Assembly (NCBI GenBank): GCA_021736705.1
Contig: JAIPFI010000004.1
Location: 1-49,096, forward strand
Source of the DNA: Methylococcaceae bacterium
Lineage (GTDB): Bacteria > Pseudomonadota > Gammaproteobacteria > Methylococcales > Methylomonadaceae
Direction: 5' to 3'
Length of the DNA stretch: 49,096 bases
Below the pieces are notes generated by a model. The model made no database searches. It worked only from the letters and a program-made list of their open reading frames with translations, and was not told the DNA's origin. The position numbers were made by a program, and so were the translations under genes. This document shows positions 1 through 49,096 of this stretch, one piece after another. Numbering within the stretch: position 1 is the first letter of the stretch; each line of letters opens with the position of its first letter.

Positions 1-120
1 ATCCGGCATATTTGTTTAAATTTATTTCAAAATGAGCCTTCCAAAATGAGTGTTAAGAAGAAAATGAACAAAGCGGCATGGAGTGATGACTATAGAGCTA
101 AGTTATTGTTGGGGAAATAA
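1..120 (+). mobile_element. C-terminal end of an ISAs1-like transposase (truncated by window edge)
   Basis: Frame 1 reads IRHICLNLFQNEPSKMSVKKKMNKAAWSDDYRAKLLLGK*, resembling the 'IRHIALNLLKQ...KR..A.W...YL..LL' tail of ISAs1 transposases; followed by aatgcgtttaccctg, a plausible IS end. Confidence 0.65.
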
Positions 121-138
121 TTTTAATGCGTTTACCCT

Positions 139-861
139 GTGGGGTTAATTTCTACCCACGCAAAAGCTGAAGATTTGTGTTATAAAACTAGTTTCGAGCG
201 ATCAGATTTTTCCCCTGGAAAACTGAATACCCAAGATGGGTGGCAGAACCCACAAAAAACAGCCTCAATCTCACCCGTTTATCCTCAAAGTGGTAAACAA
301 TCTATCCGGGTATTTGGCAATAAATTAAATGAAATATCACCAGAATTAGTTGGGACACGATTTGGGCGTCTTTTCTTATATGATGCAACCAATAAAACGA
401 TTGAGCTCAGTATCGATGCAATGCTCGACGGCCCAAGTACCGACAGCAACTCTTCTGCTAATCCAAACGACGATCTTATCAGCGCCAACCTTACCCTACT
501 TCTTGTTGATGAACTCAACCAACCGATTTCCATTGGAACGCTACTTCTGTCGTCCAATAGTAATGTGTGGATTATAGATTCAAGCGGTGATTATGTCGCT
601 GCTATCCCTATCAACTTGAATGGCTATCACCGTCTAAGTGCAAGAATCGACTTCAGTTCACGAAAAGTTCAATTTTTTGTTGATAACGAACAGGTTAAAA
701 CTCTGTCGATTCCTGATTCTATAACATCTAATATTTTTGCTATGGGTGCACTTGAAATGTTTGCAGTTAATGACAAGAAAACTCTTAATCGTAATCATTA
801 TGACGCTTATTTTGATAACTTTTGCGTATCGACTGATAGTTGCGAAATTCAATGTCTGTAG
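139..861 (+). pseudogene. Secreted LamG/concanavalin-like hypothetical protein, probably 5'-truncated by the upstream IS
   Basis: 240-aa ORF starts with a GTG at the putative IS end; only the last residues of a signal peptide (LISTHAKA|EDLCY) are left. Confidence 0.55.
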
Positions 862-890
862 AGATAAACTCGTAAGGCGGATGCGTAGCT

Positions 891-960
891 TGGAAGTAAG
901 GGGTTGGAAGTAAGGGGTTGGAAGTAAGGGGTTGGAAGTAAGGGGTTGGAAGTAAGGGGT
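891..960. repeat. Five perfect tandem copies of 14-bp tggaagtaaggggt
   Basis: Direct reading: units at 891, 905, 919, 933, 947. Confidence 0.97.
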
Positions 961-998
961 CAGATCCCTTTGTCTTCACAGACACCTTATAAAAATAT

Positions 999-1071
999 CG
1001 TCATTCCCGAAGTGTTTAATCGGGAATCCATGCTGAGTATAGATTCCTGCTAACAGCATGCAGGAATGACG
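999..1071. repeat. Palindromic dispersed-type repeat with cgtcattcc...ggaatgacg ends
   Basis: cgtcattcccga...tcgggaatcca...agattcctgc...gcaggaatgacg. Confidence 0.75.
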
Positions 1072-1276
1072 GGGTTTTCTAGGGGGGGCTGAATATTTAC
1101 ACTCATTTAAGGCGGGATACTCCTTATAATTCAGCTCGGCGTCATTATATGAGCCAATACTATGCTATAGGTTAACTGTAATGGCGTTTCAAATTATAGA
1201 GGCGGTTTAGTTATAAATAGGTTGACTTAAGCTAGCTACCCCCTATATTTAAGGTATTAGTGCTTTTTAATTTATA

Positions 1277-2803
1277 ATGGAATTTTGTGTCATGTCATAT
1301 CCATTTGCCTTGCCTTTTGAACTGACGAATCAGTCTATTACTGACTGGCTTAAACAACTTAACTTTTCTGATGTGTTATTGGTCAGTAATGAAATTTATC
1401 ATGTTTTATCTGTTTTAAAAAAAGAACAGGCGGCTATTGATACGGCGGCTTTAAGGCAGGTTATCATGCGATTAACCCCGGTCGTCATGTATTTGTCTGG
1501 TTTTTTGGAGCAGGCAATGTTGAAGTCTGCTCAACAGCGCAAAATTCCGCAAATGAGTATTCGTATCTTACGTCATTTGTCATTCTTACAATTATGTCTG
1601 GCAAAGCGTACAGAGCAACAAGATCAGCGCGTCTTACATTTAAATTATGCACTGCAAATTTTGGGCGTTGCCTTTAAGGTGTCTGTTTTAAGTTATGAGC
1701 GTCCGTCAGCCGTTTTGTGGCAGTATATGAGTGAGTGTTATACCTTGGCTTCTGTTGATACGCTCTTAGATATTCCAGTAGAAAAGCCTTTAGCTGATTT
1801 TCAGTCCTTACCTACAATTAATCTGGCGTTAAAGCGCTTATTATTATTTTGGGTTGCAAATCCTTATAGTTTTAGTCAACAAGATATACAGACATTTTTT
1901 GTTTTTTGTACTTTAAATAGTCATTTAGTCAAGCTGGTTAATCCGAATTTAGTCGTAGAGTCTGTTTTTTGTTGGGATTATAGTCAGAATGATTGCTTGC
2001 AAATGGTTTACTCTAAACCAGTAAAACTACCTGAAAAATGTGTTTTATTTCATGCCAATGATTTATTACATTCTGAGCAAAAAAAGAGTTTATTTATTGC
2101 TGAGAGTGAGCGTTTTTTCCTGCGCTTGAGTAATTATAATGCCTTGGTTGGCAATACCAATTTTTCTCTTGCCAAGACTTATGTTATCACTCATGGATTT
2201 GAGCAGCTTACCGCGTTTTTTGCTCGACATGTACATAACAATGAAGTTCTAAGATTGAATACGCCATTGCCTAATGATCTTAATTTTACTAATTTGGAAT
2301 TAGTTCAGGATGGAATGAAGAAAAAGCCAATGATAGAGCATATTTCTCCAGAAGATATCTGGGGCGGAGCAGAGCTTAAAAAAGAAAAAGTAGCGGTCAA
2401 ATTTGCTGCGATGAAGTTGATGCAAACGGCTCAAGCGTATTTTTATGGAGCTGAAACCATACAGGTTAATTTAGTCGAAGGTGATGTTTTTGTTGCTTAT
2501 GATGCTAGCTTAAAACCCGTTTTAGGTGTGGTACGACGAGCTGATTACGGGCAGCGTGACAGACTACAACAATCGGTAGTACAAATGCTTATCGGGCACG
2601 TGTCAGTGTTGTTACAGTCACATCTTGTTGTGCCGAAGTCTGCTTTATTATTGTCGCATAAGGATACTTTTGAATTATTTTTAGAGCCCGGTCAATATTC
2701 AGTGGGGACGATATTGAAATTTGATCAGGTTGACGTGACTTTGGAGCGTTTATTGGAATTGTCGCCTAAATTTATGCGCTATGCGGTTTCAGTGGGCGAG
2801 TAA
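1277..2803 (+). CDS. Hypothetical protein (508 aa; alternative start at 1292)
   Basis: Long intact ORF; no family recognised with confidence. Confidence 0.8.
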   Translation: MEFCVMSYPFALPFELTNQSITDWLKQLNFSDVLLVSNEIYHVLSVLKKEQAAIDTAALRQVIMRLTPVVMYLSGFLEQAMLKSAQQRKIPQMSIRILRHLSFLQLCLAKRTEQQDQRVLHLNYALQILGVAFKVSVLSYERPSAVLWQYMSECYTLASVDTLLDIPVEKPLADFQSLPTINLALKRLLLFWVANPYSFSQQDIQTFFVFCTLNSHLVKLVNPNLVVESVFCWDYSQNDCLQMVYSKPVKLPEKCVLFHANDLLHSEQKKSLFIAESERFFLRLSNYNALVGNTNFSLAKTYVITHGFEQLTAFFARHVHNNEVLRLNTPLPNDLNFTNLELVQDGMKKKPMIEHISPEDIWGGAELKKEKVAVKFAAMKLMQTAQAYFYGAETIQVNLVEGDVFVAYDASLKPVLGVVRRADYGQRDRLQQSVVQMLIGHVSVLLQSHLVVPKSALLLSHKDTFELFLEPGQYSVGTILKFDQVDVTLERLLELSPKFMRYAVSVGE

Positions 2804-2856
2804 GTACGGCTGATAATTGTTGGCTATCCAGCCTTCTTTTTCTGGAGAAAGTTTTT

Positions 2857-2987
2857 ACTCAATGTTTAAGTTTTTTAACGGATTGATTTTATAGAATTTC
2901 TATAAAATCAATCCGAGCTTACACAATTTAGTCCGTATAATTGGCTTTTCTGGATCTGGTTATAGCTGAAAATTTGTGCATTGAAAA
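2857..2987 (-). mobile_element. MITE-like element, ~131 bp
   Basis: Left end actcaatgtttaagtttttt; right end, reverse complemented, ttttcaatgcacaaattttcagctataacc, matching the element at 14984. Confidence 0.6.
2879..2915. repeat. Perfect 18-bp-arm palindrome with 1-nt centre
   Basis: cggattgattttatagaa-t-ttctataaaatcaatccg, between convergent genes. Confidence 0.9.
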
Positions 2988-3000
2988 TTAAGATATTTAA

Positions 3001-4386
3001 TCAATCAATGCCGTATGATCTTAAATTGAAATCACCGTTTAAATTAATATAGACGCGGACTTTATCATCCACAACCTTTATAAACAGTGGCCATCCATTG
3101 GAACCATACCATTCATTTTTTGCCCAAGTTTTGCCACCATCGCTACTGGTAATAACATGATGCCGGGTGCCAAATTTCGCAGTCGCAAATAACACATCCT
3201 TATGCTGTGTAATATTTGTGTTGCGCGGGAACAATGTAGTATCGTCATTTTTAGTAGATTCTGCTATTTTAAGCCAATTGTTACCACCATTGTGTGTTTG
3301 ATAAAGATAGATCATCTTAGCCGCCACATCCTCAACCAAAGCCCAACCTTTGTTTGCGCTTGAGAAAGTAAGGTTTTTTAATTGTAATCCTGCTTCGTAA
3401 TTCCAAGGTGCATCCAGAGCAACCCACTCGGGGTTTGTTGTTGTTTCTGCCGAATAGTATTCAAGATGATCATAGGTCGCAATATAGGCTCTACCATCAA
3501 TGAACCCCAACGTTGTATAGTGCAAATATGATTTTGCGCCTTCATCTCTAGTTTTAGAGCCACCTGCTAAAATCCAAGATTCACCACCATCAAAAGAACC
3601 GTAAACTGTATGGCGACCCGCAATAAACACTGTCTTTTCATCCGGAGCTATGACATTGTAATTCAGCGTATTGCGTGGAATGCCTGCCCAAATTTCATTA
3701 ACCCATTGACCTAAGTTTGACGTTATATCGACCCAGGTTTTACCGCCATCAAACGTTTTGCCCACATATTGATTCACGCCGTAGCTTGAGGCGCTGCCCA
3801 CTACATAACCTGTGAGTTCATCAACAAAAGCGAAGGCTTGAATACTTGCTAAATTAGAGGCGATTAATTCCCAATTAATGCCGCCATCTTCCGAGCGAAA
3901 TATTTTTCCACCATCAATATATTGAGGGTGATTATAAACGGCCATGACGATATCTTTATTTACAAAATGTAAAATTGGTGTTAATCCCAAATAACTACCA
4001 TTCGGTGGCGACATATTGTTGTTTGCAGCCGGAAGGGTTACTGCTTTAAAGGTAATGGGGCAGGTCATATCAATATTAGCCAAGCCAAGCAAATTATGTA
4101 ATGTATCAATGTAAAAAGGTTCATTACCAAAGTTACCACCTAACAAATAAACGTTCTGATCATCTGATACACCGGCATAAATATTAGTTTTTGGATAATG
4201 ACGGTATAACCATGGCGCTAACGTTTGAGTGACGGCAGAGGATGGAAATAATTCTGGTAGCGTAATTTCTGCCCAATCAAATAATGCGTCAGCTTCGCAT
4301 TGCAAATCTGCTTGTGCCGTATTGACATGCATTAATATGGCTAATATGGATGAAGCGACTATTGTGTTTTTATGATGCATTTTCAT
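3001..4386 (-). CDS. Secreted BNR/Ycf48-like repeat protein with N-terminal 'ALFDWAE..PELF' module
   Basis: Signal peptide; repeated SxDGGxxW motifs (SEDGGINWE, TFDGGKTWV, SFDGGESWI, THNGGNNWL, SSDGGKTWA). Confidence 0.75.
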   Translation of the reverse strand: MKMHHKNTIVASSILAILMHVNTAQADLQCEADALFDWAEITLPELFPSSAVTQTLAPWLYRHYPKTNIYAGVSDDQNVYLLGGNFGNEPFYIDTLHNLLGLANIDMTCPITFKAVTLPAANNNMSPPNGSYLGLTPILHFVNKDIVMAVYNHPQYIDGGKIFRSEDGGINWELIASNLASIQAFAFVDELTGYVVGSASSYGVNQYVGKTFDGGKTWVDITSNLGQWVNEIWAGIPRNTLNYNVIAPDEKTVFIAGRHTVYGSFDGGESWILAGGSKTRDEGAKSYLHYTTLGFIDGRAYIATYDHLEYYSAETTTNPEWVALDAPWNYEAGLQLKNLTFSSANKGWALVEDVAAKMIYLYQTHNGGNNWLKIAESTKNDDTTLFPRNTNITQHKDVLFATAKFGTRHHVITSSDGGKTWAKNEWYGSNGWPLFIKVVDDKVRVYINLNGDFNLRSYGID

Positions 4387-4506
4387 TGTGTATGTTCCTA
4401 AATTTGTAGGCTGTCTAGCTTAAATGCTGAGTGTTGGTGGAACAGAAGAAACCACCGTTACTCGATCTGATTCCGGTGATTGCTATACCTCATTGGTATT
4501 TTTAAG

Positions 4507-5430
4507 CTATTGATCTTCATCGCGTATACCGCCTTGCTCCAATATTGAGTAATAGAGACTTACCGCGTTAGGAAATCCCATTTGTGTTACCTCCCAAGGA
4601 GCGTTGGGATAAAGTCGAGTTGCCGATAAAAATTCGCCCGTAGCGGCATACCAGGCATCTGTCGCAAATTGCGTGCAATTATGCCACGGTGTCCATGTTG
4701 TTGTGCCTTGGGCAACGTAACTATCAATCAGAACAACTAGGTGCTGCCACTGCTCTTTATTAATAAGAACGGTTTTATACGTACTTGCAGGGCGGTAAAT
4801 TTCACGAAAAAAATTAATGCCATTAAATACCTTATCACCGACAACGCTACTGTATGTGCCAGCAGTAGCGTATGCAATGGGGGCAAGTGCAGATAATGCA
4901 CGAAATTCAATCCAAGCATGCCCGACATCTCCCTGTATTAAACTTGCCCAATTCAAGGTAACTTCTTTTTCGGGTTTGGCAACGGCTATAGTTAGAACGC
5001 CATAAATATCATTGTCAATCGCCTGGCAGATTGTATTGTCAATTTCTGGCAATTCGATGGATAAAGAGGTGTTAATACTTTCTTGATAGATGACCTCTTG
5101 ATCTGCGGTAATGCTTAATGTTGCCGCTTGTTTTGGTAATAGCGCATTGACCGAGAGCATCAGTCGCAGGGCTTTTTCACTACACACCGCGACGTCTGGG
5201 ACAACAATAACCGTCTGCCGATTTTTCCCAGAAAATTGCAATACCGGGGTAATGGTTATACCAAGCCGTTGCCCGGATTGATTGCTAACATCAAGATTGT
5301 ACGAACTGTCTAAAGGCCATTCTAAAGACAGTGTATAAATCTGTGTTGCTTGAGTCGGTGCAATACTACATAAAGCGAACAGTATTAAATACGCTGTTCG
5401 TTTTATGGCTGATAATGGTGTAAAAGTCAT
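4507..5430 (-). CDS. Secreted hypothetical protein, candidate permuted papain-fold (GHAW...HNCTQFATDAW)
   Basis: ORF continues to 5454, but ATG at 5430 (MTFTPL...) gives a signal peptide and an ATGA overlap with the upstream gene. Confidence 0.7.
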   Translation of the reverse strand: MTFTPLSAIKRTAYLILFALCSIAPTQATQIYTLSLEWPLDSSYNLDVSNQSGQRLGITITPVLQFSGKNRQTVIVVPDVAVCSEKALRLMLSVNALLPKQAATLSITADQEVIYQESINTSLSIELPEIDNTICQAIDNDIYGVLTIAVAKPEKEVTLNWASLIQGDVGHAWIEFRALSALAPIAYATAGTYSSVVGDKVFNGINFFREIYRPASTYKTVLINKEQWQHLVVLIDSYVAQGTTTWTPWHNCTQFATDAWYAATGEFLSATRLYPNAPWEVTQMGFPNAVSLYYSILEQGGIRDEDQ

Positions 5431-6578
5431 TTGACTAAATAACTGCCGTCGCAACGACTATCAAAAGTCACTGTCCAGCTTTGTTGATTAGCGCTAAAAA
5501 TCATATCACCGCCAATAGGATAGGCTTCACAGACATCAGTATTATATTTAATGGCATCAAAAACAACCGCATACTGATTGAGTGTACCCGGAGTTGTGGT
5601 ATTGAGTGTCATCTCGTCATTTAAATTGCTCGCTATTAAATCGAATACCGCATGTATAGTATTATTACTATCAGATACATTAATACCAATATCCATATTT
5701 GAATCATCTGTACTATTAATATTTATAGCGCCCTGTAAACGCATTCCATTGGGAATTAGATAATTAGACAATTGAATAGTACCTCCTCCCGAAAAACTAC
5801 CGGTATCCGCATCAATTGCGCCTAGACCTAGATTGATACTTATCTTTCCATCAGAAATAATTTGCGCATTTTTTGCCAAATTATTAACAATTAAATCGAG
5901 ATTAGCCTGGATTTCGCCCGTCATCTGATTAATGTCTAAATTGTTTAGTCTCAATTCCGCTTGCCCTGTCATCGTATCGCTACTATCAACTGGAATACAG
6001 CCGTTGCCATAACTGATATTTGCTATCGCGGGTTTAGGTAAATTTTGCAAAAATGATTCTAAATCTGTCGCTTCAGAAAGATTAAAATTCATAGCAACAA
6101 CCGGACAAGTTGAAGGTTGTCCTAATGCCGCCATTAAAATAGGTTGCACTTGATTGGTTAAGTCTCCACCAAGCACTTCATTCGTTAACCCAAATAGTGT
6201 ATCAACGTGATTTTTTACCTCTGCTTCAGAGCCAGCTAAAGCAGACGAGCCACTACAACTTGCTTGATTAATCCAAACAGAAGCTTCCCCTAAATCCATG
6301 AGAGCATTTCCAGAGAGTGCGCCAATATAATAAAGATGCCCATCGGCAGAAGACGTGCCTAAATAGGTATCAGGAGAATAATAACGATAGTAATAACTAT
6401 CAAACGTCCTTGACTGTGTGTTGGCAGGAGAAAAAAGAGAGGGATAATTAAGCTCACCCCAGTTAAATAAACAGTCAGCTTGAGCTGGCACAATATTATT
6501 TCCCGCTATCACTATACTTGATGAGGAGCTAAGTAATATGGCAGTAATGATTATTTTTTTAATAGACATAAGTTTCAC
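5427..6578 (-). CDS. Secreted hypothetical protein sharing the N-terminal module of the 3001-4386 product
   Basis: Signal peptide then ADCLFNWGELNYPSLFSP...YYYRYYSPDTYLGTSSADGHLYYIG. Confidence 0.7.
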   Translation of the reverse strand: MKLMSIKKIIITAILLSSSSSIVIAGNNIVPAQADCLFNWGELNYPSLFSPANTQSRTFDSYYYRYYSPDTYLGTSSADGHLYYIGALSGNALMDLGEASVWINQASCSGSSALAGSEAEVKNHVDTLFGLTNEVLGGDLTNQVQPILMAALGQPSTCPVVAMNFNLSEATDLESFLQNLPKPAIANISYGNGCIPVDSSDTMTGQAELRLNNLDINQMTGEIQANLDLIVNNLAKNAQIISDGKISINLGLGAIDADTGSFSGGGTIQLSNYLIPNGMRLQGAININSTDDSNMDIGINVSDSNNTIHAVFDLIASNLNDEMTLNTTTPGTLNQYAVVFDAIKYNTDVCEAYPIGGDMIFSANQQSWTVTFDSRCDGSYLVK

Positions 6579-7182
6579 CTGACGTTTAGGTATGACACCA
6601 AGGTAAGCAATAAACTACATATTTGACCGCTTACCTGCCTTAAAAGCAGGGTGGGAATAGGTATATAAAATAGAACTAACCCCTTGTAATTTAATATCTA
6701 TTGAGAATTTATCCTGCTTTTTCATTACAACTTGTACGCTTATTTTATTTTTATTTCAACTGAGTATTTTTATCAAGAATACATTTATTAAATAGAGCAA
6801 CAAAATCGATCGGTCTTGCATGTAAATTATGTACTATCAAGCTGGTATTGAAGTGCGTGTTATTATTGTAGATTGCGAAAATTTCAGACGACGAATTTTT
6901 CTCAACTCCATTATCCAACGGGGGGTGAACGCTGACTACTTTTCAAAGCAAACTATTACACATAAATATGTGTCACGATGTTATTGCTGTTACAAGCTTA
7001 GCCTATTATTATTGGCTACTCACGATTGCAAATGACGAACAAAAATGCTTTGTATGAAGCCCTATTTACATGCCTCTGTGCTGTGATATTACGCCAGAAA
7101 CACATTACAGCTTTTCCATTTAAGGACGACAAAAGAATTCATGAGACTCACTACATTTGATTTGCCCCTTCGAGCTTTATAA

Positions 7183-7917
7183 ATGCGCCACTGGTTATTT
7201 AACAAACACACAAACGCCCAACCTTTAACGGTAAAAGCCTTTTTGGCACGCTTATGCGTAGTTTTACTTGCGTGGACTTTGCTTTACCAGTTATGGATAT
7301 TTGCGCATATTTTATGGTGGATAAATTATAATCCCACTTCAAGTGCCTTTATGGAGGATCGTCTCACGATTCTTCAGGCATCCAAGCCTAATGCAGAGCT
7401 TAAATATAAATGGGTGAATTACGAGCAGATTTCAAATAATCTGAAGCGCGCCGTTATTGCCAGTGAAGATGCAAGGTTTATCAAGCACGAAGGGGTCGAT
7501 TGGGGTGCAATTCAAGCCGCGTATGAAAACAATTGGAAGAAAGGAAAAATCGTCGGCGGCGGTTCAACCATTAGTCAGCAATTGGCTAAAAATCTATTTT
7601 TATCCAGCAAGCGCACGCCTTGGCGTAAAGCGCAGGAGTTAGCTATTACTTACATGCTAGAAGCTGTGCTAGATAAGCGCCGTATTCTTGAAATTTATCT
7701 TAATGTCATTGAATGGGGCGATGGCGTATTTGGTGCAGAAGCCGCAGCTAAACATTATTTTAAGGTAAGTGCTGCCAAGCTAAGCAAACAACAAGCGGCG
7801 AGTTTAGCGGTAATGATTCCCAACCCAAGGTTTTACGATAAACATAAAAAGACCAACTATTTAACCAAGCGCACAACGGTGATACAAGGGCGTATGGGGC
7901 TTTCGAAGATTCCATGA
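7183..7917 (+). CDS. mtgA: Monofunctional biosynthetic peptidoglycan transglycosylase
   Basis: EDARFIKHEGVDW, GGSTISQQLAKNLFLS, EAVLDKRRILEIYLNVIEWGDGVFGAEAAA: GT51 motifs. Confidence 0.95.
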   Translation: MRHWLFNKHTNAQPLTVKAFLARLCVVLLAWTLLYQLWIFAHILWWINYNPTSSAFMEDRLTILQASKPNAELKYKWVNYEQISNNLKRAVIASEDARFIKHEGVDWGAIQAAYENNWKKGKIVGGGSTISQQLAKNLFLSSKRTPWRKAQELAITYMLEAVLDKRRILEIYLNVIEWGDGVFGAEAAAKHYFKVSAAKLSKQQAASLAVMIPNPRFYDKHKKTNYLTKRTTVIQGRMGLSKIP

Positions 7918-8160
7918 CGGATGCTCTGTAGATTGAATGGGCGTAGCGAACGCTAGTTTAACTTCTAGCCAGTATTTTAACGAACCGGAATAGATGCGCT
8001 GATTTTCATACCTTTACCGGGCAATGACTGCAAATCAAAGTCACCAGCCAATGACTTTATTCTTTATTCTGTCAGTATAAGCGGATGCAATTGCTGCATC
8101 ATAGAACGCACCACCGTCATTAAATGATCGCAAACACCAATAATTGCAGTCGTAATTTCT
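7918..8160 (-). pseudogene. Fragment of histidine kinase 3' end, duplicated from 13445-13931 with internal deletion
   Basis: 7891-8065 nearly identical to 13359-13533; 8066-8160 nearly identical to 13837-13931. Confidence 0.93.
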
Positions 8161-8179
8161 TCTGTTGCTCCCAAACAAA

Positions 8180-8496
8180 TCCCTATTTCATTCGGTTTCC
8201 TTGGCAAAGAAGACTACGGCCTTTTTTAAAATTTCACGCTCCATTCGTAAGTACTCGTTTTCCTTGCGCAATCGAACCAATTCAGCTTGGTCATTAAGCG
8301 GAAAAACGGCTTTTTTGCCGTTGATACGTTTGTCATACCCCGTTCCGCCCTGACCCCAGGGCCAATAGCGCTTAAGGATATACCAAGGCTATCGGCTGCT
8401 TGCTGGTGGGTATAGCCTTTTTCATTAACCAACTTGGCAGCATCTTGTTTAAATTCAAGTGTTTGTCTAGTCGTTTTTGATTACTTTTTGTGCTCA
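8180..8496 (-). pseudogene. IS3-family OrfA transposase remnant, frameshifted, orfB absent
   Basis: Pieces across frames: MSTKSNQKRLDK..., LVNEKGYTHQQAADSLGISLSAIG..VRAERGMTNVSTAKK, KKAVVFFAKETE. Confidence 0.85.
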
Positions 8497-8793
8497 TATT
8501 TCACCTCTAATGATATTATGAATCTGTCTTAAGAAGTCTCTTGCTTTATTAGGCCATTACAGCGGGTGGGGGCGCCAAGATTGTGGATAAATTTAACCAG
8601 GCGTCGGAAACGTCAGTTCCGTTTAGAAGAATTGGGGCTGCTCTATTCGTCTGGATTGTGAATAGGGCTCTATCTTAAACTGAGTAATAATTTGTCTGGA
8701 CAATGGGAGCCATTTTACTGACATCATACTGTCACGAATTTTTAGTAAAACTAAAATAATTCATCACTAAAAATTCCTATACCTGGAGCCTTT

Positions 8794-11325
8794 ATGTTAA
8801 ATCAAGAATTCATCAGCAGTAAACCGAGTGAATCCATTACCGAATTACCAAGCAAAGGGTTAACAAAAGAAGATTTTGTACATAGTTTTAAAGAATATTA
8901 TGTGCATTTGTTGGGGCGTGATGAAGATAGTCATCAAGCTCATTATGCTTATGAGGCGCTGGGTTTAACCATCCGAGACCGCTTGATGGAGCGTTGGAAG
9001 GAAACGCATCGCACCTATAAACAGGCAAGATGTAAACGAACCTTTTATTTGTCTATGGAATATCTGATGGGGCGTTCATTAAGTAATGCGATGCTGAACT
9101 TGGGCGTTACCGATGTTGCTACTCAAGCAATGTATGATCTAGGCATAGAAATCGAAGAATTAATTACCAGTGAGCTTGATGCAGGCTTAGGTAATGGTGG
9201 ACTAGGTAGGCTGGCGGCTTGTTTCATTGATAGCTGTGCAACTTTGCAATTGCCGGTGATTGGTTACGGTTTGCGTTATGAATATGGCATGTTTACCCAA
9301 GTAATTGTTAATGGTGAGCAACAAGAAAAGCCAGACCACTGGTTAAGACTGCGTAATGTATGGGAAATAAAAAGGCAAGAATATGCGCATCGTATCCGCT
9401 TTGGTGGCCGCACTGAGATACAAACAGATATAAATGGTGTGCAGCGATTTCTTTGGATAGATACTCATGATGTATTGGCCGTGCCTTATGACACCCCCGT
9501 CCCTGGCTACCAAAATAACACGGTCAATACACTGCGTTTGTGGAAGGCTGAAGCAACTGAAGAATTTAATTTGGATGAATTTAATTCTGGCGATTATGCC
9601 GAAGCGGTTGCTGAAAAAATCGGTGCTGAAAATATTACCATGGTGCTATATCCGAACGATGCGAATGAAAATGGCAAATCTTTGCGCTTGCGGCAACAAT
9701 ATTTTATGGCTTCGGCCAGCTTGCAGGATGTCATTGCTCACTGGGTTGGCTTATACGGTGAAGATTTTAGCTTATTTGCAGAAAAAAACTGTTTTCAGTT
9801 AAATGATACACATCCCAGTATTGCCGTTGCGGAATTAATGCGTTTACTGATGGATAGGCATGATTTATCTTGGGCTAAGGCTTGGGAAATTACCCGTAGT
9901 ACCATGGCCTATACTAATCATACTTTACTGCCAGAAGCATTAGAGCGTTGGCCTGTGCATCTCATGCAATCTTTATTGCCGCGCTTAATGGAAATTATTT
10001 TTGAAATTAATGCCCACTTTGTTTCCGAAGTATCGGCCAAATGGCCGGGAGATACCGATAAACTCGCGCGTATGTCGATTATAGAAGAGGGCAGACAAAA
10101 GCAGGTACGCATGGCTTATCTTGCGATTGTTGGTAGTTTTTCTGTTAATGGTGTCGCTGAACTGCATTCTAAGCTATTACAGCAGGATTTATTCGCTGAC
10201 TTTTATGATTTATGGCCTGATAAATTTAATAACAAAACTAATGGTGTCACGCCGCGCCGCTGGCTAGCGGGTTGTAATCCTGAATTAGCGGCACTCATTA
10301 CTAAAACGATTGGATCGGATTGGGTCACTGATTTGTCATTACTCAAACAGTTAGTTCCTTACGCTGAAGATGCAAGTTTTAGAAAGCAATGGCGGGCAAT
10401 TAAACAAGCCGCGAAACAGCGCTTGGCTGATTATAAAAAGCAAGAGCATGACATGGATATTAATGCTAATGCTATTTTTGATGTACAAGTTAAGCGTATT
10501 CATGAGTACAAACGTCAGGTGCTAAATGTGCTACATGTGATTCATTTATATAATTGCATAAAACAAGATGAGAATGACAATAGGGTACCTCGCTGCGTGT
10601 TAATTGGCGGTAAAGCAGCGCCTGGTTATGAGATGGCGAAAACCATTATTAAACTGATTAATAATGTTGCTGCAGTGATCAATGGCGATCCGGATATGCG
10701 CGGCCAGTTAAGCTTGTTATTTTTACCTGATTATAATGTTTCTGCTATGGAAAAAATCTGCCCAGGTGCTGATTTATCCGAACAGATTTCTACTGCAGGC
10801 AAGGAGGCATCAGGTACAGGGAATATGAAATTAATGATGAATGGTGCGCTGACCATTGGTACTTTAGATGGCGCTAATATTGAAATTCGCGAAGAAGTAG
10901 GCGATGAAAACTTCTTTTTATTTGGTTTGACTGAAGAACAAATTGTTTCGCGACGAGAGCATTATGATCCGGAATCACTTATTGATCAGGATGAGGATTT
11001 GCGACGGGTTATGAAATTGCTGGAGTGTGGTCATTTCAATCAACTTGAACCAGGTATCTTTAATCATTTGATTGGATCGCTTAAAAATCCTGCGGATCCA
11101 TGGATGACCTTAGCCGATTTCCGCAGTTATATTGATACTCAAATGCGTGTTGAAGATGCCTATCGTGATCAGGAACGCTGGACGCGCATGAGTATTATGA
11201 ATGTCGCCCATAGCGGTAAATTTTCCTCTGAGCGTACCATCAATGAATATAATCAGGATATTTGGAAATTGGAAAAACTGCCGGTTAAGTCTAAGAGGTT
11301 TGGATTAATAAGCTTGAAGGGTTGA
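8794..11325 (+). CDS. glgP: Glycogen/starch phosphorylase
   Basis: FYLSMEYLMGRSL, GNGGLGRLAACF, VKRIHEYKRQ, EASGTGNMKLMMNGALTIGTLDGANIEI. Confidence 0.97.
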   Translation: MLNQEFISSKPSESITELPSKGLTKEDFVHSFKEYYVHLLGRDEDSHQAHYAYEALGLTIRDRLMERWKETHRTYKQARCKRTFYLSMEYLMGRSLSNAMLNLGVTDVATQAMYDLGIEIEELITSELDAGLGNGGLGRLAACFIDSCATLQLPVIGYGLRYEYGMFTQVIVNGEQQEKPDHWLRLRNVWEIKRQEYAHRIRFGGRTEIQTDINGVQRFLWIDTHDVLAVPYDTPVPGYQNNTVNTLRLWKAEATEEFNLDEFNSGDYAEAVAEKIGAENITMVLYPNDANENGKSLRLRQQYFMASASLQDVIAHWVGLYGEDFSLFAEKNCFQLNDTHPSIAVAELMRLLMDRHDLSWAKAWEITRSTMAYTNHTLLPEALERWPVHLMQSLLPRLMEIIFEINAHFVSEVSAKWPGDTDKLARMSIIEEGRQKQVRMAYLAIVGSFSVNGVAELHSKLLQQDLFADFYDLWPDKFNNKTNGVTPRRWLAGCNPELAALITKTIGSDWVTDLSLLKQLVPYAEDASFRKQWRAIKQAAKQRLADYKKQEHDMDINANAIFDVQVKRIHEYKRQVLNVLHVIHLYNCIKQDENDNRVPRCVLIGGKAAPGYEMAKTIIKLINNVAAVINGDPDMRGQLSLLFLPDYNVSAMEKICPGADLSEQISTAGKEASGTGNMKLMMNGALTIGTLDGANIEIREEVGDENFFLFGLTEEQIVSRREHYDPESLIDQDEDLRRVMKLLECGHFNQLEPGIFNHLIGSLKNPADPWMTLADFRSYIDTQMRVEDAYRDQERWTRMSIMNVAHSGKFSSERTINEYNQDIWKLEKLPVKSKRFGLISLKG

Positions 11326-11382
11326 TTTTACTACTCTTATTCCTTTAATTTGACTGAGTTTAAATAAGAAAAAGAGGTTTTT

Positions 11383-13287
11383 ATGCCAAAAGAAGTTTCA
11401 AAAAAGCGGTTTGAAAAAGATGCTTATACGGAAATATTGACACACTTATTAGCTGATGTGATCGATGTTCGTGAAAAGGTAGCGGTTAATGCTGAGTCGC
11501 GCTTGGAATTATATAAAGAGCATTACCGCTCTGGCGTATTCACTAAGAGTGCGACTAACCTAGCGCAATATCTGGCACTTAGACAATTTGATTTACGGCA
11601 TTTACAAACGCGACTTTCTCAAGCAGGATTATCTTCACTCGGTCGCGCAGAAGCTTCAGTCATGTCAACCTTGGACTCGGTGATCTATTTGCTTAAAAGA
11701 GCAACAGACAAGGAAAGTATTCCAGTAGGTAAAAATCCGAGTGAATATGGATTTAATCGCGGTCAGCAACTACTTGAACAACATACCATTGAGTTATTCG
11801 GAGCTTATTACGAAAACAGTAAAGCGCATGTGATGGTTACCCTGGCAACTGATGCCGCTTGGGATTATCAACATATTCATAGCCTATTAACTAAAGGCAT
11901 GACGTGTGCACGAATTAATTGTGCGCATGATGATACTGTTATCTGGCAGGCGATGATTTGCAATATCCGCCGTGCAGAAGTCGAAACGGGGCGACCTTGT
12001 AAAATTATGATGGATCTGGCAGGACATAAAATTCGCACTGGTTTAATTGAACCAGGCCCCGCCGTTCATCATATTAAAACTAAAAAAGACAACTACGGTA
12101 ATGTAATTAGCCCTGGTTATGTGCTGTTATGCGCCGAAAAAAAGATGGATAGGAGTGATAAATATGAGCTTGAAACGCTATTTCAGATTCCGGTTTCTAC
12201 GAAGTTATTGACGCAATTGAAACCAGGTGTTTACCTTCGGTTTACCGATGCGCGTGGTAAACAGCGTAAATTTTTGGTAGAAAAATCTGTTGATAAGCAG
12301 CAGTGGTTAGTCAGTTGCGAACGAAATAGTTACCTGTCATCTGGCTGTGAGTTGGAATTATTTACTGCAGAGCCTGAAGCAGATGAAAAATCAGAAGCCT
12401 GTTATCATTTGGGAGAGTTTGAAGGAGCGCCTTTAAGTATCCGTGTTTTTAAGGATGAAGCCTTATTATTGACCGATTATTCGATAAATGGACGCCCCTC
12501 TGAATATGATGCCGATGGCGTTCAGATTCGCCCTGCACAAATTAGCTGTACGCTCAGTTCTGCGATTGATAAAGTGAAAATAGGACAGCCTGTTTGGATT
12601 GACGATGGAAAATTGGGTTCTGTCGTTGAAAAAATAGATGACGACGGCGTACTTTTACGTGTTACTCGAGCCGGTACTAAGGGTGTTAATATCAAAAGTG
12701 ATAAAGGGATTAATTTTCCGGAAACACAATTGGGATTACCCTCATTAAGTGAAAAAGATTTAACTGACTTGGATTTCGTCTGTGCACATGCCGATTTAGT
12801 GGGATTTTCATTTGTCGAGTCACTTGAAAATATGCAATATCTTATCGAGCAATTGGCGCAACGTAATGCCACCGATTTGCCTATTATTGCTAAAATTGAA
12901 ACCAACTTAGCGGTTAAAAACTTACCAGAAATTATTTTGGGAACCTTAGGCAAACATAGTTTAGGGATTATGATTGCACGCGGTGACTTATCTGTCGAGT
13001 TAGGTAGTGCTCGCTTAGCTGAAGTGCAGGAAGAATTACTCTGGTTGTGTGAAGCGGCTCATGTTCCGGTTATCTGGGCGACTCAGGTATTGGAATCGAT
13101 TGCGAAAAAAGGCACGCGATCAAGAGCAGAATTTACCGATGCTGCGATGGCTGTTCGAGCTGAATGCGTGATGCTCAATAAAGGCCCTTATATTATTGAT
13201 GCACTGGAAGCGTTAATTAATGTGATGATTCGTATGCAGGAGCATCAACATAAAAAATTTCCTCGTTTACGCGCCTTGCATTGGTAA
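11383..13287 (+). CDS. Atypical pyruvate kinase-family protein, 634 aa
   Basis: MTCARINCAHD, DLAGHKIRTG, PIIAKIET, IMIARGDLSVELG, VIWATQVLES; N-terminal extension and no C-terminal regulatory domain. Confidence 0.85.
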   Translation: MPKEVSKKRFEKDAYTEILTHLLADVIDVREKVAVNAESRLELYKEHYRSGVFTKSATNLAQYLALRQFDLRHLQTRLSQAGLSSLGRAEASVMSTLDSVIYLLKRATDKESIPVGKNPSEYGFNRGQQLLEQHTIELFGAYYENSKAHVMVTLATDAAWDYQHIHSLLTKGMTCARINCAHDDTVIWQAMICNIRRAEVETGRPCKIMMDLAGHKIRTGLIEPGPAVHHIKTKKDNYGNVISPGYVLLCAEKKMDRSDKYELETLFQIPVSTKLLTQLKPGVYLRFTDARGKQRKFLVEKSVDKQQWLVSCERNSYLSSGCELELFTAEPEADEKSEACYHLGEFEGAPLSIRVFKDEALLLTDYSINGRPSEYDADGVQIRPAQISCTLSSAIDKVKIGQPVWIDDGKLGSVVEKIDDDGVLLRVTRAGTKGVNIKSDKGINFPETQLGLPSLSEKDLTDLDFVCAHADLVGFSFVESLENMQYLIEQLAQRNATDLPIIAKIETNLAVKNLPEIILGTLGKHSLGIMIARGDLSVELGSARLAEVQEELLWLCEAAHVPVIWATQVLESIAKKGTRSRAEFTDAAMAVRAECVMLNKGPYIIDALEALINVMIRMQEHQHKKFPRLRALHW

Positions 13288-13358
13288 TATAAATTAAATC
13301 GTGCGCACTATTTTACCTTATAGGGGAAAATGCAGGCTTATGTTAAATTTTTTCAAAG

Positions 13359-13385
13359 CGCATGGGTCTTGCGAAGATTCCATGA
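13359..13385 (+). pseudogene. mtgA 3'-terminal fragment (RMGLAKIP*)
   Basis: cgcatgggtcttgcgaagattccatga vs the mtgA end cgtatggggctttcgaagattccatga. Confidence 0.8.
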
Positions 13386-13444
13386 CGGATGCTCTGTAGA
13401 TTGAATTGGCGTAGCGAACGCTAGTTTAACTTCTAGCCAGTATT

Positions 13445-14752
13445 TTAACGTACGGGAATAGATGCGCTGATTTTCATACCTTTACCGGGCAATGACTGCA
13501 AATCAAAGTCACCAGCCAATGACTTTATTCTTTCTTTTATGCCGAGTAAGCCAAAGCCTGTGGTCATCTTATCAAGACAACAGCCTTGCCCGTTATCCGT
13601 CACTTGCAAGAGTAATATATTTGCGTTGGGAGTGATTTTCAGGTCAATAGCAGCTTGACTGGCTTGTGCATGACGGACAATATTGGTCAAACATTCCTGT
13701 ATCACGCGATATATTTGAATCGTCGTTTCTTTGTTTAGCTTATCTATAGCCGCATCGTAGCTCAGTGTTAAATGCATAGGCGGATTTCTTTCATTCCAAA
13801 GACTCACTAAATCTTCCAGCGTTGCCGCTAAACCTAATTCTGTCAGTATAAGCGGATGCAATTGCTGCATCATAGAACGCACCACCGTCATTAAATGATC
13901 GCACACACCAATGATTGCAGTTGTAATTTCTGTTGTATTCGAGTCTTTATGTGCGGCAGTAACCGACATTACTTTTATCGCTGTCAGTGACTGACCCAGC
14001 TCATCATGAAGCTCTTGCGCGAGATGCCGCCTTTCTTCCTCCTGAATATTAAGTGAATGCTGGGTTAAAGATCGGTTTTGCAACTGCGTACTTTCCAGTA
14101 CGTCGGTCATATGATTAATCGCCTTGGCAATACTGTCATATTCCTGCGTCGCAAAATAGGGGAGTTTTTTCTGATACACCCCCGTTTCAATACATTGTAG
14201 GCTTTCGACGATGGTAGCAATAGCTTTTAGTGCTTTATTAAAAACCAGATTAACAGCCAGAAAGGTGAGTAGTACTAACGCTAAGACGGAGCTAAAAAAC
14301 GCAATACTTTCATGCCACGCTTCCGTTATTTCATCCAAAGGGTTTGCCTGAATAATCAAGGTTAGATGCTGCTTATCAAATGTAGTAATAGGATATTCAG
14401 CTTTAGGGTAATCACTCATGACCAAGTTGATAAACCAAGCGGGAGGGTGTTCTTCTTTATCAGTCTGCGACAGGTGCTGGGTTATATTAACAATATCGCC
14501 TGAAGGTTGTTTTAACTGAATCTTTAAATGCCGCGTTTGATCTAAAGCACTGAAGCGATATAGCCAATCATGCTCGTCTGCTTTTACCGATCCTATGCCT
14601 AGCTTGATCAGTTGTAAAGCCAGATTAATAGATGAATCGACTTCTTTGCTGACTGAACTGCGTGCCTGCCAGATAGCGATTGATCCTCCTAAAATCAGGA
14701 TACAGAGCGCGATAAAAAAAATTCGAATACTGATTTGGTAGCGTAAGCTCAT
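13445..14752 (-). CDS. HisKA_3-type membrane sensor histidine kinase (NarX/UhpB-like)
   Basis: N-terminal TM, HAMP-like region, EEERRHLAQELHDELGQSLTAIKV, DNGQGCCLDKMTTGFGLLGIKERI; ORF open to 14836, likely start at 14752. Confidence 0.9.
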   Translation of the reverse strand: MSLRYQISIRIFFIALCILILGGSIAIWQARSSVSKEVDSSINLALQLIKLGIGSVKADEHDWLYRFSALDQTRHLKIQLKQPSGDIVNITQHLSQTDKEEHPPAWFINLVMSDYPKAEYPITTFDKQHLTLIIQANPLDEITEAWHESIAFFSSVLALVLLTFLAVNLVFNKALKAIATIVESLQCIETGVYQKKLPYFATQEYDSIAKAINHMTDVLESTQLQNRSLTQHSLNIQEEERRHLAQELHDELGQSLTAIKVMSVTAAHKDSNTTEITTAIIGVCDHLMTVVRSMMQQLHPLILTELGLAATLEDLVSLWNERNPPMHLTLSYDAAIDKLNKETTIQIYRVIQECLTNIVRHAQASQAAIDLKITPNANILLLQVTDNGQGCCLDKMTTGFGLLGIKERIKSLAGDFDLQSLPGKGMKISASIPVR

Positions 14753-14983
14753 AAGTGTTAATAAGTCAGCAAATGAAAACGTGAGAAGTTGGGAAACTGA
14801 GGGATGGAAAAAAATAATAGATGAATCTGCTCTCAAGACGCGATGAATTGATTCAATTCAGCAGGGTGTATCGCTAACCGTTGCTTGCAGAGGTTAGGCA
14901 CTTATTATATGAGTTCAGGTTGATTGAATTGTTCCTGAATCGAGATAAATTTAGCCTAGTTGGTTGATTGTTTTTTGATGATT

Positions 14984-15117
14984 ACTCAATGTTCACGTTT
15001 TTAGCTATAACCGGACTCAGAAAAGTTTTATAATCTATTGATTTATAATGATATTTATATCTCTTTTGAGGTGATGATTATCAAGAAAATTAATCAGTTA
15101 AAAATTAAACATTGAGT
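14984..15117 (+). mobile_element. MITE-like element, 134 bp
   Basis: actcaatgttcacgttttta ... taaaaattaaacattgagt inverted ends; flanked by att on both sides; internal agctataaccggactcagaaaag shared with the element at 2857-2987. Confidence 0.65.
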
Positions 15118-15222
15118 ATTGCGATTCATTGTAGATAAGTGTTTTTGAACGGTATCTCTTGTAATTACAAAGTCTGTCTACCACTTTTTGTATGGTTAGT
15201 CGATTGCGAGAACTGTATTGGT

Positions 15223-15444
15223 TTAACTTTCAGTCAATGTTTGAACGATAGTGTAGCGTGCTTGTGTGTCTATAGGGATGTCTTGCAACCAACCGCCTTG
15301 AGATTCGATTTTAGAGGCAAGAAACGCTTCAATATCAGGATGACCTGCTTTAATCATAGCGTCGATATAAAACCCTTCTAGGTTAATCAAGTAATCTTCG
15401 CCGCCTACGTGAACTTCAATTTCTACTACTTTATATTTTTGCAT
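15223..15444 (-). CDS. Small hypothetical protein (~73 aa)
   Basis: MQKYKVVEIEVHVGGEDYLINLEGFYIDAMIKAGHPDIEAFLASKIESQGG...; plausible composition. Confidence 0.55.
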   Translation of the reverse strand: MQKYKVVEIEVHVGGEDYLINLEGFYIDAMIKAGHPDIEAFLASKIESQGGWLQDIPIDTQARYTIVQTLTES

Positions 15445-15730
15445 TTTAAAGGTCCTTTGTTTGATTTTGTAGGTTATCCACTTAAAACGGAACGTATTAA
15501 AAACTGTAGCGCTTGGCATTAGTCGGCTAAAGCCTAGCTCTACAAGTAAACTTAATGTTGCGCTTTAAATGAGCCAGCATTTTGTGTTGTTTATCTCTAG
15601 CTTTGTGAGTATCAATATGCCTAAAGGCTATATTACTCTATTTTGTGTTTTGAGTATTCTCTCTATGGATGCAAGCCTAATTTTATTAAGTTGCAATCGT
15701 AGGGTCATAGGTCTGATGTAAATCGGTAGT

Positions 15731-16552
15731 CTAGTTTTTCACCGCCAGTGTCAATGTAAAATCCGTTTCAATCTCTAGGTCTTGAGCCTGTTGAATAGCA
15801 TGTGTTGCTGGTTCTGTTGCTCGCCATGCAAAGGGAGTCATTTGCAATAAGGCCATGCGTTGTTCTTGATCGGGCGTTATTGTGTAGCGGACTCTTTGGC
15901 TTGCTATGTTTGCAAAACCTTCGGGTAAAGGAGCTTGGGTGTCGTGTTCTTTGGCGTCTTGGTAGATAAACTCTTTTAATTGCCATAAATGGCGTGGGCC
16001 AGGGGTTACGGTTAATAAGTAGCCCTTGGTTTTTAGTAAACGTTTGATTTCATGGTTATTGGATGGCGCGTAAACACGTAGTAGCAGATTAAAGTAGGCA
16101 TCGCTATAAGGCATACGTTCGCTACTGGCGACTATAAAGTGTGCTGCAGGTTGTTTTTTTGCGGCGGCTAAGATGGCATTTTTGGCAATATCTAGGCCGT
16201 ATAAATCTAAGTTGTCATGTTGCGCTAATAATTCAATTTGCCGGCTGTAATAGCCTTCGCCACAGCCCATATCTAATATATGAGGTTTTGCGATGTGAGC
16301 TAGGTGTTGGTCGATTACATGAGTGATGGCTTGTGCCAGTGGCTGATAAAAACCGGCTTCTAAAAAATTACGTCGAGCTCGCATCATTTCCTTACTGTCA
16401 CCCGGTTCTTTGGATTTTTTATATTGTGCGGGAAGTAAATTTACATAACCTTCTTTGGCAATATCAAAGCGGTGCTTGTTGCTGCACTCATAGCTTTGAG
16501 CAGTTAACAGTTGTAGTAGAGGTGTTTGGCAGATGGGGCAAATATAAGGCAT
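15731..16552 (-). CDS. rlmA: 23S rRNA (guanine-N1)-methyltransferase, RlmA-like
   Basis: Four-Cys N-terminus CPICQTPL...CSNKHRFDIAKEGYVNLL plus ILDMGCGEGYYSRQI SAM motif. Confidence 0.93.
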   Translation of the reverse strand: MPYICPICQTPLLQLLTAQSYECSNKHRFDIAKEGYVNLLPAQYKKSKEPGDSKEMMRARRNFLEAGFYQPLAQAITHVIDQHLAHIAKPHILDMGCGEGYYSRQIELLAQHDNLDLYGLDIAKNAILAAAKKQPAAHFIVASSERMPYSDAYFNLLLRVYAPSNNHEIKRLLKTKGYLLTVTPGPRHLWQLKEFIYQDAKEHDTQAPLPEGFANIASQRVRYTITPDQEQRMALLQMTPFAWRATEPATHAIQQAQDLEIETDFTLTLAVKN

Positions 16553-16719
16553 GATTTGGTCAATTAAAAGGGTGACGCAACACTGTGCAGGATAAATGAA
16601 AAGATAAGAGGGGCGTAATTAAATAATTTAAAAGCAGGAAGCTAAGATTTATGGGCGTGGCTTCAAGTCACGAATATCGAGACTTGAAGTCATTGTTAGG
16701 GGCTGCGTAAATCAGTTGG

Positions 16720-17967
16720 CTATTGGTAAATCTGAGCACTGCTAATGCGTTGATTGATATCGTTTATGACGTTTTGAAATTGCGGGCTGTCAATGGATTG
16801 GTATTGTGCTTCGAAAGCTTGAATGCTGAGATTTTCAGGTAAGTCTCTTATGTCTGGCATAAATGCTTGGTAATTGCTGATATGAGCCATTTTTTGTTGT
16901 ATTTTAAGCGCTTGCTCGGGGCTGGCTGTTGCGTATTCGCCAAAGATTACGCCCGCTCTGTCGGCTGCTAGATCTATAAAGCTGAATCCACTGCCGCCTT
17001 TGGCGTCACCGAGTTCTTTTTCTATCCCGACTGAATACGCGAGATGGCTGCTGCCAGATGCAGATAAGGTAGCTGACCACATAAAATGTTGCGCCATATC
17101 GTTACGCTTATATAAGGTGGCTGCATAATAAGGAATTGCTTTGCTTTTTTTGTTTTTTATTCCTGAGCCAGAGTAGTTGTTAACATAGCGATTGGCAATG
17201 AAAATAACCAGTCGATTTTCTTCGATAGCGTTGGCAGCTGTAGAGCGTTGTAGCGCAAGTTGAAACAAAGGTTGGAGAATGCTACTTAATGATAAGCGCC
17301 ATCCTGCATCGTGTTTTAGTAGAGCTTTATTGAGTGTTTCTTGGTATTGATTTAAGGCGACTTCGTCAATATTGGGTATGAGCAAGCTTTGAATTTTAGC
17401 TGAGACTTGTGTCGATAGCTGGTATTTGATTTGTAGTTGGTCTGAGCCTATATGAATTTCTTTTAGATTTTCACTGAATAAGCTCAGATATTGGTTGAGC
17501 TGGGTGTGCTGAATGGCTTTTTCTATTAGTAAACCGGCATAAAGGTCGGAAATAGTGATTTTGCCGATTTTTAGGTTTTTTATTTCAGGGGCTTGGTCGC
17601 GGGGGGCGTGCAGTTGAAATTGTACGTCGATATAGCGGCTGAAATAGTGGTTGGGCAGGGCAAAGCGAAGCTGAAAGAAAAGGTAGTCAGTGTTGAGTTT
17701 GACTTGTGATTGAGTTGCAGTGTAGAGATTGAGCAAGTAAGAGCTGGCGATATTGATGTCACGCTCTGTTAGTTTGAGGATGATTATTTGCTCGGGACTC
17801 TGTTGATTGGCATGTAGAATATTTTTGGCGCGCTGAATATCATCGTTGGTGAGTTGCCATTTTGGGAGGTCGGTGCTTTCATTGTTGGTGCTGAGTGTTA
17901 TACACAGAGCCATCAGCAGAATGAGTAGGGCAGTGCTGTATAAAATGACGCGTAATAGTATGAGCAT
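16720..17967 (-). CDS. Hypothetical membrane-anchored protein
   Basis: 415-aa ORF with N-terminal TM segment, 5 bp after the ppx/gppA gene. Confidence 0.75.
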   Translation of the reverse strand: MLILLRVILYSTALLILLMALCITLSTNNESTDLPKWQLTNDDIQRAKNILHANQQSPEQIIILKLTERDINIASSYLLNLYTATQSQVKLNTDYLFFQLRFALPNHYFSRYIDVQFQLHAPRDQAPEIKNLKIGKITISDLYAGLLIEKAIQHTQLNQYLSLFSENLKEIHIGSDQLQIKYQLSTQVSAKIQSLLIPNIDEVALNQYQETLNKALLKHDAGWRLSLSSILQPLFQLALQRSTAANAIEENRLVIFIANRYVNNYSGSGIKNKKSKAIPYYAATLYKRNDMAQHFMWSATLSASGSSHLAYSVGIEKELGDAKGGSGFSFIDLAADRAGVIFGEYATASPEQALKIQQKMAHISNYQAFMPDIRDLPENLSIQAFEAQYQSIDSPQFQNVINDINQRISSAQIYQ

Positions 17968-17972
17968 GGATT

Positions 17973-19484
17973 TTAGCTAGCTATCAGTTTAAATTTGGCG
18001 CGGGCTAAATATTCAGCTTCTTGATTAAGATCGGCTTGAGTTAAGGGTGCATTATCTAGCCAACCTGAAGGGAATTCTAAGCGAACCATATTAGTCGTCA
18101 ATGTGATTTTGAAATCGGGCAGATCAGTATTGCTACGGTTGCGCTGTAGCAGTACAGCCAGCCTTAATATAATAATCATATAACTCGCATTTTTATTCCA
18201 GGGCGCATGCAGTTCGGCAATTTTTTTGGTAGGAATTTTTCGGCGATGGGCAGCAATAATAACTGAAAGTAGAGTTTGGTCTTGTTGAGAAAAACCGGCC
18301 AAATCACCGTGTTTAATAATGTAAGCGCCGTGTTTGTTATATTGGCTATGGGCAATATTGCGGCCAATTTCATGCAAATCAGCGGCCCAATTTAAGTATT
18401 GACTCATCAGTTTGGTTTGCGCACCTAAAAAAGGGCGGGATTGTTCTAATATATTGGTAATGGTATTTTTGACTAATTCTGCTTGCTGAGTATCGGTATG
18501 ATATTGCGTAGCTAAGATATTAACGGTGTCTGAGCGCACGTCATGATTCGATATTTGGCCTAAATAGTCGTGGATCAAGCCTTCACGGAGTGCGCCATCA
18601 GAAACACTCATTTGCTGTATGCCTAAGGTTTGGAATGTGGCATATAAAATGGCGAGCCCTCCCATAAATACAGGTAGGCGTTCTTCGTCTAACTCGGGTA
18701 ATTTAATTTCAGAAAAATGCTTACAAGCAAGTACGTGATCTTTGAGCTTTTCTAAGCCTTGCTGGGTAATGCCGTCATTACTCCACTGGCTGGCAGTGAT
18801 GACTTTAGAGATCGCACGAATACTGCCTGATGCCCCTATGGCCTCATCCCATTGACGGTTGTTGAAGGTCTTTTTATAACTGTTGAGTTGCTGGTTAACG
18901 AAGAGGGTAGCTTTTTGAAATTGGGCAGGACTGATAGTGCCGTCAGTAAAGAAGCGGTTACTAACCGTAACGCAGCCCATGCGCAGGCTTTCTTTCTGGG
19001 CGGGGGTTGTATTCGTACCAATAATATATTCTGTGCTACCACCGCCAATATCCATAACAAATCGGCGGTTTGCATTGCTTTGTAAGCTACGAGCAACGCC
19101 TTGATAAATTAATCGGGCTTCTTCTATTCCCGAAATAATATGGATTGGATAACCTAACGCGCGTTCTGCTTTGGCCAAAAATTGCTCGGCATTTTTGGCT
19201 GTGCGTAAAGTATTGGTACCAACGATGCGGACATTATTTTCAGGGAAATTCTGAATGCGCTGACCAAAGCGCTCTAAACAAGCAAGCGCGCGCTGTTGGG
19301 TTGCTTCATCAAGGATGTTTTTGTTATTTAAGCCTGATGCCAGGCGCACCATTTCTTTGAGACGGTCGATCGTTTGTAATTGTCCGTCTTTTATACTGCA
19401 AATAATCATGTGAAAACTATTGGAGCCAAGGTCAACAGCGGCAATAAGTTCAGGGGCTTGTTCTAGTTCAGCGCTTTCTGTCAT
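17973..19484 (-). CDS. ppx: Exopolyphosphatase / Ppx-GppA family
   Basis: AAVDLGSNSFHMIICS, RFVMDIGGGSTEYIIG, GRNIAHSQYNKHGAYIIKHGDLAGFS. Confidence 0.93.
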   Translation of the reverse strand: MTESAELEQAPELIAAVDLGSNSFHMIICSIKDGQLQTIDRLKEMVRLASGLNNKNILDEATQQRALACLERFGQRIQNFPENNVRIVGTNTLRTAKNAEQFLAKAERALGYPIHIISGIEEARLIYQGVARSLQSNANRRFVMDIGGGSTEYIIGTNTTPAQKESLRMGCVTVSNRFFTDGTISPAQFQKATLFVNQQLNSYKKTFNNRQWDEAIGASGSIRAISKVITASQWSNDGITQQGLEKLKDHVLACKHFSEIKLPELDEERLPVFMGGLAILYATFQTLGIQQMSVSDGALREGLIHDYLGQISNHDVRSDTVNILATQYHTDTQQAELVKNTITNILEQSRPFLGAQTKLMSQYLNWAADLHEIGRNIAHSQYNKHGAYIIKHGDLAGFSQQDQTLLSVIIAAHRRKIPTKKIAELHAPWNKNASYMIIILRLAVLLQRNRSNTDLPDFKITLTTNMVRLEFPSGWLDNAPLTQADLNQEAEYLARAKFKLIAS

Positions 19485-19719
19485 TTGTTTTTATAGTGTA
19501 GTTGGATTATCTGCTAAAATTACTCGTATTTTTTGCAGAAGCATTGGCTTAATCGGTACTCTAACATAGCCGATAATGTACCTTATTTAGTGGGATTCGT
19601 TAAGTGTTGATGTTGGCTTATTGGGTAATAAGTGTGAAATAGTTTGCTGGTTTTATCTATCAAGGCGTAGGACGAACTTTAGTCCGTTACTGCTGGGGTA
19701 GGGCTTGTTATTTGTGATA

Positions 19720-19800
19720 AGGAATGTGCATGAAATAACGTCTTTATCTTTGGAGCGCAGGCAGCTTGCTAGCTAAAGGTGGACGAACTGTCCGCATTTC
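19720..19800 (+). repeat. Dispersed repeat copy 1
   Basis: aggaatgtgcatgaaataacgtctttatctttggagcgcaggcagcttgc... closely matches 46063-46144. Confidence 0.8.
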
Positions 19801-19910
19801 TACAAAAAATAAGTTGACTCAGTTTTTTTAGCTATATTTCTAAGCGGATTTAAAGTCCGCTCTAGCGTTATTTCATATATGTTTGTTGTGTTTTTCTTGA
19901 TAGGATTTTA

Positions 19911-20831
19911 ATGAAGGCTTTATCTATTCGTAATTTAAAGAAAACCTATGCTAATGGTCTTGTTGCGATTAAGGGCATTGACTTAGATGTTGACGAGGGA
20001 GATTTCTTCGCTTTGCTAGGCCCGAATGGCGCGGGAAAATCGACCACGATTGGTATTATCAGTTCACTGGTTAATGCGAGTAGCGGGGACGTGCAGATTT
20101 TCGATGCGGATTTAAAGCGTAATACGCAATTGGCAAAAAGTTATATAGGTTTAGTTCCGCAGGAAGTGAATTTTAATCAATTTGAAACAGCACGTAATAT
20201 CGTTATGAATCAGGCGGGCTACTATGGTATGCCGCGTAAAGAGGCGAAATTACAAACAGAGCGCTGTTTGAAACTGATGCATTTATGGGATCAGCGCGAT
20301 ACCGTATCGCGACGCTTATCAGGCGGCATGAAGCGGCGAGTCATGATTGCCCGCGCTTTGGTGCATAAGCCTAGACTGTTGATTTTAGATGAGCCCACTG
20401 CCGGTGTGGATATAGAAATACGGCGTTCGATGTGGGCAACCATGAAACAGGTCAATGAGCAGGGGACAACCATTATTTTGACCACGCATTATTTGGAAGA
20501 AGCAGAGAATTTATGCCGTAATATCGCCATTATCAATCATGGTGAAATTGTCGAAAATACCGATATGCAGAGTTTATTGGCGCGTTTAAATGAAGAGCAT
20601 TTTATTTGTGATTTAAGAAGGCCTTTAAACGACCTGCCAAAGGTCGAGGGCTATCAAATCGAACGTCTTAATACTTTACAATTAACTATCTCAGTGCCTA
20701 AAGCTTTAGGTTTAAGTAAGTTGTTTCATGACTTATCAGAGCAACATATTGATATTGTTAGTTTGAAAAATAAGTCTAATCGTTTAGAGCAGTTGTTTTT
20801 GGATTTGGTTGATCAGGGAAAAAATCCATAG
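19911..20831 (+). CDS. ABC transporter ATP-binding protein (YadG-like)
   Basis: GPNGAGKSTT, LSGGMKRRVMIARAL, LLILDEPTAGVD. Confidence 0.93.
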   Translation: MKALSIRNLKKTYANGLVAIKGIDLDVDEGDFFALLGPNGAGKSTTIGIISSLVNASSGDVQIFDADLKRNTQLAKSYIGLVPQEVNFNQFETARNIVMNQAGYYGMPRKEAKLQTERCLKLMHLWDQRDTVSRRLSGGMKRRVMIARALVHKPRLLILDEPTAGVDIEIRRSMWATMKQVNEQGTTIILTTHYLEEAENLCRNIAIINHGEIVENTDMQSLLARLNEEHFICDLRRPLNDLPKVEGYQIERLNTLQLTISVPKALGLSKLFHDLSEQHIDIVSLKNKSNRLEQLFLDLVDQGKNP

Positions 20832-20849
20832 ACTTCATTGGGTAAAAAT

Positions 20850-20912
20850 GTAGGGCGGTGCTTTAGCCCGCTTGTTAAACGCACTATAAGGCGGGCTAAA
20901 GCGCTGCCCTAC
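20850..20912. terminator. Large inverted repeat, terminator or REP-like
   Basis: gtagggcggtgctttagcccgc ... gcgggctaaagcgctgccctac. Confidence 0.7.
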
Positions 20913-20953
20913 CAATGTTGTTATTTATTTTTTCTTGTTTCCAAATTCTATCT

Positions 20954-21010
20954 GGAGTGCAATAGCTTCAGCTATTGCTGGTTCGGAAATAGCTAAAGCT
21001 CTTTCACTCC
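20954..21010. repeat. Imperfect palindromic repeat upstream of mutL
   Basis: ggagtgcaatagcttcagctattg ... aatagctaaagctctttcactcc. Confidence 0.7.
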
Positions 21011-21070
21011 TATTATTCGTCTCGTCTTACAATGGACGCCGTTTTTTTAAAATAGCACACGAGTTTATTT

Positions 21071-22924
21071 ATGCGCATTTATGCTTTACCGCCACAATTA
21101 GTTAATCAAATTGCCGCTGGCGAAGTGGTCGAACGACCGGCTTCAGTGATTAAAGAATTGGTGGAAAACTGTTTTGATGCGGGTTCAAGCAGTATTTTGG
21201 TGGAAGTAGAGCAGGGCGGCGCGCGCTTAATTAAGATTAGAGATAATGGCTGTGGTATCGAAAAAGAGGATTTACCTTTAGCTCTATCACGCCATGCGAC
21301 CAGTAAAATTCAATCTTTGCAAGATTTAGAGCAAGTCATGACCATGGGTTTTCGTGGCGAGGCTTTACCGAGTATTAGCTCGGTTTCGCGCTTAACGCTG
21401 ATTTCTCGGGTTGCCGGAGAGGATTGTGCATGGCGCGTGCAAGCTGATGGTACCGAAGAGGAGTTAGATCCACAGCCTGATCCGCATCCTTTAGGCACGA
21501 CCATTGAGGTGTGTGATTTGTTTTATAACACACCGGCACGGCGTAAATTTTTAAAAAGTGATAAAACTGAGTTTACGCATATTGAAACCTTATTAAAGCG
21601 CATGGCTTTAAGTCGTTTTGATGTGGCCTTTGAGTTGAAACATAACCAACGCGAAATTTTTAATTTTAAAATTGCCCAAACGCAGGCGGAGAAAGAGCAG
21701 CGTATTGCGCATATTTTTGGTTCTGCTTTTTTAGAAAATTCTGTGCCTCTGGATTTTTCTGCATCGGGTATGCGTTTGCATGGCTGGGTAGGTTTGCCGA
21801 CTTTTTCGCGTAGCCAGCAAGATATGCAGTATTTTTATGTCAATGGCCGCTTAGTTAAAGATCGTTTGGTTAGTCATGCGATTAAGCAGGCCTATCAGGA
21901 TGTGCTTTATCATGGCCGGCATCCGGTTTATGTGCTGTATTTAGAGTTAGATCCTAGTTTTGTTGATGTTAATGCGCACCCGCAAAAATTAGAAGTGCGT
22001 TTTCGTGAAGGGCGTACGGTGCATGACTTTTTATTTAAAGCCTTGCATCGCTCTTTAGCAGATGTCAGGCCGCAAGCGTCTGAGCCTAAAGTAGACTCAG
22101 AAGCTATGGATATGGCGCGTCCTGCGGTGCAGACGGTGGTCGATTTTCAGCCCTTGCCAGCCACAGAAGCTAAGCCTACTATTGCGCGGCAAAGTTATCA
22201 GCCATCTGCCTCTCCACGACAATCAGCATTGCCTTTGAATGTAGATGCGCAGATTGAGGCTTATACTAAGTTAGTTGCTCCTTCTGTTGCTTCCGATATA
22301 CAAGAGCCTAGAGTGTCAAATATAAGCAGCACTGAGCTAGAGCTACCTTTAGGTTATGCAGTAGCGCATTTGCATGATGTGTATATTCTCACGGAAACTA
22401 AGAACGGCATTGTTTTGGTAGATGCCCATGCGGCGCATGAGCGGGTTACCTATGAGCGCTTTAAAACTCAATATCATCAAGGATCAGTGCCTTCGCAGCC
22501 CTTATTATTGCCTGTGCAGGTGCGAGTCAATAGTGCTGAGGCAGATTTAGCGGATGACCAACAAGCCTTTTTTATGAGCTTGGGTTTTGAATTAAATCGT
22601 ATGGGCGAGGAGATGATTGTTATTCGTGCTATACCCGCGTTGTTGTCTGGGACTGATGTGGCCTTATTAGTTAAAGATGTCTTGGCGGATATTATTGAGC
22701 ATGGCATGAGCCAGCGTGTTGAGCAAAGCTGTAATGAAATTTTATCGACTATTGCTTGTCATGGTTCAGTGCGCGCCAATCGGCGTTTAAGCGTGCCGGA
22801 AATGAATGTGCTATTACGTGATATGGAAAAAACCGAACGCAGTGGACAGTGTAATCATGGTCGCCCGACGTGGGTGGAGTTGAGTAAAAAAGAACTGGAT
22901 AAGCTGTTTTTGCGTGGGCAGTGA
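21071..22924 (+). CDS. mutL: DNA mismatch repair protein MutL
   Basis: LPPQLVNQIAAGEVVERPASVIKELVENCFDAG; GFRGEALPSISSVS; ACHGSVRANR. Confidence 0.98.
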   Translation: MRIYALPPQLVNQIAAGEVVERPASVIKELVENCFDAGSSSILVEVEQGGARLIKIRDNGCGIEKEDLPLALSRHATSKIQSLQDLEQVMTMGFRGEALPSISSVSRLTLISRVAGEDCAWRVQADGTEEELDPQPDPHPLGTTIEVCDLFYNTPARRKFLKSDKTEFTHIETLLKRMALSRFDVAFELKHNQREIFNFKIAQTQAEKEQRIAHIFGSAFLENSVPLDFSASGMRLHGWVGLPTFSRSQQDMQYFYVNGRLVKDRLVSHAIKQAYQDVLYHGRHPVYVLYLELDPSFVDVNAHPQKLEVRFREGRTVHDFLFKALHRSLADVRPQASEPKVDSEAMDMARPAVQTVVDFQPLPATEAKPTIARQSYQPSASPRQSALPLNVDAQIEAYTKLVAPSVASDIQEPRVSNISSTELELPLGYAVAHLHDVYILTETKNGIVLVDAHAAHERVTYERFKTQYHQGSVPSQPLLLPVQVRVNSAEADLADDQQAFFMSLGFELNRMGEEMIVIRAIPALLSGTDVALLVKDVLADIIEHGMSQRVEQSCNEILSTIACHGSVRANRRLSVPEMNVLLRDMEKTERSGQCNHGRPTWVELSKKELDKLFLRGQ

Positions 22925-23047
22925 GATAGATATTGTTTTGCTGAATTAGGCATAACATACTTTTTGCATGTCAAAATGGCGCTTTAAATTTTGCCAATGA
23001 GAGTCAAAAATGCCAACTACATTAGCGCGTATTACGGAATGAAATTT

Positions 23048-23557
23048 ATGAATAAAAAAATATTATTATTAGCTTTATTATGTATAAATCAGCCTGCATT
23101 TTCTGATGGGTCTGAATTTAATGCCAGCAGTGGCGCATTGTTTATACCTACGGTCATCATAGGTAATCAGTTAATTTATGATGCAAAATTGCAGCTTAAC
23201 TCAGAAGGGCTGTTTTCAGTTTCATCTTACAATGCCACAAAGGAAAAGAGTTCGGAATCGACAGAGCCTTTACTTATTAGTGGTTCTGGCGTGGTGGAAA
23301 AAAACCTTCCTGACGATATTGACGGTAGTCGGCATCAAAAATTTATTCTTAAATTGGCGTCAGGACAAACTGTTTTAATCTCACACAATATTGATTTAGC
23401 CCCTAGAATTAATTCACTAGCCGTAGGAAATACCGTTGAATTCTATGGTGAATATGTCTGGAATTCCAAAGGTGGATTAGTGCATTGGACGCATCATGAT
23501 CCCAGCGGAATTCATGAAAGTGGTTGGTTAAAACATGCGGGTATAGTTTACCGATAG
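23048..23557 (+). CDS. DUF3465-like secreted protein
   Basis: [19 protein letters not shown] signal peptide; [29 protein letters not shown]...[19 protein letters not shown]. Confidence 0.8.
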
Positions 23558-23568
23558 GGTGTTTTCGT

Positions 23569-24510
23569 ATGACTACATTTTCCCCCGCTATTTTTCTTAT
23601 GGGCCCAACGGCTTCCGGTAAAACCGCTTTGTCGGTGCAGTTAGCGCAAAAATTAAATGCGGAAATCATTAGTGTTGATTCCGCGTTAGTTTTTAAAGGC
23701 ATGGATATAGGTACGGCCAAGCCGACTTTAGAAGAAAGGGCGGGAATTCCACATTATTTAATTGATATTTTAGATCCAGCGGAAAGTTTTTCTACGGGCG
23801 CTTTTAGGCGGCAAGCTCTGGCATTAATGGCGGATATTACAGCGCGTGGTAAAGTGCCTTTATTGGTCGGTGGTACCATGCTGTATTTTAATGCTTTGTT
23901 TCATGGCTTGGCTCAGCTACCGAGTGCCGATGATGCATTGCGTGCACAACTTGATGCACAGGCGCAAGCCATCGGCAAAGAGGCTATGCATGCCAAATTG
24001 CAATTAGTTGATCCGGTTGCTGCGGCGCGTATTCATCCGAATGATCCGCAGCGCGTACAGCGTGCTTTGGAAGTGTATGAATTGACCGGTAAGTCGATGA
24101 CGCAATTACATGCCGAAGCGCAGGCTGAAGACATACCGTATCAAAAAATTAAGCTGATTATTGCGCCACGGGACAGAGCGGTTTTACATGAGAAAATTGC
24201 TTTGCGTTTTAAGCACATGTTGCAACAGGGCTTGGTTGCTGAAGTTGAGGCTTTGTATAGTCGCGGTGATTTAACGGTGCAAATGCCGTCTGTACGGGCA
24301 GTAGGCTATCGTCAAGTATGGTCTTATTTGGACGGTGAAATTAACGCTGAAGAAATGCAGGAAACAGGGGTTATTGCGACACGTCAGCTAGCTAAGCGAC
24401 AATTTACTTGGTTACGCCGGGAGGTGGATGCGTACAGATTTTATACCGAAGAGCAGAATGTTTTTAGTGCTGTATTGGCGTCAGTACAAGAACAAATGAA
24501 TGGGCTTTAG
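23569..24510 (+). CDS. miaA: tRNA dimethylallyltransferase
   Basis: [45 protein letters not shown]. Confidence 0.97.
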
Positions 24511-24564
24511 TTTTACGTCTGTATCGCAAGCTGCATGCAGATATTTTTATAAAGGTTGAACATT

Positions 24565-25146
24565 ATGATGAGAAAAATTGCTTTAATAGTTAAGGGCTTG
24601 TTGTTAGGGGTTTTGCTAGCTGGCTGTGCAGCGACGGAGCTTGTTTCAGAAAATAATATGCAAACTGCATTTGTGACGGTGCATCATTCTATCTTGCATA
24701 TTTCTATGCCAGCGACTTATCGGTGGTCTGATGGATTTATGCAGCAATCGAAGGTGGATATGATAGAAAATGTGCCTATGCAGGATTTATTAAAGCAAGG
24801 CATAGAGCAAGAAATGCAGCGTAAAGGCTACAGGCAAGTGATGCAAACTGAACAGGCAGATATTAATATAAGCTTTGCTGCGGCCTTAACCTCGGCACTG
24901 GATGATCAGCAAATCCAGAAGCAATATGGATTGGTACCTGGCTTAATGGTTAACCCGCTGAATCCGCAGCGTTACGAAAAAGGAACTTTGATTTTTGATG
25001 TGCTGAATCCACAGACAAATAAACTGGCATGGCGCACCGCAGGGCAAGCGTTGGCTAGCTTGGAAGACATTCCTTTGGCAGAGAGGAAGGCAAGAATTCA
25101 GGTTTTTGTAAAAAAAATGTTGGCATTTTTGCCTGAAAAGGAATAA
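24565..25146 (+). CDS. DUF4136-like lipoprotein
   Basis: Lipobox LLAGC; YRW...QGIEQEMQRKGYRQV...ADINISF. Confidence 0.75.
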   Translation: MMRKIALIVKGLLLGVLLAGCAATELVSENNMQTAFVTVHHSILHISMPATYRWSDGFMQQSKVDMIENVPMQDLLKQGIEQEMQRKGYRQVMQTEQADINISFAAALTSALDDQQIQKQYGLVPGLMVNPLNPQRYEKGTLIFDVLNPQTNKLAWRTAGQALASLEDIPLAERKARIQVFVKKMLAFLPEKE

Positions 25147-25183
25147 AACAATACTTTAAATACTGATTTTCGGAGTTAGATAA

Positions 25184-25444
25184 ATGAAACAAGAATTTGA
25201 TGCACTATTAGAGAAATTAAAAGCTGAACGTGATGAAATGCAATTAAAGATGCATTTGGCTTCTATGGAAGTTAAAGAGGAGTTTTCTGAGGCTGAAGAA
25301 AAGTGGGATGTTGTAAAACGTAAAGCTAATGAAATTGCTGATGATTCAATAGAAACAACGGATGATTTTATTGCTGCGGCTAAAGTGGTCGGTGAAGAGT
25401 TGAAAGAAGCTTATCAACGTATTGCTAAGCGTATTAAAGATTAA
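25184..25444 (+). CDS. Small charged helical/coiled-coil protein
   Basis: 86 aa, Glu/Lys-rich heptad-like sequence, followed by a terminator. Confidence 0.7.
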   Translation: MKQEFDALLEKLKAERDEMQLKMHLASMEVKEEFSEAEEKWDVVKRKANEIADDSIETTDDFIAAAKVVGEELKEAYQRIAKRIKD

Positions 25445-25455
25445 TTGTTTCAAGC

Positions 25456-25478
25456 GGGGAAGAGGTTCTCTCTTCCCC
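25456..25478 (+). terminator. Rho-independent terminator
   Basis: ggggaagag-gttct-ctcttcccc followed by tattttctt. Confidence 0.75.
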
Positions 25479-25511
25479 TATTTTCTTATCCTTGTCGGGC
25501 GGGTGGGCAAG

Positions 25512-27830
25512 TTAGCTAGTTGGCCCATTCACATCTTCTGGATCACCTTCATAAGGTGTCGCATATTTACAGTCTTTTTGTGGGCAAACCTTTTCTGGAC
25601 CATGACGTTTGGTTGTTTTTAAAGTCAAAATAGGCCAGTCACACGCTGGGCAAGGTTCATTGACGGGGACATTCCAGAGAGCGTAATCGCACTTTGGGTA
25701 GTCTGAGCAAGAATAGAAAATCTTACCGAAACGTGATTTACGCTTTAAAATGCTGCCTTTTTTACATTTTGGGCATTCTACGCCAGTATCAAGCGGCTTT
25801 TCTAAGGGCTCAATGTGCTTACATTTTGGATAGGCACTACAGCCGATAAATTTTCCGTACTTTCCTGTTTTAAGCACTAAGTCAGATTCACAGCTCGGGC
25901 ATTTACGATCAGGGATAACTTCCGGTTCGTTGGTTTCTGTACCGTCATCATTTAAATTGCGCGTATAAGAGCAAGTAGGGTAATCGGTACAGCCGATAAA
26001 ACGACCATTGCGACCTAGGCGTATCGATAGCTGTTTGCCACATTCAGGACATTTTTCTTCAATGGCTTCTTGAGTGACATCTTTACGTTGTACAGATTCT
26101 TCTTTGTCATGAATAAGCGCGGTAAAGGGTTTCCAGAAGGCATGCATTAATGGAATCCATGCTTTTTCACCGCGTGAAACAGCATCTAAATCATCTTCTA
26201 AATTAGCGGTAAAATTATAATCCACATATTTTGTGAAGTGCTCGGTCAGAAATTTGGTAACAATACGGCCGACATCAGTAGGATGGAAGCGTTTAGTTTC
26301 TAAGGTTACATATTCACGATTTTGCAAGGTTGAAATAATCGACGCGTAGGTAGAAGGGCGACCAATGCCGTGTTCTTCCAGTGATTTGACTAAGCTTGCC
26401 TCGCTATAACGTGGTGGTGGCTCGGTGAAATGCTGATTAGTGACAATATCGTCTAAAGGAATAGATTGTCCTTCTTGCATGGGGGGTAAGAAAGTTTCTT
26501 TTTCACCATCTTCTTTGCTGTCATCTTGATTTTCTAAGTAGACCGCCATAAATCCCGGTTTGGCAATAACAGAGCCTGTTGCTCGAAAAATATGTAACTC
26601 ACTACCGGCCTGTAAATCAACCGAGACCGTATTGATGGTCGCGTGGATCATTTGACAGGCAATCGTGCGCTTCCAAATTAAATCATATAATTTGAATTGA
26701 TCGCTAGTCAGGTGTGCTTTTAAGCTGGCTGGTGTTTGCTGGGCTAGCGTTGGGCGGATAGCTTCGTGCGCTTCTTGAGCGTTTTTAGATTTAGTTTTAA
26801 ACGTGCGCGCTTCTTTAGGAAGTTGATTTGCACCGTATTTTTCGCTGATTAATGCGCGAATATTTTCTAATGCTTCTGCGGCTAAGTTCACCGAGTCCGT
26901 ACGCATATAGGTAATTAAACCAGCTGCTTCGCCGCCACCAATATCCATTCCTTCATAAAGTTGCTGAGCAACCATCATGGTACGCTTGGTGGTAAAGCCT
27001 AATTTATGTGCAGCTTCTTGCTGTAAAGTTGAGGTGATAAACGGAGGCGCAGGATTGCGTTTGCGCTGTTTTTTCTCTAGCTTGCTAACCAGTAAAGTAC
27101 CATCGGCTGCAGCAAGTAAGGTTTGTTTTGCTGCTTGCGCTGTTTCATCGTTCTCAATACTAAATTGGCTGAGTTTTTCGCCATTATAATGGGTTAACTT
27201 GGCTTTAAATGCTTGTTTTTCTTGGGTTAATTTTGCTGTTATTGTCCAGTATTCGCGCGTTTTAAACGCTTCAATTTCCAGTTCACGCTCAACAATCATG
27301 CGTAACGCAGGACTTTGTACGCGTCCTGCTGATAGACCACGGCGAATTTTTTTCCACAATAAAGGCGATAAATTAAAACCGACTAGATAATCCAAGGCTC
27401 TACGCGCTTGTTGAGCATCAACCAGATTAATAGCAATTTCACCGGGATTTTCTATCGCATGAGTAACGGCTTTTTTAGTGATTTCATGAAAGACGACGCG
27501 ATGTACAGTTTTATCTTTAAGCAATTTTTTATCTTTAAGCATTTCCAGTAAGTGCCACGAAATTGCTTCTCCCTCTCTATCAGGATCGGTTGCGAGATAA
27601 AGTGTGTCGGCACCTTTAAGTGCTTTAGTAATGGCTTGTACGTGGCGTTGATTGCGCTCTTGTACTTGATACTTCATCGCGAAGTCATTGTTCGGGTCAA
27701 CCGCACCTTCTTTGGGGATTAAGTCGCGTAAATGCCCGTAAGAGGCGAGAACTTGAAAATCTTTGCCTAGATATTTTTCTATGGTCTTGGATTTTGCTGG
27801 TGATTCTACGATGATTAAGTTTTTGCTCAT
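25512..27830 (-). CDS. topA: DNA topoisomerase I
   Basis: MSKNLIIVESPAKSKTIEKYLG; TYMRTDSVNL; C-terminal zinc-ribbon repeats. Confidence 0.98.
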   Translation of the reverse strand: MSKNLIIVESPAKSKTIEKYLGKDFQVLASYGHLRDLIPKEGAVDPNNDFAMKYQVQERNQRHVQAITKALKGADTLYLATDPDREGEAISWHLLEMLKDKKLLKDKTVHRVVFHEITKKAVTHAIENPGEIAINLVDAQQARRALDYLVGFNLSPLLWKKIRRGLSAGRVQSPALRMIVERELEIEAFKTREYWTITAKLTQEKQAFKAKLTHYNGEKLSQFSIENDETAQAAKQTLLAAADGTLLVSKLEKKQRKRNPAPPFITSTLQQEAAHKLGFTTKRTMMVAQQLYEGMDIGGGEAAGLITYMRTDSVNLAAEALENIRALISEKYGANQLPKEARTFKTKSKNAQEAHEAIRPTLAQQTPASLKAHLTSDQFKLYDLIWKRTIACQMIHATINTVSVDLQAGSELHIFRATGSVIAKPGFMAVYLENQDDSKEDGEKETFLPPMQEGQSIPLDDIVTNQHFTEPPPRYSEASLVKSLEEHGIGRPSTYASIISTLQNREYVTLETKRFHPTDVGRIVTKFLTEHFTKYVDYNFTANLEDDLDAVSRGEKAWIPLMHAFWKPFTALIHDKEESVQRKDVTQEAIEEKCPECGKQLSIRLGRNGRFIGCTDYPTCSYTRNLNDDGTETNEPEVIPDRKCPSCESDLVLKTGKYGKFIGCSAYPKCKHIEPLEKPLDTGVECPKCKKGSILKRKSRFGKIFYSCSDYPKCDYALWNVPVNEPCPACDWPILTLKTTKRHGPEKVCPQKDCKYATPYEGDPEDVNGPTS

Positions 27831-27848
27831 GCTATGAGGTGACTAATA

Positions 27849-28316
27849 TTAATTTAAAAAAGCAGTTTCATCTTGATAGATGATGTTTTCCATGTGAGCA
27901 ATGGCAAGCTCTTCATCAGATTGGCTTAATAATACGATTAAGGCGATCCATTTAAGTTCATCTATTGATATTTCTTTGTGCTCTATTACCATGGCACTGT
28001 CTATTACCAGTTCGCGTGTGACCGGTGTAAGAATATCTAAGCGCTGTAAAAAATAAATAAAGTTACGACATTCTAAATCAAGCTTCTGATTTTCTTTTGC
28101 GCAAAAAACCCGGAAATTTTTATCGGATTTGAACATGGGTTCTTCTTGCTGGGCAAGCGTATCCAACCATTCAAATGCTTTAATAATATTTTTAGAATTA
28201 AAGCCAGCCGCCTTAAGTTCTGTTTTTAATATGTCTGTATCGGCCTCAATGTCTAACTCATTATCTATATAATTTTCAAAGAGATAGATTAGTACGTCAA
28301 AGATATCTTCATTCAT
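27849..28316 (-). CDS. smg: Smg family protein (DUF494)
   Basis: MNEDIFDVLIYLFENYID...; located between dprA and topA. Confidence 0.9.
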   Translation of the reverse strand: MNEDIFDVLIYLFENYIDNELDIEADTDILKTELKAAGFNSKNIIKAFEWLDTLAQQEEPMFKSDKNFRVFCAKENQKLDLECRNFIYFLQRLDILTPVTRELVIDSAMVIEHKEISIDELKWIALIVLLSQSDEELAIAHMENIIYQDETAFLN

Positions 28317-28343
28317 TAATAGTCCTATTTGTGGGCTTTTAGC

Positions 28344-29405
28344 TTATTTTATTCGCGTGAAACTACCGCCATTCGTAGGGCTAATATACCCTTGTATTTC
28401 TAACATGAGCAAGTGTGACGCGATATTTTCTACTGAAAAACCTGATTCAGTTACCATTTGATCTATTGACGTAGGGCTATATTGAATGTAATTCAATAGC
28501 TTTTGTTGTTCAGTGTCTAGTGAGGGCCGATTGCTTGTAGGTAAAGAGGGGGCTGGTATCGTTGGGGGTTGAAATAAGTGCGCCAGTTCTTCTAGTATAT
28601 CTTGTGTGGTTTCAACCAGTTTGGCTCCTTCACGAATAAGTGAGTTACAGCCGCGCGCTAAGGGATTATAAATTGAACCCGGAATGGCAAAAACTTCTCG
28701 ATTTTGCTCTAGTGCCATACGCGCAGTGATTAATGAGCCGCTTTGTTTGGCGGCTTCGACTACCAACAAACCTATGCACAAGCCGCTGATAATTCGGTTG
28801 CGGCGTGGAAAATGGTTGGCTTTTGCACTGGTTCCCGGAGGAAATTCTGAAATAAGTACGCCATTATTGACAATATCTGTTGCGAGCTGTTTGTGAGTGG
28901 CAGGATAAACACGATCTAAACCTGTACCGGTGACGGCAATGGTTTTTCCTTGTGCGGCCAGTGCACCGCGATGGCTTGCTGCATCAATCCCTAACGCTAA
29001 ACCGCTGGTAATGGTGAAGCCGGTCGTGCTTAAGCTGTGCGCAAAATCGGTTGCGATTTGTATGCCTGAGCTTGACGGGTTGCGGCTGCCGACTATAGCT
29101 ATTTGTGGGAAATGAATCAAATCTACGTCGCCGCGCGCGAATAATATCGGTGGTGGGTCGGGGATTTCTTTTAACTGTGTTGGGTAATCCGCATCTGAAA
29201 ATAATAAGATATGATTATCGGGTTGCTCTAGCCACGCTAAATCCTGTTCCACGGTTTGCCAGTCAGGTTTTTTTATCGCGTCTATGCTTTTGTCGCGCAA
29301 GCCTAATTTTAGTAAGGTTTCGCGCGACTCGGAAAAGAGTTGCTCAGGTGTATAGTAATCTAGGCATTTTAGAAAAGTTTTACTGCCCACGCCTGGTGAA
29401 CGCAA
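28344..29405 (-). CDS. dprA: DNA-processing protein DprA
   Basis: IAIVGSRNPSSSGIQIATDFA, SGLALGIDAASHRGAL, EFPPGTSAKANHFPRRNRIISGL; N-terminal start uncertain. Confidence 0.95.
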   Translation of the reverse strand: MRSPGVGSKTFLKCLDYYTPEQLFSESRETLLKLGLRDKSIDAIKKPDWQTVEQDLAWLEQPDNHILLFSDADYPTQLKEIPDPPPILFARGDVDLIHFPQIAIVGSRNPSSSGIQIATDFAHSLSTTGFTITSGLALGIDAASHRGALAAQGKTIAVTGTGLDRVYPATHKQLATDIVNNGVLISEFPPGTSAKANHFPRRNRIISGLCIGLLVVEAAKQSGSLITARMALEQNREVFAIPGSIYNPLARGCNSLIREGAKLVETTQDILEELAHLFQPPTIPAPSLPTSNRPSLDTEQQKLLNYIQYSPTSIDQMVTESGFSVENIASHLLMLEIQGYISPTNGGSFTRIK

Positions 29406-29451
29406 TAGCGCAAGCCAGAATTTAGTTGAGCTATCCGTATGATCTGAAACA

Positions 29452-30504
29452 TTATTTTTCAGGTGTTTGTACCATATCTAAGACGCGAATATTTTTAGAA
29501 ACGTTCATGACGAGAGCATAGCTGACTTGATCAAAAGTCCGAAAAACGAGGGCAAGGCCTGCGTCTTGATCAGGCAATTTGACCAGTTCATTTTTGTTTT
29601 TATGGAAAGGGTCGGTGATGAGTTTACCTTTTTGCATAATGCTGAGTATATGGCCTTGTTTAAGCCCGTCTTGCGCGCCTTTACTGAGCACGATCACATC
29701 GTATTGACCAATTTCTTGGACGCCATTAAAAACGCTGATAATGGATGCCTTAATGAAATCAGTGGGTGGCGCAGGAAAGTAATTGAATGTGACTTCCTCT
29801 TCTGAAGTGGGCATGAGTCGATCGCCGCGATGCACTTCTTTATCTGTGTTGGTTATACGTAGTGTCGCTGGGTCGCCCAGCTCGAGAATAACGTTGTCAG
29901 CTATATATTCAGCTTCATAACCTAAAATTTTATTGTTATCTGGATCGGTGTACGTTTTTCCCGGGCGGTAGGTTGTATAAGCCAAAAACTCAGGTTTTAA
30001 AATAGAGCGTACATAAATTTTATCCCCTTCAGCGGCGATAACGTGTTCACCTGAAAAATCGACAATATAAGGTGCATTCGCTAATTCATCTTTGTTGATC
30101 ACTTTGGGAGATGTCAGAAAGGGTCTAATCGCTTCTGAAGGAATCATCGCTATAGCTTGCTCGGTATCGGCAGTACGCATGTGTGGATAAAGTAATCGCC
30201 CCTTATCTATTGTGCTATTGGCTGCGCTGTCGACGCAGAGCATAGGGTTACCATCAATAAGACAAAGCGTGATGACATCACCGGGGTAAATGAGGTGTGG
30301 GTTTTTAATTTGTCCATTGTGCCGCCAGACATTTGGCCACTGCCAAGGGTCTTGCAAGAATTTGGCTGAGATATCCCATAGCGTGTCATTTTTAACCACA
30401 ACATGACGGGTAGGGTGAGTAGGATTTAGTTTAATAACATCAGCCCAGCTTGGTAGGCTTAATGTAAGGCCAAGAATAAGTCCTAGAATTGCTTTAGAAG
30501 CCAT
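29452..30504 (-). CDS. LysM peptidoglycan-binding domain protein
   Basis: Signal peptide then HVVVKNDTLWDISAKFLQDPWQWPNVWRHNGQIKNPHLIYPGDVI. Confidence 0.92.
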   Translation of the reverse strand: MASKAILGLILGLTLSLPSWADVIKLNPTHPTRHVVVKNDTLWDISAKFLQDPWQWPNVWRHNGQIKNPHLIYPGDVITLCLIDGNPMLCVDSAANSTIDKGRLLYPHMRTADTEQAIAMIPSEAIRPFLTSPKVINKDELANAPYIVDFSGEHVIAAEGDKIYVRSILKPEFLAYTTYRPGKTYTDPDNNKILGYEAEYIADNVILELGDPATLRITNTDKEVHRGDRLMPTSEEEVTFNYFPAPPTDFIKASIISVFNGVQEIGQYDVIVLSKGAQDGLKQGHILSIMQKGKLITDPFHKNKNELVKLPDQDAGLALVFRTFDQVSYALVMNVSKNIRVLDMVQTPEK

Positions 30505-30645
30505 GATTTTATCCCGATCTATCGTAATTTATAGTATGAGTGTTGCTGTGAACATCAATTTTCACAAAAAATGAGCAACACTGAGCTTGCAAAGTATAAA
30601 GTTTAGATGATTTCGGATAGAATTCCAGTCATAAATAATTAAAGT

Positions 30646-31161
30646 ATGGAGTGTTTAGTGAGTATTTTGTCAATTCTTGAGTTTCCGGATCCTCGTTTAC
30701 GTACGGTAGCAAAGCCTGTAGATGCGGTTGATAAAGCGCTTGGAATCTTAATTGATGATATGTTTGAAACCATGTATGAGGCGCATGGGGTGGGTTTGGC
30801 GGCAACGCAAGTGAATGTGCATCTGCGTATTATTGTTATTGATATCAGTGAAGAAAAAGATCAGCCTATTTGTTTAATTAATCCTGAGATTTTAGAGCAT
30901 TTAGGTAAAGAGGAATCGGATGAGGGCTGTTTGTCGGTGCCGAGTTTTTTTGAGCCGGTTACGCGTGCCCAGACAGTTAAAGTAAGGGCTTTAGATAGAA
31001 GGGGTCAATCGTTTGAATTGGAGGCTGATGGCTTATTAGCCGTGTGTATTCAGCATGAAATGGATCATTTGATAGGTAAATTATTCGTTGATTATTTGTC
31101 GCCGTTAAAACGTCAAAGAATTAAAAAGAAAATGGAAAAAATGCATAAAAGGGAAAAATAA
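30646..31161 (+). CDS. def: Peptide deformylase (GTG start at 30658 also possible)
   Basis: [31 protein letters not shown]. Confidence 0.97.
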
Positions 31162-31165
31162 CAAG

Positions 31166-32089
31166 ATGAAAATTATTTTTGCAGGAACACCAGAGTTTGC
31201 CGTACCGGCCTTACGCATGTTATTGGATTCTAAGCATGAGGTCGTCGCCGTTTATACGCAGCCTGATCGGCCGGCAGGACGTGGACGTAAGTTACAGCTA
31301 GGTCCGGTTAAAGCCTTGGCTTTAAGTGCGGGAATCCCGGTATTTCAGCCAGAAAACTTAAAGGCAGAAGCTGATATTGAGCAACTTAATGCTTTGGGTG
31401 CTGATCTGATGGTTGTTGTTGCTTATGGCTTGATTTTAAGTCAACGTGTTTTGGATATACCTAAAATGGGTTGTATTAATATCCATGGTTCTTTATTGCC
31501 GCGCTGGCGTGGCGCTGCACCGATTAATCGAGCGATCATGGCGGGAGATAAAGAAACCGGCGTCACTATTATGAAAGTGGTTAAACAGTTAGATGCAGGG
31601 GATATGCTGCATAAAACCGTATGCACTATTGGCGCACAAGAAACGGCCAGTGAGCTGCATGATCGTATGATGCTGATGGGCGCTGAAGGTTTGCGCGAAA
31701 CGCTCATCTTGTTGGAAGAAAATAAATTGTCTCCGGAAGTGCAGGATGAGTCTTTGGTGACTTATGCGCATAAATTGGAAAAAAGTGAATCTGAGCTGAA
31801 TTGGACGCGCTCGGCAAGTGAGTTGGCGTTGCAGGTGCGTGGTCTCAATGCATGGCCGGTAGCGCAAACAAAATTAGACGATAAGGTTATGCGTGTCTGG
31901 CGTGCGGAGGCGCTTGATATTGAAGCACGGCTGGCTCCTGGAATGATTTTGGATGATAGTAAGCATATTGATGTCGCTACGGGAGCGGGGGTATTGCGTT
32001 TATTGGAAATTCAAATGCCGGGGAAAAAACGGATGCAAGTGGATGACTTTTTGCATGCTCATAAGGTTTCGGGCTTGCACTTGGGTTAA
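31166..32089 (+). CDS. fmt: Methionyl-tRNA formyltransferase
   Basis: MKIIFAGTPEFAVPALRML; NIHGSLLPRWRGAAPINRAI. Confidence 0.97.
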   Translation: MKIIFAGTPEFAVPALRMLLDSKHEVVAVYTQPDRPAGRGRKLQLGPVKALALSAGIPVFQPENLKAEADIEQLNALGADLMVVVAYGLILSQRVLDIPKMGCINIHGSLLPRWRGAAPINRAIMAGDKETGVTIMKVVKQLDAGDMLHKTVCTIGAQETASELHDRMMLMGAEGLRETLILLEENKLSPEVQDESLVTYAHKLEKSESELNWTRSASELALQVRGLNAWPVAQTKLDDKVMRVWRAEALDIEARLAPGMILDDSKHIDVATGAGVLRLLEIQMPGKKRMQVDDFLHAHKVSGLHLG

Positions 32090-32161
32090 GTATTAATTAA
32101 GTGAAAACCTGATTTATATGACTGTGTAATGCAGTTTTTACAGTTTTAAAGGAAAAATGAA

Positions 32162-33445
32162 TTGAACTCTCGATTAGTGGCAGCAAATGTTATTGTCAAG
32201 GTATTGTCTGGGAAGTCTTTGACTGTCGCTCTTGAAGAGGCGTGGTCGCAAGTTGCTGATGTGCAGGAACGAGCGTTTATTCAGGCTTTATGCTATGGCA
32301 CGGTACGTCATTATTATCGCTTAGAGTTTATTTTAAATCAGCTGGTTAATAAGCCGATTAAGGATAAAGATGCGCAAATAAAAGCGTTGGCTTTGTTGGG
32401 CTTGTATCAGCTGAATTTTATGCGTGTTAAAGATCATGCGGCGGTGTCTGAAACGGTTGCGGTGATGCAGAAAAAACAATGGGCTAAGTCATTGCTGAAT
32501 GCTGTATTACGCCGTTATTTACGTGAGCAGGATGCGTTGGAGGCGTTGGCTGATAAGCATGTGGCTTATGCGCATCCTGATTGGATGATTAAAGCAATTA
32601 AGTCGGATTGGGGGGATGCCGCGAAGCAAATTCTTTTGGCTAATAATCAGTTGCCGCCGATGAGTTTGCGTGTTAATGCGCGCTTTTGTACACGTGATCA
32701 TTATCTGATAATGCTCGCAGCCGAGGGCATTGAGGGGAGTGCTTTGGCTCACTCAGAACAAGGCATTCTGTTGGCTGAACCTGTTGTTGTCGATAAATTA
32801 CCTCAGTTTGCGCAAGGCTGGGTATCGGTTCAAGACGCCGCAGCACAATTGGCCGCGCAATTGCTGAATGCGCAGCAGGGTGAGCGTATTTTAGATGTGT
32901 GCGCTGCACCGGGTGGTAAGACTGCGCATATTTTGGAGTTGCAGCCGAATCTAAAACAATTGCTGGCTATTGATATTGATGCGCAACGCTTGGTGCGTGT
33001 GCAGGAGAATTTGTCACGCTTGCAGCTTAAGGGTGATTTGTTCGCAGCTGATGCAACTCAGCTTGATGCGTGGTGGGACGGTGTTGAATTTGATCGTATT
33101 TTGCTGGATGCACCGTGTTCGGCTTTGGGGGTTATTAGGCGACATCCAGATATTAAATTATTGCGTCGCGCTGAAGATATTGCTCAGCTACATGTTTTAC
33201 AGCAAGAAATTTTACGAGCAGCTTGGGCTGCGCTGGCATCAGGCGGGGTATTGCTTTATGCGACTTGTTCTATTTTAAAGCAAGAAAATGAAGTGCAGAT
33301 TGAGCAATTTCTTAACGAGCATAGTGATGCTCAAGAGCTAGTTATTCATGCTGAATGGGGTATTAGACGCCCCTTTGGGCGGCAGGTATTGACGGGTAGT
33401 GAGTCTATGGATGGCTTTTATTATGCGCGTTTGCAAAAAAAATAA
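32162..33445 (+). CDS. rsmB: 16S rRNA m5C967 methyltransferase
   Basis: NusB-like N-terminus; LDVCAAPGGKTAHILEL; LLDAPCSALGVIRRHPDIK; TTG start. Confidence 0.96.
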   Translation: MNSRLVAANVIVKVLSGKSLTVALEEAWSQVADVQERAFIQALCYGTVRHYYRLEFILNQLVNKPIKDKDAQIKALALLGLYQLNFMRVKDHAAVSETVAVMQKKQWAKSLLNAVLRRYLREQDALEALADKHVAYAHPDWMIKAIKSDWGDAAKQILLANNQLPPMSLRVNARFCTRDHYLIMLAAEGIEGSALAHSEQGILLAEPVVVDKLPQFAQGWVSVQDAAAQLAAQLLNAQQGERILDVCAAPGGKTAHILELQPNLKQLLAIDIDAQRLVRVQENLSRLQLKGDLFAADATQLDAWWDGVEFDRILLDAPCSALGVIRRHPDIKLLRRAEDIAQLHVLQQEILRAAWAALASGGVLLYATCSILKQENEVQIEQFLNEHSDAQELVIHAEWGIRRPFGRQVLTGSESMDGFYYARLQKK

Positions 33446-33992
33446 GTCACTGATACTAAGTTTTCTTGTGCTGCTAAGCGGCTGGTCTTGGTCTGCATGT
33501 GCTGATGATACATTTGTCAAAATTGAGCAAGCACAGTTAGTCGTGGTTGAGAATCAGGCGAAGCTGCATGCTGATGTGGTGTTTCAGTTAAGTCGCACCG
33601 CTCAAGATGCATTGCATAGTGGCATAGCTTTGTATTGGGATGTTGCTATTGAGTTTAAGCAGGTGCGTTGGGGTGGTTTTTGGCAGGATATTGTTTTTTC
33701 TCAGTCACGGCGATACCGCTTGGCTTATTTTACTTTGCTTAATAATTATCGCGTGCAAGATGAGCAAAAAGATGAGTTTAGGCGCTTTTCCAGTCTTCAA
33801 GAGGCATTAGCTTATCTGGGGAAAATTGTTTACAGCGATATATCTATTTCAGACTATGACCCGCAGCGATGTGTGTCAGGTGTGTTAAAAATTTCTTTTG
33901 ATAAGGAGACATTGCCGGCTCCATTAAGGCCTTTGGCTTATTTTGGTGGTGATTGGGATCTCTCAGCGGAAGAGAGGTTATGGTGCGAGTAA
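33399..33992 (+). CDS. DUF4390 family protein
   Basis: Located between rsmB and ntrY; GIALYWDVAIEFKQVRWGGFWQDIVFSQSRRYRLAYFTLLNNY. Confidence 0.85.
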   Translation: MSLWMAFIMRVCKKNKSLILSFLVLLSGWSWSACADDTFVKIEQAQLVVVENQAKLHADVVFQLSRTAQDALHSGIALYWDVAIEFKQVRWGGFWQDIVFSQSRRYRLAYFTLLNNYRVQDEQKDEFRRFSSLQEALAYLGKIVYSDISISDYDPQRCVSGVLKISFDKETLPAPLRPLAYFGGDWDLSAEERLWCE

Positions 33993-36133
33993 AAATTCCA
34001 TTTAGTATTTCTATGTTTGTTTTGCTGAGTTTTATTGTGCTGTCTTTACAGTTAATGAGCACGGCAATACAGGACACATCACGGCTTGGCGATATGTATA
34101 CTTGGCTGCTCTTGAGTAATGCTGTCGGGACTGTCATTCTGCTTTTGTTGGTGGGATTTAATATTTTTTCCTTGGCTAGGCGGCTTAAGAGGCGGGAGGC
34201 GGGATCTCGCTTAACCACACGTATTGTATTGTTGTTTATTGTCTTATCTTTAGTGCCCGCTGGTGTGGTGTTTTATTTCTCCTTGCAGTTTTTGCATCAG
34301 AGTATTGATAGCTGGTTCAGTGTTGAGCTGGATGGCGCGATGGAGGATTCGCTGGAGCTAAGTCGTGCTTCTTTAGAACAGCGATTACGCTGGGATTTAA
34401 AGCAATCTCAAGGCTTGGCGGAGACGTTGGCGGGGAAGTCGGATGCGGAGATGAGTCTGGACTTGGATCATTTTCGTGAAATAGCGGGTGTCAACGAAGT
34501 CAGCTTGCTTTCGAAAAAAGGAAAAATTATCAGCTTTAGTGGTTTAAGCCCAAGTGATATTTTGCCTAGTTTGCCTGTGTCTCCCTTATTTTTGCAAGTA
34601 CAGCAAAGTAATGATTATGTTGCTCTTGCTTCCGTGAATGGCGAGTTGGTGGTGCAGACGGTCGTTGCCATTAAACCGAAAAATACGCATTATTTACAGC
34701 TTATTTATCCCGTGCCTGAGCGTATTAATGATTTAACGGATTCGGTTGAATTTGCATATGTCAGGTTTCAAGAGATGATGTATTTGCGTCATTCGTTAAA
34801 GACTAGCTTTTCTCTCGTTTTGTCTTTGGTTTTGCTAATGAGTTTACTTGCCGCTATTTCAGCTGCCTTTGTTAGTGTGCGTAGCATTATTGCGCCAATT
34901 CGTGATTTAGTGCGCGGGACACGGGCAGTTTCAGCGGGCGTTTATGGGCAATTGTTGCCAGTGAAGCGCCTTGATGATTTGGGTTTTCTGGTGGAGTCAT
35001 TTAATGAAATGGTGACGCAAATTTCTCGTGCCCAAGATGAAACGCGCAAAAATGTTCAGGAAATTGAGCGTCAGCGGGCTTATTTGGAAACATTGCTAAC
35101 CAGTTTGACTTCGGGCGTATTGAGTTTTGATTCGAGCTTAAATATACGTACAGCAAATCAGGCGGCTAACATTATTTTGCATGTTCAGGTGATGCGTTAT
35201 TATGGTCAAGATTTAATGCAATTGGCGCGAGGTCGCCCTGACTTAATGGGGTTGGCTGAAGTGGTGCAACCGTTACTGGAAAAATCATTTGATATTTGGC
35301 AGCGTAATGTCATTGTTGATGGTCCGGAAGGGCATAGGGAGTTGCTGTGTCAGGGTTCGCCGTTATTTTCTTCGGAGGGCGGTTATATTGGTGCGGTGGT
35401 TGTTTTTGATGATATAACTAATCTAATTCAGGCGCAAAAAAACGCAGCATGGTCTGAAGTGGCACGGCGATTGGCGCATGAAATTAAAAATCCTTTGACG
35501 CCGATACAGTTATCCGCAGAAAGGTTGCAGCATAAACTGGCATCTAAGCTGAAAAGTGAAGATGCTGAAATGTTACAGCGCTCTACTCGAACGATTATTC
35601 AGCAGGTAGAGGCGATGAAGCAGATGGTGGATGCCTTTGCTGAATATGCTCGGCCAGTACACAATAAAGTGGAAGAGTTGGACTTGTTGGCTTTGGTGCA
35701 AGAGATTATGGTTTTATATGGTTCTGATCCGCGTGTCAGCTTTGATTTACAAGTGGAGGGGGATATCCCCTTGATTAAGGCGGATGCGCTCAATATTCGT
35801 CAGGTGCTGCATAATTTGTTTAAAAATGCATTAGAGGCTATGGGTGGAAAGGGGGTCATTACCATAAAGTTAAAAGATGTGAGTCAATATAATGCAGCGC
35901 TTGTGCGCTTGGCTATCTATGACACGGGCTGTGGTGTTGATATTAAGCAAGCAAAGCAGATTTTCGAGCCTTATGTGACAAGCAAGCAGAAGGGCACGGG
36001 ATTGGGTCTGGCAATTGTGAAAAAAGTGATTGAAGAGTTGGGTGGAACTATTCGCTTAGACAGTAAATATACGCAGGGTGCTGGTTTTATTATGCAATTT
36101 CCAGCAGTATTCAAAAGGCAAGGCAAAGACTAA
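33980..36133 (+). CDS. ntrY: NtrY-like sensor histidine kinase
   Basis: Multiple TM segments, HAMP, PAS, EVARRLAHEIKNPLTPIQLSAERL, GTGLGLAIVKKV; ORF open from 33953. Confidence 0.92.
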   Translation: MVRVKIPFSISMFVLLSFIVLSLQLMSTAIQDTSRLGDMYTWLLLSNAVGTVILLLLVGFNIFSLARRLKRREAGSRLTTRIVLLFIVLSLVPAGVVFYFSLQFLHQSIDSWFSVELDGAMEDSLELSRASLEQRLRWDLKQSQGLAETLAGKSDAEMSLDLDHFREIAGVNEVSLLSKKGKIISFSGLSPSDILPSLPVSPLFLQVQQSNDYVALASVNGELVVQTVVAIKPKNTHYLQLIYPVPERINDLTDSVEFAYVRFQEMMYLRHSLKTSFSLVLSLVLLMSLLAAISAAFVSVRSIIAPIRDLVRGTRAVSAGVYGQLLPVKRLDDLGFLVESFNEMVTQISRAQDETRKNVQEIERQRAYLETLLTSLTSGVLSFDSSLNIRTANQAANIILHVQVMRYYGQDLMQLARGRPDLMGLAEVVQPLLEKSFDIWQRNVIVDGPEGHRELLCQGSPLFSSEGGYIGAVVVFDDITNLIQAQKNAAWSEVARRLAHEIKNPLTPIQLSAERLQHKLASKLKSEDAEMLQRSTRTIIQQVEAMKQMVDAFAEYARPVHNKVEELDLLALVQEIMVLYGSDPRVSFDLQVEGDIPLIKADALNIRQVLHNLFKNALEAMGGKGVITIKLKDVSQYNAALVRLAIYDTGCGVDIKQAKQIFEPYVTSKQKGTGLGLAIVKKVIEELGGTIRLDSKYTQGAGFIMQFPAVFKRQGKD

Positions 36134-36138
36134 GAGTA

Positions 36139-37506
36139 ATGAGTGGATATAAAGCAAATATTTTAGTGGTTGATGATGAACCAGATATTCGGCAATTAGT
36201 GCAGGAAATTCTACAGGATGAAGGCTATGTTGTTTATATGGCGGGTAATGCTGAGGAAGCTAGGCAGTTACAGCGGCAACATCAGCCTGATTTAATTCTG
36301 TTGGATATTTGGATGCCTGATACTGATGGTATTACGCTACTCAAGGAATGGGCCGAGAGTGCAGGCTTTGTCGCGCCCGTTATTATGATGTCGGGGCATG
36401 GTACGATTGAAACCGCTGTTGAAGCAACTAAGCTGGGAGCTTATGAGTTTTTGGAAAAGCCTTTGTCCTTGGCTCGATTGCTACTGGTCGTCGAGCGCGC
36501 TATTGATGCGCATATGTTGCAGCGTGAAAATGCAGGGTTAAAGCAGCAGTTACTGAGTGTGAATGAGCCTGTTGGTCGTAGTGCTTTTGCTGAACGAATT
36601 AAAGAGCAGCTAAAGCGCTTGGCTCAGCATGATACGAAAGTGATGTTTGTTGGTGAAAGTGGTGTCGGGAAGGAGGTCTATGCGCGCTTTTTGCATGAAC
36701 GCAGTGGGCGCAAGGCAGGGCCATGTATTGATGTCTCTGTCGGTAGTATTGCACCGGAAAATGCTGCGGTAGAATTTTTTGGTAAAGAGCAGGCGGGTGT
36801 TGTTTATCCTGGTTTACTGGAGCGGGCGCATGGCGGCGTGTTGTTTTTAGCTGAAATAGCAGGCATGGATGCGCAAACGCAATTAAAGTTATTAAGTGCT
36901 CTGGAATCAAGTTCATTTCTGCGTGTAGGCGGAACAGAGCAAGTGCATGTGGATGTACGTGTGATTGTTGCGACGCGGGTTTTGCTGGAAGCCGAAGTGG
37001 CGGCAGGACATTTTCGGCAGGATCTATATTATTTGCTTAATGAGGTAACGATGGAGGTGTTGCCGTTGCGCGAGCATGGTGAGGATGTCCCCGCGCTATT
37101 GCATTTTTATATAGACTATTTTGTGCGCCATGAGAAATTAGCCTATAGGAAGTTTTTGATGTCGGCGCAGAATTTTTTACGTAACTATACTTGGCCAGGC
37201 AATGTGCGGGAATTAAAAAACTTAGTGCAACGATTAATGATCTTAGGTGCTGGTGAAGATATAGAATTAACTGAGGTAAAATCGGCTTTGGGGGCTGTTT
37301 TGGAAACGGCAAGTGTTGCGCCACAAAGTAATGTGCCTGACTTCTTTCAGTTATCATTAAAAGAGGCGAGAGAGCAATTTGAAAAGGCTTATCTTGAATA
37401 TCATTTTGAGAAAAACGAAGGGAATGTTGCTAAATTAGCGGCTGCTGTCGGGGTTGAGCGCACTCATTTGTACCGAAAATTACATGCCCTAAATATAAAA
37501 GAATAA
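36139..37506 (+). CDS. ntrX: NtrX-like response regulator with degenerate AAA+ domain
   Basis: Receiver ILVVDDEPDIRQ...LILLDIWMP; GESGVGKE; Fis HTH GNVAKLAAAVGVERTHLYRKL; motif losses detailed in findings. Confidence 0.9.
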   Translation: MSGYKANILVVDDEPDIRQLVQEILQDEGYVVYMAGNAEEARQLQRQHQPDLILLDIWMPDTDGITLLKEWAESAGFVAPVIMMSGHGTIETAVEATKLGAYEFLEKPLSLARLLLVVERAIDAHMLQRENAGLKQQLLSVNEPVGRSAFAERIKEQLKRLAQHDTKVMFVGESGVGKEVYARFLHERSGRKAGPCIDVSVGSIAPENAAVEFFGKEQAGVVYPGLLERAHGGVLFLAEIAGMDAQTQLKLLSALESSSFLRVGGTEQVHVDVRVIVATRVLLEAEVAAGHFRQDLYYLLNEVTMEVLPLREHGEDVPALLHFYIDYFVRHEKLAYRKFLMSAQNFLRNYTWPGNVRELKNLVQRLMILGAGEDIELTEVKSALGAVLETASVAPQSNVPDFFQLSLKEAREQFEKAYLEYHFEKNEGNVAKLAAAVGVERTHLYRKLHALNIKE

Positions 37507-37644
37507 TTTTGATGGTTTACCATGCCCTTAAATTTCAGGATAATGGCAAGATAAAGTAATTTTAGATGCTGTGATGGGATGAGTTTAATTTAATTGGAAT
37601 TAAGTGGATCTTAGCCAGCCTTATAGTGAGTTCTAGTATTAGTT

Positions 37645-39000
37645 ATGTTTGATAATTTAACCGATCGTTTAGGTAAAACCTTAAAAAATCTTCGTGGTCA
37701 AGGTCGTTTGACAGAAGAAAATATTCAAGAGACTATGCGTGAAGTACGTATGGCTTTGCTTGAGGCTGATGTTGCGCTGCCTGTTGTGAGTGCTTTTATT
37801 GAGAAGGTAAAGGAGCGTGCTTTAGGTCAAGAAGTACAGGCCAGCCTCTCGCCCGGGCAGTCGCTTATTAAAGTTGTTCAAGCTGAGCTTGTCCGCGTTA
37901 TGGGTGAGGCGAATGAGGAGCTTGATTTAAAAGCTAATCCTCCCGCTATTATTCTTATGGCGGGTTTGCAGGGAGCCGGTAAAACAACAACAGTTGCTAA
38001 GTTGGGTCGCTGGCTAAAAGAAAATAAAAAGAAATCAGTCGGCGTGGTGAGTACGGATATTTATCGTCCTGCTGCGATTAAACAGTTAGAAACTTTGGCT
38101 AATGACTTATCGCTGACGTTTTTCGATACTGATGTGAATAAAACAGCAGCGGAAATTGCACTGACTGCGATTGAAGCAGCAAAGAAACAATTTTTAGATG
38201 TCGTCATTGTCGATACTGCTGGTCGTTTGCATATTGATGAAGAAATGATGACTGAGATTAAAGCTTTGCATGCCGCTATTAATCCGGTTGAAACCTTGTT
38301 TGTTGTGGATAGCATGACGGGGCAGGATGCGGCGACGACAGCAAAAGCCTTTAATGATGCGCTGCCTTTAACGGGTGTGGTTTTAACTAAAACTGACGGT
38401 GATGCGCGTGGCGGAGCTGCCTTGTCTATCCGTCATGTTACCGGCAAGCCAATTAAATTTGTCGGGGTTGGCGAAAAAACCGATGCCTTAGAGCCTTTTT
38501 ATCCTGATCGAGTTGCTTCAAGAATCTTAGGCATGGGTGATATGCTCAGTCTGATTGATGATATTGAGCAGAAAGTTGATAAGGAAAAGGCCGAAAAACT
38601 AGCTAAGAAATTACAGAAAGGCAAGGGTTTTGATTTGGCTGATTTTGTCGAACAGTTAGAGCAGATGCAAAATATGGGTGGAATCGGCGCTATGATGGAT
38701 AAGTTGCCTGGCATTAATGATGTGCCGAAGGAAATGCGCGATAAAGTAAATGATAAAGAGTTGGCTCGACAAATTGCAGTCATTCGTTCTATGACGAATC
38801 AGGAAAAACGTTATCCTGACTTAATTAAAGGTAATCGTAAAAAGCGTATAGCGACTGGTTGTGGGCAGGAGTTGCAGGATGTAAATCGTGTTTTGAAACA
38901 ATTTAAGATGATGCAGAAAATGATGAAGCGTTTTCAAAAAGGTAATATGGCCAATATGATGCGCGGAATTAAAGGTAACATGAAAGGTATGCGCATGTAA
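37645..39000 (+). CDS. ffh: Signal recognition particle protein
   Basis: GLQGAGKTTTVAKLG, VDTAGRLHIDEEMM, Met-rich C-terminus. Confidence 0.98.
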   Translation: MFDNLTDRLGKTLKNLRGQGRLTEENIQETMREVRMALLEADVALPVVSAFIEKVKERALGQEVQASLSPGQSLIKVVQAELVRVMGEANEELDLKANPPAIILMAGLQGAGKTTTVAKLGRWLKENKKKSVGVVSTDIYRPAAIKQLETLANDLSLTFFDTDVNKTAAEIALTAIEAAKKQFLDVVIVDTAGRLHIDEEMMTEIKALHAAINPVETLFVVDSMTGQDAATTAKAFNDALPLTGVVLTKTDGDARGGAALSIRHVTGKPIKFVGVGEKTDALEPFYPDRVASRILGMGDMLSLIDDIEQKVDKEKAEKLAKKLQKGKGFDLADFVEQLEQMQNMGGIGAMMDKLPGINDVPKEMRDKVNDKELARQIAVIRSMTNQEKRYPDLIKGNRKKRIATGCGQELQDVNRVLKQFKMMQKMMKRFQKGNMANMMRGIKGNMKGMRM

Positions 39001-39128
39001 TTTTTAGGTGGTTGCCAGAAAAACTTTTAAGGGTGGAAATGTTTTTTATAGTTTTGGCTTCACATAATCATTAAAAAGCGTAAAATGGCTCGATTAAGTT
39101 TGGTTGAATATAATTTTGAGGAATCTAG

Positions 39129-39386
39129 ATGGTAGTTATTCGTCTTGCCAGAGGTGGGCAAAAAAATCGTCCTTTTTATCATGTCGTAGTGACTGATAGT
39201 AGAAATAGTCGTGATGGACGTTATATTGAGCGCGTAGGATTTTTTAATCCTTTAGCAAAAGGCTCAGAAGAAAGGTTAAAATTAGATGAAGAGCGCATTG
39301 CTCATTGGCAAGCTAATGGTGCGCAGCCTTCTGAACGTGTTGCTAATTTGATAAAAGATCTTAAAAAAGCAGCAGTAGCAGCTTAA
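39129..39386 (+). CDS. rpsP: 30S ribosomal protein S16
   Basis: [41 protein letters not shown]. Confidence 0.98.
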
Positions 39387-39390
39387 AAAA

Positions 39391-39894
39391 TTGGCTGATG
39401 AATTTATTAGCGTTGGCCTAGTCTCCGGTGTCTTTGGCGTTCAGGGTTGGATAAAAGTATATTCTTATACAGATCCTCGCGAAAACATACTGAATTACTC
39501 GCCTTGGACTCTAAGAAAAGGCAAGGATAGCAAGGAAGTTAAGGTTCTTAATGGTCGCCGGCATGGAAAAGCAGTCGTAGCATACTTGGATAATATTAAT
39601 GATCGGGATAGCGCGACTGATTTAAATGGCTGGGAGATATTGATTCGCCATGAACAATTGCCTAAGGCAAAAAAAGGCGAATATTATTGGAGCGACTTGG
39701 TAGGATTACAGGTTAATACAATCTCTGGTGTAAAGCTTGGTGTTGTTAAGCAGATGCTGGAAACAGGTGCTAATGATGTTGTCATTGTGATGGGGGAAAG
39801 GGAGCGATTGATTCCTTTCTTGCAAGAACAAATCATCATAAGTATAGATTTGCTTGCAGGGGTCATGGTTGTTGATTGGGATCCTGAATTTTAA
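39391..39894 (+). CDS. rimM: Ribosome maturation factor RimM
   Basis: GVFGVQGWIKVYSYTDPRENILNY; GEYYWSDLVGLQV; TTG start. Confidence 0.96.
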   Translation: MADEFISVGLVSGVFGVQGWIKVYSYTDPRENILNYSPWTLRKGKDSKEVKVLNGRRHGKAVVAYLDNINDRDSATDLNGWEILIRHEQLPKAKKGEYYWSDLVGLQVNTISGVKLGVVKQMLETGANDVVIVMGERERLIPFLQEQIIISIDLLAGVMVVDWDPEF

Positions 39895-40640
39895 TGCGTT
39901 TTGATGTGGTAACAATTTTTCCTGAAATGGTACTTGATTGTGCTATGAATGGTGTTACTGGTCGTGCAATAAAGCAGGGTTCAATTGGTTTTTCTGTTTG
40001 GAATCCTCGTGATTACGCTGTAGATAAGCATAAAACAGTTGATGATCGACCTTATGGTGGTGGCCCTGGTATGGTTATGAAATATAAACCATTAAAGGAT
40101 GCTGTTGATAATGCAAAGAAAGATGCTAGAGCTGAGCGAGTTAAAGTTGTTTATTTAAGTCCACAAGGCAAGCCAATTACACAGCAACTGCTAAATGACA
40201 GTAGTACTTTAGATCAGTTGATTTTAGTTGCTGGGCGCTATGAGGGGATTGATGAACGATTTATACAAGATGAATGTCAGGAAGAGTGGTCATTAGGTGA
40301 TTTTGTTATTAGTGGTGGCGAGTTAGCTGCGCTAGTCGTCATTGATGGGATCTCAAGGCTTCTGCCCGGGGTATTGGGTGATGAGGAGTCTGCAAGACAG
40401 GACTCTCATATGAATGGTTTATTGGATTGTCCGCACTATACTCGCCCTGAAGTATTTAAGGACAAAGCTGTTCCAAATGTTTTGCTCGGCGGTAATCATA
40501 AGGACATAGCAAAATGGCGATTGAAACAGTCATTAGGCCGAACTTGGCAAAAAAGACCCGATTTGTTGTTTGATAAAGAATTAACGGCGGAACAGCAGTC
40601 GTTGTTAAACGAATTTAAAATTGAATTGAAGTATAAATAG
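39894..40640 (+). CDS. trmD: tRNA (guanine37-N1)-methyltransferase
   Basis: [54 protein letters not shown]. Confidence 0.98.
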
Positions 40641-40648
40641 GTACAGTA

Positions 40649-40993
40649 ATGAGTAATATTATTAGTCAATTGGAAGCAGAGCAGCTAAAAAAAGATATGC
40701 CAGTGTTTAACCCTGGTGATACAGTTGTTGTGCAAGTAAGAGTAAAAGAAGGCGAACGCGAAAGATTGCAGGCATTTGAAGGTGTTGTTATTGCTAAGCG
40801 TAATCGTGGATTAAATTCAGCTTTTACAGTTAGAAAGATTTCTCATGGCGTAGGCGTTGAACGTGTTTTCCAAACACACAGCCCTTTAGTTGGAGATATT
40901 CAAGTTAAGCGTCGTGGCGCAGTGCGTAGAGCTAAGTTGTATTACTTGCGTGATTTGTCAGGTAAAGCTGCACGTATTAAAGAGAAGTTATAA
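40649..40993 (+). CDS. rplS: 50S ribosomal protein L19
   Basis: [46 protein letters not shown]. Confidence 0.98.
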
Positions 40994-41015
40994 GAAGCTC
41001 TTTTTATGGTGAATC

Positions 41016-41044
41016 AAAAAAGGCGCTATTAGCGCCTTTTTTAT
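41016..41044. terminator. Terminator hairpin between convergent rplS and ExeA-like gene
   Basis: aaaaaaggcgctattagcgccttttttat. Confidence 0.92.
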
Positions 41045-41060
41045 GTTTTTTGTATTTGTT

Positions 41061-41975
41061 TTAGCGACTCTTGGATATGTCTACACCTGTTTCTTCTAAT
41101 AGAGCAAGGCGTAACTTTTCTATTTCAGCGATATTCGGGATTAAACATATTTTACCTTCAAAGCGTTTGATTCCACCGATAGTACGTTCACGGACTACAT
41201 CGACAATAACTTTCCAGTTAATTTCTTTTTTATCTGCAGCAAAAGCAAATACCAAGGCAAGGTCAGCAAGATTGTTTATTAATCGTGGTACGCCACTGGA
41301 ATAATAAAAAAGAGCAGCACAAGCAGAGGGAAGGAAGATATTTTCTGTGCTACCTGCTACTTTTAAACGGAAATTAATATATTGTTCTGTTTCTTCATAA
41401 TTTAGTGGCGTCAGGTGGTATTCTATTGAAATCCTTTGGGAAAATTGTATCAGTTCTGGTTGGTTAAGTTTATCTACTAATTCTGGTTGACCAACAAGAA
41501 TCAGTTGTAACATGATTTGCTGCTCGGTATTAATGTTGGACAGTAAACGTAATTCTTCGAGTGTTTGGATGTCCATGTTTTGTGCTTCATCAACGATAAG
41601 CACAACGCGAATGCCGGCATTGCTTTTTTGGGTTATAAATTTGACGAAAGCATTATATTGATCTGCTTTGTTAGATGCCGTGGATTCAATATTAAATGCT
41701 GCTAACACCCATGTTAATAGGCTGCCAAATGCGCTATGTGTATTGGTAATCAACCCGACTTCGCATTGAACCTCAATTTTTTTTAATAAGCTACGTACTA
41801 GTGTTGTTTTTCCAGAGCCAATTTCACCTGTTATAACTGTGAATCCTGCTTGACTTACTAAACCATACTGTAGTGTTGTCAGCGCTTTTTTGTGTTTTTG
41901 GCTTAAAAATAGAAAGCTTGGGTCAGGAATTAGCGAAAATGGTTTTTTTGTAAGACCGTAAAACTTAGTATACAT
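41061..41975 (-). CDS. ExeA/MshM-like AAA ATPase
   Basis: MYTKFYGLTKKPFSLIPDPSFLFLSQKHKKAL; ITGEIGSGKTTLVRSLL; VVLIVDEAQNM. Confidence 0.9.
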   Translation of the reverse strand: MYTKFYGLTKKPFSLIPDPSFLFLSQKHKKALTTLQYGLVSQAGFTVITGEIGSGKTTLVRSLLKKIEVQCEVGLITNTHSAFGSLLTWVLAAFNIESTASNKADQYNAFVKFITQKSNAGIRVVLIVDEAQNMDIQTLEELRLLSNINTEQQIMLQLILVGQPELVDKLNQPELIQFSQRISIEYHLTPLNYEETEQYINFRLKVAGSTENIFLPSACAALFYYSSGVPRLINNLADLALVFAFAADKKEINWKVIVDVVRERTIGGIKRFEGKICLIPNIAEIEKLRLALLEETGVDISKSR

Positions 41976-42213
41976 ATATTAATACTGGGTAGTGATTATG
42001 GGCTTGTAATTGAGTAATGATTATACCGTATATATTCCCTACAGGGATTGATTATGCGTGTTAGTGTTGTCTCGGATATTTTTCTTAAGCATAAAAGTGC
42101 AGGTGATAGGTGTTGCTATTCGCTATAATTTTTGATTTTAACCTAAGGGCTATGGCATATAATAGTACTTGTGTATGCTGAAATAAAACGTTTAAAACAA
42201 TGAATAGGTTGAT

Positions 42214-44967
42214 ATGGCAATAAGTGAATTTGTGGTCGGACAGCGATGGATCAGTGCTTCCGAGCCTGAGTTGGGGTTGGGATTAGTGCTTGCAGTTGAA
42301 GCTAATCGAGTAACAATTTTGTTTTTAGCGAGTAATGAGCATAGGGTCTATGCGCAAGATAACTCACCTTTGACGCGCGTGCGCTTTTTGCCGGATGATA
42401 AAATTGAAACGGAAGACGGTGATCATTTAACGGTTAAATCTGTGACTGAAGAGCAGGGGCTTTTGCGCTATCATGCAATGGCGGAGGGCGGTAATATTGT
42501 GTTGATTGATGAGATGGAATTAAGTCATCACTCGCAATTTAACAAGCCACAAGACAAATTATTTATTGGCCAAGCAGAGTCTGGTCGTTGGTTTTCACTG
42601 CGCTATCAAACGTGGAATTATTTACATCAACTGCATAAAAGTGATGTGAAAGGCTTACTTGGTGCTCGCGCATCATTAATTCCGCATCAGCTATATATTG
42701 CTCATGAAGTTGCGCGACGAGACAAGGTGCGTGTCATGCTTGCTGATGAAGTGGGGCTGGGTAAAACGATTGAGGCGGGTTTGATTTTGCATCACCGCTT
42801 ACAAATGGGCTTGTCATCACGCATTATGATTGTGGTGCCTGAGAGTTTGCTGCATCAGTGGCTGGTTGAAATGCTACGTCGGTTTAATTTAAAATTCAGT
42901 CTTTTCGATGAGTCTCGCTGCTTGGCGATAGATGAGGATAATCCTTTTTTGAATGAGCAGTTAGTGCTTTGTAGTTTGGACTTTTTTGAGGAAAATCCGC
43001 ATAGGCAAGCACAAGCAGTTCAAGCTAACTGGGATATAGTCGTCGTCGATGAAGCGCATCATTTGCAGTGGAGTGAAGGCGTGCCCAGCCCAGCCTATTT
43101 ATTTGTCGAACAGTTGACCCAGTTTGCTAACGGTTTAATACTGTTAACCGCAACACCTGAGCAATTAGGTAAGCAAACGCACTTTGCTCAACTGCGTTTA
43201 TTGGATCCGGATCGTTTTCATAGTTTTGAGCTATTTTTAGAGGAAGAGCGTCAGTTTGAGCCGATTGCTCAGTTAGCTGAGAAAATTGTCAATGAGCGTA
43301 TTTTAAATGAGATGGATAGAAGTCGCTTAGCTACCTATATCGATCAAAATCTATGTGCAAAATTCTTACAAGATGCGAATGCTAGTGGTTTAATTCAAGA
43401 TGTTATTGATCAATTGATTGATCGGCATGGCACAGGGCGTATTTTATTTAGAAATTCTCGACATGTCGTGCAAGGTTTTCCTGTGCGCGAGTTCTATGCT
43501 TATCCATTAACGGGTGATGCTGAAAATAGTGATGTCTATCTTGTCTGGTTGATGCAGAAAATCAAGCAATTGGGCGATGAGCAGGTTTTATTGATTTGTC
43601 GGCACGCTGAAACTGCCTTGCATTTGCAGAAAAGTTTGCGCGAGAAGCATGCAATTAATGCCGCTGCTTTTCATGAAGGCATGAGTATTATTGAGCGGGA
43701 TAGAGCGGCGGCTTATTTTGCTGATGAAGACGCGCGTGTGCGTATTTTGCTTTGCTCTGAAATAGGCAGTGAAGGGCGTAATTTTCAATTCGTACATCAT
43801 TTGATTTTATTGGATTTGCCTGAAAATCCTGATTTATTGCAACAGAGAATTGGGCGTCTTGATCGTATCGGTCAAAAGCAAACAATTAAAATCCATGTGC
43901 CTTATGTCGTTGGCAGTAAACAACATAGTTTGTGTCGATGGTATGCCGAGGGTTTGGGTTTGTTTCAAGCAAATAGTAATGCCGCAAGCGAAGTGTATCG
44001 AGTGCAAAAGGAGTTCGTTGAGCAAGTCTGTGTAAGTGCTGATCAACAAGGATTGCAGGCCTTGGTTGATTCTAGTCGCGCATTGATAGAAAAGGTTGAA
44101 GCAGAAATGCATCAGTCGCGTGACTTATTGTTAGAGTTTAATTCTTGTCGCAAAGATATTGCTGAGCAACTGATTGAGACGATCCGGAGATTAGCGCAGC
44201 CTGATGCTTTATGGGCTTATATGGAGGATATCTTTGAATATTTTGGCGTCGATTCTGAGTATCATTCCAAAGCCTGCGCTATTTTACAGACAGGGCAGGC
44301 GCAAAGAGTTTCACAGTTTCCTTATGTTCCGGAGGATGGGGTGACTGTGACGGTGAGCCGTGATGTCGCGTTAGCAAGAGAAGATATGCAATATTTAACT
44401 TGGGAGCATCCTATGGTGACCTCAGCAATGGATTTGATCTTGTCGGATAATGTCGGCAATGCCGCCTTAAGTGTTATTCAGCATCAGCAACTCAAGCCGG
44501 GGCAGTACTTGTTAGAGTGTTTGTTCTTAATAGAGTGTAGTGCGCCCTTAACTTTGCAATTGAATCGTTTTTTACCGGCGACTCCAATACGCATTTTGAT
44601 TGATCAGAAGCAAAAAGAGTTAACGGAGCAGATTGCACATGAAGAGTTGATTGAGCTTGTGCATAAATTTGAGGTAGAACAAATAACGGCATTTATGGGG
44701 AGTGAGCATAAAAACATTAAGGCTATGATTATTGACGCGGAACGTAGCGCAGAAATTGCAATGCAGGCTGTGATTGCTCAGGCCAATAGGGACATGTTGA
44801 AAATATCTGCTGAAGAAATAAAACGACTAGAAGCCTTGTCACAAGTTAATCCAAGTATAAAGTTAGAAGAAATAGAAGCATTAAAAGATCGCACCATTGC
44901 TTCGCATGGTTATATTAGGGATGCTAAATTGCGCTTAGATGCAGTTCGATTTATCATAGTCAATTAA
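42214..44967 (+). CDS. rapA: RNA polymerase-associated helicase RapA/HepA
   Basis: VGQRWISASEPELGLG; LADEVGLGKTIEAGLIL; DEAHH; LDLPENPDLLQQRIGRLDRIGQ. Confidence 0.97.
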   Translation: MAISEFVVGQRWISASEPELGLGLVLAVEANRVTILFLASNEHRVYAQDNSPLTRVRFLPDDKIETEDGDHLTVKSVTEEQGLLRYHAMAEGGNIVLIDEMELSHHSQFNKPQDKLFIGQAESGRWFSLRYQTWNYLHQLHKSDVKGLLGARASLIPHQLYIAHEVARRDKVRVMLADEVGLGKTIEAGLILHHRLQMGLSSRIMIVVPESLLHQWLVEMLRRFNLKFSLFDESRCLAIDEDNPFLNEQLVLCSLDFFEENPHRQAQAVQANWDIVVVDEAHHLQWSEGVPSPAYLFVEQLTQFANGLILLTATPEQLGKQTHFAQLRLLDPDRFHSFELFLEEERQFEPIAQLAEKIVNERILNEMDRSRLATYIDQNLCAKFLQDANASGLIQDVIDQLIDRHGTGRILFRNSRHVVQGFPVREFYAYPLTGDAENSDVYLVWLMQKIKQLGDEQVLLICRHAETALHLQKSLREKHAINAAAFHEGMSIIERDRAAAYFADEDARVRILLCSEIGSEGRNFQFVHHLILLDLPENPDLLQQRIGRLDRIGQKQTIKIHVPYVVGSKQHSLCRWYAEGLGLFQANSNAASEVYRVQKEFVEQVCVSADQQGLQALVDSSRALIEKVEAEMHQSRDLLLEFNSCRKDIAEQLIETIRRLAQPDALWAYMEDIFEYFGVDSEYHSKACAILQTGQAQRVSQFPYVPEDGVTVTVSRDVALAREDMQYLTWEHPMVTSAMDLILSDNVGNAALSVIQHQQLKPGQYLLECLFLIECSAPLTLQLNRFLPATPIRILIDQKQKELTEQIAHEELIELVHKFEVEQITAFMGSEHKNIKAMIIDAERSAEIAMQAVIAQANRDMLKISAEEIKRLEALSQVNPSIKLEEIEALKDRTIASHGYIRDAKLRLDAVRFIIVN

Positions 44968-45044
44968 AGTGTACGTTTTGAGCTTCAGTGCTTGCGCTGA
45001 ATGTGAAGATAATTATAAGAATAATCACAGTATAGAGGATAGAA

Positions 45045-45770
45045 ATGAGCTTATTGGATTCAGTTTTTGGTAAATCAAAAGTAAATGTAGCAAATAAAAA
45101 AGTTAAGGCAGCACTAGATGCAAATGATCCAGTGGCGCTTGAAAAAGCACTCGCTGGCGCCATCACTATTTATCAATCTATTGGCTCAAATAGTTCAGTA
45201 TTTAAAGATGCTTTGTACAACTGGGGTATGGCTTTATTGTATTCCGCTAGACTAAAGCAGGGTGCTGAGGCAATGTCGCTTTATGAAGACGCGGGTAAGA
45301 AATTCTCATTCTGCTTAGTAGCAAAACCTGATTATTTGGCGGCTGCTTTGGATTGGAGTGTTGCTTTAATGGAATTAGCTGCCCTGCAGACGGGCGCTGC
45401 ACAAACAGCAAGTTATGCTTTGGCAAAAGAAAAGTTAACGCTTGCTGATAGTATTCATAAGGGCGTTGCTTCTTATAATTTTGCCTGTTTGCACGCAGTA
45501 GAGGGTGACTTTGATGCCTGTAAAGTAGCATTAGAGCTTGCGCGTGATTATAAAAATTTGCCGGATGAGCAAGATATTTTAAATGATGCCGATATGCAAG
45601 TGGCAAAAACACAAGATTGGTTTGATGACTTTATTGCTTCAATTAATGTACCTGCTGCTAAATCCGAAAAGTTAAGTGCTGATGGTAATGTGGCGAACAA
45701 AGGAGGCACAATCTATAGTAAAACCCAAGTGAAAACGGATGGTGTTAAGGTTAAGTACGACGATAAATAA
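45045..45770 (+). CDS. TPR-like repeat protein
   Basis: AKKALDAND-type helical repeats, e.g. FKDALYNWGMALLYSARLKQGAEAMSLYEDAGKKFSFCLVAKPDYLAAALDWSVALMELA. Confidence 0.8.
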   Translation: MSLLDSVFGKSKVNVANKKVKAALDANDPVALEKALAGAITIYQSIGSNSSVFKDALYNWGMALLYSARLKQGAEAMSLYEDAGKKFSFCLVAKPDYLAAALDWSVALMELAALQTGAAQTASYALAKEKLTLADSIHKGVASYNFACLHAVEGDFDACKVALELARDYKNLPDEQDILNDADMQVAKTQDWFDDFIASINVPAAKSEKLSADGNVANKGGTIYSKTQVKTDGVKVKYDDK

Positions 45771-45785
45771 GCTTTCTTACCTTAT

Positions 45786-46276
45786 ACTCGATGTTCAAGT
45801 TTTTAGGTTTAGAAAAATGACCAAAAAACAAGCAAGCTAAAGCTGTTAAAATCTGTCGTATTTCAGCAAGATGTTGATTCAGGCGCCGGCAGATTTTATA
45901 AAAACCTTTGTAACCGATTTGAATAGCGCATTAGGCGAACTCAAGCCTTATGCCAAGCTATCGTCATTACAGCAGCGTTGGTTAGGATTTTGTTGGTTGA
46001 TAGAGGAAGTTTTTCAATTATTGCCGTCTGGAAAACATAGGGCCAGGAGAGCTGGGTACTTTAGGAATGTGCATGAAATAATGTCTTCATCTTAGGAGCG
46101 CAGGCAGCTTGCCTGCTAAAGGCAGACGAGCCGTCTGCGCTCCCAAAAAAAAATTAGTTGTCGAAGTTATTTTGTGCTCATTCCTTAGAGCTAACGACTT
46201 CTTTATGATACCGATCTGAAGGCTGATTTTTGATGCAGCAGTGTGCCTAAAATTAAAAAACTTGAACATCGAGTGA
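45786..46276. mobile_element. Decayed IS element with ~19-bp terminal inverted repeats and a transposase N-terminal fragment
   Basis: actcgatgttcaagttttt (45786) and aaaaacttgaacatcgagt (ending 46276); ORF from 45871 reads SALGELKPYAKLSSLQQRWLGFC. Confidence 0.75.
46061..46187. mobile_element. MITE-like element nested in the decayed IS; copy 2 of the dispersed repeat at 19720
   Basis: ttaggaatgtgcatgaaataatgtcttc ... gaagttattttgtgctcattcctta inverted ends; internal gcagacgagccgtctgc hairpin. Confidence 0.75.
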
Positions 46277-46352
46277 TAGGTTCCGCTTTAAGTGGATAGT
46301 TTGAATTTTAATGCCTAACGAGCGTCTCGCTTTATACGGGAAAGCTTAAAAA

Positions 46353-47051
46353 TCAAAGAATCTTATTAAAAATTTTACCTTGCCGGTATAACTGAGCCAA
46401 AGTATCCGGTTCAGCACCGAAAAAATAGCGCAAACGTAAACTCCACATCATCACTATCGTACGCCATACACCGAAATCTTCCCACCTTCGCCCAGAGCTT
46501 TTTACCTTAGTCGTCAAACAATAGCATTTTGATATTTTTTTCAAACACTTACTAATGGCAATATCTTCCATTAAGGCCACTTCAGGAAAACAGCCCGCCT
46601 CTAGAAATGCAGTGCGCCTTACAAATATGACTTGATCGCCCGTCGCTATTCCCGTTAAGCGCGAACGCCAATTCATCATTACCGCAACAACTTTTAACAT
46701 AAAGCTCTCACCCACTAATTGCATATCAAAACGCCCCCATTGCGCCCCACTATCTAGAGCAGATTGAATACAACACAATGCATTTTCAGGCAAAAAAGTA
46801 TCTGCATGTAAAAAAATAAACACATCCGCTGATGCCTTTTGCGCGCCAGCATTCATTTGCACTGCCCGCCCTTTAGGCGTTGTAATAAACACATCAATCA
46901 GCGGCAAGGAAACCTCTCTCGTTTCATCAGGACTTCCAGCATCAGCAATAATCAATTGGCACTCAGACCTTAATTCCTGTAATGCCAGCAGGCACTGCCT
47001 TATGCCAGACGCCTCATTTAAAGTGGGAATAATAATACTATATTTATGCAC
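46353..47051 (-). CDS. Family 2 glycosyltransferase (TIGR04283-like)
   Basis: HKYSIIIPTLNEASGIRQCLLAL; IIADAGSPDET; GRAVQMNAGA; FLHADT; GTG start at 47051, ORF open to 47099. Confidence 0.88.
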   Translation of the reverse strand: MHKYSIIIPTLNEASGIRQCLLALQELRSECQLIIADAGSPDETREVSLPLIDVFITTPKGRAVQMNAGAQKASADVFIFLHADTFLPENALCCIQSALDSGAQWGRFDMQLVGESFMLKVVAVMMNWRSRLTGIATGDQVIFVRRTAFLEAGCFPEVALMEDIAISKCLKKISKCYCLTTKVKSSGRRWEDFGVWRTIVMMWSLRLRYFFGAEPDTLAQLYRQGKIFNKIL

Positions 47052-47052
47052 T

Positions 47053-47670
47053 TTAAAACCGAGTATACATACTGGCTTGGTAACGGAATTTTTTAGCAAT
47101 CCAATAATCTACGCTTAAATAACGACCGCCACCCACAAAAATCAACATTAACAACATAATTGCATAAGTGACAGCAAACTCAACACCATTATTTAAGACA
47201 ACAAAACTGCCTTTCTCAGTTAGCCACTCATAATTACTGTATTGATGCAGAATTTCTTTAGCTCGACTCAACCGCTCAATCGCAGCTACCGTTCTTTCCG
47301 TAGCAAACCAGCCACTTCCTTCAGAAACAGCCAACCAACCATTAGGCAAATGCACCGTATAAGCAGCCACAATCATAATGATGAATAAAGGAATGGAAAT
47401 CCAACGCACCGCAAACCCAAGCAATAAAAACACCGCCCCCAAAATTTCAGTTCCGCTAACCAATCCAGCCATAAGCGTTGGTAAAGGCAAGCCCAAACCC
47501 CATTCAGCATTACCAAACCAAGCCACTGTATCCTCAAAGCTCGCGACTTTACGCATGCCAGCCATCCACATAATCGGAAATAGATAGAGCCTCAAAGCCA
47601 AGGGACCAAAAAAGTCTAAGGCTCGAGTTAAATCTAAGTAATCATACGATTTATTTAAAAAATCAATCAT
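47053..47670 (-). CDS. DoxX family membrane protein
   Basis: LALRLYLFPIMWMAGMRKVASFEDTVAWFGN; GTEILGAVFLLLGFAVRW. Confidence 0.85.
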   Translation of the reverse strand: MIDFLNKSYDYLDLTRALDFFGPLALRLYLFPIMWMAGMRKVASFEDTVAWFGNAEWGLGLPLPTLMAGLVSGTEILGAVFLLLGFAVRWISIPLFIIMIVAAYTVHLPNGWLAVSEGSGWFATERTVAAIERLSRAKEILHQYSNYEWLTEKGSFVVLNNGVEFAVTYAIMLLMLIFVGGGRYLSVDYWIAKKFRYQASMYTRF

Positions 47671-47772
47671 TTTCTATTTAACAATTTAAGAATAATAAAA
47701 ATAACTTAAAGTTACCTTGTTTGATGGATACATACAGCATCAAGTCTTGGAATTCAAGACTACAAGCCAGCC

Positions 47773-48267
47773 CTACATATCTAAATGAGGGAACTTAATC
47801 TGACTGAGCCAATAGTTTAACTCAGGCTTTTGCAATAAATCAGTGACTAACTTCATAGCAATCACTAAATTCCTTTCAGCCAGATCACTTAAGCCGCTCC
47901 CTAACTCAAATTCCAACCCTTGAATGCTTAATAAAAAACAGGGAGGTGGCTCTTTATGTATAACATTTTCATAAACAGCCAATACCGATGCAGGACTCAT
48001 TGCATGCGTGGTATAGCTCTTATCTTTTTCAGGAGAAAGCCGAGTCAATGAATAAGCCTCAGTACAGGCGACCGATGCGTCAATAAATAATACAAGTTCG
48101 CGACCCTCCAAATCCAAAGCATGTTCAATTTGCAATTGAAAATCAGTGATAATTTCAAGACCAGAGAGCTGTAAGTTATTTTCAATATATTCAATAACTA
48201 AAGGTCCGAGCGCATCATCTCCACGACTCAGGTTTCCATAACCAAATACCAATACGTTTCTCATCAT
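47773..48267 (-). CDS. Hydrogenase maturation protease-family protein (HyaD/HoxW-like)
   Basis: VLVFGYGNLSRGDDALGPLVIEYIE; LVLFIDASVA; THAMSPASVLAVYE. Confidence 0.9.
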   Translation of the reverse strand: MMRNVLVFGYGNLSRGDDALGPLVIEYIENNLQLSGLEIITDFQLQIEHALDLEGRELVLFIDASVACTEAYSLTRLSPEKDKSYTTHAMSPASVLAVYENVIHKEPPPCFLLSIQGLEFELGSGLSDLAERNLVIAMKLVTDLLQKPELNYWLSQIKFPHLDM

Positions 48268-48404
48268 TTAAAATAAAAAACAGAACGGGGCATGACAATA
48301 CGATGACAATAGATCATAAGACCAGTCGCATTGATTTTAGAAACAATAAACTCATCAGCGTTCATAACTCGTTCCTTGTTAATTGGCGTTACTTTATTCT
48401 TCAT
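48264..48404 (-). pseudogene. PAS-domain mini-ORF (46 aa), internally deleted remnant
   Basis: MKNKVTPINKERVMNADEFIVSKINATGLMIYCHRIVMPRSVFYFK*, reminiscent of Aer-type PAS 'FIVSKTDxKGxITYCNRxF...RHPDMPRxVF'. Confidence 0.55.
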
Positions 48405-48546
48405 AATTTCTATTCAAATTAATTGATGCAAACTAAATGATAAGCTATTTTATTGCATTAGCGCCGTCTTGTATCAACAGACTTGTAAAAAAATTAATTT
48501 AATGTAGTCACTCCAGTTCACAATCCTTTATAATAGAACTTCCAAA

Positions 48547-48924
48547 GGGGACGACCAGGTTTCGACGTGGGTAGCAAAACCTTAGGGGCATGTCGAGGAC
48601 AGTACACCTCGTAAAACCTACTGAAACTTAAGTATTCGCAAATGACGAAAACTACTCAATGGCTTTAGCTGCTTAAACACAGCACCATTCTCCTGACTAT
48701 CTGTGCTTATGCGGGTAGGTTCTTCGGAACACTCAGGAGTCACTCTACATAAGATCGCGTTAAGGACTTTGTTCGGAGTTCAAACACGCTAAATCCAATC
48801 GAAATCGCTAAAAGTATCTTGGTCCGACGGGTAGCTTCTAGCTAAATCAAAAGCGCGGAATAAACATGTAGATCCAAAGGCGGAGTGCTTGCGGACGGGG
48901 GTTCGATTCCCCCCGTCTCCACCA
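48547..48924 (+). ncRNA. ssrA: Transfer-messenger RNA
   Basis: ggggacgaccaggtttcgacg 5' end; tag gcaaatgacgaaaactactcaatggctttagctgcttaa = ANDENYSMALAA*; 3' ggttcgattccccccgtctccacca. Confidence 0.97.
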
Positions 48925-48950
48925 AGACAACGTTTTAAAAGATTCAAATA

Positions 48951-48987
48951 AAACCCGAAACGCCTTAAAAGGTTTTCGGGTTTTTTT
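48951..48987 (+). terminator. Terminator downstream of ssrA
   Basis: aaacccgaaacgccttaaaaggttttcgggttttttt. Confidence 0.9.
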
Positions 48988-49096
48988 ATGTTCGTAACAT
49001 TTTTATCCAGATGCGCCTCATCTATCAAAGCCGCAATTAAATCGGTGGGTTATTTAGATTTAATTGAATCAAACAACTGCAATATTAAGGGAATAG

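Follow-up and report, generated by a model that had tools for sequence, protein, structure and literature searches.

The question raised by this locus is what a response regulator of the NtrX type can still do once the sigma-54 engine at its centre has come apart. The window, meaning the whole 49,096-nucleotide stretch analysed here (contig JAIPFI010000004.1, Methylococcaceae bacterium), encodes such a protein, in which a sequence-only reading had described a dismantled AAA+ engine between intact receiver and DNA-binding domains. The open reading frame, its coordinates and all of the motif strings quoted in that reading are present in the window (Table 1). The protein is very probably a regulator that is switched by phosphorylation and independent of sigma-54, its AAA+ domain serving as a non-hydrolysing scaffold, perhaps one that binds nucleotide.

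The gene is the final member of an rsmB-DUF4390-ntrY-ntrX order, which is that of Bordetella PlrPSR and of other beta- and gammaproteobacterial NtrYX systems (PMC13001219). ntrY ends 5 bases upstream of ntrX, and the regulator that carries the acceptor Asp56 is adjoined by its cognate kinase, with HisKA and HATPase domains. NtrX and DUF4390 were found together in 168 of 276 genomes (Fisher p 3e-51), while NtrY lies upstream of NtrX in 64 of 67 testable loci and DUF4390 was also detected in 54. Pfam assigns Response_reg, Sigma54_activat, AAA_lid_14 and HTH_8 to the window NtrX. The best NCBIfam model is NF051870 (NtrX), and since its 447 bits fall below the curated equivalog cut-off of 600, the protein is filed as a PlrR-type NtrX by synteny and tree and not as an equivalog member. 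The best match among solved proteins in the PDB is Brucella NtrX (E 5e-100), and the closest named relative is from Methyloprofundus sp. (93% identity), the host being a Methyloprofundus-like methanotroph. Scans for promoters and terminators gave nothing beyond chance. Further along the window, at 41061-41975 on the opposite strand, an ExeA-like AAA ATPase gene is flanked by the ffh-to-rplS block and by a gene for a RapA-like helicase.

Table 1. Features of the ntrX locus, in window positions.
Feature	Position	Strand	Basis
rsmB-like gene (16S rRNA m5C methyltransferase), opens the conserved rsmB-plrP-ntrY-ntrX order	32162..33445	+	sequence and synteny with PMC13001219
DUF4390 (PlrP-type) gene, start codon uncertain	33399..33992	+	PF14334, E 1.9e-32
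ntrY (PlrS-type) sensor histidine kinase, NtrY_N-HAMP-PAS-HisKA-HATPase, start codon uncertain	33953..36133	+	Pfam
ntrX (PlrR-type) response regulator, 455 aa, REC-AAA+-Fis HTH	36139..37506	+	uninterrupted ORF, Pfam, NCBIfam, PDB match
Receiver domain, residues 7-121, phospho-acceptor Asp56 at 36304-36306	36157..36501	+	Pfam PF00072
AAA+ core, residues 143-308, catalytic residues lost	36565..37062	+	Pfam PF00158; AlphaFold model
Walker A GESGVGKE, intact, Lys178	36652..36675	+	alignment
Glutamate-switch Asn position (PspF N64), Ser200	36736..36738	+	alignment
L1 loop FFGKEQAGVVYPGL, GAFTGA absent, 5 residues shorter than NtrC1	36775..36816	+	alignment
Walker B GVLFLAEI, Asp to Ala238 (codon GCT, 36850-36852), Glu239 kept	36835..36858	+	alignment
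Sensor I VIVATR, Thr279 kept	36961..36978	+	alignment
RxDxxxR reads RQDLYYL, R-finger Arg293 and Asp295 kept, second Arg is Leu299	37015..37035	+	alignment
AAA+ lid domain, sensor II Arg357 kept (WPGNVREL, 37192-37215)	37063..37278	+	Pfam PF25601
Fis-type HTH, residues 405-452	37351..37494	+	Pfam PF02954

The state of the AAA+ motifs was read from an alignment to NtrC1 (1ny5), NtrC4 (3dzd) and Brucella NtrX (5m7n). Among the motifs that define a bEBP, Walker A is present, and GAFTGA, the hhhhDE form of Walker B (here LFLAE) and RxDxxxR are not. The loss of GAFTGA claimed from sequence is borne out by this alignment, and the motif occurs neither elsewhere in the protein nor in any of the six frames of the window. 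Similarly, the replacement of the Walker B Asp by Ala stands, with no displaced hydrophobic-DE Walker B elsewhere in the protein, in which the sole hhhD[DE] match is the receiver VVDD. The retention of Walker A, the receiver Asp and the Fis HTH was also correctly described. Other parts of the description were overstated. The Arg-finger region was listed as lost and Leu299 does sit at the position of PspF R168, the equivalent of which in NtrC1 is R299 (PMC7175178), but the genuine R-finger of PspF is R162 (PMC3419264), and its equivalent, Arg293, is kept. The VIVATR string listed as a lost sensor I is present, but its Thr279 is kept, and canonical activators themselves have N or H at the neighbouring position that is changed. 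Nor is the length of the domain fully preserved, given the shortened L1 loop. In addition, the switch Asn, a loss absent from the earlier list, has become Ser.

Studies of PspF mutants provide a guide to what these substitutions would cost. The Asp-to-Ala change in the window Walker B is the same as PspF D107A, in which Vmax falls from 39.5 to 0.23 per min while Km barely changes (250 to 300 uM), and PspF R168A has a Vmax of 0.17 per min and a Km above 4.5 mM (PMC3419264). With the equivalents of D107 and R168 lost and the L1 tip gone, ATP-driven opening of sigma-54 promoters by the window NtrX is not credible. By analogy with these mutants its ATPase activity has probably been lost, and ATP binding without turnover, as the sequence-only reading had suggested, is a good sub-hypothesis.

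A survey of relatives, recommended in that reading, covered 271 NtrX proteins from the window's own family (n=59), other families of its order (n=17), the rest of the class (n=164) and alphaproteobacteria (n=31), together with 19 canonical sigma-54 activators, and it showed the motif losses to be clade-wide and not particular to the window protein. GAFTGA is found in 19/19 canonical activators and in none of the NtrX proteins, whether from the family (0/59), elsewhere in the order (0/17), other class members (0/164) or alphaproteobacteria (0/31). The earlier remark that some alphaproteobacterial NtrX proteins are without GAFTGA extends to 31 of 31, all of which keep Walker A, Walker B and both arginines. 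The Walker B Asp is kept in 31/31 alphaproteobacterial proteins, 10/17 from the order, 73/164 from other gammaproteobacteria and 0/59 from the family, in which the position holds G (33), S (17), A (8) or T (1). The R168 equivalent is likewise kept in every alphaproteobacterial protein (31/31), in 38/164 other gammaproteobacterial ones and in none from the order (0/17) or the family (0/59). Because both losses are seen in 59/59 family orthologs, they are not due to chance or sequencing error. The Walker A Lys is retained in 31/31, 59/59 and 17/17 proteins from alphaproteobacteria, the family and the order, respectively, and in 104 of the 164 other gammaproteobacterial proteins, the motifs of which are variously eroded. 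The phospho-acceptor Asp56 is conserved in 271/271.

A FastTree phylogeny of 278 rows placed the window's family in one clade (97) and the alphaproteobacterial proteins in another (100), with the bEBPs separate (98). Counted on a tree built without the trait columns, the state of the Walker B Asp needs about 32 changes and that of the Walker A Lys 14, although counts of this kind are inflated by errors in the tree. Read most simply, the pattern means that the NtrX motor was first uncoupled from sigma-54 and that the catalytic site was then repeatedly eroded within the class. Some class members (L270, L271 and L273) have lost most of the L1 region and Walker B and retain the lid and HTH. A second, divergent NtrX type (L074, L075, L133 and L138; 63-65% identity) occurs in genomes assigned to the same genus by placement or by name; its sensor II Arg is replaced by Ala (NVAEL), and its AAA+ domain is diverging faster than REC.

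In two genomes the domain has gone altogether. The NtrX proteins of L261 (G447, from 3852) and L266 (G341, from 3691) comprise 234-240 codons with a receiver and a Fis HTH and no AAA+, a short Ala/Ser/Thr-rich linker taking its former place (Pfam was run on the G447 protein). Their receivers are 61-62% identical to that of the window, and they stand in the same rsmB-DUF4390-ntrY-ntrX order, with DUF4390 found by Pfam in both genomes. Betaproteobacterial NtrX has also been reported without an AAA+ domain (PMC13001219).

A genome without detectable sigma-54 provides a further line of evidence. Besides the host, four NtrX-bearing genomes gave no rpoN match, and only one of them, G411 (1.7 Mb, 98% complete, no Sigma54_DBD or Sigma54_CBD Pfam match), was counted as evidence. 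It has kept ntrYX, and its NtrX (L311, contig 23), the only Sigma54_activat match in the genome, has lost the Walker A Lys, the Walker B Asp and RxDxxxR while keeping the REC Asp and the HTH. As a single draft genome it is not proof, yet it is as sigma-54 independence predicts. G326 and G521 were set aside because each carries about a dozen activator domains, rpoN being probably just missing from these assemblies, and G286 was rejected as ambiguous. The host itself does have rpoN, which was found truncated at positions 2-484 of L276 (contig 157), downstream of lptA/lptB-like genes and with its N-terminus at the contig end; its missing PF04552 match is thus an assembly gap, and the idea of a host lacking sigma-54 was dropped. 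The host genome also encodes several canonical sigma-54 activators. The sigma-54 independence proposed earlier is strongly supported by the absence of GAFTGA from all 271 NtrX proteins, the AAA+-less orthologs in the same gene order and the one genome that keeps NtrX without detectable rpoN.

The selection analysis that had been suggested was also carried out. Among eight close orthologs dN/dS was about 0.045 for REC, 0.058 for the AAA+ core and 0.019 for the HTH, values that are approximate because dS is near saturation (about 1.5). The HTH is the slowest-evolving part within the closest clade, and the low ratio in the AAA+ core indicates that this domain is still constrained by purifying selection. 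In comparable genome pairs, identity between NtrX proteins is 66-75% for REC but 55-64% for the AAA+ core; for canonical activators the corresponding ranges are 55-70% for REC and 70-84% for AAA+. The relative constraint is therefore inverted, REC being the more conserved in NtrX and AAA+ in true sigma-54 activators. An AlphaFold model of the window NtrX (mean pLDDT 85) has an intact AAA+ fold that matches the AAA+ domains of FleQ and FlrC (TMt about 0.9, rmsd 1.8-2.0). Over the full length the model comes closest to the structures of Brucella NtrX, the ATP- and ADP-bound ones among them, and VpsR is also among the matches, but because domain placement is uncertain the full-length TM-scores are low (0.5) and only the AAA+ match was used.

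Taken as a mechanism, this would mean that NtrY phosphorylates NtrX at Asp56 and that phospho-NtrX binds DNA through its Fis HTH, raising or lowering transcription by sigma-70-type RNA polymerase without any ATP-driven opening of sigma-54 promoters. Phosphorylation control is suggested by the conserved Asp56 and the adjacent kinase, and dependence on sigma-70 is likely from NtrX and NtrC precedents. For example, Sinorhizobium NtrX depends on a phosphorylated receiver Asp, recognises CAAN2-5TTG palindromes and controls ctrA, gcrA and dnaA (PMC9223101), and NtrC proteins without GAFTGA work at sigma-70 promoters (PMC10274813). The AAA+ domain would be unable to touch sigma-54 with the L1 GAFTGA gone, or to turn over ATP usefully with the Walker B Asp, switch Asn and second trans Arg gone. 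It may persist as a folded scaffold that serves dimer geometry and signalling between the domains, and a nucleotide is quite possibly still bound to it. Some points count against this explanation. Slow hydrolysis could still occur, because Glu239, Thr279, Arg293 and the sensor II Arg357 are retained. Caulobacter NtrC has no GAFTGA, yet in vivo it depends on residues of Walker A and B (PMC10274813), and so some sigma-70-acting relatives still use ATP. Moreover, with rpoN and canonical activators in the host, NtrX could have an indirect sigma-54 role, such as through mixed oligomers.

Beyond the motif losses, nothing suggests that the gene is a pseudogene or the product of an assembly or sequencing error. 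Its open reading frame is uninterrupted and under strong purifying selection, and orthologs that are 91-93% identical carry the same substitutions in independent assemblies, which refutes this explanation and leaves it next to no probability. It is also very unlikely that the protein still activates sigma-54 through a non-canonical contact in place of GAFTGA. The overall bEBP fold with its Sigma54_activat match and the coexistence of rpoN and canonical bEBPs in the genome would fit such a contact, but every NtrX examined is without the L1 tip, the catalytic Asp is lost, and there are orthologs without any AAA+ as well as an NtrX in a genome without detectable sigma-54.

The preferred explanation, a non-hydrolysing AAA+ domain in a phosphorylation-switched regulator, also has a sharper form, in which the domain is actively kept as a sensor of ATP (or ADP) that binds ATP stably without turnover. 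Bound ATP would then set the conformation or oligomer state of NtrX, and the cellular nucleotide level would modulate phospho-signalling. This is quite possible, if a little below an even chance. Lys178, Gly172/175/177 and Arg293 never vary across the family (59/59), although just 23% of the AAA+ core positions are invariant, and only small residues (G/S/A/T) occupy the Walker B Asp position, which belongs to the 15% of core positions that vary most. The nearest solved structures are of Brucella NtrX bound to ATP and ADP, and the Km of PspF D107A is near normal. However, the family descends from one ancestor and its invariance is perhaps partly inertia, the loss of R168 lifted the PspF Km above 3 mM, and the replacement of the Walker A Lys in 60/164 proteins elsewhere in the class makes nucleotide binding dispensable for NtrX in general. 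The invariant Walker A of the family suggests that nucleotide binding matters, while the R168-equivalent loss and the dispensability of Walker A elsewhere point the other way. The domain could instead be a passive remnant heading for deletion, kept for folding or spacing and with no nucleotide role, which we consider possible, if somewhat less likely than not. The AAA+-less orthologs in the same gene order, the patchwork of losses on the tree and the divergent same-genus proteins L133 and L138, without the sensor II Arg (L133 has 55% identity in AAA+ vs 75% in REC), would be consistent with slow decay, but the AAA+ core dN/dS of about 0.06 is similar to that of REC and Walker A is invariant within the family. 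The intact frame, this approximate dN/dS, the family-wide fixed pattern and the intact REC and HTH favour repurposing, as the sequence-only reading had argued, over plain decay.

A broader proposal can be offered tentatively, and it may well not hold. In Methylococcaceae NtrX the AAA+ domain would have ceased to be a motor and become a nucleotide-gated switch that does not hydrolyse, with ATP held by the invariant Walker A and R-finger and never cleaved, and with phosphorylation by NtrY integrated with nucleotide state. Gammaproteobacterial NtrX proteins would then record the passage from motor to dead nucleotide sensor, scaffold and finally deleted domain within one orthologous gene. Alphaproteobacterial NtrX without GAFTGA and betaproteobacterial NtrX without the AAA+ domain are already known; no description of the gammaproteobacterial intermediates, with clade-specific catalytic losses and a preserved fold, was found in the literature searched, the coverage of which excluded most subscription papers. 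These proteins form a graded natural series on the role of AAA+ in a response regulator after its motor function ends, and their annotation as 'sigma-54-dependent' is very probably wrong.

Compared with known systems, the window NtrX shares its AAA+ fold, Walker A, first trans Arg and sensor II with Aquifex NtrC1 and NtrC4 and with PspF, whereas the GAFTGA, Walker B Asp, switch Asn and second Arg of those proteins are all missing from it. The ligand of Vibrio VpsR is c-di-GMP. Regulators of the VpsR/VspR type also have a bEBP fold that acts without sigma-54 (for VspR, PMC10274813), but they belong to another family and use another ligand. The NtrC proteins of Rhodobacter capsulatus and Caulobacter, without GAFTGA, are similarly bEBP-derived and act on sigma-70 promoters, although they belong to the NtrC lineage; R. 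capsulatus NtrC needs ATP binding, and Caulobacter NtrC apparently requires the residues for hydrolysis as well (PMC10274813 and references therein). Brucella abortus NtrX (PDB 5m7n/5m7o/5m7p), crystallised with ATP and ADP, is the best sequence and fold match and has the same REC-AAA+-Fis architecture, with Walker A kept and no GAFTGA. It reportedly has no ATPase activity, in work attributed to Fernandez et al. in 2017. However, in the NtrX proteins of Brucella and 30 other alphaproteobacteria the Asp of Walker B and the two trans arginines are all present, while the window NtrX is without the Asp and the second Arg. Alphaproteobacterial ntrYX adjoins ntrBC (PMC13001219), whereas that of the window follows rsmB-DUF4390. 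With Bordetella PlrPSR and the betaproteobacterial NtrYX systems the window shares the rsmB-DUF4390-kinase-regulator order, an adjacent NtrY-type kinase and a regulator with REC and a C-terminal DNA-binding part, but its downstream gene is ffh and not trkA, and where the beta regulators are reported to be without AAA+ (PMC13001219), the window NtrX keeps a full-length AAA+ domain without the catalytic residues.
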